Assembly: GCF_021184025.1 (NCBI RefSeq)
Contig: NZ_CP036537.1
Coordinates: 2,046,001-2,110,000 of the forward strand
Reading direction: 5' to 3'
Origin: Rhodopseudomonas boonkerdii
GTDB lineage: Bacteria > Pseudomonadota > Alphaproteobacteria > Rhizobiales > Xanthobacteraceae
Length of the DNA: 64,000 nt
The notes beneath the pieces are model-generated. The model saw only the letters and a program-made list of their open reading frames with translations. It was not told the DNA's origin and ran no database searches. Positions 1 through 64,000 of the stretch are shown here, in pieces. Made by a program: the position numbers and the translations under genes. Every line of letters begins with the position of its first letter. Position 1 is the stretch's first letter.

Positions 1-260
1 TTGAAAAAAGCTCCGATCATCGTGAATCGGAACGCTCGACTGACCGCGATAGGGGTATCGCAACTGGTGCAAATTGTTCGCCAGCGCAACGCGCTGGCGC
101 AGGTGGCGACGTAAGCCAGCAAGATGGCAAGCAATAACCAGCCGAAACTCGCAGCATCGATTCGCGATAGGAGCTCGGCAAAGTCAACCTTTCGCAGGGC
201 GAAATAGAGCAGGGCTGCCGTGACGAAAACTTTTATAGCCAAAATCAAAATACGACGCAT
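1..260 (-). CDS. Flippase-like / lysylphosphatidylglycerol synthase TM-domain family protein (partial)
   Basis: The first 86 codons of a minus-strand gene run off the left edge of the window. The start is the ATG at 258-260 (reads MRRILILAIKVF). The visible part has a hydrophobic N-terminal segment, a short charged stretch (LRKVDFAELLSRID), then a second hydrophobic segment followed by LRW and a basic loop ending in GAFFN. This spacing is typical of the start of UPF0104/LPG-synthase transmembrane-domain proteins, which are multi-pass inner-membrane proteins linked to lipid or glycolipid handling. Function cannot be narrowed because most of the gene is missing. No strong ribosome binding site is visible. 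Positions 261-400 to its right hold no gene. Confidence 0.65.
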   Translation of the reverse strand, partial: MRRILILAIKVFVTAALLYFALRKVDFAELLSRIDAASFGWLLLAILLAYVATCASALRWRTICTSCDTPIAVSRAFRFTMIGAFF

Positions 261-400
261 CGCATCAATTCTTGTTCTGGAGCGTAACCGTGGCGAGCGC
301 CCCGATCGCTTGTCTTTGACTGCTTCGAAAAATCCAAGAAGGAAGGCTCGACGGCTTCACAATGGCGAGATCGGTCGGCCTCCTAATTGGGCGGAGCGAT

Positions 401-1099
401 CTATGTGGGCTCGCCGATCGAAAACCTCAGCGTGCCAATGCCGTCCACGCCGCACTCGACTTTGTCGCCAGGATTGAGCGCAGCCACACCCGCCGGGGTT
501 CCGGTCAGGATGACGTCACCTGCGCCGAGCTCGACCTGCAGCGACAGCTTCGAGATGATCTCGGCGATGTTCCAGATCATTTCCGACAGATCGCCCTTCT
601 GGCGCTCGGTGCCGTTCACCGACAGCCAGATCTTGCCCTTGGAGGGATGACCGGATTTCGAAGCCGGAATCAGCGCGCCTGTCGGAGCGGACATGTCGAA
701 TGACTTGCCGATCTCCCAGGGCTGCTCCTTCTTGCGCGAGATGGTCTGCAGGTCGCGGCGGGTGAGGTCGACGCTGACGCCATAGCCCCAGACGTGGTCG
801 AGCGCCTGCTCGGGCGAGATGTTGAGGCCGCCGCTCTTGAGCGCCACCAGCAGCTCTACCTCGTGCTGCATGTCCTTGGTCAGGGTCGGATAGGGGATCA
901 CGCTCCCGTCGGCCACGGCCATGTCGGCATGCTTGGCGAAGAAGAAGGGCGGGTTGCGCTCGTCGTTGCCGAGCTCCCGGATGTGCTCGAGATAATTGCG
1001 GCCGACACACCAGACGCGGCGGACCGGGAATTTGGCGGTTTCGCCCTGGACGGCGATGGCGGCCTGCGGCGGCGGAGTGATCACATAGGAAGCGGTCAT
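401..1099 (-). CDS. Fumarylacetoacetate hydrolase family protein
   Basis: A 232-residue protein of the FAH superfamily, whose members are metal-dependent hydrolases, decarboxylases or isomerases acting on 2-oxo acids and acylpyruvates. Seen in sequence: the family opening VWCVGRNYLEH, FFFAKHADM, the metal-ligand segment HEVELLVAL (E of the conserved E-x-E region), VSVDLTRRDLQ, and the C-terminal GDVILTGTPAGV. The length (about 230) fits the short acylpyruvase-type members. ATG at 1099 is preferred over an upstream in-frame TTG at 1123, because the extra residues match no family sequence. The ABC exporter gene ends 65 nt upstream on the same strand, so the two may be co-transcribed. The exact substrate is not known. 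Confidence 0.88.
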   Translation of the reverse strand: MTASYVITPPPQAAIAVQGETAKFPVRRVWCVGRNYLEHIRELGNDERNPPFFFAKHADMAVADGSVIPYPTLTKDMQHEVELLVALKSGGLNISPEQALDHVWGYGVSVDLTRRDLQTISRKKEQPWEIGKSFDMSAPTGALIPASKSGHPSKGKIWLSVNGTERQKGDLSEMIWNIAEIISKLSLQVELGAGDVILTGTPAGVAALNPGDKVECGVDGIGTLRFSIGEPT

Positions 1100-1164
1100 G
1101 AAGGGGTCTCGGACTGGTTGCAAATGACGTCGATCCGCCGTGAGGCGGCCCCGGCAGCGTCCTC

Positions 1165-2967
<1,803 letters not shown>

Positions 2968-3164
2968 CCGCAGTCCAGGGAGCGCCTCACCGGTAGTCCG
3001 CGGCAGTCTGCGGGCCGCCAGTCAGCGTTGCGAAACAGCCGCCTGATTGCCCGTTAAAGCAAGGATTTTCAAGCCAAATCCGGTCTTGTCAGGACTTTGT
3101 TAACGCTCCAGCCAGCCTACCGAAGCGCCCAGATTACCGGATTTCCTGGCCCGGATATAGCGCA

Positions 3165-3194
3165 AGGTCCGGCTCCGTCGACGGAGCCGGACCT
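3165..3194 (-). terminator. Perfect 30-bp palindrome just after the outer-membrane protein gene
   Basis: Two perfectly complementary 15-nt arms (AGGTCCGGCTCCGTC and its complement) meet with no spacer, 13 nt beyond the stop codon of the outer-membrane barrel gene. This would fold as a very strong GC-rich hairpin and fits a terminator or mRNA-stabilising 3' end. It has no obvious T-tract on the minus strand, so intrinsic termination is not assured. Confidence 0.6.
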
Positions 3195-3207
3195 GGGTTC
3201 TGCCAGA

Positions 3208-4020
3208 TCAAAACCGGTAGTTCACGCCTGCCTTCATGGTGTGGAACCTGGTTTCTACCTCGAGCAGGGAACTGGCGAAGAAGCCGTTGGCGACGTCGTT
3301 CACATTGGTCGCGGCCAGCCTGCTGCGGCCGAGATCGACATAGAGATATTCGGTCTTGAACGACCATTGCGGAGCGAAGGCGTATTCGAGGCCGGCGCCG
3401 GCCGTCCAGCCCCATTGTGTCCCGCCGTTGGAGGCAGCGGCGATCTGGCCGATGACGCCGTTCGGCCCGGTCAGGATGAAGTTGCCTGACGTATTAACCT
3501 GCCCATAGGCGCCACCGCCGGTGCCGTAGAGGAACAAGCGGTCCCAGGCATAACCAAGGCGGCCGCGGATGGTGCCGAACCATTCGACCTGCGAGCCGGT
3601 GCCGAAGGTCGCCGAAGTGACAACGCCATTGTTGTTGACGGTCTGGTTGCCTTCGAAACGGCCCTTGATGTCGGACCACTGGATGTCCGTTTCGATACCA
3701 GTCACGAACCCGTTCGAGAATTGATAATTGTAGCCGGCCTGGCCGCCGCCGAAGAAGCCGCTGGAGGTGAGGCTTAACTTGCCGGCGCTGCTGGTGACCA
3801 GCGCCGGGGCTTCCGCCTGCAATTGGCGTTGCGTCGCGCTGAACGGATAGTCGAACCTGTCGCCGCCATAGCCGACATTGGCCCCGATATAGAAGCCGGT
3901 CCAGGAAAACGCGGCCACCGGAGCGATCGGGGTCTTGACCGGATAGGCCATATCGGCCGCGGCGGCGGGGGCGATGGCTACGCCGAGAACAAGCGCAGCG
4001 CCGAGTGTGGTTCGCTTCAT
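3208..4020 (-). CDS. Outer-membrane beta-barrel protein (Omp25/31, RopB-like)
   Basis: A 270-residue protein with a classical signal peptide (MKRTTLGAALVLGVAIAPAA, cleavage near AAA-DM), a short periplasmic or linker segment, then alternating aromatic-rich strands starting WTGFYIGANVGYGG. The C-terminal strand ends VNYRF, the terminal Phe that the BAM complex recognises. These are hallmarks of the 8-stranded Omp25/Omp31/RopB porin-like barrels that are abundant in Rhizobiales. Likely a structural outer-membrane protein, possibly allowing small-solute diffusion. It is monocistronic, divergent from the AraC regulator, with a strong palindrome right after its stop. The 278-nt space to the AraC gene should contain both promoters, but I could not fix a convincing -35/-10 pair. 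Confidence 0.9.
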   Translation of the reverse strand: MKRTTLGAALVLGVAIAPAAAADMAYPVKTPIAPVAAFSWTGFYIGANVGYGGDRFDYPFSATQRQLQAEAPALVTSSAGKLSLTSSGFFGGGQAGYNYQFSNGFVTGIETDIQWSDIKGRFEGNQTVNNNGVVTSATFGTGSQVEWFGTIRGRLGYAWDRLFLYGTGGGAYGQVNTSGNFILTGPNGVIGQIAAASNGGTQWGWTAGAGLEYAFAPQWSFKTEYLYVDLGRSRLAATNVNDVANGFFASSLLEVETRFHTMKAGVNYRF

Positions 4021-4298
4021 CGTGTCGTTCCTCAGTTTCTGGCGCGATGTACGGCGATCGAGTCGCCGCTGCTGCGCGATTGCATGCGCTCACGATGACA
4101 GAAACCGTGCGGAGGTCTTGTTGGGGGGCGCAGCGGAATTTAGTTCACGCGCAGTGCTGCTGAACTTCGTGGCGCTGTGGCGGCTTCGCAACAGCACATA
4201 TGCGCATTGCGCGTTGAGAAGTCGCAGCCTCCACTTACACTTTTACGCGTGGTGAAATCGAAGGCGCTGCTACACTTTCAAGGAAAACGAGAGAGCGC

Positions 4299-5276
4299 AT
4301 GCAGCAGGCCAGTTTCGTCTCTGACGACTTCGATCCCAGGCTCGACGATCGCGAGAAGTTCGCACATTGGTGCGACAACATGGAGGCGCTGACCTGTTGC
4401 GTCGATATCACGCGCAACGAGGACCGGCCGTTCTCCGCATTCGTGCATTGGTCCGATTTCGGCAGCCTTCAGGTGTCGCGCTTCGGTGGCCCATTCAGCC
4501 GGATACGGCGCTCGAAGACCGCGATTTCGCGCGGGCCAGATGATGATTTCTGTCTCCTGTTCCACCACGGCAGCGGCACCTTCAGCATCGACCATGTGGG
4601 ACGCGAGATGGTGCTGCCGTCCGAGCGCGCGTTTCTCGGCACCAACGGGCTGCCGGCCGATATGCGTTCGGATGCCGGTTTTCGTTCGTCGACGCTGACA
4701 GTGAGTCGTTCACGCTTGCTGCCGCTCGTCGGCCATGCAGACGAACTCCTGGCGAAATCGCTCGACGAAAGCAGCCCTGCGGTCGCGCATCTGCGGCGGA
4801 CTATCGACATCGCCGTGGATCTGCAGCGCGGTGCGCACGATGCGCAGCTCGACGCACATATCGTCACGACGCTGCTGGACCTGACGGCACTTGCGCTCGG
4901 TGCACGCGGTGATGCTGCGGAGCAGGCCTCGATGCGCGGCCTGCGCGCGTCGCGTACGCAGGAAATCATTGCGGAGATCGACCGCAGATTTGCCGATCCC
5001 GGCTTCTCCATCGGCCAGGTCGCGCGGCGACTCGGGCTGTCGCCGCGTTATCTGCAGGACCTGCTGCAGGAAACCGGATTGAGCTTCACGGACCGTCTGC
5101 TCGAGCGGCGACTGCAACATGCGATGCAGCTCCTGACCAGCGAGGCCGGAGACCGGATGAAGATCGGCGAGATCGCGCTCGCCTGCGGTTTCAACGAGAT
5201 ATCCTACTTCAACCAGCGCTATCGGCGTCGTTTCGGTGAGACGCCGAAGCAGTCGCGGCGCTGGCCGGTGTCTTAG
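4299..5276 (+). CDS. AraC family transcriptional regulator
   Basis: 325 residues. The N-terminal ~200 residues resemble the AraC-binding-like sensor domain of the FeaR type, and the C-terminal ~100 residues carry the double helix-turn-helix: FSIGQVARRLGLSPRYLQDLLQ is the first HTH, and KIGEIALACGFNEISYFNQRYRRRFGETP is the conserved second HTH region (quoted by its ends at residues ~285-318). It therefore binds DNA through two major-groove helices and senses an unknown ligand. A purine-rich GAGAGAG just upstream supports the ATG at 4299. The stop codon TAG overlaps the stop codon of the convergent galE gene (shared bases TTAG), so there is no space for a terminator. Target genes are unknown; the divergent porin gene is a candidate. 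Confidence 0.9.
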   Translation: MQQASFVSDDFDPRLDDREKFAHWCDNMEALTCCVDITRNEDRPFSAFVHWSDFGSLQVSRFGGPFSRIRRSKTAISRGPDDDFCLLFHHGSGTFSIDHVGREMVLPSERAFLGTNGLPADMRSDAGFRSSTLTVSRSRLLPLVGHADELLAKSLDESSPAVAHLRRTIDIAVDLQRGAHDAQLDAHIVTTLLDLTALALGARGDAAEQASMRGLRASRTQEIIAEIDRRFADPGFSIGQVARRLGLSPRYLQDLLQETGLSFTDRLLERRLQHAMQLLTSEAGDRMKIGEIALACGFNEISYFNQRYRRRFGETPKQSRRWPVS

Positions 5277-6286
5277 GCCGATTGCGCCATCAATTCGATG
5301 CCGAAACGCTCTCGGGCGAGTTTTTCTTCCCAGGCCAGCGCGTGACGGGCGATGGTCTCGAGGTCGTCGAATTGCGGCATCCAGTTCAGGGTGGCGCGGA
5401 TGCGCGAGGTGTCGGCGATCATCGTCATGATGTCACCATCGCGCCGCGGGGCGAATTGGACGGCGAAGTTGCGACCTGATGCACGACGTACGGCTTCGAT
5501 GGTCTCCAGCACCGAATAGCCGCGGCCATAGCCGCAATTCAGCGTGGTCGAGGTGCCGCCGCTGCGCAGATAAGCGAGCGCGGCGCGATGGGCCTCGACG
5601 AGATCGCTGACGTGGATGAAATCGCGAATGCAGCTGCCATCCGCCGTCGGATAGTCGGTGCCGTAGACGTCGATCTTGCTGCGCTGGCCGGTGGCGGCTT
5701 CCACCGCGATCTTGAGCAGATGCGTGGCGCCCATGGTGGCGAGGCCGGTGCGGCCGTGCGGATCGGCTCCGGCGACATTGAAGTAACGCAGGACGACGAA
5801 TTCCATGCCGTAGGCCGGCGCGATGTCGTGCAGCATGATTTCGGTCATCAGTTTCGATGAACCGTAGGGCGATAGCGGCCGCGTCGGCGCATCTTCGGCG
5901 ACGGGCGTGAAATCCGGATTGCCGTAGACGGCGGCGGTGGATGAGAAAATGAAGCGCTTGACGCCGCACTTCACCGCCGCATTCAGCAGGTTGCGCGACG
6001 TCATGGTGTTGTTGCGATAGTAGCTGAGTGGATCGCGCATGGAATCCGGTACGACGACCGAGCCGGCAAAATGGATGATGGCGTCGACGCCATGCGCCTG
6101 GATCACGCCTTCGACGAGATTCTCGTCGGCGACGTCGCCGATGAACAGCGGCACACCTTCGGGCAGATAGGTGGAGAAGCCGGTGGAGAGATTGTCGATC
6201 ACAACGACATTCTCGCCGGCTTCCACCAGCGCGTGCACCATGTGACTTCCGATATAACCGGCGCCGCCGGTGACCAGCACCGTCAT
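5273..6286 (-). CDS. galE: UDP-glucose 4-epimerase (first copy)
   Basis: 337 residues, an extended short-chain dehydrogenase. Seen: NAD-binding TGGAGYIGSH at the N-terminus, SSTAAVYG carrying the catalytic Ser region, Y-x-x-x-K in SPYGSSKLMTE, and the substrate-lobe sequence LRYFNVAGADP typical of GalE. It interconverts UDP-glucose and UDP-galactose (and possibly the N-acetyl forms) in the cytoplasm, supplying galactose residues for LPS or exopolysaccharide. It is convergent with the AraC gene, with overlapping stop codons. A second galE-like gene lies at 20742-21737; the two differ clearly in sequence, so this is not a recent duplication. Confidence 0.92.
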   Translation of the reverse strand: MTVLVTGGAGYIGSHMVHALVEAGENVVVIDNLSTGFSTYLPEGVPLFIGDVADENLVEGVIQAHGVDAIIHFAGSVVVPDSMRDPLSYYRNNTMTSRNLLNAAVKCGVKRFIFSSTAAVYGNPDFTPVAEDAPTRPLSPYGSSKLMTEIMLHDIAPAYGMEFVVLRYFNVAGADPHGRTGLATMGATHLLKIAVEAATGQRSKIDVYGTDYPTADGSCIRDFIHVSDLVEAHRAALAYLRSGGTSTTLNCGYGRGYSVLETIEAVRRASGRNFAVQFAPRRDGDIMTMIADTSRIRATLNWMPQFDDLETIARHALAWEEKLARERFGIELMAQSA

Positions 6287-6402
6287 CTGGATGGTCTCGC
6301 TCTCCTGTTTCCCGAACGATAGACGTTTCGCGATGAAGAGCGGGTTTCGGCACGTGGTTACTGGTCTCTATGCTTAATGTTGCGTATAGGAACCGGAGCG
6401 GA

Positions 6403-7461
6403 ATGGAGTTCTCTGTGCCGATTGCGGGCAAAACAGCCGAAAAACTGCAGGTGATCATCGCCAATCTGCATTGGCGCTACTCCGGTGTGACGGCAACCAA
6501 CCGCATGGTGGCACCGCAACTTGCCGCCATGATCGACGCCGCGTGGCTCGGAACCGATGCGCCCGATGGCATCAGGCGCATGGGCTTCGGTGAATTGCTG
6601 ACATTATGGACGCGACGCATGCCCGTCGTCTGGCATGCGCGGCGCAACAACGAGATGATCGTGGGTGTTTTTCTCCGCGCACTCGGCTGGCCGCTGAAAC
6701 TGCTCTTCACCTCGGCTGCGCAGCGGCATCACAGCTGGATCACCCGCTGGCTGATCCGCCGCATGGATGCGATCATCGCGACGTCGGACGCCTCGGCGTC
6801 GTATCTCAAACGTGAGGCGACGGTGGTGATGCATGGCGTCGACACGGATCGCTACGCGCCGCCGGCCGATCGTGCGGCGGCTTTCGCTGAAGGGCGACTG
6901 CCGGGACGCTATGCGATCGGCTGCTTCGGGCGGGTGCGCGCACAGAAGGGCACCGATCTGTTCGTCGATGCCATGTGCGCGCTGCTGCCGCGCTATCCGG
7001 ATTTCAGCGCTGTCATCGTCGGCGCGATCACGCCGGACCAGATCGGATTTGCAAATGGGTTGCGCAGGAAGATCGCCGACGCCGGCCTGCAGGATCGCAT
7101 CGTGATCACCGGCGAGTTGCCGATCGAGGAAGTCGAGCGCTGGTATCGTCGGTTGACGATCTACGCATTCACCTCGCGGAACGAGGGCTTCGGGCTCACG
7201 CTCATCGAGGCGATGTCGGTCGGCGCTGCGCTCGTTGCGGCACGCGCCGGTGCTGCCGAGATCGCGGTGGACGATGGTGTCACCGGAACGCTGGTGCCGA
7301 CCGGCGACGCGAAAGCTCTGACGGATGCGATCGAGCCGCTGATGCGCGATCCGGACGCTGCACGCGCCATGGGAGAGCGCGGACGCCAGCGTGTGCTTGA
7401 TAAATTCAGCCTTGATGCTGAAGCGCGCGGCATCGCTGCGGTCTATCGCAGGTTCGTCTGA
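6403..7461 (+). CDS. lpcC: GT4 glycosyltransferase, LpcC-like LPS core mannosyltransferase
   Basis: About 352 residues with a GT-B fold. The N-terminus NLHWRYSGVTATNRM, the central VWHARRNNEM and TSAAQRHHSW, and HGVDTDRY closely resemble rhizobial LpcC, the transferase that adds mannose from GDP-mannose to the Kdo of the LPS core. The C-terminal domain has the GT4 donor-site pattern SRNEGFGLTLIEAMS (E-x7-E). ATG at 6403 has a GGAG four nucleotides upstream; an in-frame ATG at 6370 would add 11 residues but lacks a ribosome binding site. It is near manC, gmd and fcl (GDP-sugar supply), which fits a GDP-mannose user. The exact acceptor is inference. Confidence 0.8.
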   Translation: MEFSVPIAGKTAEKLQVIIANLHWRYSGVTATNRMVAPQLAAMIDAAWLGTDAPDGIRRMGFGELLTLWTRRMPVVWHARRNNEMIVGVFLRALGWPLKLLFTSAAQRHHSWITRWLIRRMDAIIATSDASASYLKREATVVMHGVDTDRYAPPADRAAAFAEGRLPGRYAIGCFGRVRAQKGTDLFVDAMCALLPRYPDFSAVIVGAITPDQIGFANGLRRKIADAGLQDRIVITGELPIEEVERWYRRLTIYAFTSRNEGFGLTLIEAMSVGAALVAARAGAAEIAVDDGVTGTLVPTGDAKALTDAIEPLMRDPDAARAMGERGRQRVLDKFSLDAEARGIAAVYRRFV

Positions 7462-7606
7462 TCATCAGGCCCGGAAGCATGAGTTTTCTGTAGCACTCGT
7501 GGCTCGATGCGGCGGTCAATCTGCCTGTTGTTTAAGCTGTGAGAATGGCATTTGGCGGAGATGCGTGCTACGTTTCATCTAATCGATCGTGTTCAGGAAT
7601 TTTATC

Positions 7607-8584
7607 TTGATCCCATATGTCTATGATCTAGCTGGAAAAAAGATTTTTGTCGCGGGTCATCGCGGCATGGTTGGGTCGGCGATCATACGTCGTTTGGCGG
7701 CTGAGAATTGCGAAGTGCTGATCGCCGAGCGCAAAGATGCTGATCTTCTCGACGAGCTCCAGACCAAGCGCTGGCTTGCGAAGACCAGGCCCGATGTGGT
7801 CGTCCTGGCTGCGGCAAAGGTTGGCGGTATCGGTGCCAATAATGCGCTGCCTGTCGACTTTCTTTGCGAGAACATGCGGATTCAGTTGAACGTTATTCAG
7901 GGCAGTCATGACGCCGGAGTGAATCGCCTGCTGTTTCTGGGGTCGTCTTGCATCTATCCGAAGTTCGCGAAGCAACCCATCAGTGAGAATGAGTTGTTGA
8001 CCGGTGCGTTGGAGCCAACCAATGAGTGGTACGCAATCGCGAAGATCGCCGGTCTAAAGATGTGTCAAGCCTATCGTCAGCAATTTGGCCGAGATTATAT
8101 TTCGGCGATGCCGACCAATCTTTATGGCCCGGGTGATAACTATCACCCCGAGCACAGTCACGTCCCTGCAGCGCTGCTCCGTCGCTTCCATGAAGCCAAG
8201 CTCAATGATGCGCAGGAAGTTGCGGTATGGGGAACGGGCGCACCGTTGCGCGAATTTCTATACGTGGATGATATGGCCGATGCTTGCGTGTTTCTGCTCA
8301 AGCACTATTCCGAGTGGGAGCCTATCAACATAGGTACCGGAGACGAAGTCTCGATTGGTGAGTTCGCGAAAAGGGTCGCGGAAGCCGTCGGCTATCGCGG
8401 TAAGCTGACATTTGATACTACGAAGCCTGATGGAACGCCGCGCAAGCTGCTTGATAGTTCTCGATTGTTGGCGCTTGGTTGGAAGCCAAGAGTAACACTA
8501 CGAGAAGGATTACCGAAGGCGCTCGATGATTTTCTGGGCGGCGGAGGGAGGTATCGATTTGCGAGCTGCGACGTGGCTGAATAG
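7607..8584 (+). CDS. fcl: GDP-L-fucose synthase
   Basis: About 325 residues; a bifunctional epimerase/reductase that turns GDP-4-keto-6-deoxymannose into GDP-L-fucose with NADPH. Seen: FVAGHRGMVGSAI at the dinucleotide site, SSCIYP, the catalytic Y in NEWYAIAKIAGLKMC (Y-x-x-x-K), and TNLYGPGDNYHPEHSHVPA. There is no in-frame ATG at the expected position; TTG at 7607 (AGGA 10 nt upstream) or GTG at 7589 must serve. An ATG at 7617 is one base out of frame with the usual M-S-Y-D-L-A-G opening. The C-terminal tail (GGGGRYRFASCDVAE) looks atypical. Base composition is near 50% GC in parts, well below its neighbours, as in the convergent gmd gene, so transfer is likely. Confidence 0.88.
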   Translation: MIPYVYDLAGKKIFVAGHRGMVGSAIIRRLAAENCEVLIAERKDADLLDELQTKRWLAKTRPDVVVLAAAKVGGIGANNALPVDFLCENMRIQLNVIQGSHDAGVNRLLFLGSSCIYPKFAKQPISENELLTGALEPTNEWYAIAKIAGLKMCQAYRQQFGRDYISAMPTNLYGPGDNYHPEHSHVPAALLRRFHEAKLNDAQEVAVWGTGAPLREFLYVDDMADACVFLLKHYSEWEPINIGTGDEVSIGEFAKRVAEAVGYRGKLTFDTTKPDGTPRKLLDSSRLLALGWKPRVTLREGLPKALDDFLGGGGRYRFASCDVAE

Positions 8585-8642
8585 AAAACTGAAATATCAA
8601 GCGGGCGAAGCCAACTCTTGGTGCATTCGCGCTCCGTTCATT

Positions 8643-9734
8643 TTATTCGTGACGTGCGTAGTAGCGGAAGCCGTGACGCTTGATGAGTTCGTCACGTTCA
8701 GCTGATCGAAGATCCTCTTGTATCATCTCAGTCACTAGAGACTGGAATGAGGTCTTGGGTACCCAGCCGAGTTTTTCTTTCGCCTTAGTGGGGTCGCCGA
8801 GTAGAGTTTCCACTTCTGCCGGTCGGAAGTATCGAGGATCCACCGCAACGATGCATTGTCCGTTGGTGGCATCGTATCCTCTCTCGTCTAGGCCCTTGCC
8901 CTCCCAACGAATCTTGATGCCAACCTCTCTGGCGGCAATATCGACAAACTCGCGGACCGAATGTTGCTCGCCCGTGGCGATCACGAAATCTTCAGGCTTG
9001 TCCTGCTGCAACATCAGCCATTGCATTTCGACATAGTCGCGTGCGTGGCCCCAGTCCCGCAGCGCGTCGAGGTTCCCGAGATATAGCCGATCCTGAAGGC
9101 CAAGTTTGATGCGGGCGATGGCGCGCGTAATTTTTCGAGTCACGAAGGTTTCGCCGCGTACCGGCGATTCGTGGTTGAACAGAATGCCGTTACACGCGTA
9201 CATGCCATAGGCCTCGCGGTAGTTTACTGTGATCCAGTAGGCATAGAGCTTTGCGACCGCATAAGGAGATCGCGGATAGAACGGCGTGCTTTCCTTTTGG
9301 GGAATCTCTTGGACCAGACCGTAAAGCTCTGACGTTGATGCTTGATAGAAACGCGATCTTTGGTCGAGTTTGGTAATGCGCATAGCTTCAAGAATGCGCA
9401 GCGCGCCAAGCGCGTCCGAATTGGCGGTGTATTCCGGCTCCTCAAAAGAGACCGCGACATGGCTCTGGGCGGCGAGATTGTAAATTTCGTCTGGCTGTAC
9501 TTGCTCGACAATACGGATCAGGCTCGACGAGTCAGTCAGGTCACCATAGTGGAGTTTAAAACGAGATCCTTGTTCGTGCGGATCTTGATAGAGATGATCG
9601 ATGCGGTCAGTGTTGAAGAGCGAGGTGCGGCGTTTGATGCCGTGAACCGCATAGCCCTTGGCGAGAAGTAGCTCGGCGAGATAGGCGCCATCTTGGCCCG
9701 TTATGCCGGTAATAAGCGCTGTTTTCCTCGTCAT
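8643..9734 (-). CDS. gmd: GDP-mannose 4,6-dehydratase
   Basis: 363 residues. The N-terminus [19 protein letters not shown], the arm region [32 protein letters not shown]-x-x-x-K in [12 protein letters not shown], and [19 protein letters not shown] are diagnostic of Gmd. It makes GDP-4-keto-6-deoxy-D-mannose, the substrate of the convergent fcl product; manC at 18.5 kb can supply GDP-mannose. Homologues serve LPS O-antigen fucose and, in rhizobia, Nod-factor fucosylation (NoeL/NolK); which applies here cannot be told. GC is close to 50% in places, unlike the flanking heptose genes. The 58-nt gap to fcl holds no clear terminator. Confidence 0.93.
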
Positions 9735-10126
9735 AGAATACCTGTTCGATTGGCTCTAATACGTAACTGTAATGAGCCCTGCTTCGCCGAAAAAGCACGG
9801 CATCTTTTGAGTTCTCGAGATCTAGGCGGGGCTGTCATGTGCCTTAAAGGCAGGTCGGCAATGCTCTGCGACATATACCCACACGACACCTCATCACGAA
9901 CGCTTGCCAGAACGGTCATTCAGACGCAAGGCGTTCATGTCGATCACCGTCTCTCAAGATGGGCTTAGACGCTATGCACAGTTTGCATGAGGAACGATAA
10001 GAATGCTAAATACTTCAGAGTGTTATTTTGGGTTTTTTTGGGGGGGAGGCTTGTAGAGTTGGGTGAAGGGCGGGGCTCGATCCCGCCAGAAAGCTGAACT
10101 GTGCGATTTACTGACATTCTGCAGGC
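9735..10126. other. 392-nt gene-free, AT-richer spacer upstream of gmd
   Basis: No open frame here looks like a gene. The stretch should contain the gmd promoter (minus strand) and the 3' end of the gmhB-waaF transcript. A homopolymeric T7/G7 run lies at about 10030-10047. A GC hairpin (GGCGGG ... CCCGCC, arms 10069-10074 and 10082-10087) lies about 40 nt after gmhB and may be its terminator, though without a T-tract. It marks one edge of the lower-GC fucose patch. Confidence 0.4.
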
Positions 10127-10648
10127 TCATTGGGTCTTCAAAATATCCGCCACGAAGGCATCGAGGTCTCCGCCGGCAAACAGGTAGCCTGGAAGATGCG
10201 CGGCGGTTGCCGCTTCGATATCGCTGTCGCGATCGCCGATGACGAAACTGCCTTCAGGTATGACCGCCCAGTGTTGCATGAGGTCGAGGATCATGCCGGG
10301 CTTTGGTTTGCGCCAGGGATGATCTTCCAGATACCCCTCGACGATCCCGCTCGGATGGTGCGGGCAGTAGCGGACGTCGTCGATAACAGCACCTTTTTTG
10401 CCGAGCTCTCTCCGCATCCAGTCGAGCAGTTCGTTGAGTTCATCCTCGGTGAAATAGCCACGCGCGACACCGGACTGGTTGGTGAAGACGAAGACGTGAT
10501 AGCCGGCGTCGTTGAGCCGCTTCACCGCCTTCGCCGCATTCGGCATCCAGCGGATTTTCTCCGGGTGCCCGACATAGTTGTCGTCGTAATTCAGCACGCC
10601 ATCGCGATCGAGAAAGGCGGCAGGCTTGTGTTGCTTGATCGACGTCAT
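10127..10648 (-). CDS. gmhB: D-glycero-beta-D-manno-heptose 1,7-bisphosphate 7-phosphatase
   Basis: 173 residues, HAD superfamily. Seen: the nucleophile motif FLDRDGVLNYD, motif II FTNQSGVARG, the zinc-loop Cys/His cluster CPHHPSG, KPKPGM (motif III Lys) and VIGDRDSDIEAA (motif IV). It removes the 7-phosphate from heptose bisphosphate in the ADP-heptose pathway, between the kinase and adenylyltransferase activities of HldE encoded at 12.9 kb. Translation starts at ATG 10648, which overlaps the waaF stop by four bases (ATGA), so the two are translationally coupled. A much longer in-frame extension reads into waaF and is not real. Confidence 0.92.
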   Translation of the reverse strand: MTSIKQHKPAAFLDRDGVLNYDDNYVGHPEKIRWMPNAAKAVKRLNDAGYHVFVFTNQSGVARGYFTEDELNELLDWMRRELGKKGAVIDDVRYCPHHPSGIVEGYLEDHPWRKPKPGMILDLMQHWAVIPEGSFVIGDRDSDIEAATAAHLPGYLFAGGDLDAFVADILKTQ

Positions 10649-11718
10649 GAGGACACGCCGAAGGCTTCGGCTTTTGCCATGATAGTCTGGATGATGTCGG
10701 CGACATCGGCTGCCGGGATGTCGCGCATGCAGGCGTGATTGTTCTGGTGGCAGACCGGCGTATGGCAGGGCTGGCACGGTACGACGGTCCTGGTCTGCAC
10801 GGTGGCGGCGAGGGGATTGAGCGGGCCCCACAGATGCGGGCTGGTGGGGCCGAAAATGCCAACGGTCGGCGTGCCCACTGCGGCGGCGATGTGCATCAGG
10901 CCGGAATCGTTGGCGACGGCGACTTGGGCGGCGGCCATGCCGATCACGCCGTTACGCAGATCGTTCGTGGTGAGATCGCGTGCCCGTGGACCGGCCGCGG
11001 CGACAATCTCGTTGGCAAGATCCTTCTCCCCGGGGCCGCCGATCACCCAGACGTCATAACCGCGCTCTACCAGCAGCTTCGCCGCCTCGGGATAATAGGT
11101 CCAGCGCTTGGACGAGCCGACCGAGCCGGGGCCGAGGGCCACGGCCGGGCCGGTACCAAGCCCGTTGGCCTGCCGCCAGCGGGCGATTTCATCGGCAGGA
11201 ACGCGAAAATCCGGAACGGGCCACTCGGCCGGCAATTCGGTGCCCGGCGGTAGCGCCAGTGCGCATTTGCGGTCGATCATGCGCGTGAGCTTCTTTTCGC
11301 CCCAGCGCCAGTCATTGAGCAGGCCAAAGCGAACCTCGCCGACGAAGCCGATGCGCTCCGGAATGCCCGCCAGTGCCGGGGCGAGGGCGGATTTCCATGT
11401 CCGCGGCATGATCAGGGCGGTGCCGTAGTTACGCTCGCGCATCAGCGCGGCGAGTTCCCATTGTTTTGCGAGCGCCAGCTGGCCGCGCGGCAGATCCCAG
11501 ACGATCCCGGAGCGCACGCCGGGCATATAGTCCACCAAGGGGGCCACCAGCTTGGTCACCAGGAGGTCGATCGGCCGGTTCGGCCAGCGCTGTTTCAGTA
11601 CCCGCACCACGGTATGACCGCGGACGAAGTCGCCGATCCACATATAGGGCACGATCAGGATCGGCCGGATATCCTCCGCATCCACCGTCACGCCCGGATA
11701 TGGGGTATTTTGGGTCAT
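10645..11718 (-). CDS. waaF: ADP-heptose:LPS heptosyltransferase (WaaF/RfaF type, GT9)
   Basis: 357 residues, GT9 family, GT-B fold. N-terminal ILIVPYMWIGDFVRGHTVVRVLKQRWP, with the acceptor-side GD(F) motif, and ALGPGSVGSSKRWTYYPEAA followed by VWVIGGPGEKDLA. The nucleotide-heptose site NDSGLMHIAAAVGTPTVGIFGPT is in the C-terminal half. It transfers L,D-heptose from ADP-heptose to the inner core at the cytoplasmic face. A Cys-rich segment near the C-terminus (CQPCHTPVCHQNNHAC) is common in WaaF. It is divergent from hldD with 180 nt between and is coupled to gmhB. Whether the acceptor is Kdo or a first heptose cannot be told from sequence. Confidence 0.9.
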   Translation of the reverse strand: MTQNTPYPGVTVDAEDIRPILIVPYMWIGDFVRGHTVVRVLKQRWPNRPIDLLVTKLVAPLVDYMPGVRSGIVWDLPRGQLALAKQWELAALMRERNYGTALIMPRTWKSALAPALAGIPERIGFVGEVRFGLLNDWRWGEKKLTRMIDRKCALALPPGTELPAEWPVPDFRVPADEIARWRQANGLGTGPAVALGPGSVGSSKRWTYYPEAAKLLVERGYDVWVIGGPGEKDLANEIVAAAGPRARDLTTNDLRNGVIGMAAAQVAVANDSGLMHIAAAVGTPTVGIFGPTSPHLWGPLNPLAATVQTRTVVPCQPCHTPVCHQNNHACMRDIPAADVADIIQTIMAKAEAFGVSS

Positions 11719-11898
11719 GGTTTCAAAGACTTCGCGTATGGCTTAAGTCAGTCGGTAGCCCGTCCGCCCGGGGCAGACAAGCGGTTTGGAAAGATGTCAG
11801 ATGATGTCTCCACCGGCTTCACGTCATCTGGTGGCCCAAGTTGCCTGCAGGGCGGGACTGGGGCAAAGGTGGCGGCACAGGACGTATATGGGGATTTC

Positions 11899-12879
11899 AT
11901 GCTGCTGGTAACCGGAGGGGCCGGTTTTATTGGATCGAATGTGGTGGCGGCGCTGAATGACGCCGGCCGCGCCGATGTCGCCGTGTCCGATTTTCTCGGC
12001 CATGACGGCAAATGGCGGAACCTGGCCAAACGGCAGCTTGCCGACGTGGTGCCGCCGGGCGAGCTGATGGAGTGGCTCAAGGGCCGCCGGCTCGACGCTG
12101 TCATCCATATGGGAGCGATCTCCGAGACCACGGCGACAGACGGCGACCTCGTCGTCGAGACCAATTTCCGCCTCTCCATGCGGTTGCTCGACTGGTGCAC
12201 CACCAACGGCGTGCCGTTGATCTATGCGTCATCCGCGGCGACCTATGGCGATGGGGCACAGGGCTTTCGCGATGCGGACACCGTGTCCGAGCTGAAGACG
12301 CTGCGCCCGATGAACCTTTACGGCTGGAGCAAGCACCTGTTCGACCTTGCGGTGGCCGAGCGCGCTGCCCGCGGCGAGCCGATGCCGCCGCAATGGGTGG
12401 GCCTGAAATTCTTCAATGTGTTCGGGCCCAACGAGTATCACAAGGGCGGCATGATGAGCGTGCTGACCCGGCGCTTCGACGATATCAAGGGCGGCCGCGG
12501 CATCCAGCTGTTCAAGTCGCATCGCGAGGGCATTGCGGATGGCGATCAGCGCCGCGACTTCATCTATGTCGAGGATGTCGTCCGCGTCATCCTGTGGCTG
12601 CTGGCAACGCCTCGTGTCAGTGGCATCTACAATGTCGGCACCGGCACGGCGCGCAGCTTCAAGGATCTGATGCTGGCCGCCTATGCGGCGCTCGGCACCG
12701 CGCCTGATATCGATTATATCGATATGCCCGAACAGATTCGCGACAGCTATCAGTATTTCACGCAGAGCGAGGCCGATCGGCTGCGCGCCGCCGGCTATAA
12801 TGGTGGTTTCACCCGTCTGGAGGATGCGGTGATGCATTATGTGACGCACTATCTCGATATGCCCGATCGCTTTCGCTGA
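11899..12879 (+). CDS. hldD: ADP-L-glycero-D-manno-heptose 6-epimerase
   Basis: 326 residues, an extended SDR that epimerises ADP-D,D-heptose to ADP-L,D-heptose. Seen: LLVTGGAGFIGSNVV, HMGAISETTATDGD, SSAATYGDGAQGF, the catalytic Y-x-x-x-K in NLYGWSKHLFD, and KFFNVFGPNEYHKG, all specific to HldD/RfaD. The start is ATG 11899; an open frame extends far upstream but only as read-through into the waaF promoter region. It is followed by hldE after 15 nt, so hldD-hldE-capD-like form an operon. Confidence 0.93.
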   Translation: MLLVTGGAGFIGSNVVAALNDAGRADVAVSDFLGHDGKWRNLAKRQLADVVPPGELMEWLKGRRLDAVIHMGAISETTATDGDLVVETNFRLSMRLLDWCTTNGVPLIYASSAATYGDGAQGFRDADTVSELKTLRPMNLYGWSKHLFDLAVAERAARGEPMPPQWVGLKFFNVFGPNEYHKGGMMSVLTRRFDDIKGGRGIQLFKSHREGIADGDQRRDFIYVEDVVRVILWLLATPRVSGIYNVGTGTARSFKDLMLAAYAALGTAPDIDYIDMPEQIRDSYQYFTQSEADRLRAAGYNGGFTRLEDAVMHYVTHYLDMPDRFR

Positions 12880-12894
12880 CGTCCAGGTTCCGGT

Positions 12895-14364
12895 GTGATG
12901 TTCGACTTTGACGCCCTGTCCCATTTGCTTCCGAAGCAGACGGTGCTCTGCATCGGCGATCTCATGCTGGACGAATTCGTCTATGGCGAGGTGTCGCGCA
13001 TCTCGCCGGAAGCGCCGGCACCGGTGATTGCCGCGCAGCGCAGCGAGATCGTGATCGGCGGCGCGGGTAATGTGGCGCGCAATATCGCGGCGCTCGGTGC
13101 CCGCTGCATTTTCGTCGGCCTGATCGGCGCTGACGACGCGGCGGAGACGCTGAAGCGGCATCTCGCGCAGGAGAGTGGCATCGAGGCGCTGCTGGTAATC
13201 GATGCCTCGCGCCCGACCACACGAAAAGTGCGTTTTGTCTCCGAGCATTTCTCGACCCATATGCTGCGCGCCGACTGGGAGCTGGCGAGGCCGGCCTCAG
13301 CCGAGATCGAGAAGCAATTGCTCGACGTCATCCTGCCGCAGATCGTCCGTGCCGATATCGTGCTGCTGTCGGATTATGCCAAGGGCGTGCTGACTGCGCG
13401 GGTGATCCGCAATGTGATCGACGCAGCGAAGAAATTCGGAAAGCGCGTGATCGTCGATCCGAAGAGCGCGAATTTCGCCATCTATCGCGGCGCCACGCTG
13501 CTGACGCCAAACCGCAAGGAATTTGCCGAGGCCACTCGCAGCCGTGCCGATACCGAGATCAATATTGCCGCAGCCCAGGAGGCGATGATCCTCGCCGATT
13601 GCGCCGCCATGCTGGTGACCCAGAGCGAGCACGGCATGACACTGGTTGCGCGCGATGGCGAGGCGATTCATGTGCCGGCCATGTCGGCGAAAGTACGCGA
13701 CGTTTCCGGCGCCGGCGACACCGTCGCAGCGATGCTGGCTGTTGCACTCGCGGTCGGGGCGGATTGGGAAACGGTGCTCCGCCTCGCGGCGGCGGCCGCC
13801 GCCGTGGCCGTCGGCAAGCAGGGGACGGCGGTCGTCCTGCCGCAGGAGCTGCGTCGCAAGGTGCTGCCGCATGCGACTTTGGCGGCCGAAGACAAGATCG
13901 TCGCCGCGGAAGATCTCGCAGCCCGGCTCGATGGCTGGCGTCAGGAACAGTTGCGGGTCGGTTTCACCAATGGCTGTTTCGATATCCTGCATCCCGGCCA
14001 CGTCAAGGTGTTGACCGCAGCGCGCGCGACCTGCGACCGCCTCATCGTCGGCCTCAACAGCGACTCGTCGGTGAAGCGCCTCAAGGGGCCAGATCGTCCC
14101 GTTCAGGACGAGCGCGCCCGTGCCGAAGTGCTGGCGGCGCTGGAGGCGGTGGATCTTGTTGTCATCTTCGACGAAGACACGCCGATCAGGCTGATAGAGA
14201 CGATCTTGCCCTCGACTTTGGTGAAGGGCGGCGACTACACCCGTGAACAGGTGGTCGGCCACGAGATCGTCGCCGCGAATGGCGGCGAGGTGGTCATCGT
14301 CGATATCCTGCAGGGGCACAGCACAACCTCGCTGGTCGAACGGGCGCGCAGCGGGAAGTCATGA
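12895..14364 (+). CDS. hldE: Bifunctional heptose 7-phosphate kinase / heptose 1-phosphate adenylyltransferase
   Basis: 489 residues with two domains. The PfkB-type kinase (residues ~1-325) has [10 protein letters not shown] at the start, GGAGNVARN and the signature [12 protein letters not shown] with the catalytic Asp. The C-terminal nucleotidyltransferase (~350-489) has [16 protein letters not shown] with the H-x-G-H motif and [13 protein letters not shown]. It phosphorylates D-glycero-D-manno-heptose 7-phosphate and later adds AMP. GTG at 12895 has AGG seven nucleotides upstream; an adjacent ATG at 12898 is equally possible. Its stop overlaps the next start by four bases (ATGA). A gmhA isomerase gene is not in the window. 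Confidence 0.94.
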
Positions 14365-16271
14365 CGCGTATTTCGAGCTTCACCATCCGCAATTGGGTCA
14401 TTGCGGTCCATGATGCCATCGTCACTGCCGCAGCGGTGGTGCTGGCCTTCGTGCTGCGCTTCGATGGCGAGAACCTGCTGGACCGCCTGCCCTTGCTGCT
14501 GACGATCCTGCCCTATTTCGTCATCTTCAGCTTTCTTGTCTGTTACGTCTTCAACCTGACGACGACGAAGTGGCGCTTCATCTCGCTGCCGGATCTACTC
14601 AATATCATCAAGGCCTCGACGGTTTTGACCGGTGCGCTGCTCGTGCTCGACTATATTTTCCTCGCGCCGAACGTTTACGGAACCTTTTTTCTCGGCAAGA
14701 CCACCATCATCATTTACTGGTTCCTTGAGATCTTTTTTCTAAGCGGATCGAGGCTGGCCTATCGCTACTTCCGCTATTCGCGCACGCGTAACAAAGCGCG
14801 CGCGACGGATGCTGCGCCCGCCTTGCTGATCGGCCGCGCTGCCGATGCCGAGGTGTTTTTGCGCGGGATCGAAAGCGGGGCGGTGAAGCGGATGTGGCCG
14901 GTCGGCATTCTCTCTCCGGCCCTGTCGGATCGCGGACAGACGATCCGTGGTGTCCCTGTGTTGGGCGGTCTCGACGATCTCAGCAACGTCATCGACGACT
15001 TCAAGCATCGCCAGCGCTCTATCGAGCGGGTGGTGATGACCCCGTCCGCATTCGAGGACGAGGCTCAGCCTGAGTCGATCCTGATACGATCGCGCAAGCT
15101 CGGTCTTGCGGTGAGCCGGATTCCGACACTGGAAGAGAGTCGCGACATCCCGCAGCTCGCGCCGGTGGCGGTGGAAGATCTGCTGCTGCGGCCGAGCGTA
15201 AAGATCGACTATGCGCGCCTGGAAAGCTTTGTGCGCGGCAAGGCTGTGATCGTGACAGGCGGCGGCGGCTCCATCGGCTTCGAGATTTGCGACCGCGTTG
15301 TCACTTTCGGCGCGGCGCGGCTGCTGATCATCGAAAATTCGGAGCCGGCATTGCATGCGGCGCTGGAGAAGCTCGCTGCGAAAGTGACAAGCGCGGTGAT
15401 CGAAGGCCGCATTGCCGATATACGCGATCGCAAGCGCATCCATCAACTGATGGAGGTCTTCAAGCCTGACGTCGTGTTCCACGCCGCAGCGCTGAAGCAT
15501 GTGCCGATCCTGGAGCGCGACTGGGGCGAGGGGGTCAAGACCAACATCTTCGGCTCGGTGAATGTCGCGGATGCGGCGTTGACCTCGGGGGCCGAGGCCA
15601 TGGTGATGATTTCGACGGACAAGGCGATCGAACCGGTTTCGATGCTCGGTCTCACCAAACGGTTCGCCGAAATGTATTGCCAGGCGCTCGATGGCGATGT
15701 TGCGGCGAGCGCTGTCGGCAAGCCACGCATGCGGCTGATCTCGGTACGTTTCGGCAACGTGTTGGCGTCGAACGGCTCGGTCGTTCCGAAGTTCAAGGCG
15801 CAGATCGAGGCCGGCGGCCCGGTGACCGTAACGCATCCGGATATGGTGCGCTACTTCATGACCATTCGCGAAGCCTGCGACCTGGTCGTGACAGCCGCGA
15901 CGCATGCGAAGAACGCGCAGCATTCCGACGCATCGGTCTATGTGCTCAGCATGGGCCAGCCGGTGAAGATCGTCGATCTCGCCGACCGCATGATCCGGCT
16001 CTCCGGCCTGCAGCCCGGATACGACATCGACATCGTGTTCACCGGCGTGCGGCCGGGCGAGCGTATGCACGAAATCCTGTTCGCCGAGCAGGAGCCCACG
16101 GCGGAGATCGGCCTTGCCGGCATCATGGCTGCAAAGCCGAAGGAATTGCCGCTGGATGTGCTCAATGCATGGCTTGCCACGCTACGCACGGCGATCGACG
16201 CCAATCAGCATGACGTCGTGGTCGCAATCCTGAAGGACGCGGTGCCGGAATATCGCGTTCCGGCGGAATGA
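14361..16271 (+). CDS. Membrane-bound nucleotide-sugar 4,6-dehydratase/epimerase (CapD/WbpM-like)
   Basis: 636 residues: about four N-terminal transmembrane helices (residues ~10-135), a CoA-binding-like/Rossmann linker, then an SDR catalytic domain with [17 protein letters not shown] and [14 protein letters not shown]. This is the layout of the long UDP-GlcNAc 4,6-dehydratases (WbpM, PglF) that begin deoxy-amino-sugar synthesis for O-antigen or glycan. At the catalytic position (usually M-x-x-x-K in this subfamily) the sequence is M428-L429-G-L-T-K433, so Leu occupies the Met position. It is translationally coupled to hldE. Product identity is inferred only from family. Confidence 0.85.
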
Positions 16272-16275
16272 TGAA

Positions 16276-17283
16276 CTAGGTGCGCGGTGTCGCAAACCGC
16301 CGCAGCAAGGCCGCTGTCGCACCGATGCCGACAATGAGCAACCCGATGCTGGCCGGTGCAGACTCGAGATAGATCGACAGTCCCGCCAGTGCGGCCAGAA
16401 CGACGTTTAACGCAAGGATATTTCCTGACACCTCGATCACGGTAAAGCCGTTGTCGGTTGCCCGCTGGTAGAAATGCGAGCGGTGGGCGAGCCAGAACGG
16501 CTCGCTTCGCGCCATTCGTCGCAGCAGAGTCACGGTCGCATCGCAAAGATAGTACAGCGGCAGCAGCACGGCTGCTACGAGATGCCCAGCGAAAGCGAGC
16601 TGGAGCAGGCACCAGGCGAGCAGGAGACCGATGGGCAGGCTGCCGACATCGCCGAGAAACATCTTGGCGACCGGCCTGTTGAAGGGAGCAAAGCCCAGCA
16701 TCGCGCCGCAAAGGGCGGCAGCCATCAGCGCAGCCGGGAGAGAGAGCGCGCCGGACAGGCCCATGAGAGCCAGGGTCGCTGTGACCGGGACGATTTCGGC
16801 AACGGTAATCCAGTCGAGACCGTCCATGAAATTGGTGAGGTTGACGAACCACAATCCGCCGATCAGCAGTGCCGCGCGTTCGAGCCATAGCGGCAGGACT
16901 GGCAGGATCTGCAGATCGGCCGGCAATGCCGAGAGCGTGGCAGCGACGCACAAAGCCTGCAGCGCGAAGCGCGGTGCGACGGGCAGCGGCCGCAAATCGT
17001 CCGCGGCTCCGACAACGGCTATGACGATTGTCGCTGCGAACAGCACCCAGAGCATCGCCGTAATGGCAGCGAACCAGGCGATCGCAACCCCTGCCACGAA
17101 CAACGTCGCTGCAATCACGGCGATGCCGGCGCCCTGCGGCGTCGGTATCTTGTGGGAGGAACGGGCATTCGGCCGGGCCAGTGCGTAGCGGATCAGCAGC
17201 GGATGGATGGCCTGGATGCAAAGGCGCGCGAGAACGGCGGCGGCCAGCGCGGCGGACAAAACGATCAGTTCGGTTGACGACAT
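16276..17283 (-). CDS. Undecaprenyl-phosphate sugar-1-phosphate transferase (WecA/WbpL-like, PF00953)
   Basis: 335 residues, about 10-11 membrane helices. Seen: PNARSSHKIPTPQGAG (cytoplasmic loop 1 of the family), AADDLRPLPV (the DD motif region), NFMDGLDWI (the conserved N-x-M-D-G motif) and KMFLGDVGSLPIG. It transfers a HexNAc-1-phosphate from a UDP-sugar to undecaprenyl phosphate, starting O-antigen or similar repeat units at the inner membrane. It is convergent with the CapD-like gene, with only 4 nt between stops. The paired presence of a 4,6-dehydratase and this initiating enzyme is as in WbpM/WbpL systems. Sugar specificity is unknown. Confidence 0.88.
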   Translation of the reverse strand: MSSTELIVLSAALAAAVLARLCIQAIHPLLIRYALARPNARSSHKIPTPQGAGIAVIAATLFVAGVAIAWFAAITAMLWVLFAATIVIAVVGAADDLRPLPVAPRFALQALCVAATLSALPADLQILPVLPLWLERAALLIGGLWFVNLTNFMDGLDWITVAEIVPVTATLALMGLSGALSLPAALMAAALCGAMLGFAPFNRPVAKMFLGDVGSLPIGLLLAWCLLQLAFAGHLVAAVLLPLYYLCDATVTLLRRMARSEPFWLAHRSHFYQRATDNGFTVIEVSGNILALNVVLAALAGLSIYLESAPASIGLLIVGIGATAALLRRFATPRT

Positions 17284-17501
17284 CTGGATGACAGGGTGAG
17301 GGAGTTTTCTGAGGATTTTAGCGAGCTATGCACGGCCGCCTTCATAGCGGGTTTCTCGGGCATGGCCACGCCTTGCGGTCGCGGTTCTGACGCAATCGAA
17401 TGCTGCGATGCCGAAAGGTTGCAGCATTTGTGGTCTCTTGGCTATGAGAATGCTGCACGAATGGCTGTGCAATGCGGCCTGATCCGAGCTCTGGGGACGC
17501 G

Positions 17502-18500
17502 ATGTCTGAATCTTCCATCCTGGTTACCGGAGCCGCGGGCTTCATCGGCTTTCACGTCGCGCGCCAATTGCTGTCGGAAGGGCGCAGGGTGGTCGGCCTC
17601 GACAGCGTCAATGACTATTACGACCCCGCACTGAAGGAAGCTCGGTTGGCCCGGCTTGCGGGCGAACCGAACTTTACTTTTGTCAAAGCCAACCTGGCCG
17701 ACCGGGCAGGTCTGCTGGCGCTGATGGCCGAGCACAAATTCCCTGTGGTGATTCATCTCGCTGCCCAGGCCGGCGTACGCTATTCCATTGACAATCCGCA
17801 TGCCTATGCCGACGCCAATCTCGAAGGGTTTTTGAACATCCTCGAAGGTTGTCGCCACAATAGCTGCAAGCACCTGCTCTATGCTTCGTCATCCTCGGTC
17901 TATGGTGCGAACAAGAAGAAGCCGTTTTCGGTCAGCGACCGGGTCGACAATCCCATCAGCCTCTATGCTGCCACCAAGAAGGCGAACGAGCTGATGGCGC
18001 ATTCCTATAGTCATCTTTACCGGCTTCCGACAACGGGCCTGCGCTTTTTCACGGTCTATGGCCCATGGGGGCGGCCGGATATGGCGATCTTTCTGTTCAC
18101 CAAAGCGATCATCGACAAGCAGCCGATCAAACTGTTCAATCACGGTGACATGCGGCGTGATTTCACCTATGTCGATGATGTGGTCGGTGTGATCGGGCGG
18201 CTGATCGATCACGTACCTGCGGGTGGCACTGACGAGGCGCCCGCACGCATCTACAATGTCGGCAACCATAAGCCAGAACATCTCTTGCATGTCGTCGAGG
18301 TCCTTGAGAAGGAATTGGGGCTGGAGGCGGTCAAGACTATGCTGCCGATGCAGCCGGGGGACGTGCCAGAAACCTTTGCGGATGTTGACGACCTGATGCG
18401 CGATGTCGGCTTCAAGCCGGATACCAGCATCGAGGACGGTATCCGGCAGTTTGTGGCTTGGTATCGCGGCCATTACGGCAATCTCGGCGCAAGCCGGTAA
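17502..18500 (+). CDS. lpsL: UDP-glucuronate 4-epimerase (LpsL-like)
   Basis: 332 residues, extended SDR. Seen: [18 protein letters not shown], the diagnostic [42 protein letters not shown]-x-x-x-K in [21 protein letters not shown] (read at residues ~147-168) and [14 protein letters not shown]. These are characteristic of UDP-GlcA 4-epimerases that make UDP-galacturonate for LPS core and capsule in rhizobia. Start ATG 17502 with GGGGA five nucleotides upstream. ManC follows 32 nt downstream, so the two are probably one transcript. Confidence 0.9.
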
Positions 18501-18532
18501 CGTGCCTGAACGACAAAGAGGTTATGCGAACG

Positions 18533-19945
18533 ATGAGCAAGCGCATCATTCCCCTCATCATGTGTGGCGGAGCCGGCACGCGGTTGTGGCCGTCGTCGCG
18601 CGAGGGACGGCCGAAGCAGTTTCTGCCGTTATTCGGCCCGCGCTCAACGTTCCAGGACACGATTTTACGTATTGCCGATCCCGAGCTGTTTGATCGTCCT
18701 ATCGTCATCACCAGCGAGGCCTATCGCTTCATGGTGCGTGAACAACTGGCCGAGATCGGCCGTGAAGCCGACATCCTGCTGGAGCCTGCGCGCCGCGACT
18801 CTGGTCCGGCCATTGCGGCCGGTGCTGCCTTTGCGCTGGCACGCGACCCAGATGCGGTGGTGCTCGCTTTGGCGGCGGATCATGTCGTGCGTGACGTGCC
18901 GGCTTTTGTTGCGGCTTGCCGAGCGGGACTGGTCGAGGCCGATAACGGCCACATCGTTACCTTCGGCGTCACGCCGGAGCGGCCGGCCGTGGAATACGGC
19001 TACATCTCACCGGGAGACGGACTCTCGGGTGAGGTGAAGCGCGTCGCTACATTCGTCGAGAAGCCCGATCTGCCGACGGCTACGCGCTATGTCGAAGCCG
19101 GTTATCTCTGGAACAGCGGCAATTTCATGTTTCGGGCGGCCACCCTGCTGGACGAGTATCGCACCGTCGATGCAGACAGCGTTGCTACAATCTCGCATGC
19201 TGTGGCGAAAGCCGGGCGCGACCTCGGTTTCTTCACTCTCGATGCTGACGCGTTCAAAAAGGCCCGGGCGATCTCCGTGGATTACGCGGTGATGGAGAAA
19301 ACGGCGAAGGCCGCCGTCGTGCCTGTTTCCTGCGGTTGGTCCGACGTAGGGTCCTGGCTCGCGGTATGGGAGTTGTCCGATAAAGATGCCCAAGGCAATG
19401 CGGTGCAGGGCGTCGCGGTGTTCGAGGACGCGCGGAATTGCAACGTCGCCAGCGACGGGCCGGTCGTGGCGCTGGAAGGCGTGGACGATCTCGTCGTCGT
19501 CGCCACGCAAGATGCGGTGCTGGTGTCGCGGCAGAAGGACGCCAACAATCTGAAGCGCCTTGTGGCGAAGCTGAAGGTCGCGGCGCCGCACGTTACCGAG
19601 GACCATCTCAAGACACATCGTCCCTGGGGATCGGTGCAGGCGCTGGAGACCGGCGAGCGTTACCAGGTCAAGCGCCTCGTCGTGAAGGCCGGCGAGCGGA
19701 TGTCGCTGCAGATGCATCACCATCGCTCCGAGCACTGGATCGTCGTCCGCGGCACCGCGAAGGTGACGCTGAACGACGAGGTGAAGGTGATGCAGGAAAA
19801 CGAGTCGATCTACATTCCGATCGGCGTCACGCATCGGCTGGAAAATCCCGGCAAGATTTCGCTCGAGCTCATCGAAGTGCAGACCGGCAGTTATCTCGGC
19901 GAAGACGACATCGTCCGGATCGAGGACGATTACAAGCGAAGCTGA
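18533..19945 (+). CDS. manC: Mannose-1-phosphate guanylyltransferase / mannose-6-phosphate isomerase
   Basis: 470 residues. The N-terminal pyrophosphorylase domain has MCGGAGTRLWPSSREGRPKQF and the sugar-binding VEKP motif. The C-terminal cupin of type II phosphomannose isomerase has HRPWGSVQALETGERYQVKR (ends quoted) and the metal ligands in MHHHRSEHW. It makes GDP-mannose, needed by Gmd and by the LpcC-like transferase. Two in-frame ATGs are possible (18524 and 18533); family alignment favours MSKRIIP at 18533, while AAAGAGG at 18515 sits close to the first. It follows the UDP-glucuronate epimerase on the same strand. Confidence 0.93.
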   Translation: MSKRIIPLIMCGGAGTRLWPSSREGRPKQFLPLFGPRSTFQDTILRIADPELFDRPIVITSEAYRFMVREQLAEIGREADILLEPARRDSGPAIAAGAAFALARDPDAVVLALAADHVVRDVPAFVAACRAGLVEADNGHIVTFGVTPERPAVEYGYISPGDGLSGEVKRVATFVEKPDLPTATRYVEAGYLWNSGNFMFRAATLLDEYRTVDADSVATISHAVAKAGRDLGFFTLDADAFKKARAISVDYAVMEKTAKAAVVPVSCGWSDVGSWLAVWELSDKDAQGNAVQGVAVFEDARNCNVASDGPVVALEGVDDLVVVATQDAVLVSRQKDANNLKRLVAKLKVAAPHVTEDHLKTHRPWGSVQALETGERYQVKRLVVKAGERMSLQMHHHRSEHWIVVRGTAKVTLNDEVKVMQENESIYIPIGVTHRLENPGKISLELIEVQTGSYLGEDDIVRIEDDYKRS

Positions 19946-19980
19946 GCCGTAGCGTCAGGCGCCCGAGACGGGAAGATCGC

Positions 19981-20172
19981 TCAGCGATATTTGGCGAATT
20001 GCTTGTAGATCCATCGCCGTCCGTCACGCCGGCGCCAGACTTGCCCGCGCACAAGGCGGCCGGTGATCGACCGGCGCGGGATGAATACCGTCCACAGGTG
20101 CCAGATTGAGGCCTGTTCGGCGCTCGGTTTGAGCTTGAGCATGCGCAGATAATTTCGGCTGTCGGCGAACAT
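19981..20172 (-). CDS. Small conserved basic protein, unknown function
   Basis: 63 residues, very basic and Trp/Arg-rich (WHLWTVFIPRRSITGRLV, then VWRRRDGRRWIYKQF). The start ATG at 20172 has GAGG five nucleotides upstream, and the sequence has protein-like hydrophobic/basic alternation rather than the Ala/Arg/Pro composition of shadow frames. I have the impression that similar W-x-x-F-x-P-R-R-S-I-x-G-R-L-V proteins occur in Bradyrhizobium, but this was not checked. Convergent with manC, 35 nt apart. No function can be assigned. Confidence 0.5.
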   Translation of the reverse strand: MFADSRNYLRMLKLKPSAEQASIWHLWTVFIPRRSITGRLVRGQVWRRRDGRRWIYKQFAKYR

Positions 20173-20364
20173 CGTGGCCTCGGCGTGCAGATGTCCACAG
20201 TTGCGCGCAATACGGGGAATTGTTCAATTGCTTCGTGGATTTAACCTAACCAATCAAGGTTACCGGCGAGGCCTGCCGACCACATATTCTTAATTTAATG
20301 GATAACCGGCAGCGCGTCGCGTAAACATCCACGAATGTAATCTTTTATTGCCCGAGCCATTCCG

Positions 20365-20664
20365 GTGAAAGTTTTTACTCTCGAAATCGACGGACAGCCG
20401 ATCATGGCTTTCGATGCTGATAGCATCGAGGAGGCACGCGGCATCTGCGCATTGCCCGAATTTCGCGCCGACCTCGGTGAGCTGAAACGGCACGGCAAGC
20501 CGCTGTTCGGCGATTTTGCGGTGTTTGCGGCGCGGGAGGCGACGGATGTCGAAATCGTCGCCTTCAATCATGCTCTGACGGGTGCGGGTCCATCGGATGG
20601 GCCGACCATGGCATTTCTCGTTCCGATCGACGGCATGGTCGTCACGATTGTTCAGCCCGGATAG
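20365..20664 (+). CDS. Hypothetical protein, 99 aa
   Basis: A 99-residue acidic protein starting at GTG 20365 (MKVFTLEIDG), with an ATG 13 codons later as the alternative. It reads like a small cytoplasmic alpha/beta protein: a beta-like start, an amphipathic helix (SIEEARGICALPEF), a second half with GDFAVFAAREATD and a hydrophobic C-terminal strand (GMVVTIVQPG). No domain is recognised. It sits alone between the small basic protein and galE2, 78 nt upstream of the latter. Confidence 0.6.
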   Translation: MKVFTLEIDGQPIMAFDADSIEEARGICALPEFRADLGELKRHGKPLFGDFAVFAAREATDVEIVAFNHALTGAGPSDGPTMAFLVPIDGMVVTIVQPG

Positions 20665-20741
20665 AGTGCGACAGCCGATATCGCGGTCGCCTTTTTTCAC
20701 ATCACTTGCTCCGAGCGAGTGGGATACAGGACTTTCACACG

Positions 20742-21737
20742 ATGGTATCGAGGCAAGCCGTTCTGGTCACTGGCGGCGCGGGCTATATCGGCGCGCATTG
20801 CTGCAAGGCCCTGCATGGAGCCGGCTATTTGCCGGTTTGCTACGACAATCTGTCTAGCGGCCATGAGGCCTTCGTCCAATGGGGACCGCTCGTCGTCGGC
20901 GATATCGGTGATAGCCGCAAGGTGGCGGAAACGATTGCCGCCCACGGTGTGATCGCCGTGATGCACTTTGCGGCTTTCAGCGCGGTCGGCGAGTCCGTCG
21001 TCGATCCGCAGAAATACTATCGGAACAATCTGGCCGGTACGCTCGGGCTGCTGCAGGCGATGCGCGAGACCGATGTGTCGAAGCTCGTCTTCTCCAGCAC
21101 CGGCGCGGTTTACGGCCAAGCCGACAGCAAGCCGATCGCCGAGGCGGCGGCAGGCCGGCCGATCAATCCTTACGGCATGAGCAAGTGGATGATCGAACAG
21201 GTACTGGCGGATTATCGCCGTGCCTACGGGCTTCATTCGTTCAGCCTGCGTTACTTCAATGCCTGCGGCGATGATCCTGGCGGCGATATCGGCGAGTTGC
21301 GCGACCCGGAAACACATCTGATCCCGCGCGCCATGATGGCGCTGCAGGGGCATGTGGATTTTTCCGTGTTTGGCGACGATTACGCGACCCCCGACGGCAC
21401 CGCGATCCGCGACTACATCCATGTCGCCGACCTTGCCGCCGCCCACATCCTCGCATTGAAACATTTGCTGGGCGGTCATGCGGGGGGCGCGTTCAACCTC
21501 GGGACCGGCAGTGGTTTCTCGGTGCTGCAAATTCTCAAGGCGATCGAGCAGGAGGCAGGTCGTGCTGTGCCCTACGTGATCCGCGAGCGCCGCGCCGGTG
21601 ATCCTGAATTCCTGGTGGCCGATCCGTCGGCGGCCTTCGATGTACTTGGCTTCCGCCCTGTGTCATCGGATCTTGCCACCATCGTGCGTACCGCTTGGGC
21701 GTGGCATCGCAAGGCGCATCCGGCCAGGGACGGTTAG
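20742..21737 (+). CDS. galE: UDP-glucose 4-epimerase (second copy)
   Basis: 331 residues. LVTGGAGYIGAHCCKAL, FAAFSAVGESV, SSTGAVYGQ, catalytic Y-x-x-x-K in NPYGMSKWMIEQ, and RYFNACGDDPGGDIGE with THLIPRAMMA, typical of GalE. Start ATG 20742 with AGGA about ten nucleotides upstream; a longer frame from 20706 adds only non-family residues. It is a second, divergent epimerase beside the copy at 5.3 kb. The two may differ in preference (UDP-Glc versus UDP-GlcNAc), but no specificity residue can be called with confidence. Confidence 0.9.
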   Translation: MVSRQAVLVTGGAGYIGAHCCKALHGAGYLPVCYDNLSSGHEAFVQWGPLVVGDIGDSRKVAETIAAHGVIAVMHFAAFSAVGESVVDPQKYYRNNLAGTLGLLQAMRETDVSKLVFSSTGAVYGQADSKPIAEAAAGRPINPYGMSKWMIEQVLADYRRAYGLHSFSLRYFNACGDDPGGDIGELRDPETHLIPRAMMALQGHVDFSVFGDDYATPDGTAIRDYIHVADLAAAHILALKHLLGGHAGGAFNLGTGSGFSVLQILKAIEQEAGRAVPYVIRERRAGDPEFLVADPSAAFDVLGFRPVSSDLATIVRTAWAWHRKAHPARDG

Positions 21738-21910
21738 CCGAGAACGCGATTGTAAAATAAGGCGAACAGGCCGGTCTGCGGACCAATTCATCTGTAATTC
21801 TCTGACTTAAAACGTGTTTGAAACTCCTTTTTGCTGCATCGCCACATTTGTGGCGTCATGTTAGGACACCGGCACACGCTGGGATGGGCGTGATTTGGTG
21901 GGATTAGAGG

Positions 21911-22924
21911 ATGGTTTCGAGCGGTTCCAAAGCAGTTGGCGGCGATCAGGCGCGCGTGTTGCGTGTCGGCGTGATCGGCGCCGGCATCATGGGGACGAAT
22001 CACGGTCGCGTGTTGGCCGGACTGCCCGGTGTCGAGATGGTCGGCATTGTCGACCCCTTGGCTGAGCATCGGACCCGAGCGGAGAACCACATCGGCTGCA
22101 AAACATTTGCGGATCTCGATGCGTTGTTTGCGGTTGGCGTCGATGCCGTGAGTATTGCCGCGCCCACGCATCTGCATCACGAGATCGCGCTCGCTTGCAT
22201 CGCCAGAGGCATTCATGTCCTCGTCGAGAAGCCGGTGGCTTCGACGGTGGAAGAGGGGCGCGAGATCGTCGCCGCCGCAAACAAGGCCGGCGTCACCCTG
22301 ATGGTCGGTCACGTGGAGCGCTTCAATCCCGCTGTGGCTGCCGTCAAGAAGGCCATCGCCGGTGAGGACATTCTCTCGATCGGTATCACCCGTGTCGGCC
22401 CGTTCCCGCCGCGTATGTCCAATGTCGGTGTTGTCATTGATCTTGCGGTGCATGACATTGATCTGATCCGCTGGTTCACCGAAAGCGACATCGTCGATGT
22501 GCAGCCGCAGCTTGCCTCGGCCGTGGCCGAGCGCGAGGACATCGCGCTGCTCCAGTTCCGCACCGCCTCGGGCGTGCTCGCGCACATCAACACCAACTGG
22601 CTGACGCCGTTCAAGGCGCGCACCGTGACCGTGGCGACGCGCGGCAAATATGTGATGGGCGATCTGCTCACCCGTCAGGTCACCGAATGCTTCGGTTTCA
22701 AGACGGACGGCAGCTATTCCATGCGCCACTTGCCGGTCGGCCAGGACGAGCCGCTGCGCGCCGAGCTCAATGCCTTCCTCGATGCCGTGCGCACGGGTGG
22801 CGTGCCGGCCGTGACGGGCGAGGAGGGCGTCGCCTCGCTCGAAATCGCGATCCAGTGCCTGGAGGCGCCCAAGACCCAGGCCGCCACCGCGCCGCGCGCG
22901 GCAGCACGTAAGGTCGCTGGCTAG
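21911..22924 (+). CDS. Gfo/Idh/MocA nucleotide-sugar dehydrogenase (GnnA/WlbA-like)
   Basis: 337 residues. The N-terminal Rossmann domain begins after a ~17-residue tail with RVGVIGAGIMGTNHGRVL. The conserved E-K-P motif is in VLVEKPVAST, GHVERFNPAV carries the conserved His-x-x-R/N pattern, and LAVHDIDLIRW gives the catalytic H-D. Such enzymes oxidise the 3-OH of a UDP-HexNAc. The next gene is a DegT aminotransferase, and the two together fit synthesis of a 3-amino-3-deoxy sugar nucleotide: GnnA/GnnB for 2,3-diamino lipid A, or WlbA/WlbC-type for diamino-uronate O-antigen. Both options are inference. The 72-nt gap suggests co-transcription. Confidence 0.85.
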   Translation: MVSSGSKAVGGDQARVLRVGVIGAGIMGTNHGRVLAGLPGVEMVGIVDPLAEHRTRAENHIGCKTFADLDALFAVGVDAVSIAAPTHLHHEIALACIARGIHVLVEKPVASTVEEGREIVAAANKAGVTLMVGHVERFNPAVAAVKKAIAGEDILSIGITRVGPFPPRMSNVGVVIDLAVHDIDLIRWFTESDIVDVQPQLASAVAEREDIALLQFRTASGVLAHINTNWLTPFKARTVTVATRGKYVMGDLLTRQVTECFGFKTDGSYSMRHLPVGQDEPLRAELNAFLDAVRTGGVPAVTGEEGVASLEIAIQCLEAPKTQAATAPRAAARKVAG

Positions 22925-22996
22925 TTCGGCATCCCGTCTCTCCGGCGCCCTCTCGGCGCCGGCTTCGATTCAACAGCTCCTCTTTTAGGCCCTGCA

Positions 22997-24136
22997 ATGA
23001 ACCAGCACACTCCTGTTCCGTTCATCGATCTCAATGCCCAGCGTCGGCGTCTGGGTTCGTCGGTCGACGAAGCCGTCACCCGCGTGCTCGATCACTGCCA
23101 GTTCATCAATGGCCCGGAGGTGACCAAGCTCGAGGCCGAGCTCGCAAAATATTGCGGCGCTCGGCATGTAATCAGCTGTGCCAGCGGCACCGATGCGCTG
23201 GTGATGGTGCTGATGGCCAAGCAGATCGGTCCCGGCGATGCCGTGCTGTGCCCGTCCTTCACTTTCTGCGCGACGGGTGAGGCTGTGGCGCTGGTCGGCG
23301 CATCGCCTGTCTTTGTCGATGTCGATGAGGTGACGTTCAATATCAGCGTGGAGTCGGTCAAGCGCGGCATCGCTGCTGCGAAGAAGGCCGGTCTCAAGCC
23401 GAAAGCGATCATTCCAGTCGATCTGTTCGGTCAGCCCGCCGATCTCGACGCCGTGGGGGCAATTGCCGACGCCGAGGGCATGTTCGTGCTCGAGGACGGC
23501 GCGCAGGCCTTCGGCGCCACCTATAAGGGCAAGCGTATCGGCACCTCGGCACTCGCGACCACCACCAGCTTCTTCCCGGCCAAGCCGCTCGGCTGCTTCG
23601 GCGATGGCGGCGCGATCTTCACCGATGACGATCAGCTTGCCGAGACCCTGCGCAGCATCCGTATCCACGGTCAGGGCTCCGACAAATACGACAATGTTCG
23701 TCTCGGCATCACCGGTCGCCTCGACACCATTCAGGCCGCGGTGCTGCTCGAGAAGCTGAAGATTTTCGACGACGAGATCGCCGCCCGCAACAAGGTCGCC
23801 GATCGCTACGCCCGCAGTCTCGGTAACGTCGTGACGGTGCCGCGGGTGGCCGACGGCAATACATCGATCTGGGCCTGCTACACCATTCGCCTGCCCAAGG
23901 GGACGGATCGCGATGCCTTTACCAATGCGCTGAAGGCGCAGGGCGTGCCGACGGCGATCTATTACGCGAAGTCGATGCATATGCAGACGGCGTACAAGGA
24001 CTATCCGGTGGTCGATGGCGGCCTGCCGGTGTCCGAGGCGTTGTCTGCCGATGTCATCAGCCTGCCGGTGCACGCCTATCTCGACGAGGCTACCCAGGAA
24101 CGCGTCATTCAGGCCGTGCGCGACGCGCTGGCGTAA
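22997..24136 (+). CDS. DegT/DnrJ/EryC1 sugar-nucleotide aminotransferase (GnnB/WlbC-like)
   Basis: 379 residues, fold-type I PLP enzyme. Seen: FIDLNAQRRRLG at the N-terminus, SCASGTDALVMVL (PLP phosphate site), PSFTFCATGEAVALVGA, the PLP ring-binding EDGAQAFGA, the Schiff-base Lys in FFPAKPLGCFGDGGA, and GITGRLDTIQAAVLLEKL. It transfers an amino group, usually from glutamate, to a keto-sugar nucleotide; the preceding dehydrogenase would provide a 3-keto substrate. It precedes murJ on the same strand, separated by 180 nt that include a palindromic repeat. Confidence 0.9.
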   Translation: MNQHTPVPFIDLNAQRRRLGSSVDEAVTRVLDHCQFINGPEVTKLEAELAKYCGARHVISCASGTDALVMVLMAKQIGPGDAVLCPSFTFCATGEAVALVGASPVFVDVDEVTFNISVESVKRGIAAAKKAGLKPKAIIPVDLFGQPADLDAVGAIADAEGMFVLEDGAQAFGATYKGKRIGTSALATTTSFFPAKPLGCFGDGGAIFTDDDQLAETLRSIRIHGQGSDKYDNVRLGITGRLDTIQAAVLLEKLKIFDDEIAARNKVADRYARSLGNVVTVPRVADGNTSIWACYTIRLPKGTDRDAFTNALKAQGVPTAIYYAKSMHMQTAYKDYPVVDGGLPVSEALSADVISLPVHAYLDEATQERVIQAVRDALA

Positions 24137-24200
24137 GGCTTTTGGCAGCCGCCACCCCCATCGATTGTCATTGCCGGCCCTGGCGCGCAATTGCGTGCTT

Positions 24201-24290
24201 GGAGCGGGCGATCCAGTATGCGGCATCGCTCGTGTGACACACCGCTACCTGTGTATACTGGGTCACCCGGTCAAGCCGGGTGACGACAAC
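24201..24290. repeat. Palindromic intergenic repeat, family A copy 1
   Basis: Contains the hairpin GTCACCCGG - TCAAG - CCGGGTGAC (24262-24284) preceded by a second arm carrying GCGGGCGATCCAGTA. The same building blocks (GATCCAGTA, CCGGTCAAGCCGGG, GACGACA) recur at 30041, 36929 and 41350. It lies between the aminotransferase gene and murJ. Confidence 0.75.
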
Positions 24291-24316
24291 GGAGACGGGA
24301 TCACTACAATCAACGC

Positions 24317-25849
24317 ATGCTCGCACGCATTTTCACCGTCGGCGGATATACGCTGCTTTCGCGGATCACCGGGTTCGCGCGCGATATCATGCTCGCAGCG
24401 ATTCTCGGTGCCGGCCCCGTGGCGGATGCGTTCTTCGTCGCACTACGGTTGCCCAATCATTTCCGAGCCATCTTCGCCGAGGGCGCCTTCAACGCCGCGT
24501 TCGTGCCGGCCTATGCGCATGTAAGCGGGAAGGGCGGCCAGGACGCCGCGCATCTGTTCGCCGATCGCATTTTTACGCTGCTGTTCGCCTCGCAGGTGGT
24601 GCTGCTGGTGCTTGCCATCGTGTTCATGCCGCAAGCCATGAGCATTCTCGCGCCGGGCTTCACCGACGATCCCGCCCAGCGCGCCCTGGCGATCGAGCTG
24701 ACACGCATCACCTTTCCCTATCTCCTTCTGATCACGCTGGTGACGCTCTATGGCGGCATGCTCAATGTGATGCAGCGCTTCGCCAGCGCTGCGGCAGCAT
24801 CGATTTTCCTCAACATCTCGATGATGGCGACGCTTGCGCTCGCGGCATTCTTCCCGAGTGCCGGCCATGCCGCAGCCTGGGGCGTCCTGATCTCCGGCGT
24901 GCTGCAATATCTCCTGCTCGCCGGCGACCTGCAGCGCCATGGCGGCCTGCCGCGCTTTGCCCCGCTGCGGCTGGACGAGGACATCCGCGGCTTCTTCCGC
25001 GCGCTCGGCCCGGCCACGCTCGGCTCCATGGGCACGCAGGTCGCGCTGTTCGCCGACACCATCATCGCGACCTTCCTGCCGGTCGGCGCGCTGTCGGCGC
25101 TGTATTACGCCGATCGCCTCAACCAGCTTCCCATCGGCGTCATCGGCATCGCCATCGGCACTGTGTTGTTGCCGGAAATGTCGCGGCGGATGGCGGCGAA
25201 CGACCATCTCGGCGCCATGGGCGCGCAGCGCCGCGCTTTCCTGTTCACGCTGCTGTTTTCGCTGCCCTTCGTGGCTGCCTTTCTGGTCGTGCCCGATGTC
25301 ATCATGCGTGCGATGTTCGCCCGCGGCGCCTTCAGCAAAGCCGATGCGGCAGTGGCAGCGGCGACACTCGCTGCGTACGCCATCGCATTGATTCCCTTTG
25401 TGATGATCCGCAGTGCCGTGGCGACATTTAACGCCCGCAAGGATACGACCACGCCGATGATCGCCGCACTCACCGGCATCGCCGTCAACGTCGTGCTGAA
25501 GATCATGCTCATGGGCTCGCTTGCACAGATCGGCCTTGCGCTCGGCACGGCGGCGGGCGCGTGGATCAATCTGCTGCTGGTGATTTTCTTCGCCATGCGC
25601 GCCGGTTATCTGGAATTCGACCGCGCGTTCCTGATCGCGCTTGGCAAGTTCGTTGTTGCGGGCCTTGTTCTGGCTGCGACATTGTGGGGCATTGCGCAAC
25701 TGGCAGCGAAGCAATTCGCTGATGTTGTCACGCTCCGCGACGAAGCGACGCTGGGCGCCCTTATTGTCGTGACGTTTGTCGTCTACGGCATCTCGATCCT
25801 CGCGTTGTTCGGCAAGGGCTGGCTGCGCGATCTGGTACGGGCGAAATAA
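24317..25849 (+). CDS. murJ: Lipid II flippase MurJ (MviN family)
   Basis: 510 residues with about 14 membrane helices. The N-terminus reads GGYTLLSRITGFARDIMLAA with the conserved R-x-x-G-x-x-R-D, then ADAFFVALRLPNHFRAIFAEGAFNAAFVPAYA, whose key Arg/Glu residues are typical of MurJ (ends quoted at residues ~34-66). Further on are FARGAF and PFVMIRSAVATFNARKDTTTP. It flips undecaprenyl-linked peptidoglycan precursor across the inner membrane. Its position after saccharide genes is unusual for an essential cell-wall gene but the motifs exclude a Wzx-type call. Confidence 0.93.
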   Translation: MLARIFTVGGYTLLSRITGFARDIMLAAILGAGPVADAFFVALRLPNHFRAIFAEGAFNAAFVPAYAHVSGKGGQDAAHLFADRIFTLLFASQVVLLVLAIVFMPQAMSILAPGFTDDPAQRALAIELTRITFPYLLLITLVTLYGGMLNVMQRFASAAAASIFLNISMMATLALAAFFPSAGHAAAWGVLISGVLQYLLLAGDLQRHGGLPRFAPLRLDEDIRGFFRALGPATLGSMGTQVALFADTIIATFLPVGALSALYYADRLNQLPIGVIGIAIGTVLLPEMSRRMAANDHLGAMGAQRRAFLFTLLFSLPFVAAFLVVPDVIMRAMFARGAFSKADAAVAAATLAAYAIALIPFVMIRSAVATFNARKDTTTPMIAALTGIAVNVVLKIMLMGSLAQIGLALGTAAGAWINLLLVIFFAMRAGYLEFDRAFLIALGKFVVAGLVLAATLWGIAQLAAKQFADVVTLRDEATLGALIVVTFVVYGISILALFGKGWLRDLVRAK

Positions 25850-25853
25850 GCTC

Positions 25854-25946
25854 AGCCGTAGGGCGGATTCGCACAGCGTCATCCGCCGTTCTTCGCCACA
25901 CGTCTTCGGCCCGTGGATTGCGGCTTCGTCTGATCCGTCCTACGAT
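25854..25946. repeat. Palindromic intergenic repeat, family B copy 1 (GTAGGGCGGAT type)
   Basis: Starts GCCGTAGGGCGGAT and ends with the imperfect complement ATCCGTCCTACGA, with an inner CGTCATCCGCC. It matches the copy at 33014-33105 at both ends but has a diverged middle. Located between murJ and the CoxL-like gene. Confidence 0.7.
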
Positions 25947-26028
25947 ACTGTGATCGCCATGCTGCGCCGCCCACTTGCCGCTCTCCGACGGCTGTGTAGA
26001 CTGTTTCTAAATTGCAGTCGGAGGACCC

Positions 26029-28356
26029 ATGGCTTCTATCAAGGCGGATTCTATCAAGGCGGCTCCCATCAAGTTCGGCGTCGGACAGAGCGTCCTGCGC
26101 AAGGAAGATGACGCCCTGATCCGCGGCCGTGGCCGTTATACCGACGATCATGCTCCCTCGACGCTCCACGCTCTCGTGTTGCGCTCGCCTCATGCCCACG
26201 CCACTTTCACCATCGATGCGAGCGCAGCCCATGCCATGCCGGGTGTTGCTGCGATCCTGACTGCCGAAGACACCAAGGATCTCGGCGGGCTGCCCTGTCT
26301 GTTCAACCTTGAGGACAATCCGTTCACCGGTCCGGAATATCCCATCCTGACCGCCCGGGAAGTACGCCATGTCGGCGATGCCGTCGCTTTCATCGTCGCC
26401 GAGACGGTCGAGCAGGCGCGCGACGCCATCGAAGCGATCGCGGTGGAGTGGAAGACTCTCCCGTCGGTGAACGGTGTCGTGAATGCGGTTGCCAAGGGCG
26501 CACCGCAGGTATGGGAGAAGCATGCCGGCAACGTCCTGTTTGACGTCCCCATCGGCGACAAGAAGAAGGTGGATGAGATCTTCGCCAAGGCGCCTGTGAC
26601 GGCCGAAGTGAAGATCGTGAATCCGCGCGTGGTCATCAACTATATGGAGACCCGCGCGGCGATCTGCGAATACGACGCCAAGCGCGATCACATGACGCTG
26701 ACCATCGGCAGCCAGGGCAGTCATCGTTTGCGTGACATCCTCTGCGACAACGTCCTGAAGATGCCGAAGGACAAGATGCGCGTGATCTGCCCCGATGTCG
26801 GCGGCGGTTTCGGTACGAGGCTGTTTCCCTATCGCGAATATGCGCTGGTGGCGTTTGCCGCCAAGAAGCTCGGCAAGAACGTCAAATGGGCCGCCGATCG
26901 CACCGACCACTTCCTCGGCGATGCGCAGGGCCGCGACAACGTCACTCACGCCCGCATGGCGCTGAGCGAGGACGGCAAGTTTCTCGCCATGGATGTCGAC
27001 CTGATGGCCGATATGGGGGCCTATCTCTCGACCTTTGGTCCCTATATCCCGCACGGCGGCGCCGGCATGCTGCCGGGCCTCTACGACATCCAGGCATTCC
27101 ATTGCCGCGTCCGCACCATCTTCACCAATTCGGTGCCGGTGGATGCCTATCGCGGCGCCGGCCGCCCCGAAGCGGCCTATGTCGTCGAGCGTCTTGTCGA
27201 TCAGTGCGCGCGCAAGCTCGGCATGTCGCCCGATGCCATCCGCCGCAAGAATTTCATTCCGCCGAAGGCGATGCCTTATACGACGGCAACCGGCAAGGTT
27301 TACGACAGCGGCGATTTCACCGCGCATATGAAGCGCGCGATGGATGTGGCGGCTTGGAAGGAGTTTCCGAAGCGCGCCAAGGCTGCCAGGAAGGAAGGAC
27401 TCGTTCGTGGCATCGGCATGGCGACTTATGTGGAAGTCTGCGGCACCATGGGCGAGGAGACCGCCAATGTCGCGGTTGGTGCCGATGGCGACATCACCAT
27501 CCTGATCGGCACGCAATCGACCGGGCAGGGCCATCACACCGCTTATGCGCAGATCGTTGCGGAACAGTTCGGCGTCGCGCCGGAGCGGGTGCATATCATC
27601 CAGGGAGATACCGCGAAGGTGGCGACCGGTCTCGGCACCGGCGGCTCGGCCTCGATCCCGTCCGGCGGCGTCAGCGTTCAGCGCGCGACGAGGCAGCTGG
27701 GCATCAAATTGAAAGAGCTGGCTGCGGACGTGCTGGAAACGAGCACGGCCGATCTCGAGATCGATGGCGGGGTCGTGCGCATTGCCGGTACCGATCGCTC
27801 AGTATCCTTCGCCGATCTCGCGCGGAAGACCGATCCGTCTAAGCTGAATGCGAGCGAGACGTTCAGCAGTGCCGACGGCACATTCCCCAACGGCACCCAT
27901 TTGGTGGAAGTCGAAATCGATCCATCCACCGGCAAGATCCGAATCGTCAATTACGTCATTGTCGATGATTTCGGCGTCACGCTGAATCCGCTGCTGCTGG
28001 CGGGCCAGGTCCATGGCGGCACCATGCAGGGCATTGGTCAGGCGTTGATGGAGCGGGCGGTCTACGATCCCCATGACGGCCAGCTCGTCACCGGCACGTT
28101 CATGGACTACGCGCTGCCCCGCGCGGCGGATGGCGCCACGTTCTCGTTCGAGACGCACAACATTCCGTGCACGACCAATCCGATGGGCGTGAAGGGAGCA
28201 GGCGAGGCCGGGGCCATCGGTTCCTGTCCGGCGATCATGAACGCGATCATCGAAGGCCTGCATCGCGAATACAAGATCGAGCATATCGATATGCCAGCCA
28301 CCCCCGAGCGGGTCTGGATGGCGATCCGCGAGCAGGAGCGGCTTCACACCCTCTGA
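26029..28356 (+). CDS. Xanthine dehydrogenase family, molybdopterin-binding large subunit (form-II CoxL-like)
   Basis: 775 residues, matching the length of CoxL/CutL-type subunits. The N-terminal domain has RKEDDALIRGRGRYTDD and RSPHAHA. The molybdenum-cofactor domains include GGGFGTRLFPYRE, the active-site loop A373-Y-R-G-A-G-R379 (the form-II signature, as opposed to AYxCSFR of true CO dehydrogenase), GQGHHTAYAQI, and the catalytic Glu726 in GVKGAGEAGAIG. It therefore hydroxylates an aldehyde or heterocycle rather than CO. No FAD (CoxM) or 2Fe-2S (CoxS) subunit is adjacent; instead cytochrome c' and a diheme cytochrome follow. The 5' end carries a 15-bp tandem duplication (26035-26064) giving the repeated S-I-K-A of the N-terminus. 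Confidence 0.9.
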   Translation: MASIKADSIKAAPIKFGVGQSVLRKEDDALIRGRGRYTDDHAPSTLHALVLRSPHAHATFTIDASAAHAMPGVAAILTAEDTKDLGGLPCLFNLEDNPFTGPEYPILTAREVRHVGDAVAFIVAETVEQARDAIEAIAVEWKTLPSVNGVVNAVAKGAPQVWEKHAGNVLFDVPIGDKKKVDEIFAKAPVTAEVKIVNPRVVINYMETRAAICEYDAKRDHMTLTIGSQGSHRLRDILCDNVLKMPKDKMRVICPDVGGGFGTRLFPYREYALVAFAAKKLGKNVKWAADRTDHFLGDAQGRDNVTHARMALSEDGKFLAMDVDLMADMGAYLSTFGPYIPHGGAGMLPGLYDIQAFHCRVRTIFTNSVPVDAYRGAGRPEAAYVVERLVDQCARKLGMSPDAIRRKNFIPPKAMPYTTATGKVYDSGDFTAHMKRAMDVAAWKEFPKRAKAARKEGLVRGIGMATYVEVCGTMGEETANVAVGADGDITILIGTQSTGQGHHTAYAQIVAEQFGVAPERVHIIQGDTAKVATGLGTGGSASIPSGGVSVQRATRQLGIKLKELAADVLETSTADLEIDGGVVRIAGTDRSVSFADLARKTDPSKLNASETFSSADGTFPNGTHLVEVEIDPSTGKIRIVNYVIVDDFGVTLNPLLLAGQVHGGTMQGIGQALMERAVYDPHDGQLVTGTFMDYALPRAADGATFSFETHNIPCTTNPMGVKGAGEAGAIGSCPAIMNAIIEGLHREYKIEHIDMPATPERVWMAIREQERLHTL

Positions 28357-28456
28357 CAGACTGTCGCATCGCCGCGCCGGAATAGCCGGTGTCAGGCGGG
28401 GTTCACACGAATATTGCACATTACCCTTGGTCGAATTCCAAAGAAGGAAGGTCTTG

Positions 28457-28903
28457 ATGAAATACGTATTTCTCGTCGCCAGCGCCCTTGTGCTCGGGGC
28501 CGGCGCCGTCTCGGCTCAGCAGGATATCGTCAAGGACCGTCAGACTCAGATGAAGGCCACCGGCCGCGCGCTTGGCGGCACGCTCAGCGCCATCGCAAAG
28601 GGCGACAAGCCCTATGACCAGGCCGCCGTCGATGCCGCCTTCGCGACCCTGACCGAGACCGCCACCAAGCTCCCGGCGCTGTTTCCGGACAGCACCAAGG
28701 GCCTGAAGGAAGGCAACGAATATTCCGCCTCGCCAAAGGTGTGGGACGACAAGGCGGGCTTCGCCGCGCATATCGCGGACTTCAGCAAGGCCGTTGCGGA
28801 TACGAAGGCCAAGGTGAAGGATCTCGACAGCCTCAAGGCCAATGTCGGCGCCATCGGCAAGCAGTGCGGCAGCTGCCATGAGAATTATCGGCTGAAGAGC
28901 TGA
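28457..28903 (+). CDS. Cytochrome c' family protein
   Basis: 148 residues with a Sec signal peptide (MKYVFLVASALVLGAGAVSA, cleaved before QQD) and a C-terminal haem-binding C137-G-S-C-H141, the layout of the four-helix cytochromes c' (PF01322). These periplasmic five-coordinate haem proteins bind NO or CO, or act in minor electron transfer. The ribosome binding site AAGGAAGG lies five nucleotides before the ATG, which fixes the start; the frame is open 10 codons further upstream. It follows the CoxL-like gene by 100 nt. A role in accepting electrons from or protecting that enzyme is only inference. Confidence 0.92.
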   Translation: MKYVFLVASALVLGAGAVSAQQDIVKDRQTQMKATGRALGGTLSAIAKGDKPYDQAAVDAAFATLTETATKLPALFPDSTKGLKEGNEYSASPKVWDDKAGFAAHIADFSKAVADTKAKVKDLDSLKANVGAIGKQCGSCHENYRLKS

Positions 28904-28918
28904 GCAAAGCTCTGCCTT

Positions 28919-29046
28919 CATCCTGAGGAGCGGCCATCGGCCGCGTCTCCCAGCGAATGGCGTCGCCATTCGCTGGGGATGGTCGCCTAAGCGATACATG
29001 GTTCGAGACGGCGTTCTCACGCGAGAACGCCTCCTCACCATGAGGG
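28919..29046. repeat. Palindromic intergenic repeat, family C copy 1
   Basis: Begins CATCCTGAGGAGC, contains CATGGTTCGAGACGGCG and ends CTCCTCACCATGAGGG. The inner segment has two strong hairpins (CCAGCGAATGG ... CCATTCGCTGG and GGCGTTCTC ... GAGAACGCC). Two further copies lie at 56119-56226 (inverted) and 57745-57847. This copy fills the space before the diheme cytochrome gene. Confidence 0.8.
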
Positions 29047-29079
29047 CGGAGTTTCAGCGCAGTGGTTTTATCTTCCAGA

Positions 29080-30015
29080 ATGACAGGCCTCCGCGTGCTG
29101 AAGCGCTTCCTCATCCTTTTTGCCTTTTTCTTTGCCGTCGGCCTCGGCGCCTATTGGTGGCTGACGATTCCGGCCACGGTCGCAGCCAGCACGCTGCCGG
29201 CGCACACGCCCGATGTCGCCAATGGCAAGCTGGTGTTCAACGCCGGCGGCTGTGCGTCATGTCATGCGACGCCCAAGCAGGATGACAAGCTGAGGCTTGG
29301 CGGTGGTCTGCCGCTGACATCGCCGTTCGGCACCTTCTACGCGCCGAACATCTCGCCAGATCCGACTGCCGGCATCGGCCGCTGGAGCGACGCGGATTTC
29401 GTCACGGCGCTGTTGAAGGGGACGTCGCCGAAGGGCGAGCATTACTTCCCGGCTTTCCCCTACACCTCGTATCAGAAGATGACCTCAGGCGATGCGCGCG
29501 ACTTGTTCGCCTATATCAAGACGCTGCCGCAGGTCGCGGGCAAGGCGCCGGATCATGACGTCGGCTTTCCGTTCGACCTTCGCCGCAATCTCGGCGTCTG
29601 GAAGTGGCTGTTCCTCGACGGCAAGCCGTTCGTCGCCGACAGTTCGAAATCGCCGCAATGGAATCGCGGCGCCTATCTCGTGAACGCGCTCGGTCACTGT
29701 GCCGAGTGTCACAGTCCGCGTAATGTTCTCGGCGGCCTCGAGGAGAAACAGCGCTTCGCCGGCGGTCCCAATCCCGAAGGGCAGGGCTGGGTGCCCAACA
29801 TCACCCAGAGAGGCCTCAAGGACTGGAGCGAAAAGGACATCGCCTATTTCCTGAAGACGGGCGAGACGCCGGAGGGCGACACGGCGGGCGGTTCCATGGC
29901 CCCGGTCATCCGCAACACCACGCAGCTCGACGACGACGACCGGGCCGCCATGGCGATCTATCTGAAGTCGCTGCCGGCGGTGGAGGGGCCGCCCAAGCCG
30001 GCCAGGAAGGGGTAG
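29080..30015 (+). CDS. Membrane-anchored diheme cytochrome c
   Basis: 311 residues. An uncleaved or cleavable N-terminal hydrophobic segment (residues ~8-28), then two cytochrome c domains with haem motifs C58-A-S-C-H62 and C207-A-E-C-H211. Conserved surroundings (GGLPLTSPFGTFYAPNISPD, FPYTSYQKM, GHCAECHSPRN) resemble the cytochrome subunits of membrane-bound alcohol, gluconate and aldehyde dehydrogenases, though those usually have three haems. It is exported to the periplasm and likely passes electrons to the respiratory chain. Together with the CoxL-like gene and cytochrome c' it suggests a periplasm-facing oxidation module, but the redox partner is inferred only from proximity. Confidence 0.9.
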   Translation: MTGLRVLKRFLILFAFFFAVGLGAYWWLTIPATVAASTLPAHTPDVANGKLVFNAGGCASCHATPKQDDKLRLGGGLPLTSPFGTFYAPNISPDPTAGIGRWSDADFVTALLKGTSPKGEHYFPAFPYTSYQKMTSGDARDLFAYIKTLPQVAGKAPDHDVGFPFDLRRNLGVWKWLFLDGKPFVADSSKSPQWNRGAYLVNALGHCAECHSPRNVLGGLEEKQRFAGGPNPEGQGWVPNITQRGLKDWSEKDIAYFLKTGETPEGDTAGGSMAPVIRNTTQLDDDDRAAMAIYLKSLPAVEGPPKPARKG

Positions 30016-30040
30016 GGCAGCGTCCACCCGTCCGCTCGGT

Positions 30041-30141
30041 TGTCATCCCCGCGAAAGCGGGGATCCAGTAGACACCGCTCTTTCGTTTTGATCGCCAACG
30101 CCAGCGTGTACTGGACCACCCGCTTTCGCGGGCGGTGACAG
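30041..30141. repeat. Palindromic intergenic repeat, family A copy 2
   Basis: Starts TGTCATCCCCGCGAAAGCGG, followed by GGATCCAGTA, and ends ACTGGACCACCCGC with TTTCGCGGGCGGTGACA, so the two ends are complementary and each half contains its own hairpin. Its left half is identical over at least 29 nt to the copy at 41350. It lies between the diheme cytochrome and the DMT transporter. Confidence 0.85.
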
Positions 30142-30278
30142 GGATCAGCTTCGCCCTCCCACGCATGGACACCCGCCAAGCCATGTCCCCGTGGTGGTTT
30201 TCGTGCGCCGACTCACGTGTTTGTGTGATGCGGCACCTCGCAAACAGCGATTCTTGGAATTTTGATCTCCCGCGCCTC

Positions 30279-31247
30279 ATGAACATCTTCAAAGCCGTGT
30301 CGCTGAAAATTGCCAGCACCATGGCCTTTGCCATTATGGGCGCGCAGGGGCGCTATCTCGGCACTGCCATCCCGCTCGGCGAGATTGTGTTCTGCCGTGG
30401 CCTGTTTGCGCTGATCCCGATCCTGCTGTTTTTCGGCTGGCGCGGGCAGCTCGGCGATGCCGCCCGCACCACGCGGTTCTCCGCCCATCTGGTCCGCGGC
30501 TCGTTCAGCGTCATCGGCACCTTCTGCACATTCGGCGCGCTGGCACGGCTGCCGATTGCCGACGTCACCGCCATCGCCTTCATCGCACCGTTGATCACCG
30601 TGGTCTTCGCGGCGATCTTTCTCAAGGAAAAGGTCTACGTCTATCGCTGGTCGGCGGTGGTGGTCGGTTTCTCCGGCGTCATCCTCATGCTGTCGCCGTA
30701 TTTCCAGAACCACGCCGCGATCACCGGTTCGATGATGGTCGGTCTCGGCCTCGCGTTGCTCAACGCGTTTACCTCTGGCGGCGCCACCATCCAGATCCGG
30801 CGGCTCACCGCGACGGAATCCTCGTCCGCCATCGTGATCATCATGACCTTGATCGTGATGGCCGCGTCGCTGCTGACGGCGCCATTCGGCTGGGTCTGGC
30901 CATCGCATTTCGAGCTGGCGCTGCTGGTCGGCATCGGCGTTTGTGGGGGCCTCGGACAGATGCTGTTCACCGAAAGCTATCGCTATGCGCCGGCGTCCTT
31001 TCTCGCGCCGTTCGACTACACGGCGATGCTGTGGGCCTTCCTGCTCGGCTACTGGATGTTCGGCGAAGTGCCGACAACCTATGTCGTCTTCGGTGCCGTG
31101 ATCGTCGCAGGTGCCGGCATCTTCGTCATCCTGCGCGAGCGCTATCTCGGCCTCAAGCGCCTGCGCGACACGCCGATGTCGCCGATCTCCACCATGGCGG
31201 ATGACGAAGTCGATCCCGACGCGCCGGTGACCTTGCGCGTGAAATGA
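30279..31247 (+). CDS. DMT superfamily (EamA) transporter
   Basis: 322 residues with ten predicted membrane helices in two EamA repeats. Typical family pieces are the first-helix GAQGRYLG, GEIVFCRGLFALIPIL, ALARLPIADVTAIAFIAPLI and FLKEKVYVYRW, and in the second half YAPASFLAPFDYTAMLWAFLLG with FGEVPT. It probably exports or imports a small metabolite across the inner membrane; substrate is unknown. I choose ATG 30279 because upstream in-frame codons fall in the intergenic repeat and are not family-like; a ribosome binding site is not obvious. Confidence 0.85.
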   Translation: MNIFKAVSLKIASTMAFAIMGAQGRYLGTAIPLGEIVFCRGLFALIPILLFFGWRGQLGDAARTTRFSAHLVRGSFSVIGTFCTFGALARLPIADVTAIAFIAPLITVVFAAIFLKEKVYVYRWSAVVVGFSGVILMLSPYFQNHAAITGSMMVGLGLALLNAFTSGGATIQIRRLTATESSSAIVIIMTLIVMAASLLTAPFGWVWPSHFELALLVGIGVCGGLGQMLFTESYRYAPASFLAPFDYTAMLWAFLLGYWMFGEVPTTYVVFGAVIVAGAGIFVILRERYLGLKRLRDTPMSPISTMADDEVDPDAPVTLRVK

Positions 31248-31507
31248 CCAACTGTGATTGCTGCGCTGCACACTTTGTTCAGCTGCGGCATTTTTGAATT
31301 TGGAACATGCACAATGTGGCAGGTCTTGCTCCAGCCATGGGACTGCACTTAAATGCTGGCCGTCGTATCCACGCGACATCCCGTGCATGGCGGGTTCATC
31401 AGGCGGAATGATCGCGCAAGGATGCTTGCCGCGCAGGCCGTTGTCCCACACGAGCCGTCATCACTGGCGTTCAACAAAAGACGCTCCCGAACTCAAAGAG
31501 GTTACCA

Positions 31508-32938
31508 ATGGTCAACCGCATGCAATTCTACATTGACGGCGCCTGGGTCGATCCCGTCGTCAAGAAATCGACGCCTGTCGTCAATCCGGCGACCGAAGAA
31601 GCGATGTATGAAGTTGCCCTCGGCTCCAAGGCCGATGTGGACAAGGCCGTTGCCGCCGCCAAGCGGGCCTTCGAGACTTTCTCGCAGACCACCCGTGAGG
31701 AGCGCGTCGCGCTGCTCGAGAAGATCATCGAGGCCTACAAGGCCCGCATGAAGGATATCGGCGCAGCCGTGTCCGACGAGATGGGCGCCCCGCTGCCGAT
31801 GGCCGAGCGCCTTCAGGCCGGTGCCGGTCTCGGCCACCTGACCGCGACGCTCGACGTCCTCAAGACCTATCCGTTCGACGAGAAGCACAACCAGGCCGTC
31901 ATCACCAAGGAGCCGATCGGCGTCGTCGGTATGATCACGCCGTGGAATTGGCCGCTCAACCAGATCGCCTGCAAGGTTGCGCCCGCCATCGCAGCCGGCT
32001 GCACCATGATTCTGAAGCCGTCGGAATTCACCCCGACCTCGGCTCTCATCTTTGCTGAAGTCCTGCACGAGGCCGGCGTGCCGAAGGGCGTGTTCAACCT
32101 CGTGAATGGCCTCGGTCCTGAGGTTGGTGTCGCCATGAGCGAGCATCCGGATATCGACATGGTGTCGTTCACTGGCTCGACCCGCGCCGGCATCGACGTC
32201 GCCAAGCGCGCCGCCAACACCGTCAAGCGCGTCAGCCAGGAACTCGGGGGCAAGTCGCCGAACGTGATTCTGGAAGGCGCGGACTATGTGAAGGCGGTCA
32301 CCGGCGGCGTCGCGCACATGTTCAACAACTCCGGACAGTCGTGTAACGCGCCGTCGCGCATGATCGTGCCGCAAGGCGCGATGAAGGAAATCGCGGCCAT
32401 CGCGAAGGCCCAGGCCGACAAGACCAAGGCCGGCGATCCGCGTGCCGACGGCACCGTGATCGGCCCGGTGGTCAATCGCGGCCAGTGGGACAAGATCCAG
32501 GGTCTGATCCAGAAGGGCATCGACGAAGGCGCGACGCTGGTTGCCGGCGGCCCCGGCCTGCCGGAAGGCGTCAACAAGGGCTTCTATGTCCGCCCGACGA
32601 TCTTCGCCGATGTCACCGAGAACATGACCATTGCCCGCGAGGAAATCTTCGGGCCGGTGCTCGTGATCATGGGCGCCAAGGACGAAGCCGACGCGCTCCG
32701 CATTGCCAATGACACACCGTATGGCCTCGCTGGCTATGTCTCGGCCGACACCATCGAGTCCGCCCGCAAGTTCGGTCGCCGCATCCGCGCCGGCAATGTC
32801 AATCTGCAGGGCGCACCGAACGACCGCACCGCGCCGTTCGGCGGTTACAAGCAGTCCGGCAACGGCCGTGAATGGGGCAAGGCCGGCCTCGAGGATTTCC
32901 TCGAGATCAAGGCCATCGCAGGCTACGACGCGGCGTAA
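31508..32938 (+). CDS. NAD(P)-dependent aldehyde dehydrogenase family protein
   Basis: 476 residues, full-length ALDH. Seen: PWNWPLNQIACKVAPA, KPSEFTPTSA with the NAD-binding Lys, FTGSTRAG, the general base Glu in QELGGKSPN, the catalytic Cys in NNSGQSCNAPSR, EEIFGPVL and the C-terminal PFGGYKQSGNGRE. It oxidises an aldehyde to the acid. AGAGG six nucleotides upstream supports the ATG at 31508. It is followed by a strong intrinsic terminator, so it is a single-gene unit. Given the neighbouring sugar-acid genes it could oxidise a semialdehyde end product such as 2-oxoglutarate semialdehyde, but this is inference. Confidence 0.92.
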   Translation: MVNRMQFYIDGAWVDPVVKKSTPVVNPATEEAMYEVALGSKADVDKAVAAAKRAFETFSQTTREERVALLEKIIEAYKARMKDIGAAVSDEMGAPLPMAERLQAGAGLGHLTATLDVLKTYPFDEKHNQAVITKEPIGVVGMITPWNWPLNQIACKVAPAIAAGCTMILKPSEFTPTSALIFAEVLHEAGVPKGVFNLVNGLGPEVGVAMSEHPDIDMVSFTGSTRAGIDVAKRAANTVKRVSQELGGKSPNVILEGADYVKAVTGGVAHMFNNSGQSCNAPSRMIVPQGAMKEIAAIAKAQADKTKAGDPRADGTVIGPVVNRGQWDKIQGLIQKGIDEGATLVAGGPGLPEGVNKGFYVRPTIFADVTENMTIAREEIFGPVLVIMGAKDEADALRIANDTPYGLAGYVSADTIESARKFGRRIRAGNVNLQGAPNDRTAPFGGYKQSGNGREWGKAGLEDFLEIKAIAGYDAA

Positions 32939-32971
32939 GACCGCGTCTCGAAGCGTCATGCTTCGTGACTG

Positions 32972-33002
32972 AAAACGCCGGAGCGAAAGCTCCGGCGTTT
33001 TT
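32972..33002 (+). terminator. Intrinsic terminator after the aldehyde dehydrogenase
   Basis: Stem AAAACGCCGGAGC, loop GAAA, stem GCTCCGGCGTTTT running into further T residues. A perfect 13-bp stem, stable tetraloop and T-tract, 34 nt after the stop codon. Confidence 0.92.
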
Positions 33003-33013
33003 GTTTGCTGCAG

Positions 33014-33105
33014 CCGTAGGGCGGATCAGCCGAAGGCGTAATCCGCCGCGGAGTTTCAGCGATGACCTCGGCCGGCGGATTACGCTGCGCTCATCCGCCC
33101 TACGA
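33014..33105. repeat. Palindromic intergenic repeat, family B copy 2
   Basis: Outer arms CGTAGGGCGGAT (33015-33026) and ATCCGCCCTACG (33093-33104) are perfectly complementary, and inner arms GCGTAATCCGCCG / CGGCGGATTACGC are also perfect over 13 bp, giving a nested cruciform. It lies between the ALDH terminator and the convergent SMP-30 gene. Confidence 0.85.
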
Positions 33106-33112
33106 TGTGGAA

Positions 33113-34087
33113 CTAGCCGCCCGGCGCCCCCTGCGTGTTCACATACACCGCATAGATCGACTGGCTCGCCGCCATGAACAGCCGGTTACGTTTCCTTCCG
33201 CCGAAACACACATTCGCGCAGCGCTCCGGCAGCGCGATCCGCCCGATCGGCGTGCCGTCCGGCGCGAACACCATCACGCCGTCGAGTTCAGGCGTTCCCA
33301 TGCCCCAACCGCACCACAGATTGCCGTCGACATCGCAGCGCATGCCGTCCGGCGTGCCTGGGCCGGCATCGATAGCGATGCGCTTGTTTCTAAGCGTTTT
33401 GCCATCGGGCGCGACATCGTAAGCGAGGATTTTGCGTGTCGGCACGCCGCGCGACTCCACGATGTAGAGGATCGTCTCGTCCGGCGAAAAGCACAATCCG
33501 TTCGGGGCAAGGATGTCGTCGGCGACGATGCTCGGCTGCAGCGTTTCGCCGTCAATGCGATAGACGTTCATGCCGATCTCGGACGGTGCCTTGTTGCCTT
33601 CGTAATCGCTCAGGATGCCAAAGGCGGGATCCGTGAACCAGATCGAGCCGTCCGATTTCACCACCACATCATTCGGCGAATTCAGGCGCTTGCCCTCGAA
33701 GTTGTCCATCAGCACGGTGATGCTGCCGTCATATTCGGTGCGGATCAGGCGGCGGCCATGCTCGCAGGTGATCAGCCGGCCCTGCTGGTCGCGCGTGTTG
33801 CCGTTGGCGTAGTTCGACGGCCTGCGGAAATCGCTGACCGCACCGGTCTCTTCGTCCCAGCGAATGATGCGGTTGTTGGGAATGTCGGAGCAGAGCAGAT
33901 AGCGGCCATCGCCGAACCAGACCGGACCTTCCGCCCAGCGCAGGCCGGTGGCGATACGTTCGACGGCGCCGAGCTTGATCCAGTATTTCTCGAAGCGGGG
34001 ATCGAGGGCGGTGATGGCGGGGTCTGGATAGGAGGTTGCCGGCTGCCAGCCGCGCGATGACGTATCGGACATTGGCGTCTCGTTCAC
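33113..34087 (-). CDS. SMP-30/gluconolactonase/LRE family protein
   Basis: 324 residues, a six-bladed propeller lactonase. Seen: the metal Glu in WAEGPVWFGDG, the Asn in RLNSPNDVVV and WFTDPAFGI, PNGLCFSPDE, and Asp in GTPDGMRCDVDGNLW. It hydrolyses sugar lactones to aldonic or aldaric acids. I prefer GTG at 34087, which has GAGG eight nucleotides upstream; ATG at 34072 is the alternative. It is divergent from a uronate-dehydrogenase-like gene, whose product would be a sugar lactone, so the two plausibly act in sequence. No signal peptide is seen. Confidence 0.9.
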   Translation of the reverse strand: MNETPMSDTSSRGWQPATSYPDPAITALDPRFEKYWIKLGAVERIATGLRWAEGPVWFGDGRYLLCSDIPNNRIIRWDEETGAVSDFRRPSNYANGNTRDQQGRLITCEHGRRLIRTEYDGSITVLMDNFEGKRLNSPNDVVVKSDGSIWFTDPAFGILSDYEGNKAPSEIGMNVYRIDGETLQPSIVADDILAPNGLCFSPDETILYIVESRGVPTRKILAYDVAPDGKTLRNKRIAIDAGPGTPDGMRCDVDGNLWCGWGMGTPELDGVMVFAPDGTPIGRIALPERCANVCFGGRKRNRLFMAASQSIYAVYVNTQGAPGG

Positions 34088-34219
34088 TGTCGTTTCCTCG
34101 GATGCGTTTGCTAGCATCGGCAGGGATGGGCGGCAAGCAATGCCGGTCGCGCTGCCTTGCTGAGACGCCGACGCTGCGTCATACTTGTCTGACAACTGAC
34201 AACATCATGAGGGACGGGA

Positions 34220-35050
34220 ATGCCAAGGATCTTGATGACGGGCGCATCGGGTGGCATCGGCACGCGTTTGCGCGAACTCCTGCCGCCGATCTATCCGGAT
34301 CTCGTCCTCAGCGATCTCGCAACGCCGCCGAGCCTGAAGTCGGACGAGATGTTCAAACAGGCCGACCTCGCCGATCTCGCTGCCGTTGAGGCCATTTGCG
34401 AGGGTGTCGATGGCATCCTGCATTTCGGCGGTTTCTCGGTGGAGGGGCCGTGGGACACCATCCTGCAGGCCAATATTGTCGGCTGCTACAATCTGTTCGA
34501 AGCGGCACGAAGGAAGGGCGTCAGGCGCATCGTGTTCGCGTCGTCGAACCATGCCGTCGGTTTCTATCCGCGCTACAGCAAGATCCCGCCGGACGTCACA
34601 GCGCGGCCGGACAGTCGCTATGGCGTCAGCAAGGTATTTGGCGAGGCGCTCGGCGCGCTCTATGCCGACAAGCACGGCCTCTCGGTGACATGCCTGCGCA
34701 TCGGTAATTTCGGCGACGTTCCGCTCGACAAACGCCGCCTCTCGATCTGGCTGAAGCCGGAGGATCTGGTTCAGCTCTGCCGTATCGGGCTCGAGCATCC
34801 CGGTATCCATTTCGAGGTGTTGTACGGCGCCTCCTATAACGAGCGCGCCTGGTGGGACAACACGCGCGCTTATGAGCTCGGCTATCGCCCGACCGGACGC
34901 GGCGAGGATCATCGCGCGCACGCGATGGCGGAGCAGGCCAAGCTGAAGCCCGATCCGGTCGGCGATTTCTATCAGGGCGGTGCCTTTTGCAGCGCCGAGT
35001 TTTCGGGAGATTTCAGCAAGATCTGGGCGCCGAGATCGTCGGATGAGTAG
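34220..35050 (+). CDS. NAD-dependent uronate dehydrogenase-like SDR
   Basis: 276 residues, extended SDR. Seen: MTGASGGIGTRLRELL, LHFGGFSVEGPWD, the strongly diagnostic SSNHAVGFYPR, catalytic Y-x-x-x-K in SRYGVSKVFGEALGALYADK, and LRIGNFGDVP. These match uronate dehydrogenases, which oxidise galacturonate or glucuronate to the aldaro-lactone. A lactonase is divergent and an IlvD/Edd-type dehydratase follows, so a uronate-to-oxoacid route is likely. Sugar specificity is not determined. Confidence 0.85.
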   Translation: MPRILMTGASGGIGTRLRELLPPIYPDLVLSDLATPPSLKSDEMFKQADLADLAAVEAICEGVDGILHFGGFSVEGPWDTILQANIVGCYNLFEAARRKGVRRIVFASSNHAVGFYPRYSKIPPDVTARPDSRYGVSKVFGEALGALYADKHGLSVTCLRIGNFGDVPLDKRRLSIWLKPEDLVQLCRIGLEHPGIHFEVLYGASYNERAWWDNTRAYELGYRPTGRGEDHRAHAMAEQAKLKPDPVGDFYQGGAFCSAEFSGDFSKIWAPRSSDE

Positions 35051-35064
35051 AGCGGAAGCATGAT

Positions 35065-35155
35065 GGCGCCGGAGCGAAACCCATCGGCCGAGCTTGCCAC
35101 ATCGGACGAAATGATGGGTTTCGTTGCACTCCACCCATCCTATAGCTCCGTGCCC
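35065..35155. repeat. Intergenic inverted repeat, family E
   Basis: Arms CGAAACCCATC (35075-35085) and GATGGGTTTCG (35113-35123) are perfectly complementary around a 27-nt loop, followed by CACCCATCC. It fills the gap between the uronate dehydrogenase and dehydratase genes. Only one copy is seen in this window; I believe similar GATGGGTTTCG elements are common in related genomes, which was not checked. Confidence 0.6.
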
Positions 35156-35219
35156 CGCATTGACATCCTTCCCCATCGCTCCATAAGAACCATTCAAAAC
35201 AAGCATTGGGAACGCGAGA

Positions 35220-36926
35220 ATGGCCGACGGATTGCGCAAGGGGCTCACGAGTTACGGCGATGCCGGCTTTTCGCTGTTTCTGCGAAAAGCCTTCATCAAG
35301 GCGATGGGCTATTCCGACGATGCGCTCGATCGTCCCATCGTCGGCATCACCAACACCCATAGCGATTACAATCCCTGCCACGGCAACGCCCCGCAGATCA
35401 TCGAGGCGGTGAAGCGCGGCGTCATGCTGGCCGGCGCGCTGCCGATGGTGTTCCCCACCATCTCCATCGGCGAAAGCTTTGCGCATCCGACATCCATGTA
35501 TCTGCGCAACCTGATGGCGATGGATACGGAGGAGATGATCCGCGCCCAGCCGATGGACGCCGTGGTGGTGATCGGCGGTTGCGACAAGACGTTGCCGGCA
35601 CAGATCATGGCGGCGCTGTCCGTCGATCTGCCGACGGTGGTGATCCCGGTCGGCCCCATGGTGGTCGGCCATCACAAGGGCGAAGTGCTCGGCGCCTGCA
35701 CGGATTGCAGGCGCATGTGGGGCAAGTTCCGCGCGGGGGAGATCGATCAGCAAGAGATCGACGACGTGAATGCGCGCCTCGCGCCATCCGTCGGCACCTG
35801 CATGGTGATGGGCACGGCCTCCACCATGGCCTGCATCACCGAAGCCATGGGTCTGTCCCTCCCCATGAGCGCGACCATTCCGGCGCCGCATGCGGAGCGC
35901 TTCCGTTCTGCGGAGGCCAGCGGCAAGGTTGCGGCCGAGCTTGCGAGGAACAAAGGTCCGAAGCCGAGCGAATTCCTGACGCCGGGCTCGTTCCGTAACG
36001 CGCAGGTGGTGCTGCAGGCGATCGGCGGCTCCACGAACGGCCTGATCCACCTCACCGCGATGGCGAACCGTACGCCGAACCGCATCGACCTCGGCGCCTT
36101 CGACGATCTCGGACGTGACGTGCCTGTGCTGGTCGATCTCAAGCCCTCGGGCGATCACTACATGGAGCACTTCCATCACGCCGGCGGTGTGCCCAAACTG
36201 ATGGAGCAGCTTGGCGATCTCATCGATCTCGATGCGAAGTCCGTCACCGGCCAGACGCTGCGAGAGATCGTGGCTAAGGCCGAGGACGTGCCGGGGCAGG
36301 ACGTGATCCGCTCCAAGGACAATCCCATCAAGCGCGAAGGTGGCCTCGCCATCCTGCATGGCAATCTCGCGCCGCGCAGCGCCGTCATCAAGCACGCGGC
36401 GGCCTCTCCCAAACTGCTTCAGCACACCGGCCGCGCCGTCGTGTTCGAATCCGTCGAGGACATGACCAACCGGATCGATGATCCCGATTTCGATGTGAAT
36501 GCCGATGACGTGCTGGTTCTGCGCAATGCCGGCCCCAAGGGTGCGCCCGGCATGCCCGAGGCCGGCTATCTGCCGATCCCGAAAAAGCTCGCGCGGGGCG
36601 GGGTGAAGGATATGGTGCGCATCTCCGACGCGCGCATGAGCGGCACGGCTTTCGGCACCATCGTGCTGCATATCACGCCGGAAAGCGCCGTGGGTGGTCC
36701 GCTGGCGCTGGTGCAGAATGGCGACATGATCCGGCTCGATGTCGCCAACCGGTCAATCGATCTCCTGGTGGATGAGGCGGAGCTCGCGAAGCGGCAGGCG
36801 GCGCTGCCGAAGCCGGAAACGCCGGACTGGGCGAAACGCGGCTACGCACATCTGTTCCACGCGACGATCCTGCAGGCCGATGAAGGCTGCGATTTCGACT
36901 TCATGACGGGTGAGGGGAAGCAGTAA
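35220..36926 (+). CDS. IlvD/Edd family sugar-acid dehydratase
   Basis: 568 residues, the size of IlvD and pentonate dehydratases. Cluster-ligand Cys residues are seen in NTHSDYNPCHGN, VIGGCDKTLPAQIMA and GACTDCRRMWGK. Further family motifs are GTCMVMGTASTMACITEAMG and, at the end, ISDARMSGTAFG with HITPESAVGGPLALV. It dehydrates a 2,3-dihydroxy acid to a 2-oxo acid with an Fe-S cluster and Mg. Surrounding genes (uronate dehydrogenase, lactonase, PfkB kinase) favour an aldonate or aldarate over valine/isoleucine synthesis. GGAA seven nucleotides upstream supports ATG 35220. Confidence 0.9.
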   Translation: MADGLRKGLTSYGDAGFSLFLRKAFIKAMGYSDDALDRPIVGITNTHSDYNPCHGNAPQIIEAVKRGVMLAGALPMVFPTISIGESFAHPTSMYLRNLMAMDTEEMIRAQPMDAVVVIGGCDKTLPAQIMAALSVDLPTVVIPVGPMVVGHHKGEVLGACTDCRRMWGKFRAGEIDQQEIDDVNARLAPSVGTCMVMGTASTMACITEAMGLSLPMSATIPAPHAERFRSAEASGKVAAELARNKGPKPSEFLTPGSFRNAQVVLQAIGGSTNGLIHLTAMANRTPNRIDLGAFDDLGRDVPVLVDLKPSGDHYMEHFHHAGGVPKLMEQLGDLIDLDAKSVTGQTLREIVAKAEDVPGQDVIRSKDNPIKREGGLAILHGNLAPRSAVIKHAAASPKLLQHTGRAVVFESVEDMTNRIDDPDFDVNADDVLVLRNAGPKGAPGMPEAGYLPIPKKLARGGVKDMVRISDARMSGTAFGTIVLHITPESAVGGPLALVQNGDMIRLDVANRSIDLLVDEAELAKRQAALPKPETPDWAKRGYAHLFHATILQADEGCDFDFMTGEGKQ

Positions 36927-36928
36927 CT

Positions 36929-37023
36929 CTCACTGTCATCACCCGGTTGACCGGGTGACCCAGTAAAAACTGTAGCTCATGAGGTTACTGGATCGCCCGG
37001 TCAAGCCGGGCGACGACAGTGAG
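36929..37023. repeat. Palindromic intergenic repeat, family A copy 3
   Basis: Outer arms CTCACTGTC and GACAGTGAG are complementary; inside are ACCCGGTTGACCGGGT and CGCCCGGTCAAGCCGGGCG hairpins joined by CCAGTAA ... TTACTGG. It lies between the convergent dehydratase and PfkB genes and could act as a bidirectional terminator. Confidence 0.85.
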
Positions 37024-37035
37024 TGTGTGAGGCGA

Positions 37036-37926
37036 TCACGCCTTCTCGAACTCCGTCCTCACATCAGCAATATCTGCCAGCGTCGGCAATCCCGCTTCAT
37101 TCCCCAGTTTCTGGATCTTGTGCGTCGAGGCCGCCCGGGCGAACTGGAAATGCTCCGACCAGCTCGCGCCGGGATTGGCGAGATATGAATACACGTAAGC
37201 CCCGTGAAACACGTCGCCAGCGCCGTTGGTGTCAATCACACGCTCGCGCGGGATCGGATAGGCGGGTTGCGTATGCACAGTGCCTGCTTCGTCATACCAG
37301 AGCAGTCCCTTCTCGCCGAGCGTGACGCCGCCGACGCGGCAGCCGCGGCCCTTGAGATAGTCCAGCATCTTTTCCGGCGTCAGGTCCATCTGCTCGCACA
37401 GGCGTTCGGCGACGATGGCGACGTCGATATATTCCAAGAGCTCATGCGTATTGGTGCGCAGACCGCCGCCATCCAGCGAGGTGAGGATGCCGGCCTCGCG
37501 GCACAGTTTCGCATAATGGATCGCCGCGTCCGGCTGGTGCCCGTCCACATGCAGCGCGCGGCAGGCGCCCAAATTCAACAGCGGGAACGGATGGATGTGC
37601 TCGTCGTCGCGGCAGCGCACGATGGCGCGCTTGCCGTCCTTCGGCATAATGAAGGACAGCGACGATGACGCCACCTTGCGCGGATGAATCTCGATATTGT
37701 ACTTCGCGCTCATGTCCATGAACATGCGCCCGAGCCAGTCATTGGCCACGGTGGCGATCAGGTCGGGCACGATGCCGAGCTTGGCGCAGCAGAACGCCGC
37801 GGTGACGGCATTGCCGCCGAACGACACGGCGTAGTCGGAGGCGACATGCTTCTCGTCGCCGGTGGGCATGTGGTCGGTGATGAAGGTGACGTCGATATAG
37901 GTCTGTCCGATAAAGAGCGCTTTCAT
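37036..37926 (-). CDS. PfkB family sugar kinase
   Basis: 296 residues, ribokinase fold. N-terminal MKALFIGQTYIDVTFI, GGNAVTAAFCCAKLG (sugar-binding G-G-N), and the C-terminal signature DTNGAGDVFHGAYVY with the catalytic Asp. It phosphorylates a sugar or 2-keto-3-deoxy acid with ATP. Convergent with the sugar-acid dehydratase, whose 2-keto-3-deoxy product would be a natural substrate (KDG-kinase-like role), which is inference. ATG 37926 was chosen since upstream residues (HRHHPDATDG) are not family-like. Confidence 0.87.
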   Translation of the reverse strand: MKALFIGQTYIDVTFITDHMPTGDEKHVASDYAVSFGGNAVTAAFCCAKLGIVPDLIATVANDWLGRMFMDMSAKYNIEIHPRKVASSSLSFIMPKDGKRAIVRCRDDEHIHPFPLLNLGACRALHVDGHQPDAAIHYAKLCREAGILTSLDGGGLRTNTHELLEYIDVAIVAERLCEQMDLTPEKMLDYLKGRGCRVGGVTLGEKGLLWYDEAGTVHTQPAYPIPRERVIDTNGAGDVFHGAYVYSYLANPGASWSEHFQFARAASTHKIQKLGNEAGLPTLADIADVRTEFEKA

Positions 37927-38169
37927 GGATCCGTCCGTCGCGTCAGGGTGATGGCGGTGCGGCCCCCGGGCATCGGCCACATCGGTAGCTTAACAGCCGT
38001 GGCGCTTCCCGCCATGGAAATTGTGCGATGCCGCACGAGTGCCGCCCATCCTGTCTGTGCCGCGGTCGTGGCCGCACTGGGGCAAATCGCGCCAAGTGTC
38101 TGCGGCGTCTTGACCGGCCGACCGTAAAAGCTGGCATAGTGGCGCAGCAAGAAACGGGAGGAGATAACC

Positions 38170-39015
38170 ATGATCACCGGACTGGATCATGTCGTCATTC
38201 TGCTGAACGATCTGGAGGCCGGCATCGCCGCTTACCAGACCTTGTTCTCGCGCAAACCCGCCTGGCGCAGCACCAGCGAGGGTGCCGAACTGGCGATTTT
38301 CACGCTGGCTAACATGTCCGTCGAGCTGTTGGCCCCGCAGGGCGATGGCACGGCGGCGAACCGCATCCGTGCGGTGCTGCCGGAAAGCGGTGCCAGCCTC
38401 GCCAGCATCTGTTTTGCGACCAATGATATCGCGAAGATGCATCGCCGCCTCGATCGCGTGGCTCTGAAGCCCGACCCGATTGCCGAGGTCGAGAGCCGGG
38501 ATCGTGACACCGGCGCCACGCTGTCCTGGAAGCGCACCCGCGCCGCCACCGATCACACCCGCGGCGTGCGCCAGTTCTTCCTCGAGCTGAATGGCGAGCG
38601 CCCGGCTTCGGCCAGCACCAGCGAGACGCCAGTCATCGGCCTCGATCACATCGTCGTCGCCACGCAGGATCCCGAACGCGCTGCCGCGCTCTATGGTGCA
38701 CGCCTCGGCCTCGATCTCGCGCTGGACCGCTCCAATCCGGACTGGGGTCACCTGATGTTCTTCCGCTGTGGCGATCTCATCGTCGAGCTGGTCAAGCGTC
38801 CGCACGATCAGGGCGATATCCATCGCGACGTGTTGTGGGGCATGACATGGCGCGTGACCGATATCGATGCGACGCGCGAACGCCTGCTGGCCGCTCATGT
38901 CACCGTCTCCGAGGTGCGGAGCGGTCGCAAGCCGGGCACCCGCGTCGCCAGCCTGCGCGACGGCACGCTCGGTATTCCGACGCTACTGATCGAGCGGGAG
39001 GAAAGGGAGAGCTGA
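38170..39015 (+). CDS. VOC (glyoxalase/dioxygenase-like) family protein
   Basis: 281 residues with two vicinal-oxygen-chelate modules: GLDHVVILLNDLEAGIAAY at the start and GLDHIVVATQDPERAAALY at residues ~158-176, then LMFFRCGDLIVELV. Possible metal ligands are the His of each D-H motif and the Glu of VELL/VELV. Such proteins include glyoxalase-like isomerases and dioxygenases; the reaction is unknown. A very good ribosome binding site (GGGAGGAG) precedes ATG 38170. Divergent from the PfkB kinase, 243 nt apart. Confidence 0.85.
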   Translation: MITGLDHVVILLNDLEAGIAAYQTLFSRKPAWRSTSEGAELAIFTLANMSVELLAPQGDGTAANRIRAVLPESGASLASICFATNDIAKMHRRLDRVALKPDPIAEVESRDRDTGATLSWKRTRAATDHTRGVRQFFLELNGERPASASTSETPVIGLDHIVVATQDPERAAALYGARLGLDLALDRSNPDWGHLMFFRCGDLIVELVKRPHDQGDIHRDVLWGMTWRVTDIDATRERLLAAHVTVSEVRSGRKPGTRVASLRDGTLGIPTLLIEREERES

Positions 39016-39021
39016 AGCCTG

Positions 39022-39333
39022 CTACGCCACCTTCAATGTCTCGATCCCGCTGACATCGACGTTCTGCTCTGCGTGCCAGGTGTCATAGGCGCCTTGCATC
39101 CGAACCCAAATGCCTGCGCCGTTACCGAACAATTTGCCGATCCGTACCGCCACTTCCGGCGAGATCGGCTTCTTCTCTTCGAGGATGTCATGCAAATGCT
39201 GGCGTGAAATCCCCAGCAGGCGAGCGATCTCGGTTTTTGAGCGATCGACGGCCGGAATAACATCTTCGCGCAGAATTGCGCCTGGGTGAGTTGGGCAGCG
39301 GGACGCACTACGTTTGGTAATCTGTTCAGCCAT
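39022..39333 (-). CDS. higA: HigA-type antitoxin (XRE family)
   Basis: 103 residues. An N-terminal arm with HPGAILREDVIPA is followed by the helix-turn-helix TEIARLLGISRQHLHDILEE and PISPEVAVRIGKLFGN, the standard HigA/VapI arrangement. It binds the HigB toxin and the operator upstream of the pair. ATG 39333 has TAGGAG eight nucleotides upstream. It lies 10 nt after the toxin gene (toxin-first order, as in other higBA loci). The frame is open far upstream, but that part overlaps higB in another frame and is not coding. Confidence 0.92.
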   Translation of the reverse strand: MAEQITKRSASRCPTHPGAILREDVIPAVDRSKTEIARLLGISRQHLHDILEEKKPISPEVAVRIGKLFGNGAGIWVRMQGAYDTWHAEQNVDVSGIETLKVA

Positions 39334-39343
39334 TGCGGTTCTC

Positions 39344-39616
39344 CTAGTGATACTGCTCAAAATCGATGCGCCACGCATCGCCGGCTTCGAATTCGAAGGT
39401 GAGACACCATGGTCCGTTGACGTGAACCGAATAGCGCTGCGGTTTGCCGCGCAGCGGATGAAAATTAAATCCAGGCAGGCCCATGTCGTTCGGCGTGGCG
39501 GCGACATCCAGCATGTCCAGCCTGCGCAAAATGCGCCCATGCATCTTCTTGTCGATCTTTGCCGGCGTTTTCTTGCTCCAGAGCTCATTCAGTCCGGGAT
39601 GAATGAAAGACCGGAT
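39344..39616 (-). CDS. higB: HigB-type toxin (RelE/ParE superfamily)
   Basis: About 90 residues. Opens IRSFIHPGLNELW, then HGRILRRLDMLDVA and LPGFNFHPLRGKPQRYSVHVNGPWCLTF, the usual HigB core (ribosome-dependent mRNA interferase with basic and His/Tyr residues). GTG at 39616 is preferred: GAGG lies five nucleotides upstream, the resulting start is family-like and the predicted promoter leaves a suitable leader. A GTG eight codons earlier (39640) is only ~5 nt from the predicted transcription start. Confidence 0.9.
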   Translation of the reverse strand: MRSFIHPGLNELWSKKTPAKIDKKMHGRILRRLDMLDVAATPNDMGLPGFNFHPLRGKPQRYSVHVNGPWCLTFEFEAGDAWRIDFEQYH

Positions 39617-39648
39617 CACGGGCGCCTCGCAGGAGATCACGCCCTTGA

Positions 39649-39676
39649 AATGTAAGCTGATGGCTTACATTGTCAA
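39649..39676 (-). promoter_or_regulatory. higBA promoter with palindromic operator
   Basis: On the minus strand a perfect TTGACA (-35, 39671-39676) is 16 nt from TACATT (-10, 39649-39654). The spacer and -10 are occupied by a perfect 9-bp inverted repeat, AATGTAAGC (39649-39657) and GCTTACATT (39663-39671), with spacer TGATG. This fits autorepression by the HigA-HigB complex. Confidence 0.75.
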
Positions 39677-39688
39677 GCCGGGTACTGG

Positions 39689-40450
39689 TTATCGCACGAA
39701 ATGCGATACCCCCTGCCACAGCAGCACGATCGAGATCACCAGCAGCATGGCATAGGCGATGTTGTAGAACAGGTCGGTAGGCGTGTGCTTCACCAGCCAG
39801 ATGCCGGCAAAATTGGCGAGCACGGCCGCCGGCAAGAGCAGCAGCGATGTCGCGAAATTCGCCGTGTTGAATTGTCCAAGCGCCAGATAGGGCACGATCT
39901 TCAGCGCATTCACGATGGCGAAGAAAATCGTCATGGTGCCGACCAGCACCAGCTTCGGCAATCGTTGCGGCAGCACATAGACCTGAAACGGTGGGCCGCC
40001 CGCCTGGGTCATGAAAGACGTGAAGCCCGACACTGCGCCCCAGAACACGCCCGCAACCGGGCCCATGCGGCGCGGTTCGATCTGGGCGCGCTTGCGCCAG
40101 ACATCGATGACGAAGACAAGGCCGATCAGGCCGACGGTGATCCGCACCGCGTTATCGGAAATGACGGAGGCAAGCAGCCACGCGATCGCCATGCCGATGA
40201 TGGCGCCGGGCAGCATGATCTTCAGATTCGAGGCATCCCATTCGCGGCGATAGACATAAAGCGAAATGAGATCCTGGGTGATCAGTACCGGCAGCAGAAG
40301 GGCGGCTGCTTCGAGCGGCGGCAGATACAGAGCGAGCAGGGGTGTCGCCGCGATCCCGACACCGGCAAAGCCGCCTTTGGACAGGCCGAGGAACAGCACC
40401 GCCGGAATGGCGACGAGATAGAAGAACGGGTCGGTGATGATGGTAGGCAC
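39689..40450 (-). CDS. TauE/SafE family sulfite/organosulfonate exporter-like protein
   Basis: 253 residues with about eight membrane helices in two repeats. The first repeat has GLSKGGFAGVGIAATPLLAL and the second GFTSFMTQAGGPPFQVYVLPQRL, which are signature sequences of TauE/SafE (PF01925). Family members export sulfite, sulfoacetate or other small anions. No sulfonate genes lie next to it, so the substrate is open. It ends 72 nt upstream of higB on the same strand. Confidence 0.9.
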   Translation of the reverse strand: MPTIITDPFFYLVAIPAVLFLGLSKGGFAGVGIAATPLLALYLPPLEAAALLLPVLITQDLISLYVYRREWDASNLKIMLPGAIIGMAIAWLLASVISDNAVRITVGLIGLVFVIDVWRKRAQIEPRRMGPVAGVFWGAVSGFTSFMTQAGGPPFQVYVLPQRLPKLVLVGTMTIFFAIVNALKIVPYLALGQFNTANFATSLLLLPAAVLANFAGIWLVKHTPTDLFYNIAYAMLLVISIVLLWQGVSHFVR

Positions 40451-40619
40451 GGCGGGATCCGGTTGGGCCGCGCTGTGATAGCGACGTGTCGGCTAAAAGG
40501 CGATGGATGTTTGTGCATACTCGCCAGAACGTATGCGGTTCTCAATGCTGCGACCGCATGCTACACGCGATGAGGTTGCCGGTGTGATCCATCATACCGG
40601 TCGATGACAGGGATAAGGT

Positions 40620-41381
40620 TTGGCCAAGAAACAAGCGACCAGGCAAACGATCCGGACAAGGTCGACCAGGGCAGGCAAGTCGACGGGCAGGGCCCAGAGG
40701 TGGCAGCGAGACCCCGAGGGTATGCGGTTGCGTATCCTGGAGGCGGCGACCAAGGAATTCGCCACGCGCGGCCTGGCTGGTGCGCGTGTCGATCGCATCG
40801 CGGCGGCCGCTGGCGCCAACAAACGCATGCTGTATTACCACGTCGGCAAGAAGGACGATCTCTATCTGGCGGTGCTGGAAGGCACCTATGCCAAAATCCG
40901 TGCCGAGGAGCGCACGCTCGATCTCGAACACCTCGATCCGCCCGAGGCGATCGAGAGCCTGATCACCTTCACCTGGAACTACTTCATCCGCAATCCGGAA
41001 TTCCTTGCGCTGCTCAATACCGAGAATCTGGAGCGCGCCAGACACCTCAAGCGGTCCGACAAGGTGAAGTCGATGCATTCGCCTTTCGTGGAGATGATCC
41101 GCGAAGTTGTCGTGCGCGGCGTGGCAAGCGGCGACTTCAAGGTCGCGATGGACCCGGTGCAGCTCTACATTTCCATCGCCGGTCTCAGCTTTTTCTACAT
41201 CGGCAACAATGCCACGCTGAGCGTGATCTTCGGCCGCGATTTGCTTGCGAAGGATGCCAAGGACGAGCGGCTGGCGCATATGGTGTCGCTCATTCTGGGC
41301 GCGCTGACAGGTCGCTCGGCCGCTGAGATTCCCGTGCCTGGATCTCAGCCTGTCATCCCCGCGAAAGCGGGGATCCAGTAG
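40620..41381 (+). CDS. TetR/AcrR family regulator with repeat-encoded C-terminus
   Basis: 253 residues. After a ~30-residue basic tail, the HTH domain reads RILEAATKEFATRGLAGARV, DRIAAAAGANKRMLYYHVGKKDDLY. The C-terminal half resembles the TetR C-terminal domain with NPEFLALLNTENL. The start appears to be TTG 40620 with AGGGA six nucleotides upstream. The last nine codons (VIPAKAGIQ-stop) are the left half of an intergenic family A repeat (41350-41452), so the protein end has been remodelled by repeat insertion. It lies directly upstream of the ABC importer operon and may control it; ligand unknown. Confidence 0.87.
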   Translation: MAKKQATRQTIRTRSTRAGKSTGRAQRWQRDPEGMRLRILEAATKEFATRGLAGARVDRIAAAAGANKRMLYYHVGKKDDLYLAVLEGTYAKIRAEERTLDLEHLDPPEAIESLITFTWNYFIRNPEFLALLNTENLERARHLKRSDKVKSMHSPFVEMIREVVVRGVASGDFKVAMDPVQLYISIAGLSFFYIGNNATLSVIFGRDLLAKDAKDERLAHMVSLILGALTGRSAAEIPVPGSQPVIPAKAGIQ

Positions 41382-41452
41382 CCTCTGCAGCTTCCGATCA
41401 AGCGCTGCTTTCGGCGTTTACTGGATCGCCCGGTCAAGCCGGGCGCTGACAG
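41350..41452. repeat. Palindromic repeat, family A copy 4, overlapping the TetR gene end
   Basis: Starts CTGTCATCCCCGCGAAAGCG and ends GGGCGCTGACAG, with outer arms CTGTCA / TGACAG and two internal hairpins. The left half supplies the last codons and the TAG stop of the TetR gene. The left part equals copy 2 (30041) and the right part equals copy 3 (CGCCCGGTCAAGCCGGGCG). Confidence 0.9.
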
Positions 41453-41518
41453 ATGGAGGCTTGTAAACAGCTTATCCAGCTGATTTCATTCCATAATTTT
41501 CCGTAATTAATCACCCAA

Positions 41519-41546
41519 TTGACAACGCAACCGCTGTGGTTAGTAT
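41519..41546 (+). promoter_or_regulatory. Probable promoter of the ABC importer operon
   Basis: TTGACA (41519-41524) and TAGTAT (41541-41546) with 16-nt spacing, in an AT-rich stretch (TAATTTTCCGTAATTAA just upstream) that stands out from the GC-rich surroundings. The start codon of the permease is 54 nt downstream. Confidence 0.5.
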
Positions 41547-41600
41547 TTATCCAACGAGTTAATTGCGACCGCGAAGCCGGCCAACTGGGAGACGAGACGC

Positions 41601-42410
41601 GTGAGTGAGAAAAAGGCGCCAGGGGCAGTGACAAGACTGCTGAATTCATCCTGGTTGCGCCCGTTCATCTTTCTGCTGTTCATCATCGCGGCGTGGGATC
41701 TCTCGATCCGTATCTTCGGCATTCCGGCCTATCAGATCCCGGCGCCGATGGATGTGGTGAAGGTGCTCTATACCGATTGGCCCGAGTTGCTGGCGCAGTC
41801 GTGGCCGACCACTTATGCGACGCTGCTCGGCTTCCTGGCTTCGGCCGTGTTCGGCATTCCGGTCGCGATGCTGATCGCGGGATCTCGCACGGTGGAAAGC
41901 TATGTCTATCCGCTGCTGGTGTTCTCGCAGTCGATCCCGAAGGTCGCCATCGCGCCGCTGTTCGTCGTGTGGTTCGGTTTCGGCATCGTGCCGAAGATCA
42001 TCGCTGCCTTCCTGCTTGGTTTCTTCCCGGTGGTCGTCTCCGCGGTGCAGGGCTTCAAGTCGGTCGATCCCGACATGGTCGATCTCGCCCGCGCCATGAA
42101 GGGCAGCCGCATGCGTGTGTTCTGCGCAGTGAACCTGCCGCACGCTTTGCCGGCGATCTTCTCGGGCCTCAAGGTGTCGGTCACGCTCGCCGTCGTCGGG
42201 GCGGTGGTCGGCGAGTTCGTGGGCTCCAATTCAGGCATCGGTTATGTCCTGCAACGTTCGATCGGCACTTTCGACCTGCCGACCATGTTTGCGGCTCTCG
42301 TTATTCTCGCGCTGCTCGGCGTGATCCTGTTCTGGCTGGTCGATCGCATCGAGCGTATCGCCATTCCATGGCACGTCAGCCAGCGCGCTGATGTTTTCGT
42401 CGCGTCCTGA
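41601..42410 (+). CDS. ABC transporter permease (SsuC/TauC/ThiX type)
   Basis: 269 residues with about six membrane helices. The cytoplasmic EAA-type loop is seen as VDLARAMKGSRMRVFCAVNLPHALPAIFSGLKVSV (ends at residues ~163-197), and the C-terminus has GSNSGIGYVLQRSIGTFD. This is the permease type of nitrate/sulfonate/thiamine-precursor importers. GTG start at 41601 in GAGACGCGTGAGTGAG. It is first in the operon permease - binding protein - ATPase. Confidence 0.9.
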   Translation: MSEKKAPGAVTRLLNSSWLRPFIFLLFIIAAWDLSIRIFGIPAYQIPAPMDVVKVLYTDWPELLAQSWPTTYATLLGFLASAVFGIPVAMLIAGSRTVESYVYPLLVFSQSIPKVAIAPLFVVWFGFGIVPKIIAAFLLGFFPVVVSAVQGFKSVDPDMVDLARAMKGSRMRVFCAVNLPHALPAIFSGLKVSVTLAVVGAVVGEFVGSNSGIGYVLQRSIGTFDLPTMFAALVILALLGVILFWLVDRIERIAIPWHVSQRADVFVAS

Positions 42411-42431
42411 CCGGGCGCCAATATCCAAAAA

Positions 42432-42453
42432 GCGGCCCGGTCTAACGGGCCGC
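42432..42453 (+). other. Intercistronic hairpin between permease and binding-protein genes
   Basis: GCGGCCCG - GTCTAA - CGGGCCGC, a perfect 8-bp GC-rich stem, 22 nt after the permease stop and just before the AAAGGGAGG ribosome binding site of the binding-protein gene. There is no T-tract. It probably protects the downstream mRNA from 3'-5' decay or slows read-through, allowing more binding protein than permease. Confidence 0.65.
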
Positions 42454-42481
42454 CTTCACCTGCTTCAAAGGGAGGCTGACT

Positions 42482-43474
42482 ATGCTGAAATGGGTTACCG
42501 CTGTTTCGACTGCTGCGATCGCTGCGACGATCGCCTTCGCCGCGCCGGCCGCTGCCGCCGACAAGGTGACGCTGATGCTCAACTGGTATGTCTATGGCGA
42601 GCACGCGCCGTTCTATTACGGCAAGGCCAAGGGCATCTATGCCGCTGAAGGCATCGATCTCGACATTCAGGAAGGCCGCGGTTCGGCTGCGACCACCCAG
42701 GCCGTTGCCGCCAAGAGCGTGAATTTCGGCTACGTCGACGTTCCCACCATGATGCGCGCTGCCGTGAAGGGCGCACCCGTCATTTCCACCGGCGTGCTGC
42801 TGCAGACCTCGCCGATGTCGGCGATGGGCTTCGTCGACAAGAACATCAAGAAGCCGGAAGACATCAAGGGCAAGACCGTCGCCATCACCCCCGCGGACTC
42901 GATGACCCAGATCTGGCCGCTGTTCCTCAAGAAGGCCGGCCTCAAGGAATCCGATTTCAAGACCGTTGCCGGCGATGGTCAGACCAAGCTGAACGCCGTC
43001 ATCAACGGCCAGGCCGATCTGCTGCTCGGCTACGTCATGGACCAGTCCATGAAGATCAAGGACGCCACCGGCAAGGATGTGTTCCCGATCAAGTTCGCGG
43101 ATTACGGCATTCACCTCGTTTCGTCGGGCATCATCTCCAACACCGATTGGGTGAAGGCGAACCCTGACCTCGTGAAGCGCTTCATGTCGGCCACCACCAA
43201 GGCCGTCGAAGCGGCCTCGAAGGACCCGAAGGCGGCCGCCCAGTCGATCCTCGATGCAAATCCGAAGGGCGGCAAGATCGATACCCTGACTCAGGGTTTC
43301 GAACTGACCATCCCGCTCTACACCACCCCGGAAACCAAAGGTAAGCGCCCGTTCCAGGTCACCGACCAGAACATGAAGGACTCGGTCGATCTGATGGTCG
43401 AGTACGGCGGTCTGGAAGCCAAGGCCAAGGATAATCCGAAGGCCTTCTACACCAACGACTATCTGCCGAAGTAA
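42482..43474 (+). CDS. ABC transporter substrate-binding protein (NMT1/THI5-like)
   Basis: 330 residues. Signal peptide MLKWVTAVSTAAIAATIAFA, ending AAAA-DKV, then the family opening VTLMLNWYVYGEHAPFYYGKAKGIYAAEGIDLDI (residues ~25-58 by ends), SAATTQAVAAKSVNFGYVD, and GQTKLNAVINGQADLLLGY. These place it with NMT1/ThiY/SsuA-like periplasmic proteins. The ligand may be a pyrimidine, riboflavin-like compound, sulfonate or other small anion; the binding-site residues do not settle it. A strong ribosome binding site (AAAGGGAGG) fits its expected high abundance. Confidence 0.9.
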   Translation: MLKWVTAVSTAAIAATIAFAAPAAAADKVTLMLNWYVYGEHAPFYYGKAKGIYAAEGIDLDIQEGRGSAATTQAVAAKSVNFGYVDVPTMMRAAVKGAPVISTGVLLQTSPMSAMGFVDKNIKKPEDIKGKTVAITPADSMTQIWPLFLKKAGLKESDFKTVAGDGQTKLNAVINGQADLLLGYVMDQSMKIKDATGKDVFPIKFADYGIHLVSSGIISNTDWVKANPDLVKRFMSATTKAVEAASKDPKAAAQSILDANPKGGKIDTLTQGFELTIPLYTTPETKGKRPFQVTDQNMKDSVDLMVEYGGLEAKAKDNPKAFYTNDYLPK

Positions 43475-43494
43475 GCGCGACAGGGACGACTGCG

Positions 43495-44355
43495 ATGACT
43501 GCAACACTGAGGGCCACGAACAAAATGAGCGTCGATCAACCCAGCGCGCATCTTCGTGTCGTGTCGGAACAGCCGCAGTCGTCCAACGCCACGGGGATTC
43601 ACCTCGCCGGCGTGTCGAAGACTTACGGGACCGGCGACGGCCAGGTGCAGTCGCTGCGTCCTCTCGACTTTCACATCAATGACGGCGAGTTCTTCGTCGT
43701 GGTCGGTCCTTCCGGCTGCGGCAAGTCCACGCTGCTCAAGCTGATCTCGGGCCTTCTTGCGCCGACGACCGGAGAGATCCATGTCGATGGCAAGAAGGTC
43801 ACCGAGCCCCATGGCGATGTCGGCATCGTGTTCCAGAACGCACTGCTGCTGCCGTGGCGGAATATCCTCAACAACGTCCTCATGCCGATCGACATGAAGA
43901 ATCTTTCGCGCGAAAAATACATTCCGCGCGCGAAAGAACTGCTCAAGATGGTCGGCCTTGAGGGCTTCGAGAAGAAGCTGCCGTGGCAGCTCTCGGGCGG
44001 CATGCAGCAGCGTGCCTCGATCTGCCGTGCGCTGGTGCACGATCCCAAGATCATGATGATGGACGAGCCCTTTGGCGCGCTCGATGCGATGACCAGAGAA
44101 AAGATGAACGTCGAGCTGTCACGCATCCAGCGTACCACCGGCAAGACCATCCTGCTCATCACCCACTCGATTCCGGAGGCGGTGTTCCTCGCCGACAAGG
44201 TGCTTGTCATGACCGAGCGTCCGGGCGGCATCGCTGCGATCTACGACGTGCCGCTCGGCCGCGAGCGCACGCTCGATGTGATGTCGAACCCGATCTTCAC
44301 CGATCTGGTCGCCCGCATCCGCAAGCACTTCATGACCAACAGCGCGCTGGATTGA
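43495..44355 (+). CDS. ABC transporter ATP-binding protein (SsuB/TauB type)
   Basis: 286 residues. A ~35-residue N-terminal extension, then Walker A GPSGCGKSTLLKLI, Q-loop VFQNALLLPWRNI, signature LSGGMQQRASI, Walker B IMMMDEPFGALD, and the switch His in LLITHSIPEAVFLAD. It energises the importer made with the two upstream genes. It starts 20 nt after the binding-protein stop, with AGGGA eight nucleotides upstream. Confidence 0.93.
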   Translation: MTATLRATNKMSVDQPSAHLRVVSEQPQSSNATGIHLAGVSKTYGTGDGQVQSLRPLDFHINDGEFFVVVGPSGCGKSTLLKLISGLLAPTTGEIHVDGKKVTEPHGDVGIVFQNALLLPWRNILNNVLMPIDMKNLSREKYIPRAKELLKMVGLEGFEKKLPWQLSGGMQQRASICRALVHDPKIMMMDEPFGALDAMTREKMNVELSRIQRTTGKTILLITHSIPEAVFLADKVLVMTERPGGIAAIYDVPLGRERTLDVMSNPIFTDLVARIRKHFMTNSALD

Positions 44356-44404
44356 TGATGCGTGCTGCGAAGCAATCCTGCCGTCGCCGCGACGCGCGTT
44401 CTGA

Positions 44405-44558
44405 CTTCTCCCCGCTTGCGGGGAGAAGGTGGCCGCGCGGAGCGCGGACGGATGAGGGGGACTCTCCGCGGGCTCCGAGCATGTGGAGGCTCCCCCTCAC
44501 CCGACGCCCACATGCTTTGCATGCGGACGTCGACCTCTCCCCGCAAGCGGGGAGAGGT
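44405..44558. repeat. Palindromic intergenic repeat, family D
   Basis: Left hairpin CTTCTCCCCGC ... GCGGGGAGAAG and right hairpin ACCTCTCCCCGC ... GCGGGGAGAGGT flank GC-rich inner arms, including GCATGTGG and CCACATGC. It fills the gap between the ABC ATPase and the enolase-superfamily gene. Its right end runs directly into GGAGAGGGC-ATG, so it borders or contributes to the ribosome binding site of the next gene. Confidence 0.8.
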
Positions 44559-44569
44559 CTGGAGAGGGC

Positions 44570-45979
44570 ATGACCATGTCCACCACACCACGCGTCGCCT
44601 TGCGAGATATCACGCTGTTCGAACGCCCGACGGCGTTCGTGCGGCCGTTTCGCTTTGGCAGCGTAACGGTTCATGCCGCGCCGCAGGCTTTTACGCGCGT
44701 CGAGCTTGAGGTCGAGGGCAGGGGCGTGTTCGTCGGCGCCTCCGCCGAGTTGATGGTGCCGAAATGGTTCGACAAGCGGCCGCATCTGTCCATCGACGAC
44801 ACCGTGAACGAGCTGCGCCGGTCGCTGGCGATTGCGAGGGACCTCTATCGCGCGCAGTCCGGTTACATCACCGCTTTCGGTCTGCATGCCGCCTGTATTG
44901 GCGCGCAGATGAAGGCCTGCGCCGAACTGGATATCCCGCCGTTGGCAGCCGCCTTCGGCCCCGCGGAGATCGACAAGGCCGTGCTCGATGCCTTGCTGCG
45001 GGGTCTCGGCACCGACTTCTTCTCCGGCATGAAGGCCAACGTCGCCGGTCTCACATCGCGTCTCGCGCCCGATCTCGGCGCCGATGACATCGCCGCCTTC
45101 CTTGCCAGCCGCCGCCGCCTGCCGCGCGTGGCGCTGCGTCACACTGTTGGCCTCGATGATGTGATCGAAGGTGAGGGCGGTGTTGCCGATCTCAATGAGA
45201 ATTCAGGCGCGCATTACTTCAAGCTGAAGATGAATGGCGATCCCGACGCGGACGCCGGACGCCTGACGCGGATCGGCAACGCGCTCGCCACGCTGCCTTA
45301 CGATTATCAGGTCACGCTCGACGCCAATGAGCAATATGCCGATCTCGAAGCGCTCTGTTCACTCGTCGATCGTCTCGACAAGGACGCCGCGCTGGCGCCG
45401 ATCGCATCGAAGCTGCTCTATATCGAGCAACCGATGCCGCGCGACATCACGCGCGAACAGCCTCTCGGTCTGCTGAGCTCGCGCGCCTTCATCATCGACG
45501 AAGCCGATGACAGCTGGGATGCGTTTCCCGCCGCGAAACAGCTCGGCTATCGCGGCATCTCCTCGAAATCCTGCAAGGGCTTTTACAAATCTATCGCCAA
45601 TGCCACGCGCGCCGCGGCGTGGAGCGCGCAGGGCAGGCCGTATTTCATCACCGGCGAGGATCTCACCTGCCAGGCCGGCCTCGGTGTGCAGCAGGATCTC
45701 GCGCTCGGCGCGCTGATCGGCGTCACCCATGCCGAGCGCAACGGTCATCACTACGTCGATGGTTTCGGCTTCGCGCCTGCAGGCGAGGCCGAGGCTTTCC
45801 TCCAGGCCCATCCCGATCTCTACAGCCGCGATGAGGATTTCATCCGCCTGCAGATCCATGACGGCGATCTCCTCACGGGATCGCTTACCGCTCCCGGATT
45901 TGCATCCGGCGCACATCCGGACTGGACGGCGCTTCAGCCGCTTGCAGTCCCCCAAACTGAAGTTCTCCAGGAGTTCTGA
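44570..45979 (+). CDS. Enolase superfamily (mandelate racemase/muconate lactonising-like) enzyme
   Basis: About 469 residues, longer than the usual ~380-400. The C-terminal barrel shows the K-x-K motif in HYFKLKMNGD and metal-ligand candidates in LDANEQY (Asp), LYIEQPM (Glu) and IIDEADDSW (Asp/Glu), then ISSKSCKG. Such enzymes abstract a proton alpha to a carboxylate, and many are sugar-acid dehydratases or epimerases. ATG 44570 has GGAG five nucleotides upstream; ATG 44576 is the alternative. It begins a run of four genes spaced 2, 8 and 2 nt. Substrate unknown. Confidence 0.82.
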   Translation: MTMSTTPRVALRDITLFERPTAFVRPFRFGSVTVHAAPQAFTRVELEVEGRGVFVGASAELMVPKWFDKRPHLSIDDTVNELRRSLAIARDLYRAQSGYITAFGLHAACIGAQMKACAELDIPPLAAAFGPAEIDKAVLDALLRGLGTDFFSGMKANVAGLTSRLAPDLGADDIAAFLASRRRLPRVALRHTVGLDDVIEGEGGVADLNENSGAHYFKLKMNGDPDADAGRLTRIGNALATLPYDYQVTLDANEQYADLEALCSLVDRLDKDAALAPIASKLLYIEQPMPRDITREQPLGLLSSRAFIIDEADDSWDAFPAAKQLGYRGISSKSCKGFYKSIANATRAAAWSAQGRPYFITGEDLTCQAGLGVQQDLALGALIGVTHAERNGHHYVDGFGFAPAGEAEAFLQAHPDLYSRDEDFIRLQIHDGDLLTGSLTAPGFASGAHPDWTALQPLAVPQTEVLQEF

Positions 45980-45981
45980 CT

Positions 45982-47133
45982 ATGGCTGTCCACCGCCTCG
46001 GCATCATCATGAACGGCATCACCGGCCGTATGGGTCTCAACCAGCACCTGATCCGCTCGATCGTCGCGATCCGCGCACAGGGCGGCGTGACGCTGAAGAA
46101 TGGCGACCGCATGATGCCCGATCCGATTCTCGTCGGCCGCAATGCCGAGAAAATCGAAGGCCTCGCCAAGCGTTTCGGCATCGAGCGCTGGACTACCGAT
46201 CTCGACAAGGCGCTGCAGGACCCGAAGGACACCATCTTCTTCGACGCCGCCACCACCCAGGCGCGTCCGGGCCTGCTGCAGAAGGCGATCGCGGCCGGCA
46301 AGCACATCTATTGCGAGAAGCCGATTGCGACCAACCTTGCCGAAGCGCTCGATGTCATCAAGGTCGCCAATGCCAAGGGCCTCAAGCATGGCACCGTGCA
46401 GGACAAGCTGTTCCTGCCCGGCCTGAAGAAGCTGGCAATGCTGCGCGACAGCGGCTTCTTCGGTCGCATGCTCTCGGTGCGCGGCGAGTTCGGCTATTGG
46501 GTGTTCGAAGGCGACTGGCAGGAAGCCCAGCGCCCGTCCTGGAACTACCGCGCCGAAGACGGCGGCGGCATGATCCTCGACATGGTCTGCCACTGGCGCT
46601 ACGTGCTCGACAACCTGTTCGGCGAGGTCGAGGCGCTGACCTGCCTGGGAACGACGGATATTCCGGAGCGCTGGGACGAGCAGGGCAAGAAGTACAAGGC
46701 GACCGCGGACGACAGCGCCTACGCCACCTTCCAGCTCAAGGGCGGCGTCATCGCCCACATGAACATGTCCTGGGCCACGCGCGTCTATCGCGATGACCTC
46801 GTCACCTTCCAGGTCGACGGCACCCATGGTTCGGCCGTGGCCGGCCTCACCGAGTGCATGATCCAGGCCCGCCAGGCGACGCCGCGTCCGGTCTGGAATC
46901 CTGACGAGAAGCGCAACCACGACTTCTATGCCGACTGGCAGAAGGTTCCCGACAACGCCGTCTATGACAACGGCTTCAAGGAGCAGTGGGAGATGTTCAT
47001 CCGCCACGTGGTCGAGGATGCGCCCTACAAGTACACGCTGCTTGAAGGCGCCAAGGGCGTGCAGACGGTGGAAGCCGCGCTCACGAGCTGGAAGGAGCGC
47101 CGCTGGGTCGACGTTCCCGCGCTCAAGGTCTGA
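45982..47133 (+). CDS. Gfo/Idh/MocA family oxidoreductase
   Basis: 383 residues. The N-terminal Rossmann region opens HRLGIIMNGITGRMGLNQHL (an atypical glycine-rich loop), followed by IYCEKPIATNLAEAL (E-K-P motif), KHGTVQDKLFLPGLKK, and DGGGMILDMVCHWRYVLDNLF, in which D-M-x-x-H-W replaces the usual D-x-G-x-H-D. It is a likely NAD(P)-dependent sugar or sugar-acid dehydrogenase. Starts 2 nt after the enolase-superfamily stop, so it is certainly in one operon. Confidence 0.88.
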   Translation: MAVHRLGIIMNGITGRMGLNQHLIRSIVAIRAQGGVTLKNGDRMMPDPILVGRNAEKIEGLAKRFGIERWTTDLDKALQDPKDTIFFDAATTQARPGLLQKAIAAGKHIYCEKPIATNLAEALDVIKVANAKGLKHGTVQDKLFLPGLKKLAMLRDSGFFGRMLSVRGEFGYWVFEGDWQEAQRPSWNYRAEDGGGMILDMVCHWRYVLDNLFGEVEALTCLGTTDIPERWDEQGKKYKATADDSAYATFQLKGGVIAHMNMSWATRVYRDDLVTFQVDGTHGSAVAGLTECMIQARQATPRPVWNPDEKRNHDFYADWQKVPDNAVYDNGFKEQWEMFIRHVVEDAPYKYTLLEGAKGVQTVEAALTSWKERRWVDVPALKV

Positions 47134-47141
47134 GGTTCGCC

Positions 47142-48338
47142 ATGAACAAGCCAGTCCAGTCCACCACCGGCTCATCGCTGTCGCTGAAGCTGCCGACCGC
47201 CGATCGCAGCATCGAGACCTATCGTCTCGCGGCCTCGCGCGCGTTCCCGGCCAGGCTGAGCGGCACGCTCAACCGCGTTGCCTTCTCGGCCGCGCATGTG
47301 GTGGCCGATCCGCTTGCCGAATGCGATCCGTGGCTCAATCAGGCCATCGATTGGGACAGGACCATCGCGTTCCGTGAGCATGTGTGGGATCTCGGCCTCG
47401 GCGTCGCCGAGGCCATGGACACCGCCCAGCGCGGCATGGGTCTGGACTGGCCGGCTTCGCTCGAACTGATCACGCGTTCGGTGAATGCCGCGAAGCCCCG
47501 CAACGGCCTCGTGTTCTCCGGCGCCGGCACCGACCACCTCGCGGTGGAAGATGCGAAGTCCATCGACGATGTCATCAAGGCCTATGAGCAACAGTTCGAA
47601 GCCATCGAAAAGGTCGGCGGCCGCATCATCCTGATGGCGTCGCGGGCGCTCGCCAAGATCGGCAAGAATGCGGACGACTACGCGAAGGTCTATGACCGCA
47701 TTCTGTCGCAGTCGCAGAACCCGGTGATCATTCATTGGCTCGGCGACATGTTCGATCCCGCGCTGTCGGGTTACTGGGGCACCTCGGATCTCGGCAAGGC
47801 GATGGACACCGCGGTGGACGTGATCAACCGCAACGCCGCCAAGGTCGATGGCGTAAAAATCTCGCTGCTCGATGCGCAGCGCGAGATCGACATGCGCCGC
47901 CGCCTCAAGCCCGACGTGAAGATGTATACCGGCGACGACTTCAATTATGCCGAACTGATCGCCGGCGACGACAAGGGCTATTCCCACGCGCTGCTCGGCA
48001 TCTTCGATGCCATCGCGCCGGCGGCGTCCTATGCGCTGTCGCGTCTCGCGGCAGGCGATGAAGCCGGCTTCCACGATGTGCTCGGCCCAACCGTTCCGCT
48101 GTCGCGTCACATCTTCAAGGCGCCGACGCGGTTCTACAAGACCGGCATCGTCTTCATGGCCTATCTCAACGGCCATCAGGACCACTTCACCATGATCGGC
48201 GGCCAGGAGAGCACGCGCTCGACCCAGCATCTCGCCGAACTGTTCCGCCTCGCCGACAAGGCAGGCCTGCTCGCCAATCCCGAGCTTGCGGTTTCGCGCA
48301 TGAAGTCGGTCATGGCCACGCGCGGGATCGACGCCTGA
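47142..48338 (+). CDS. DUF993 family protein (DHDPS-like TIM barrel)
   Basis: 398 residues, matching full-length DUF993 (PF06187), a family distantly related to dihydrodipicolinate synthase/aldolases. Seen: VVADPLAECDPWLNQAIDWDRT, NGLVFSGAGTDHLAVEDAK, GRIILMASRALAK, VIIHWLGDMFDPALSGYWG, KVDGVKISLLDAQREIDMR (Lys in the position of a Schiff-base lysine, by analogy) and MYTGDDFNYAELI. Possibly an aldolase or lyase step on a sugar-derived keto acid. I know of no firm reaction for the family. Confidence 0.87.
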   Translation: MNKPVQSTTGSSLSLKLPTADRSIETYRLAASRAFPARLSGTLNRVAFSAAHVVADPLAECDPWLNQAIDWDRTIAFREHVWDLGLGVAEAMDTAQRGMGLDWPASLELITRSVNAAKPRNGLVFSGAGTDHLAVEDAKSIDDVIKAYEQQFEAIEKVGGRIILMASRALAKIGKNADDYAKVYDRILSQSQNPVIIHWLGDMFDPALSGYWGTSDLGKAMDTAVDVINRNAAKVDGVKISLLDAQREIDMRRRLKPDVKMYTGDDFNYAELIAGDDKGYSHALLGIFDAIAPAASYALSRLAAGDEAGFHDVLGPTVPLSRHIFKAPTRFYKTGIVFMAYLNGHQDHFTMIGGQESTRSTQHLAELFRLADKAGLLANPELAVSRMKSVMATRGIDA

Positions 48339-48340
48339 TC

Positions 48341-49204
48341 ATGCGTGATTTTTCCAACGACCATCGCTGGCTGTCGCTGAATACGGCGACGGTCCGCAAG
48401 CAGGGCGATTTCGTCGCCATCACTGAGGCCTGTGCCCGCCACAAGATCCGCGGCGTGAGCCCGTGGCGCGATCAGGTCGCCCATGTCGGTCTCGATCGCG
48501 CCGTGAAGGCGGTGAGGGATCACGATCTCGAACTCTCCGGCTATTGCCGTGGTGGCATGTTCGTGGCGGATAGCGCGCATCGCCAGGCGGAACGCGACGA
48601 CAACAGGCGCTGCGTCGATGAAGCTGTTGCGCTGGGCTCGCCCTGCATCGTGCTCGTCGTCGGCGGCCTGCCGCAATATTCGCGGCCGGGTAGCGTGACG
48701 TCCAAGGACATCATCGATGCCCGCAATCAGGTCGATGACGGCATCGCCGCGATGCTCGAATACGCGAAGCAGGCGAAGATGCCGCTCTCCATCGAGCCGC
48801 TGCATCCCGCTTATGCCGCCGACCGCGCCTGCGTGAACACCACCGAGCAGGCGCTGGATATCTGCGACCGCCTCGATCCCGACCGCACCGGCATGCTCGG
48901 TGTTGCGCTCGACGTCTATCACATCTGGTGGGACCCGAAGATGCTGGCGGGAATCGCGCGAGCCGGGAAGGACCGTCTGCACGCCTTCCATGTCTGCGAC
49001 TGGATGGTCCCTACCAAGGACATCCTCAACGACCGCGGCATGATGGGCGATGGTGTCATCGACATCAAAGCCGCTCGCGCCGCCGTCGAGGCACAGGGCT
49101 TTGCCGGCTACTGCGAGATCGAGATCTTCTCGGAGCACTGGTGGAGCAGGCCGATGTACGAGGTGCTCGAGACCTGCATCACGCGCCACAAGACGGTGGT
49201 GTAG
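48341..49204 (+). CDS. Sugar phosphate isomerase/epimerase (xylose-isomerase-like TIM barrel)
   Basis: 287 residues. Metal-binding pattern of the AP_endonuc_2 family: Glu in LSIEPLHPAYAAD, Asp/His in VALDVYHIWWDP, His in LHAFHVCDWMVP, and Glu in YCEIEIFSEHWWS. It isomerises or epimerises a keto-sugar, or acts as a 3-keto-sugar hydratase/isomerase. Last gene of the four-gene unit (2 nt after DUF993). Confidence 0.87.
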   Translation: MRDFSNDHRWLSLNTATVRKQGDFVAITEACARHKIRGVSPWRDQVAHVGLDRAVKAVRDHDLELSGYCRGGMFVADSAHRQAERDDNRRCVDEAVALGSPCIVLVVGGLPQYSRPGSVTSKDIIDARNQVDDGIAAMLEYAKQAKMPLSIEPLHPAYAADRACVNTTEQALDICDRLDPDRTGMLGVALDVYHIWWDPKMLAGIARAGKDRLHAFHVCDWMVPTKDILNDRGMMGDGVIDIKAARAAVEAQGFAGYCEIEIFSEHWWSRPMYEVLETCITRHKTVV

Positions 49205-49230
49205 TTTCGACGCGCCGGCGCTAATGGCCT

Positions 49231-49389
49231 CCCTCCCCGGAGCGAAGCGAATGGGGAGGGTCCGCCAACAGGCGGGGGTGGGGACGCTCCCCACGAAAGG
49301 ACGGAGTGTTGGGATAGACCCCACCCGTCTCGAAGCTCGCTGAACGCTCGCTTCGATCCACCCTCCCGGCTGCGCCGCTTGGGGAGGGA
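49231..49389. repeat. Palindromic intergenic repeat, family F (CCCTCCCC type)
   Basis: Outer arms CCCTCCCC and GGGGAGGG recur at both ends (49231 and ~49380), inner arms include GTGGGGACGCTCCCCAC and CGAAGCTCG ... CGCTTCG. It lies between the catabolic operon and the convergent VWA gene and could stop transcription from both sides. Confidence 0.75.
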
Positions 49390-49459
49390 AAGAAGAGCGC
49401 CTCACGCTAACCGCAAAGCACAGCTTCGTGACGCGGCGGCTACAGTTGCGGGCTATGCT

Positions 49460-50350
49460 TTATCCATCCTGCTTACCTCGTCGCGTCGCTAGCGCCCTTT
49501 CCAACAATCCGATCAAACAGGTCCCCAAATCTTCCGCCGTCTTGATTGTCGTGGAAGCGGTATAACAGCGAGCTACGTCAAAACCGATGCCGAGGGCAAA
49601 GAGCTCGATCTCCCCTTTGGCTTCGATATCGGCGATCACCTCGCGCAAATGCGCAATCAGGATATCCGGCTCATTTGCGAGCAGCGTCGAGTCATCTACC
49701 GGCGCTCCGTCGGAGATCACGACGATGATCTTGCGCTTCTCTGGACGAGCGAGCAGGCGCTCCGACGCCCATAGCAACGCTTCGCCGTCGATATTCTCTT
49801 TCGGCAGATCAGGCCGCAACATCTGTCGGATGCTCCACCCGAGACTAGATGCGTATTCATTATCGGCAGATCGATAGATGATGTGTAGTAATTCGCATAG
49901 TCTCCCCGGATCCTTCGGTCGGAGGCACCATTTCCAGAACTGCCTTGGGTGCCCACCTTTCCACGAGACTGTCGTGAAGCCGAGTATTTCGACCCGGTAA
50001 CCGAGATGAGCCAGAAAATCCTGCGCGATGTCGGTCGTCGCGGCGGCCAGCAACATCGATTGCCCGCGCATAGAGCCAGACTGATCCACGAGGAGGGCGA
50101 TCACCGTGTCGGCGCGATCATCGTCGGTGGTCACGCGTCTTAATCGCTCGGATGCTGCGAGCGCATCGAGGTGGACCCGCATCTTCCAGTCCATCAGGCC
50201 TGTTTCGAAAATGTCCCAGGCTTTCTCCAGGGTTGCTTTCGTCTCCGCGGAAAGCGGCCCCAGCACGCTGTCGAGTTGATCTGCTATGACGACGCGATCG
50301 AACGCGCGCGTGTAAATACGGTAGCCCCGGTGTGTTGCTGACGCAGCCAT
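49460..50350 (-). CDS. Stand-alone CobT-like VWA domain protein
   Basis: 296 residues corresponding to the C-terminal half of aerobic cobaltochelatase subunit CobT (normally ~600 residues). N-terminal YRIYTRAFDRVVIADQL, the MIDAS motif in LLVDQSGSMRG (D-x-S-x-S), VEILGFTTVSWKGG, IIYRSADNEYA, ENIDGEALLWASERLL and ISDGAPVDDSTLLANE are all CobT-like. No CobN/CobS or other cobalamin gene is nearby. The gene is locally poorer in GC (parts near 50%), suggesting transfer. Start ATG 50350 with AGGGGG six nucleotides upstream. It may work with a MoxR/CobS-type ATPase elsewhere; role unknown. Confidence 0.85.
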   Translation of the reverse strand: MAASATHRGYRIYTRAFDRVVIADQLDSVLGPLSAETKATLEKAWDIFETGLMDWKMRVHLDALAASERLRRVTTDDDRADTVIALLVDQSGSMRGQSMLLAAATTDIAQDFLAHLGYRVEILGFTTVSWKGGHPRQFWKWCLRPKDPGRLCELLHIIYRSADNEYASSLGWSIRQMLRPDLPKENIDGEALLWASERLLARPEKRKIIVVISDGAPVDDSTLLANEPDILIAHLREVIADIEAKGEIELFALGIGFDVARCYTASTTIKTAEDLGTCLIGLLERALATRRGKQDG

Positions 50351-50372
50351 CGTCGCCCCCTAATGATCTGTA

Positions 50373-50398
50373 TTTTACATCCTAAAGTTGTTTTACAT
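50373..50398. promoter_or_regulatory. Tandem TTTTACAT sites upstream of the VWA gene
   Basis: TTTTACAT occurs at 50373-50380 and again at 50391-50398 (18 nt apart, just under two helical turns), reading ATGTAAAA on the VWA-coding strand. The downstream copy contains TAAAAT, a fair -10 hexamer. It could be a paired operator or promoter element; no matching -35 is convincing. Confidence 0.35.
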
Positions 50399-50415
50399 TA
50401 GTTCATGATTTGTTC

Positions 50416-50445
50416 TTGACAAGGTGCTTCTTTCAGGAATATCCT
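50416..50445 (+). promoter_or_regulatory. Promoter-like sequence ahead of the structured-RNA candidate
   Basis: TTGACA (50416-50421), 18-nt spacer, TATCCT (50440-50445). Transcription would begin near 50452, immediately at the first hairpin of the following gene-free region. It points away from the VWA gene. Confidence 0.5.
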
Positions 50446-50451
50446 CCCTCC

Positions 50452-50890
50452 GTCTCGTTCGCGAGGGGGCGCTTCATGAGGCGTCTTGGAGCGGAACGTG
50501 GATGTGGCGCCTGCGGGTGAAGGGGGACGTACCCTTCACACTCGGGAGGCCTTGGGTCACCGTCCGGGCCCACTACGGCGCTCTGCCACTCAGTGGCTGG
50601 ACGGGTGCGGATGACGGCTGGCGAAAGCCGGTCCGATGGCAGGGCACCTGCCAGCTTCCAGTACCCGGAAGCACGGTCCCTCGGTCCGAAATCGCCACGG
50701 TGGTGCGCCGTCAGGCGTTGCGCGGCTCAGGTTTGCTGGCGATCCAGCGGGCAGGAGCAGCGTCAGAAACCACCCTCGCGCCTTGCGGCGCACCGCCTCC
50801 CCTCATGCTTCGAGGGGAGACCTGCTCACACCTCGGACGCCCCAGGGCGCCGCGAGATCGCCGAACTGTGTCTCCTGGATACCACCCCCG
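50452..50890 (+). ncRNA. Candidate large structured non-coding RNA
   Basis: About 440 nt with no credible protein frame but many consecutive stable hairpins. The best ones: CTCG-TTCG-CGAG at 50454; AGGCGTC / GGCGCCT (50479-50485 with 50506-50512); GTGAAGGG / CCCTTCAC (50517-50539); CCGTCC / GGACGG (50560-50565 with 50599-50604) enclosing GCCAC-TCA-GTGGC; a 7-bp stem with GAAA tetraloop (50616-50633); TGGCAGG / CCTGCCA (50637-50653); GCTTCC / GGAAGC (50654-50672); GCTGG-CGAT-CCAGC (50735-50748); GCGCC-TTGC-GGCGC (50778-50791); CTCCCCTC / GAGGGGAG (50797-50819); CTCGG ... GAG around CGCCC-CA-GGGCG (50832-50856). The GNRA loop favours the plus strand, as does the upstream promoter. Motifs of RNase P, tmRNA and SRP RNA were not found. 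The 3' end is uncertain; no T-rich terminator is seen. Possibly related to HEARO/omega-type RNAs, unverified. Confidence 0.5.
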
Positions 50891-50920
50891 GTAAATCCCT
50901 TGATGCAACGCACCAATTCA

Positions 50921-50951
50921 TTGACAGGAGCTGAGGTGAGCGCTTACTCAC
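50921..50951 (+). promoter_or_regulatory. Promoter and TetR-type operator of the RND efflux operon
   Basis: TTGACA at 50921-50926 lies 16-18 nt before weak -10 candidates inside GTGAG-CGCTTA-CTCAC (50936-50951), an inverted repeat resembling the TGAG...CTCA operators of AcrR/TetR efflux regulators. The operator ends 6 nt before the TetR start codon, so repression of its own operon is expected, and the transcript would have little or no leader. Confidence 0.6.
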
Positions 50952-50957
50952 GCCGCT

Positions 50958-51665
50958 ATGACAACTCTCCGAATGACTCACGATCTGCGGCGCGAACTGA
51001 TCCTTTCGGCTGCGAAGCGCTGCTTTGCGCACAATGGATTTGCCGGCACCACGACCAAGAGCGTGGCGGCGGCGGCATCGATTTCGGAGGGACTGCTGTT
51101 CAAGCATTTTCCCACCAAGTCGGCACTCTATGCCGAGATTCTGGCGGAGGAGTGCAAGGCCGATCCGGCCCTCAACCGGCTGCTCGATCTGCCGGCTTCC
51201 ACCGAGACGCTGGTGATCATGATCCGCGAGATGGTGCGGCACTTCCTCGACATCGCCCGCGAGCCGGACGACGAGGAGGCGCAGCGTCTGCGTCTCGTCA
51301 CGATCAGCTATCTGAACGATGGCGAATTCGCCCGCCTGATGCACGAGAAGATCGCCGACATCATCGGTTCGGCCTTCGTTGCCGCCTACGAACGGGCGGT
51401 GAAGTCGGGCGATGCGCGGGCGTCATCGCAGGCGCCGATGAATCTCTTCTGGTTCGCGCATCATGCGGCGATGACGACGTCGCTGTCACTGATGCCGGCG
51501 GTGCCTTCTCTTTCTTACGACAAGTCGGAAAGCCTCGATCTGCAACTGACGGAATTCATCCTTCGCGGAATTGGACTGAACGACGATGCGATCGCATCGC
51601 ATATTCGTCGCGCACTGCCGCCCGAGCTGATGCCGGCAGCCGCGACCACGACAGAAAGCGCATAA
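50958..51665 (+). CDS. TetR/AcrR family regulator of the adjacent efflux operon
   Basis: 235 residues. HTH domain: LILSAAKRCFAHNGFAGTTT, KSVAAAASISEGLLFKHFPTKSALYAEIL, followed by an all-helical ligand domain. It is the first gene of tetR - adaptor - RND pump, with 1 nt between its stop and the adaptor ATG. A palindrome directly upstream is the probable autoregulatory operator. ATG 50958 lacks a ribosome binding site; ATG 50973 is an alternative. Confidence 0.9.
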   Translation: MTTLRMTHDLRRELILSAAKRCFAHNGFAGTTTKSVAAAASISEGLLFKHFPTKSALYAEILAEECKADPALNRLLDLPASTETLVIMIREMVRHFLDIAREPDDEEAQRLRLVTISYLNDGEFARLMHEKIADIIGSAFVAAYERAVKSGDARASSQAPMNLFWFAHHAAMTTSLSLMPAVPSLSYDKSESLDLQLTEFILRGIGLNDDAIASHIRRALPPELMPAAATTTESA

Positions 51666-51666
51666 G

Positions 51667-52860
51667 ATGACTATGACCCAGAACCCTCCTACGGCGCACC
51701 AGCAGCCGTCCGTCGAAACGCCACGCAAGCGTCCGCGCACGGTGCGCTGGTTCATCATCGTCGGCGGCCTGCTGGCGCTGCTTGTCGTCGCCATCGTCGG
51801 CTTCAATGCCTTCCGCTCGCATATGATCAAGCAGTTCTTCGCCAATATGAAGCCGCCGCCGATCACTGTGAGCATCGCCGAAGCGAAGTCCGAGGTGGTG
51901 CCGAACCTGATCGGCGCCGTTGGCGATCTGGCCGCCGTGCATCAGGTCAATGTCACCTCCGACGTCAATGGCCGTGTCACCGAGATCATGTTCCAGGCCG
52001 GCGCCACCGTGAAGAAGGGACAGCCGCTGGTGCAGCTGTTTGACGGACCGGAGCAGGGCGACCTCGCCAACTTCAAGGCCGCGGCTTCCGTGGCGCGCAT
52101 CAATCTGGACCGCGCCAAGCAGCTTGCCGAGCGTCAGGTCGGCCCGCAGGCGACGGTCGATACCACGCAGGCGGCGTATGACCAGGCGCTCGCCAACATT
52201 GCCAAGACTGAAGCGGTGATCTCGCAGAAGCTGGTCCGTGCGGCTTTCGATGGCGTGCTCGGTACCCGCCGTATCGAAGTCGGTCAGTATCTCACGGCCG
52301 GCACGCAGATCGTGTCGCTCACCGATCTGTCGGCGGTCTATGCCAACTTCACCGTGACCGAAAAGGATAGCGGCAAGCTCGCGGTCGGCCAGGTCGTGCG
52401 CATTACGGTCGACGCCTATCCGGGCCGCACCTTCGAGGGCAAGCTGACCACCATCGAGCCGCAGATCTCGGCCGATACGCGCAACATCCGCGTGCAGGCC
52501 ACGATCCAGAATCCGGAAGGCATCCTGAAGCCCGGCATGTTCGCGACCACGACTGTGGTGCTGCCGGACAAGCCCGCCGTCGTGACGGTGCCGGAAACCG
52601 CGGTCGACTACACGCTCTATGGCGACAGCGTCTATGTCATCCAGGAGAAGAAGACCGACGACGGCAAGACCGAGCTGCACGCGATCAGAACCTTCGTGCG
52701 CACCGGCGATCGCATCGATGGCCGTGCAGTCATCACCCAGGGCGTCAAGGCCGGTGATCGCGTCGTTGCGGTCGGCCAGCTCAAGCTGCAATCGGGTGCG
52801 CTGGTCGCAATCTCGTCTGACCCGCCGCCGAAGATCCCGGCACAGCCGCCGCTGAACTGA
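51667..52860 (+). CDS. RND efflux periplasmic adaptor (membrane fusion protein)
   Basis: 397 residues. A cytoplasmic N-terminus, one membrane segment (WFIIVGGLLALLVVAIVGF), then lipoyl and hairpin domains (VTSDVNGRVTEIMFQAGATV, GQPLVQLFDGPEQGDLANFKAA) and beta-barrel (GTRRIEVGQYLTAGTQIVSLTDLS). It links the inner-membrane pump to an outer-membrane channel; no TolC-like gene follows, so a channel encoded elsewhere must be used. 15 nt to the pump gene. Confidence 0.92.
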   Translation: MTMTQNPPTAHQQPSVETPRKRPRTVRWFIIVGGLLALLVVAIVGFNAFRSHMIKQFFANMKPPPITVSIAEAKSEVVPNLIGAVGDLAAVHQVNVTSDVNGRVTEIMFQAGATVKKGQPLVQLFDGPEQGDLANFKAAASVARINLDRAKQLAERQVGPQATVDTTQAAYDQALANIAKTEAVISQKLVRAAFDGVLGTRRIEVGQYLTAGTQIVSLTDLSAVYANFTVTEKDSGKLAVGQVVRITVDAYPGRTFEGKLTTIEPQISADTRNIRVQATIQNPEGILKPGMFATTTVVLPDKPAVVTVPETAVDYTLYGDSVYVIQEKKTDDGKTELHAIRTFVRTGDRIDGRAVITQGVKAGDRVVAVGQLKLQSGALVAISSDPPPKIPAQPPLN

Positions 52861-52875
52861 CCGGAGCACACACGC

Positions 52876-55800
52876 ATGTCCTTCACGGATATCTTCATCA
52901 AACGCCCCGTGCTGGCGGTGGTGGTCAGCCTGCTGATCCTGCTGATCGGCTTCAAGGCGGCCACCAGCCTGCCGATCCGGCAGTATCCGAAGCTCACCAA
53001 CACCGTGATCACCGTCACCACTGTGTATCCCGGGGCGTCTCCGGATCTGATGCAGGGCTTCATCACCACGCCGATCGAGCAAGCCGTCGCGGCTGCCGAA
53101 GGCATCGACTACATGACCTCTGCCTCGACCCAGGGGCAAAGCCTGATCTCGGTCTACATCAAGCTGAATGTGGACCCGAACGCGGCGCTCACCGAAGTGC
53201 TGTCGAAGGTGAATTCGGTCAAATATCTGATCCCGCGTGAAGCCAATGACCCGGTGATCCTGAAGTCTACCGGCGAAACCACCGCGATCATGTATCTCGG
53301 TTTCTCCAGTGACGAGCTGTCCGGTTCGGCGATCTCGGACTATCTGACACGCGCCGTACAGCCGGTGCTGTCGACTGTCGATGGCGTGGCCAATGCTGAA
53401 ATCCTCGGCGGCCAGACCTTCGCAATGCGCCTGTGGCTCGATCCCGTGCGCATGAACGGTCGCGGCGTGTCGGCGGACGACGTGGTCAATGCCATCCGCT
53501 CCAACAACTTCCAGGCAGCGGCGGGTCAGACCAAGGGCTACTACATCATCTCCAACGTCGCCGCGAACACCGACCTGCAGAATGTCGGCGAGTTCAAGCG
53601 GATGATCATCAAGGCGAAGGATGGCGGCTTCGTTCGCATGGAGGATATCGCCACCGTCGAACTTGCCGCGCAAAGCTCCGATGCCAGCGTGGCGTTCAGC
53701 GGTGAGCGCGCGATCTTCATCGGCGTGAAATCGACCCCACTCGGCAACCCGCTCAACATCGTCAAGGGCGTGCGCGACCTGTTCCCGGAACTCGAGCGCA
53801 ACCTGCCGCCATCGATGAAGATGAAGGTGGCCTACGACTCCACCAAGTTCATCACCTCGTCCATCGAGGAGGTGCGCAATACGCTGATCGAAGCGGTGGT
53901 GATCGTGGTCGTGGTCATCTTCCTGTTCCTGGCGTCGCTGCGTTCGGTCATCATTCCGGTGGTGACCATCCCGCTGTCGCTGATCGGTGTCTGCAGTCTC
54001 ATGTTGATGGCCGGGTTCAGCTTCAACCTGCTGACGCTGCTGGCGATGGTGCTCGCCATCGGCCTCGTGGTGGACGACGCCATCGTGGTGGTGGAGAACA
54101 TTCATCGCCATCTGGAGGAGGGCAAGTCGCCGGTGCAGGCGTCGCTGGAAGGCGCGCGCGAAATCATCGGCCCGGTCATCTCCATGACCATTACGCTGGC
54201 GGCGGTCTATGCGCCGATCGGCTTCATCGGCGGTCTCACCGGCGCGCTGTTCCGCGAATTCGCTTTCACGCTGGCGGGCTCCGTGATCGTGTCGGGCGTC
54301 ATCGCGCTGACGCTGTCGCCGATGATGTGCTCGGTGCTGCTCAAGCAGGAGGAGCCGGGCTGGTTCGCCAAGAAGGTCGACAAGGTATTCGGCGCCACCA
54401 CGCGCTGGTATGGCCGGCAGCTCGATCGTTCGCTCGACTATCGCCCGATCACCGCCCTGTTCGCGGTGGTCATCCTCGGTCTCGTCGGCTTCATGTATAT
54501 GAATACGTCCAAGGAGCTGGCGCCCGAGGAAGATCAGGGCATTCTGTTCGCCATCACCAAGGGGCCGAAATACGCCAACATCGACTACTCCGACTATTAC
54601 GGAGACAAGATGGACAAGGTGTTCGCTCAGTTCCCGGAAACGGATCTGCGCTTCATCATCAACGGCATCAACGGCCCGAATAACGGCATTGCCGGCATGC
54701 TCTTGAAGCCATGGGATGAACGCAAGCGCTCGACCAATCAGCTCAAGCAGCCGGTGCAGAACGAGCTCAGCAAGATCGAGGGCGTTCAGGCTTTCGCCTT
54801 CAACCTGCCGGCGCTGCCGGGGGGGCCGGGCGGCCTGCCGATCCAGATGGTGATCAGCACCGTCGGCAGCTTCCAGTCGGTCTATGAGGAGATGGTGAAG
54901 CTGAAGGCTGAAGCACAGAAGAGCGGTCTGTTCATCGTCTCGGACAGCGACCTCGACTTCAACCAGCCGGTGGTGCGCGTCAGTGTCGACCGGTCGAAGG
55001 CGAACGATCTCGGCGTCACCATGCAGAGCGTCGGCAATACGCTGGCTGTGATGCTCGGCGGCAACTATATCAACCGCTTCAACCTCGAAGGCCGCTCCTA
55101 TCAGGTGATTCCGCAGGTGCCGCGCGGCATGCGCATCTCGCAGGATTCACTCGCCAACTACTATGTGCCGACCGCAACGGGCCAGCAGGTTCCGCTGTCG
55201 ACGCTGGTGAAGGTGGAAACCGGCACCAATCCGAACGCGCTGTCGCATTTCAACCAGCTGAACTCGGCGACCTTCCAGGCCGTGCCGATGCCGGGTGTGA
55301 CCGTCGGACAGGCGGTGGACTTCCTCGAACAGGCCGCGAAGAAACTGCCGGCCGGCTTCAACCACGACTATCTCGCTGACTCGCGCCAGTATGTGCAGGA
55401 AGGCAACCAGCTCGCGGTGGCGTTCGGCTTTGCGCTGATCATCATCTTCCTGGTGCTGGCGGCGCAGTTCGAGTCGATCCGCGATCCCTTGGTCATCATG
55501 ATCTCGGTGCCGATGGCCATTTCGGGTGCGTTGATCCCGCTGTTCTTCGGCGTGGCGACGATCAACATCTACACCCAGGTGGGTCTGCTCACGCTGGTCG
55601 GCCTGATCTCGAAGCACGGCATCCTGATGGTGGAGTTCGCCAACGAGCTGCAGCTGAAGGAAGGTCTCGATCGTCGCTCGGCCATCGAAATGGCCGCCCG
55701 CGTTCGTCTGCGTCCGATCCTGATGACGACGGCGGCGATGGTCACCGGCTTGTTGCCGCTGCTCACCGCATCGGGCGCCGGCGCCGCGAGCCGCTTCTCC

Positions 55801-55965
55801 ATCGGCCTCGTGGTGGTCGCCGGCATGCTGATCGGCACGCTGTTCACGCTGTTCGTGCTGCCCGCGGTCTATGTGGCCATCGCCACCGACCACCGCGCCG
55901 GCAAGGAGAGCGAGCGCGCCAGGGAAATCGCCGACTTCGATATGAAGCACGCGAAGACGACGTAA
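52876..55965 (+). CDS. RND multidrug efflux transporter (AcrB/MexB/MexF-like)
   Basis: 1029 residues, full length for HAE1-family pumps. Begins SFTDIFIKRPVLAVVVSLLI; TM4 proton-relay aspartates in IGLVVDDAIVVVENIHRHLE; TM10-11 region with GLISKHGILMVEFANEL and R-L-R-P-I-L-M-T. Two large periplasmic loops follow TM1 and TM7, as expected. It is driven by the proton gradient and expels drugs or lipophilic compounds. A terminator follows 52 nt after the stop, ending the tetR-adaptor-pump operon. Confidence 0.95.
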   Translation: MSFTDIFIKRPVLAVVVSLLILLIGFKAATSLPIRQYPKLTNTVITVTTVYPGASPDLMQGFITTPIEQAVAAAEGIDYMTSASTQGQSLISVYIKLNVDPNAALTEVLSKVNSVKYLIPREANDPVILKSTGETTAIMYLGFSSDELSGSAISDYLTRAVQPVLSTVDGVANAEILGGQTFAMRLWLDPVRMNGRGVSADDVVNAIRSNNFQAAAGQTKGYYIISNVAANTDLQNVGEFKRMIIKAKDGGFVRMEDIATVELAAQSSDASVAFSGERAIFIGVKSTPLGNPLNIVKGVRDLFPELERNLPPSMKMKVAYDSTKFITSSIEEVRNTLIEAVVIVVVVIFLFLASLRSVIIPVVTIPLSLIGVCSLMLMAGFSFNLLTLLAMVLAIGLVVDDAIVVVENIHRHLEEGKSPVQASLEGAREIIGPVISMTITLAAVYAPIGFIGGLTGALFREFAFTLAGSVIVSGVIALTLSPMMCSVLLKQEEPGWFAKKVDKVFGATTRWYGRQLDRSLDYRPITALFAVVILGLVGFMYMNTSKELAPEEDQGILFAITKGPKYANIDYSDYYGDKMDKVFAQFPETDLRFIINGINGPNNGIAGMLLKPWDERKRSTNQLKQPVQNELSKIEGVQAFAFNLPALPGGPGGLPIQMVISTVGSFQSVYEEMVKLKAEAQKSGLFIVSDSDLDFNQPVVRVSVDRSKANDLGVTMQSVGNTLAVMLGGNYINRFNLEGRSYQVIPQVPRGMRISQDSLANYYVPTATGQQVPLSTLVKVETGTNPNALSHFNQLNSATFQAVPMPGVTVGQAVDFLEQAAKKLPAGFNHDYLADSRQYVQEGNQLAVAFGFALIIIFLVLAAQFESIRDPLVIMISVPMAISGALIPLFFGVATINIYTQVGLLTLVGLISKHGILMVEFANELQLKEGLDRRSAIEMAARVRLRPILMTTAAMVTGLLPLLTASGAGAASRFSIGLVVVAGMLIGTLFTLFVLPAVYVAIATDHRAGKESERAREIADFDMKHAKTT

Positions 55966-56017
55966 CGCATCAGGCCTTGCGGCGCTGAGCTTGCACGAAT
56001 AGATTGATCCATGTTGG

Positions 56018-56048
56018 AAGGCGGATCGGCAATGTCGGTCCGCCTTTT
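56018..56048 (+). terminator. Intrinsic terminator of the RND operon
   Basis: Stem AAGGCGGA (56018-56025) and TCCGCCTT (56039-56046) with a 13-nt loop, followed by TTGATTTT. Located 52 nt after the pump stop codon. Confidence 0.75.
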
Positions 56049-56118
56049 GATTTTGAGGGCCTACACACTCAGTCCGTCATGGAGAGGAGGCCTAGCGGCG
56101 CAATTGCGCCGCTGAGAG

Positions 56119-56226
56119 CGCCGTCTCGAACCATGAGTTCGCCTGGCTCGGAGCGTGCAGCCATTCCTTGCGAATGGCTTCACCATTCGCTGGGAGACGC
56201 GCGCTTTGCGCGCTCCTCAGGATGAG
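56119..56226. repeat. Palindromic intergenic repeat, family C copy 2 (inverted)
   Basis: Reads GCCGTCTCGAACCATGAG at the left and GCGCTCCTCAGGATGAGGG at the right, the reverse complement of copy 1 at 28919, and keeps the inner AGCGAATGG/CCATTCGCT arms. Sits between the RND operon terminator and the convergent UdgX gene. Confidence 0.8.
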
Positions 56227-56244
56227 GGCGGAGTGGAATAGGGG

Positions 56245-57708
56245 TTACGCAGCCCGTGCTTTTTCGCTCAGATGCGCCGCGACAATGCGCAGGTCTTCGA
56301 CAAAATTCGCATACTCGGTTGCCCGCGCCTCTTCATCCGGTAGCCGCAATAGATAGGATGGATGTACGGTCACCAGCACGCGTGTGCCGTCATCGAGATC
56401 GATCACGCGCCCGCGCGTCTTGCCGACCGGCACGATCTTGCCGAACACGCTCTGCGCAGCCGTCGCGCCCATGGCGACAACGAGCTCGGGTTTCACCAAT
56501 GCTTTCTCGCGCTCGTACCAAGGGCGGCACGCCTTGATCTCCGGCGTCGCCGGTTTCTGATGCAGCCGGAATTTACCGCGTGGCACGAATTTGAAATGCT
56601 TCACGGCATTGGTGACGTAGACTTTCTCGCGGATAATCCCGGCTTCCTTCAGCGCCTTGTCGAGCATCTGCCCGGCCGGACCGACAAATGGTTTGCCGGC
56701 AAGGTCTTCCCTGTCGCCTGGCTGTTCACCGACCATCATGACTGATGCATGTTTTGGTCCTTCGCCAAACACGGTCTGCGTCGCGTCTTTCCAGAGCGCG
56801 CAGGCGCGGCAGTCTGCAGCCTCATCGCGCAGCGCAGCGAGGCTCGTATCATCAGGATATTCGGTCGGTGCGATAGAATGGGATCTCGCCATGGCATCCT
56901 CCCGGCGCTGCGGCTTCTTTGGCTCCTGTGCTTCGGCGGCAATCATTTCGCTCGTGACTCGTTCCGCTTTCTCGATCAGCGGCTTGATCAGCCCGGCTTC
57001 GGGCAGGTTGCGCCAGTATTTCCTCGGCATCTCCTTCTGCATCGCTTTGGTCTTCAGGCGGGCTGGATTGAAGATGCTCGCATAGTAGGTGCGCCACGTC
57101 TCTTCGAGACGATCGCTCGATGGCGCCATGGATTTATCGACGCCTGGCAAAAACGACACGTCGTGCCCGTCCCAATGCGCGCACAGATCGGGAGTCAGGA
57201 TCGACCATGCCATGTCGGCAAAGCGCCTTGCGAAGAACGGCGCGGCCAGTTCGACGATGTGATGCTCCGGTTCGAACCAGGCCACAAAATGCGATTGTGG
57301 TTCGCGGCCGATCTCGCGAAACCGAACAAAGGCATGCATCTTGTGCTCGTCGCGGCGGATCGCCTTGGCCATGCTTTCCAGTTTTGAAGTGTCTGCATCG
57401 GTGGAGAGCTGCAGCAGGTCATGATTGCTGCGCAATCGCCACAGCATGCGATAGAGCAGGGCGAAACGCTCGGGATTGCGATGCAGGATGACGTGTTGCG
57501 CGAGATCGACAAAATGGGCGGGGACGTTGAACGTGCCGCGCATCTCTTGGAGCGGTACATCCAGCGTCGCTGGAAACAGCTCCGGCTCATCGCCGTCAGC
57601 AACGCGCCAGGTCACATCCTCAGGCGCGACGCCGTTCATCGCCAGTAAACGCGCCGCCTTGCGCCAGCCGTCGAAATCGGTTTCGCCGTTGAGCGTGATG
57701 GTGTGCAT
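56245..57708 (-). CDS. UdgX-type uracil-DNA glycosylase with N-terminal DUF4130 domain
   Basis: 487 residues, a fusion. Residues ~1-270 match DUF4130 (the 'probable DNA metabolism' protein that partners the radical-SAM repair protein), with SKLESMAKAIRRDEHKMHAFVRFR and FARRFADMAWSILTPD. Residues ~290-487 are a family 4-like UDG: four-Cys cluster candidates with CRACALW, active-site GEQPGDREDLAGKPFVGPAG (from residue ~327), and HPSYLLRLPD. The loop ending RLH383QKP corresponds to the UdgX loop whose His makes a covalent bond to uracil-DNA. ATG 57708 fits the domain start. The radical-SAM partner gene is immediately upstream on the same strand. Confidence 0.9.
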   Translation of the reverse strand: MHTITLNGETDFDGWRKAARLLAMNGVAPEDVTWRVADGDEPELFPATLDVPLQEMRGTFNVPAHFVDLAQHVILHRNPERFALLYRMLWRLRSNHDLLQLSTDADTSKLESMAKAIRRDEHKMHAFVRFREIGREPQSHFVAWFEPEHHIVELAAPFFARRFADMAWSILTPDLCAHWDGHDVSFLPGVDKSMAPSSDRLEETWRTYYASIFNPARLKTKAMQKEMPRKYWRNLPEAGLIKPLIEKAERVTSEMIAAEAQEPKKPQRREDAMARSHSIAPTEYPDDTSLAALRDEAADCRACALWKDATQTVFGEGPKHASVMMVGEQPGDREDLAGKPFVGPAGQMLDKALKEAGIIREKVYVTNAVKHFKFVPRGKFRLHQKPATPEIKACRPWYEREKALVKPELVVAMGATAAQSVFGKIVPVGKTRGRVIDLDDGTRVLVTVHPSYLLRLPDEEARATEYANFVEDLRIVAAHLSEKARAA

Positions 57709-57744
57709 TGGCTCAAATCTTTCTTCCCAACACTCTCCAGCTCT

Positions 57745-57847
57745 CATCCTGAGGAGCCGCAGCGGCGTCTCGAAGGATGGCCGCAAGCTCAGCGCCAAGC
57801 CAGCTCATGGTTCGAGACGGCGCTTCGCGACTCCTCACCATGAGGAG
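57745..57847. repeat. Palindromic intergenic repeat, family C copy 3
   Basis: Begins CATCCTGAGGAGCCGC, includes CGTCTCGAAGGATGG and CATGGTTCGAGACGGCG, ends CTCCTCACCATGAGG. Same orientation as copy 1. It separates the radical-SAM and UdgX genes, which are on the same strand. Confidence 0.85.
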
Positions 57848-57863
57848 CTGTGTATTGTGCCTG

Positions 57864-59105
57864 TCAGAAAGCAAAGCCCAATTGCTTGGCTTTCGGCTTG
57901 AAGCGTTCGGCCAGTTGCGCGCTGTCGAGAAGGTGCACGGCCGGCCGATGATCGGGAAGAACGATGAACGGTAACGCCTTGTTCCGCGGGATGTGCAGCT
58001 TTGCCAGATCGCCGACGCGGATCGAGGAAATCCGCCGCGTTTCAATGATCCGCTGCACGGCACGCGCACCGAAGCCCGGCACCCGCAACAGGTCTTCGCG
58101 GCTGGCGCGGTTGACGTCGAGCGGGAAACGGTCGCGGTGGCGCAGCGCCCAGGCGAGTTTCGGGTCCATGTCCAGCGGCAGCATGCCGCTTTCGCTGCCC
58201 ACGATCTCGTCGGGATCGAAACCGTAGAACCGCATCAGCCAGTCGGCCTGATATAGCCGGTGCTCACGCATCAAAGGCGGCGCGCGCAGCGGCAGCGAAC
58301 GGCTAGCATCGGGGATCGGGCTGAAAGCGGAGTAATAGACGCGCTTGAGATGATACGAGCCGTAGAGATTGGCAGAGGTCTTGATGATGGTGGCATCATT
58401 GGCGCTGTCGGCGCCGACGATCATCTGCGTGCTTTGACCCGCCGGCGCAAAGCGTGGCGCGGTGCGGCCGCGGGGCGTGGGTTTGGCACCCTCGCGCGCC
58501 TCGTCCAGTTTCAGCCGCAGACGTCCCATGGTGCGACGGATCGCGCGGACGTCCTTCTCCGGCGCGAGGTTCTTCAGGCTGCCTTCGTCCGGCACCTCGA
58601 TGTTGATCGAGAGCCGGTCGGCATATTTGCCCGCCTCGGCGATAAGCGCATCATCGGCTTCGGGGATCGTCTTCAGATGGATGTAACCGCGGAAATGATG
58701 CTCTTCGCGCAGCTTGCGCGCGACGGCGACCACTTGCTCCATCGTGTAATCTGCGCTGCGGATGATGCCAGAGGAAAGAAACAGCCCCTCAATGTAATTG
58801 CGTCGATAGAAATCCAGCGTCAGCTGCACCACTTCGTCTACGGTGAAGCGCGCCCGCGTTACATTGCTGGAGGCACGGTTGACGCAATAGAGGCAATCGT
58901 AGTTGCAGGCATTGGTGAGGAGAATCTTGAGCAGCGAGATGCAGCGGCCGTCCGGCGCATAGGAGTGACAGATGCCCATGCCTGCATCGGTCGATCCCAT
59001 GCCTTTGCCGTCGCGCGAGTCCCGCTTCTCCGTGCCGCTCGATGCGCAGGAGGCGTCATACTTCGCAGCATCCGCGAGGATCTCCAGCTTGCGCTTCACG
59101 TCCAT
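57864..59105 (-). CDS. Putative DNA modification/repair radical SAM protein
   Basis: 413 residues. The 4Fe-4S motif C67-N-Y-D-C71-L-Y-C74 (C-x3-C-x2-C) lies in a radical SAM barrel that includes RGYIHLKTIPEAD and ADRLSINIEVPDEGSL, and the C-terminus has a helix-hairpin-helix (VNRASREDLLRVPGFGARAVQRII by ends, residues ~335-358) for non-specific DNA binding. This is the family annotated as 'putative DNA modification/repair radical SAM protein', nearly always paired with a DUF4130 or UdgX protein, as here. The reaction is not known to me. It is divergent from imuA, with a LexA box between. Confidence 0.92.
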   Translation of the reverse strand: MDVKRKLEILADAAKYDASCASSGTEKRDSRDGKGMGSTDAGMGICHSYAPDGRCISLLKILLTNACNYDCLYCVNRASSNVTRARFTVDEVVQLTLDFYRRNYIEGLFLSSGIIRSADYTMEQVVAVARKLREEHHFRGYIHLKTIPEADDALIAEAGKYADRLSINIEVPDEGSLKNLAPEKDVRAIRRTMGRLRLKLDEAREGAKPTPRGRTAPRFAPAGQSTQMIVGADSANDATIIKTSANLYGSYHLKRVYYSAFSPIPDASRSLPLRAPPLMREHRLYQADWLMRFYGFDPDEIVGSESGMLPLDMDPKLAWALRHRDRFPLDVNRASREDLLRVPGFGARAVQRIIETRRISSIRVGDLAKLHIPRNKALPFIVLPDHRPAVHLLDSAQLAERFKPKAKQLGFAF

Positions 59106-59153
59106 TCCAAATTCCTTCCAATACCACCGCCAAAATTTGGGGCGTGCTCCCCG

Positions 59154-59200
59154 TTGACTCGTCCGGGCCAGTGGGTTTTATATAGGAACATACCATGAAC
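59154..59200 (+). promoter_or_regulatory. LexA-controlled SOS promoter between imuA and the radical SAM gene
   Basis: GAACATACCATGAAC at 59186-59200 is an exact GAAC-N7-GAAC box, the alphaproteobacterial LexA operator. Just upstream are TTGACT (59154-59159) and a TTTATATA -10 region (59177-59184). The box overlaps the expected start of the imuA transcript, 65 nt before its ATG, and is 81 nt from the divergent radical-SAM start, so it may control both directions. Confidence 0.85.
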
Positions 59201-59264
59201 AATGTGGCCGGCAAAGCGTTCATCAAAAACCTTTGTCGGCACCGGATTTTTTGAGGAGCGTCGC

Positions 59265-60083
59265 ATGACCAGCGCACGCACGGACATGCTTGCGCGCCTG
59301 CGCGGCAGCATCGAACGGATCGAGGGTCATGATGACACCGTTCGCTTCGATCGCGTGGCGCTCGGCCATTCCGAGGCCGATACCGTGCTGCAAGGCGGCC
59401 TCATGCGTGGCGCCCTGCATGAGGTGTTTGCGCTGGAGACACGGCAGATCGGCGCGGCGACGGGCTTTGTCTCCGGCATCGCCCAGCGCCTGAGCAGGGG
59501 CAGGCCGCTGTTCTGGATCCGGCAGGATTTCGTCGCTCGTGAAGCAGGCGCCTTGGCGATGACGGGGCTCAAGGAACTCGGTCTCGATCCGCGCTGCATC
59601 GTGCTGGTGCAGGCGGCCGATCACGAGATGGCGCTGCGCGTCGGCGCGGACGCGCTGGCCTGCGATGCGCTCGGCGCCGTGGTGCTCGATCTGTGGGGCG
59701 AGGTGCGGGCCTTCGATCTCGTTGCCAGCCGCAAATATACGCTCGCCGCGCAAAGCTCCGGGGTGAGCTGCGTGATGCTGCGTACCTCCGCCTTGCCGAT
59801 GGTCAGCACTGCGGAGACGCGCTGGGTGGTGCAGGCGGCGCCTTCGCCGGAGGTGGCGCCATGGGAGGCCTGGGGAGTGCCGATCCTCGATGCGCAACTT
59901 GTTCGCAACCGCCACGGCATGACAGGCCGTTGGATCATGGAATGGAAATGTGATGAGTGCCTTTTCCGTGAAACCTGGTCTCGTACAGACGAGACGGATT
60001 CTCAGTCTGTGGCTGCCGCGCCTGCCGACCGACCGCATCAAGCGCCAGCGCGTCCGCAACGGCGCGTTGCACGACGCGCATGA
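59265..60083 (+). CDS. imuA: ImuA, RecA-like mutasome accessory protein
   Basis: 272 residues. Family features: LPxG-like region GHSEADTVLQGGLMRGALHEVFA, GFVSGIAQRLS, PLFWIRQDFVAREAGAL, GLDPRCIVLVQAADHEMALRVGADALAC, and the end GRWIMEWKCDEC. It is part of the SOS mutagenesis cassette with ImuB and DnaE2. GAGGAG six nucleotides upstream fixes ATG 59265. Its last ~45 codons overlap the beginning of imuB in another frame (134 nt), and this tail is rich in Ala, Pro and Arg, so it is likely a read-through end rather than a folded domain. Confidence 0.92.
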   Translation: MTSARTDMLARLRGSIERIEGHDDTVRFDRVALGHSEADTVLQGGLMRGALHEVFALETRQIGAATGFVSGIAQRLSRGRPLFWIRQDFVAREAGALAMTGLKELGLDPRCIVLVQAADHEMALRVGADALACDALGAVVLDLWGEVRAFDLVASRKYTLAAQSSGVSCVMLRTSALPMVSTAETRWVVQAAPSPEVAPWEAWGVPILDAQLVRNRHGMTGRWIMEWKCDECLFRETWSRTDETDSQSVAAAPADRPHQAPARPQRRVARRA

Positions 60084-61560
60084 GCCTGTCATCGTCGTTG
60101 CCAAGGAGAACAATGCCTGGCAGGTCACGGCGCTGAACGATGCGGCGGCCGGACTCGGCCTCGAGATTGGCACGCCGCTCGCCAATGCGCGCGCGGTCTG
60201 TCCCGATATCGGTGTCTGCGATGCCGATCCTGTCGCCGATACCGAATTGCTGAATGCCATCGCCGACTGGTGCGATCGTTTTACGCCGCTGGTTGCGCTC
60301 GATCCGCCGCATGGCCTGTTTCTCGATATCACCGGCTGCGCGCATCTGTTCGGCGGCGAGGCGGCGCTGATGCGGCAACTATGCGACACGCTGCACCGGC
60401 AGGGTTTCATTGTCAGTGCAGCCATTGCCGGCACCTCGATCTGCGCCCGTACACTGAGCCGTTACAAGCCCAATTACATCGTGGCTGCCGGCGACGAAGC
60501 CAAGGCCGTCACGCCGCTGCCACTTTATCCGCTCGGTGCCGATGATACGATCATCCGCGGTCTGCGCCGGGCTGGTCTCAAGACCATCGGCGATGTCGCG
60601 GCGCGTGGTCGTCATGAAATCACTGCGCGCTTTGGTGCGGCTTTCACCGCATTGCTGGAAGCGGCACTGGGGCAAAGCGACAGTCCGATCAGTCCGCGAA
60701 AACCGCTGCCGGATTACATCGTCGAGAAACGCTTCCCCGAGCCGATCGCGACGGATGCCGTAATCGCGGCGACGCTGCATGGTTTGGCCGGCATGCTGAT
60801 CGCGGCAATGGACAAGCAGGGCAAAGGCGCACGTCTGCTGGAGGCGGCTTTTTTCCGCACCGATGGTGCGGTCCGCGTGATCGGCGCACAGACCGGGCAA
60901 GCGGTGAACCGCGTCGAGACCATAGACCGTCTGTTTCGCGAGCGCCTCGACGCCATCGCCGATCCCCTCGATCCCGGCTTCGGTTTCGACATGATCCGGC
61001 TCTCGGCCAGCCACACCGAAATCGTGGTGCAGCAGCAGAACGATCTCGACAGCCGCGTGCAGGACAATGACGAGGTGCTTGGCTTGATCGATCGTCTCTC
61101 GGCGCGGATCGGTCCGCGCCGTGTCCTTGTGCATCTGCCGGTCGATACGCATATTCCGGAGCTGGAAGCGAATCCGATGCCGGCCCAGCAGGGCCTGATC
61201 GATGCATCGTCTGTGCCATGGCCGCTGCGCATCGCCGGCGAGCCGCCGCTACGACCGCTGCGTTTGTTCGAACGGCCGGAGCCGATCGATGTCGCGCTCG
61301 CCGAATTTCCCGATAAGCCGCCGAAATATTTCACATGGCGACGCGTCAAGCATGTCGTGCGCCGCGCCGAAGGTCCGGAACGTATCGCGATGGAGTGGTG
61401 GCGCATGCAGGAGCCGCAGCCCACGCGCGACTACTTTCGCATTGAAGACGATAGGGGACAGCGGCTCTGGATCTTTCGCGATGGGCTCTATGGCGAGGTT
61501 CTGGATGCGAAGGAAAATCGCATCGATCCAAAATGGTTCGTGCACGGATTATTCGCATGA
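59950..61560 (+). CDS. imuB: ImuB, Y-family polymerase-like mutasome protein
   Basis: 536 residues, Y-family fold. The N-terminus has ILSLWLPRLPTDRIKRQR where a true DinB has the metal-binding Asp, and LDPPHGLFLDITGCAHLFGGE where DinB has S-x-D-E, so the catalytic carboxylates are missing, as in other ImuB proteins that act as hubs binding the clamp and DnaE2. An HhH region (LRRAGLKTIGDVAARG) and a long C-terminal extension follow. It starts at GTG 59950 or ATG 59953 inside imuA. Its stop overlaps the dnaE2 start (ATGA). Confidence 0.92.
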   Translation: MMSAFSVKPGLVQTRRILSLWLPRLPTDRIKRQRVRNGALHDAHEPVIVVAKENNAWQVTALNDAAAGLGLEIGTPLANARAVCPDIGVCDADPVADTELLNAIADWCDRFTPLVALDPPHGLFLDITGCAHLFGGEAALMRQLCDTLHRQGFIVSAAIAGTSICARTLSRYKPNYIVAAGDEAKAVTPLPLYPLGADDTIIRGLRRAGLKTIGDVAARGRHEITARFGAAFTALLEAALGQSDSPISPRKPLPDYIVEKRFPEPIATDAVIAATLHGLAGMLIAAMDKQGKGARLLEAAFFRTDGAVRVIGAQTGQAVNRVETIDRLFRERLDAIADPLDPGFGFDMIRLSASHTEIVVQQQNDLDSRVQDNDEVLGLIDRLSARIGPRRVLVHLPVDTHIPELEANPMPAQQGLIDASSVPWPLRIAGEPPLRPLRLFERPEPIDVALAEFPDKPPKYFTWRRVKHVVRRAEGPERIAMEWWRMQEPQPTRDYFRIEDDRGQRLWIFRDGLYGEVLDAKENRIDPKWFVHGLFA

Positions 61561-64000
61561 GCAAGCATCCGGTCAAACCGCCGGCATCGGCCTATGCTGA
61601 ACTCGGCATCACTACAAATTTTTCTTTCCTGCATGGCGGCTCGCATCCGCAAAGTTATGTGCATCAGGCCAGCGGAATCGGTCTGCCGGTCATCGGCATT
61701 GCCGATCACAACACGCTGGCCGGCGTGGTGCGTGCCTATAGCGAATTAGGAAACAAGAAAATTTCACATCCGCCCCGTCTGCTGGTCGGCACGCGTCTCG
61801 TTTTTGTCGATGGTACGCCCGATATCGTCGTCTATCCCCGGGATCGTGATGCTTATGGACGGCTATGCCAGTTGCTCAGCCGTGGAAAGCTGAAGGCGGA
61901 TAAAGGCGAATGCCATCTCACGCTGACCGATCTGATCGATTTCGCCGAAGGACAGCTCTGCATCGTTTCTCTGCCGTATCGCTTCGACAAGGCGGCGGCG
62001 CTCAAGACGCTGGACTGTTTGATCAGGGCATGTCCCGGCAATGTTTGGCTCGCTGCCGCCTTTTTCCATCATGGGGATGACAAACGGCGTCTTGCGCGGA
62101 TCGAACGTATTGCTGACACTGTCCGCGTGCCGCTGCTCGCGACCAATGAGGTCCTTTATCACGATGACAGCCAGCGGCCGCTCCAAGATGTGCTGACCTG
62201 CATTCGCGAGAAGACGACGATCGACAGGATCGGTCGTCGACTGCAGGCGAATGCCGAACGTCATCTCAAGTCGCCATCCGAGATGGCGAGGCTGTTTCGC
62301 GATTATCCGGAAGCGATCACCGAGACGTTTCGTTTCGCCGAACGCATTCAATTCACACTCGATCAGTTGCAATATCAATATCCCGATGAGCCGGTGCCGC
62401 CGGGGAAGACGGCCCAGCGGCATCTCGAAGATCTGACATGGGAAGGCTATCGCCGGCATTTTCCCGGCGAAGAAGATGTGAAGCTGATCGAGACCTTGAA
62501 GAAGGAGCTCGCACTGATCGCCGAACTTGGATACGCGCACTACTTCCTGACCGTCCACGATATCGTCCAATTCGCGCGTCGCGAGGGCATTCTCTGTCAG
62601 GGCCGTGGGTCGGCGGCCAATTCGGCGGTTTGCTACATGCTCGATATCACTTCGGTGAATCCCGCCGAAGTCGATCTCCTGTTCGAGCGGTTCATCTCCA
62701 AGGAACGCCTGGAGCCGCCGGATATCGATGTCGATTTCGAGCACGTTCGGCGCGAGGAGGTGATGCAATATGTCTATCGCCGCTATGGCCGTCATCGTGC
62801 CGCGATCATCGCCACCGTCATTCATTATCGCCCGCGCTCGGCGATCCGCGATGTCGGCAAGGCGCTGGGGCTCACCGAAGATGTCACCACGGCGCTGGCG
62901 GATACCGTCTGGGGCAGTTGGGGCAAGGGTCTCGACGAGATGCAGGTGAGACAGGCTGGGCTCGACCCGTCCAATCCAGCCATTGTGCAGGCGGTTGCGC
63001 TGGCGACGCAGTTGATCGAATTTCCGCGTCATCTCTCGCAGCATGTTGGCGGTTATGTGCTGACACAGGACAATCTCGACACGTATGTGCCGATCGGCAA
63101 TGCGGCGATGGACGACCGCACCTTCATTGAATGGGACAAGGACGATGTCGATGCGATGAAGATGATGAAGGTCGATGTGCTCGCTCTGGGCATGCTGACC
63201 TGCATCCGCCGGTGTTTCGAATTGATTTTTCGCCACAAGGGGCGACGCTATGAGCTGAGGGACATCAAGGTCCAGAATAAGGAGGAATCCGAGCCGGTAT
63301 TTGCCATGCTTCAGCGCGGCGAGTCCCTCGGTGTGTTTCAGGTCGAAAGCCGCGCGCAGATGAACATGCTGCCGCGGCTGAAACCGAAGACGTTCTACGA
63401 TCTCGTCATTGAAGTCGCCATCGTGCGCCCTGGACCTATTCAGGGCGACATGGTGCATCCCTATTTGAAACGAAGGGAGATGGATCCGGACGAGATCGTC
63501 TATCCTTACCCGAAAGGTGGCGACAAGAACGAACTCCGCAAGGTTCTGCACAAGACGCTTGGTGTGCCGCTGTTTCAGGAGCAGGCCATGCGCATCGCCA
63601 TTGAGGCTGCGAAATTTACGTCAGAGGAGGCCAACGGGCTGCGTCGCGCCATGGCGACATTCCGCAATGTCGGCACGATCGGAAATTTTCAGGACAAGAT
63701 GATCGGCCAAATGATCGCGCGCGGTTACGATCCGGTTTTCGCCAGGAATTGCTTCGAGCAGATCAAGGGGTTCGGCAGTTACGGTTTCCCGGAAAGCCAC
63801 GCAGCCGCCTTTGCGCAGCTTGTCTATGTTTCGTCGTGGCTGAAGCACCATCATCCCGACGTCTTCTGCTGCGGTCTCTTGAATTCCCAGCCGATGGGCT
63901 TCTATGCACCGTCGCAGATCGTCCAGGACGCACAGAAGAATCGCGTGACGGTGTATCCGATCGACGTTTCGTACAGCCATTCGCAGAATACGCTCGAAGA
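61557..64000 (+). CDS. dnaE2: DnaE2 (ImuC) error-prone DNA polymerase III alpha subunit (partial)
   Basis: About 814 codons are visible, open to the window end; the full family length is ~1050-1100. The PHP domain opens AYAELGITTNFSFLHGGSHP and has IADHNTLAG. The C-family polymerase core has GQGRGSAANSAVCYMLDIT (from ~62598) and the catalytic aspartates in PPDIDVDFEHVRRE, then HVGGYVLTQDNL and FRNVGTIGNFQDKM. It performs translesion synthesis in the SOS response with ImuA and ImuB. It is translationally coupled to imuB by a four-base overlap. No frameshift was noticed in the visible part. Confidence 0.94.
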   Translation, partial: MSKHPVKPPASAYAELGITTNFSFLHGGSHPQSYVHQASGIGLPVIGIADHNTLAGVVRAYSELGNKKISHPPRLLVGTRLVFVDGTPDIVVYPRDRDAYGRLCQLLSRGKLKADKGECHLTLTDLIDFAEGQLCIVSLPYRFDKAAALKTLDCLIRACPGNVWLAAAFFHHGDDKRRLARIERIADTVRVPLLATNEVLYHDDSQRPLQDVLTCIREKTTIDRIGRRLQANAERHLKSPSEMARLFRDYPEAITETFRFAERIQFTLDQLQYQYPDEPVPPGKTAQRHLEDLTWEGYRRHFPGEEDVKLIETLKKELALIAELGYAHYFLTVHDIVQFARREGILCQGRGSAANSAVCYMLDITSVNPAEVDLLFERFISKERLEPPDIDVDFEHVRREEVMQYVYRRYGRHRAAIIATVIHYRPRSAIRDVGKALGLTEDVTTALADTVWGSWGKGLDEMQVRQAGLDPSNPAIVQAVALATQLIEFPRHLSQHVGGYVLTQDNLDTYVPIGNAAMDDRTFIEWDKDDVDAMKMMKVDVLALGMLTCIRRCFELIFRHKGRRYELRDIKVQNKEESEPVFAMLQRGESLGVFQVESRAQMNMLPRLKPKTFYDLVIEVAIVRPGPIQGDMVHPYLKRREMDPDEIVYPYPKGGDKNELRKVLHKTLGVPLFQEQAMRIAIEAAKFTSEEANGLRRAMATFRNVGTIGNFQDKMIGQMIARGYDPVFARNCFEQIKGFGSYGFPESHAAAFAQLVYVSSWLKHHHPDVFCCGLLNSQPMGFYAPSQIVQDAQKNRVTVYPIDVSYSHSQNTLE

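Follow-up and report, generated by a model that had tools for sequence, protein, structure and literature searches.

A predicted family of large structured RNAs, present in many copies per genome in Tardiphaga and relatives

Main finding

The window, that is the whole stretch of 64,000 nucleotides analysed here, carries at 50445-50857 (+ strand) one member of a dispersed, putative RNA gene family of its own 5.63-Mb genome, which is that of a soil bacterium. We refer to the window copy as L001 and to its own genome as G000. Judged from the sequences, the family comprises RNAs of approximately 410-470 nt in Tardiphaga and relatives, with many copies per genome, many of them at shared loci. We are highly confident that these are a promoter-bearing family of folded noncoding RNA sequences, and we think it probable that the RNAs are functional and act in trans, whatever their exact role. 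An earlier note had proposed a conserved, multi-domain structured RNA at this position. This is borne out: homologues were found with compensatory changes (covariation, three comparisons), and in the full-length alignment the changes go beyond phylogeny, as looked for in a functional structured RNA gene.

Copy number and distribution

With 50400-50957 as query, BLAST matched the own genome in 21 pieces. The core was modelled from 50 copies over 138 positions, and this covariance model (R1) gave 16 loci. Ten of these, the window copy among them, score above 110 bits (type A). The other six score 61-68 bits and have a different middle (type B); five of the six were aligned and are nearly identical to each other. 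Copies are sharply delimited at common borders, on the 5' side immediately ahead of the promoter and on the 3' side at the hairpin CTCGG..CGCGAG. In the window, copy comparison places the borders of the unit sharply, with the promoter from approximately 50401 and the body up to approximately 50857.

DNA matches were found by BLAST in 38 of 101 genomes, own included. The core model matched all 18 genus genomes, the own one among them, with 1 to at least 16 matches per genome and one genome matching weakly. A pattern scan of named genomes gave at least 120 stretches. Among the 80 matches listed are Tardiphaga, Afipia, Rhodopseudomonas, Pseudolabrys and one Bradyrhizobium-labelled strain, and also MAGs labelled as various Hyphomicrobiales/Rhizobiales. 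An order-wide survey with the core model and strict filters matched 4 of 249 genomes. One of the four is the own genome, and two are weak matches from other families; the same survey gave no match in nine other listed genomes of the own family. RNAs with this core (class I) seem largely confined to part of one family.

Promoter of the unit

The promoter region of the window copy (50401..50445, + strand) lies inside the repeated unit. As the earlier note gave it, TTGACA (-35, 50416-50421) is followed by an 18-nt spacer and the -10-like TATCCT (50440-50445). Transcription of the window copy would start at approximately 50450. The class I RNA body, approximately 413 nt (50445..50857, + strand), is delimited by copy boundaries, fold z score and covariation.

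Comparison of the copies supports a promoter belonging to the unit itself. Of 75 distinct copies, 55 keep the exact TTGACA at the predicted -35, whereas six shifted control windows have it in 0-1 of 74-75 copies. A hexamer with one mismatch occurs in 10 copies (1-10 in the control windows); in another 10, mostly from other genera, the search at this position found none with up to one mismatch. In the own genome 14 of the 15 copies looked at have TTGACA and the remaining one has TTGACG. Among copies having the hexamer, the majority bases of the spacer after it are AATATTCCTAT. Eight other near-full copies of the own genome (84-89% identity) align from query position 1-2 (five copies) or from 46 (three copies).

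In copies L039 and L042 a perfect palindrome, TCCTATAGGA, lies between the -35 and the -10; it is absent from the window copy and is a possible operator. No regulon sharing the promoter emerged when six genomes were scanned for TTGACANNNTTCCTATANGANNATA with up to one mismatch; 6 sites lie in 4 of the genomes. Four of the sites are known RNA copies by coordinates (G022, two in G016, G012) and the other two are in G357.

Fold and covariation

On the + strand, 50440-50900 folds with -238.9 kcal/mol as compared to -212.3 +/- 6.6 kcal/mol for shuffled sequences (z -4.07, 0 of 100 as good). The z score of the - strand is -1.32, with 11 of 100 shuffles as good.

A full-length MAFFT alignment held 79 sequences, two of which were dropped at 95% identity, leaving 77 copies. 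For covariation, APC-corrected G-test scores were compared with alignments simulated along a FastTree tree, with substitutions moved to random columns. Under this phylogeny-aware null, 14 of 72 pairs of a consensus structure derived from the same alignment covary at structure-set E<=0.05, and control structures slid by 1-3 columns gave 0, 0, 1, 1, 0 and 0 significant pairs. Without a structure prior, six of all column pairs pass, four of them in the structure. The other two, columns 78-86 and 162-218 (94% and 91% standard pairs), fall beside P3 and within the P7 columns of the fuller fold, respectively. A larger fold of 130 pairs has 13 significant pairs (0-2 when slid), none of them in P1. 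In the R1 core alignment, 16 of 27 core pairs have both sides changed in some sequences.

The cells in consensus pairs comprise 4511 Watson-Crick, 777 G.U, 39 A.C and 188 other combinations, and the ratio of G.U to A.C is thus approximately 20:1. Since G.U is far above A.C on one strand, the folded molecule would be the + strand RNA. A double- or single-stranded DNA structure is unlikely, because it would not give so strong a bias on one strand.

The consensus fold is multi-branched and includes long-range helices (50504-50509/50693-50698 and 50548-50563/50673-50686); it replaces the row of independent consecutive hairpins described by the earlier note. All helices are on the + strand. In brief, P1 (50452-50462 with 50491-50503) surrounds the hairpin 50465-50474/50479-50487; 89-92% of its cells are paired and no pair is individually significant. 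P2 (50504-50509 with 50693-50698) closes the central domain, with 96% of cells paired and none individually significant. P3 (50510-50523 with 50533-50546) holds the GTGAAGGG/CCCTTCAC stem and is 95% paired, with three covarying pairs. The core domain (50548..50686), as given by the R1 model and the consensus fold, contains P4 (50548-50563 with 50673-50686), P5 (50566-50571/50578-50583), P6 (50585-50589/50593-50597), P7 (50602-50611/50658-50667) and the GAAA-capped P8 (50616-50623/50628-50633).

The 3' domain (50699..50797) is formed by the 20-bp P9 (50699-50718 with 50778-50797), which is 96% paired with three covarying pairs. Inside it lie P10 (50721-50728/50755-50762) and P11 (50733-50739/50744-50750), 84-86% paired with none significant. 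P12 (50799..50817) is the hairpin CCCCTC..GAGGGG, the second 8-bp stem of the earlier note; it is 85% paired, again with none significant. P13 (50832..50856), the hairpin CTCGGACGC..GCGCCGCGAG of the 3' module, is common to the class II RNAs described below. Over 27 such modules it is 94.5% paired, with 4 of 9 pairs changed on both sides, and slid controls are lower.

The shorter elements read from the sequence earlier were located as claimed. These are the stems GTGAAGGG (50517)/CCCTTCAC (50532) and CTCCCCTC (50797)/GAGGGGAG (50812), the GAAA-capped stem (GGC-GAAA-GCC at 50620) and the TTCG loop (50809). CCGTCC (50560) and GGACGG (50599), proposed to form a long-range pairing, are also both present as sequence, but the main comparative pairing differs and joins CACCGU with ACGGUC further 3'. 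In alternative fold models, the last two C pair with GG at 50599 or with GGA of CCCGGAAG.

Comparison with Rfam

Covariance models of Rfam 15 found 0 families at gathering score in the window, and tRNA and tmRNA were rejected with 0 in the window. A permissive search of 14 loci with related copies gave seven sub-threshold matches, one overlapping a copy and the rest outside. The overlapping match, to BASRCI408 (Brucella sRNA CI408), has 23.3 bits (gathering score 398) and E 0.041; it falls on the 3' end of L040, which seems to be followed by another repeat. Searched alone, 50380-50960 gave three matches with E 8-10 at best. The Rfam search that the earlier note had called for hence gave no acceptable match, so the RNA is undescribed by Rfam 15 and the family is new by that measure. 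The Rfam library includes models of HEARO, the group II intron and other ribozymes; these candidates were rejected, none of the models matching. OLE, GOLLD and ROOL, which have Rfam profiles according to the excerpt of PMC12286853, were likewise rejected on no match in the window, the 14 loci or 50380-50960. We recognised no description of the RNA family in the available parts of open-licence papers, a scope that most subscription papers fall outside.

The window copy and its neighbours

The window copy is atypical in that it is without the 3' tail of other copies and has the less standard -10 TATCCT. It forms 90% of the consensus pairs, which places it among the six lowest of 79 sequences. 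Its nearest own-genome paralogue among the copies compared is 91.4% identical; for several other own copies the figure is 98-100%, and for L109 only 78.4%. The window copy may be an old copy leaving the homogenised pool.

The neighbours were assigned by Pfam. Upstream, a CobT-type VWA protein (CobT_C, E 6.9e-56) is encoded at 49460..50350 on the - strand. Downstream on the + strand follow a TetR-family regulator (50958..51665), an HlyD efflux gene (51667-52860) and an AcrB-type efflux gene (52876-55965). The upstream region of this TetR operon (50858..50957, + strand) lies outside the unit in the window copy, and only its proximal part is common to sites without the RNA. It has no recognisable counterpart of the GGCTGTTTGACA tail (the tail regex was negative for L001).

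Locus context and alternative explanations

Many copies stand at syntenic loci and are nevertheless homogenised within genomes, as rRNA genes are. We compared, among the retrieved copies, 35 locus pairs from different genomes with both flanks shared. In 30 of the 35, a copy resembles a paralogue within its genome more than its syntenic orthologue, and in 29 the flanks have a higher identity than the element; these figures are unchanged without one locus retrieved twice. Some type B copies of the own genome stand at sites where a relative has a type A-like copy (L119 vs L053, L121 vs L060).

The main rival explanation is a host-tolerated, non-autonomous mobile RNA element, copied by a transposase or reverse transcriptase encoded elsewhere, with a fold that serves its own spread. 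We consider this rather unlikely. It would suit the dispersed copies, the near-identical type B subfamily and the shared repeats that form the flanks of several copies. It would also suit sites filled in some genomes only. Where the tetR locus is present (15 genomes of the genus), R1 or a model of the 3' module (R2) finds the RNA upstream in 9 and not in the other 6; at the ruvC site, for which 59 of 61 genomes gave DNA matches, it is found in 6 of the 25 genomes scanned there. Presence and absence between genomes at one site, as with insertion sequences and MITEs, is seen at both. In the excerpt available to us, PMC11109978 takes multi-copy motifs, especially those of inconsistent orientation, as candidates for mobile or repeat elements.

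Other observations weigh against mobility. The 28 genes nearest to 14 own-genome loci (ORF heuristic) include no transposase or integrase above the Pfam cut-off, the one sub-cut-off match (21.0 vs 21.3 bits) lying inside RuvA, and Pfam finds no transposase or integrase among the neighbours of the window copy. The 40-nt ends of 15 own-genome copies share no exact inverted match longer than 6 nt, and these copies have no consistent target duplication (exact matches, with ends set by eye). The exact pattern had 0 matches in viral contigs, and BLAST gave none to plasmids. Loci are also kept between genera, an example being L098 and L100, which have both flanks in common. A MITE or insertion sequence was rejected as identity for want of terminal inverted repeats, target duplication and a transposase in cis, and a plasmid or viral origin on the viral-contig and plasmid results.

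Of the 28 flanking genes, 25 have Pfam domains and 3 have none; the types include relA/spoT type, SHMT, aconitase, PPDK, ruvA, HamA and others. The HamA-domain protein (L118:5413-6396, own genome), which presumably belongs to Hachiman-type defence, adjoins an RNA copy. At L110, L119, L120, L121 and elsewhere in the own genome, the 5' flanks are repeats themselves, e.g. ending CTACCCATCCTACGG, and the intergenic regions are mosaic.

An intergenic repeat of REP/BIME type would act at the DNA level, in chromosome structure or recombination, and have no RNA function. The copies are indeed intergenic and mark rearrangement breakpoints. In the own genome yebC lies upstream of copy L120 and ruvC downstream of copy L117; in G001, with no copy there, yebC is directly before ruvC. 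By this comparison the copies are recombination points. A purely DNA-level repeat is nonetheless very improbable given the promoter hexamer in most copies, the 20:1 ratio of G.U to A.C and the marked fold z score on the + strand only. The earlier note had named a mere intergenic repeat as a finding that would count against it; the sequence is repeated, yet RNA pairing is kept, the + strand bias is strong and many loci are syntenic.

The RNA could also regulate the gene downstream in cis, as a leader or attenuator. In the window this would concern the TetR-efflux operon, which the copy precedes in the same direction; the RNA is found upstream of tetR in 9 of 15 genus genomes. We regard a cis role as highly improbable, because the gene orientations at 102 loci do not suit it: RNA and downstream gene share a strand in 43 and lie on opposite strands in 58. 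Relative to the RNA, upstream and downstream genes at these loci are (+,-) in 36, (+,+) in 25, (-,-) in 20 and (-,+) in 16, with five unresolved, as assigned by an ORF heuristic. Copies are commoner between convergent than divergent genes (36 vs 16, p 0.008, a value that includes orthologous loci and one locus counted twice). Moreover, the proximal TTGAC-containing region of tetR is kept in genomes without the RNA.

The earlier note saw no plausible protein frame. There is in fact a 156-codon ORF (50424-50894) spanning the region, but since it has no Pfam match and gaps between L001 and the copies mostly shift the frame (lengths modulo 3: 1, 893; 2, 248; 0, 139; 80 comparisons, some loci twice), it is not a protein gene. 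The same two observations speak against a decayed gene, which the note had allowed for. Many copies have long open stretches, with a median of 126 of approximately 137 codons in the forward and 112 in the reverse direction (81 entries, which include some loci twice). A coding or decayed gene can nevertheless practically be dismissed, as frame-shifting gaps dominate and pairing constraint accounts for the conservation. With 156 codons open in the window copy, genome annotations may list copies as hypothetical proteins.

The 3' tail and class II RNAs

Many class I copies, and the class II RNAs, end in GGCUGUUUGACA, which is identical to the presumed boxA of the own rRNA leader. The genome has a single 16S gene that we found, with GGGCTGTTTGACAAGTTGAG 280 nt upstream, and the GGCTGTTTGACA of this leader, 280 nt before 16S, is identical to the tail. 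From its position and the boxA consensus, we infer that the leader motif GGCTGTTTGACA is the rRNA boxA. GGCTGTTTGACATNNNNATC, with up to one mismatch, has 12 sites in the own genome and the reversed pattern 0; by coordinates eight are at class I 3' ends, and four are at class II 3' ends. The tail follows 46 of 79 distinct regex matches of the 3' module and was not found in 33, some of which are chance matches in coding DNA. A boxA-like tail identical to the own rRNA-leader motif is accordingly found in the family and not in the window copy.

In L075 (G012) the tail motif is present three times in tandem after the terminal hairpin (GGCTGTTTGAAA, GGCTGTTTGAAA, GGCTGTCTGAAA). A class II-like RNA, L444 (G216, of the large-genome genus g25), has the tail GCTCTTTGAAAA, which we take to be closer to the enterobacterial boxA.

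Class II RNAs have the same terminal hairpin as class I, a 5' end that is related by eye, and a different middle. Four such loci of the own genome, L268, L272, L273 and L274 (at 3746868, 1801798, 3898787 and 3933641, respectively), encode a predicted long structured RNA sharing the 3' module; L272 and L273 are identical over 520 nt. In the class II fold, based on 21 sequences, double changes affect 10 of 53 pairs and there are 111 G.U against 11 A.C cells, counted without a phylogenetic null; support for it is weaker than for class I. The 3'-module model R2 was built from 27 sequences. It matches 18 own-genome loci at E 0.05, the window copy weakly (E 0.001), and within the family it has matches in 42 of 99 genomes, counting the own one. 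The class I core is present, in two cases weakly, at 41 of 67 loci matched by R2; ten of the 67 had been picked as class II or unclassified. Classes I and II form a superfamily with shared ends.

Proposed function

We favour a trans-acting RNP, perhaps tied to Nus factors. The unit would be a gene transcribed from a sigma70-type promoter, and its product would act in trans as RNA or RNP, with dose being important. The Nus link is put forward tentatively. More speculatively, the 3' tail of tail-bearing copies may be bound by NusB and ribosomal protein S10 (NusE), so that the RNA would draw on the machinery of Nus factors and rRNA transcription; it might be a decoy or dosage sensor of rRNA synthesis. 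High-level transcription of NutL-containing RNA titrates Nus factors and lowers rRNA expression, as reported in the excerpt of PMC4807359. A second precedent is the hypothesis that OLE RNA sequesters RpsU, a ribosomal protein (PMC12286853). Against the Nus reading count the absence of the tail from the window copy, the 33 of 79 3' modules in which it was not found, and its place at the 3' end of the RNA, not upstream as in rRNA.

A bolder proposal is an rRNA-coupled RNA machine: a superfamily with interchangeable bodies, common ends and copies homogenised like those of rRNA, whose boxA tail would capture NusB/S10 and in this way link rRNA transcription or ribosome assembly with some other state of the cell. 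We think this unlikely in so specific a form. In more general terms, an unrecognised RNA machine in this bacterial group is probable, because there are at least 16 copies, no catalogued family matched and relatives carry the RNA too.

Few bacterial noncoding RNAs of such size and complexity are known, and for several the function is not settled. The present family is found in culturable, named genera; its copies are numerous and often carry the presumed boxA sequence, which gives a concrete hypothesis of Nus binding. It also suggests that RNA genes other than those of rRNA evolve in concert and mark chromosomal rearrangements.

Comparison with known systems

The rRNA operon leader, with its boxB-boxA layout, resembles the RNA family in having a hairpin followed by GGCUGUUUGACA and homogenised copies. 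Unlike in the leader, the tail is at the 3' end of the unit, with only a short conserved stretch seen beyond it, and the RNA body matches no rRNA family in Rfam. Noncoding RNAs known from the same lineage include BjrC1505 and other sRNAs of Bradyrhizobium and Rhodopseudomonas. The intergenic repeats Br-REP1 and Br-REP2 of Bradyrhizobium, from the same bacterial family, are palindromes of 20-40 nt according to the part of PMC5082802 available, unlike the large RNAs described here. Identity with them was rejected, their consensus cores being absent from the whole window at up to three mismatches.

HEARO, the omega RNA of IsrB, is likewise a large structured RNA and is multi-copy in some genomes. 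The RNA family differs from HEARO in that the 28 neighbours have no IscB/IsrB-type Pfam match and the promoter lies within the repeated unit. One HEARO example is 343 nt long in the excerpt of PMC12286853.

The family resembles OLE, GOLLD and ROOL, which are also large, elaborate and noncoding, with a poorly understood function. As far as the excerpted sources go, GOLLD also has a conserved 3' region and a less conserved 5' region, OLE RNA is hypothesised to sequester the ribosomal protein RpsU, and ROOL and GOLLD are RNAs of phages and prophages, often near tRNAs (the latter two points from PMC12286853). Unlike these three, the RNA family has many chromosomal copies per genome, each with its own promoter and homogenised between loci. 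Copy number, concerted evolution, interchangeable bodies and the boxA-like tail set it apart from other large bacterial RNAs.
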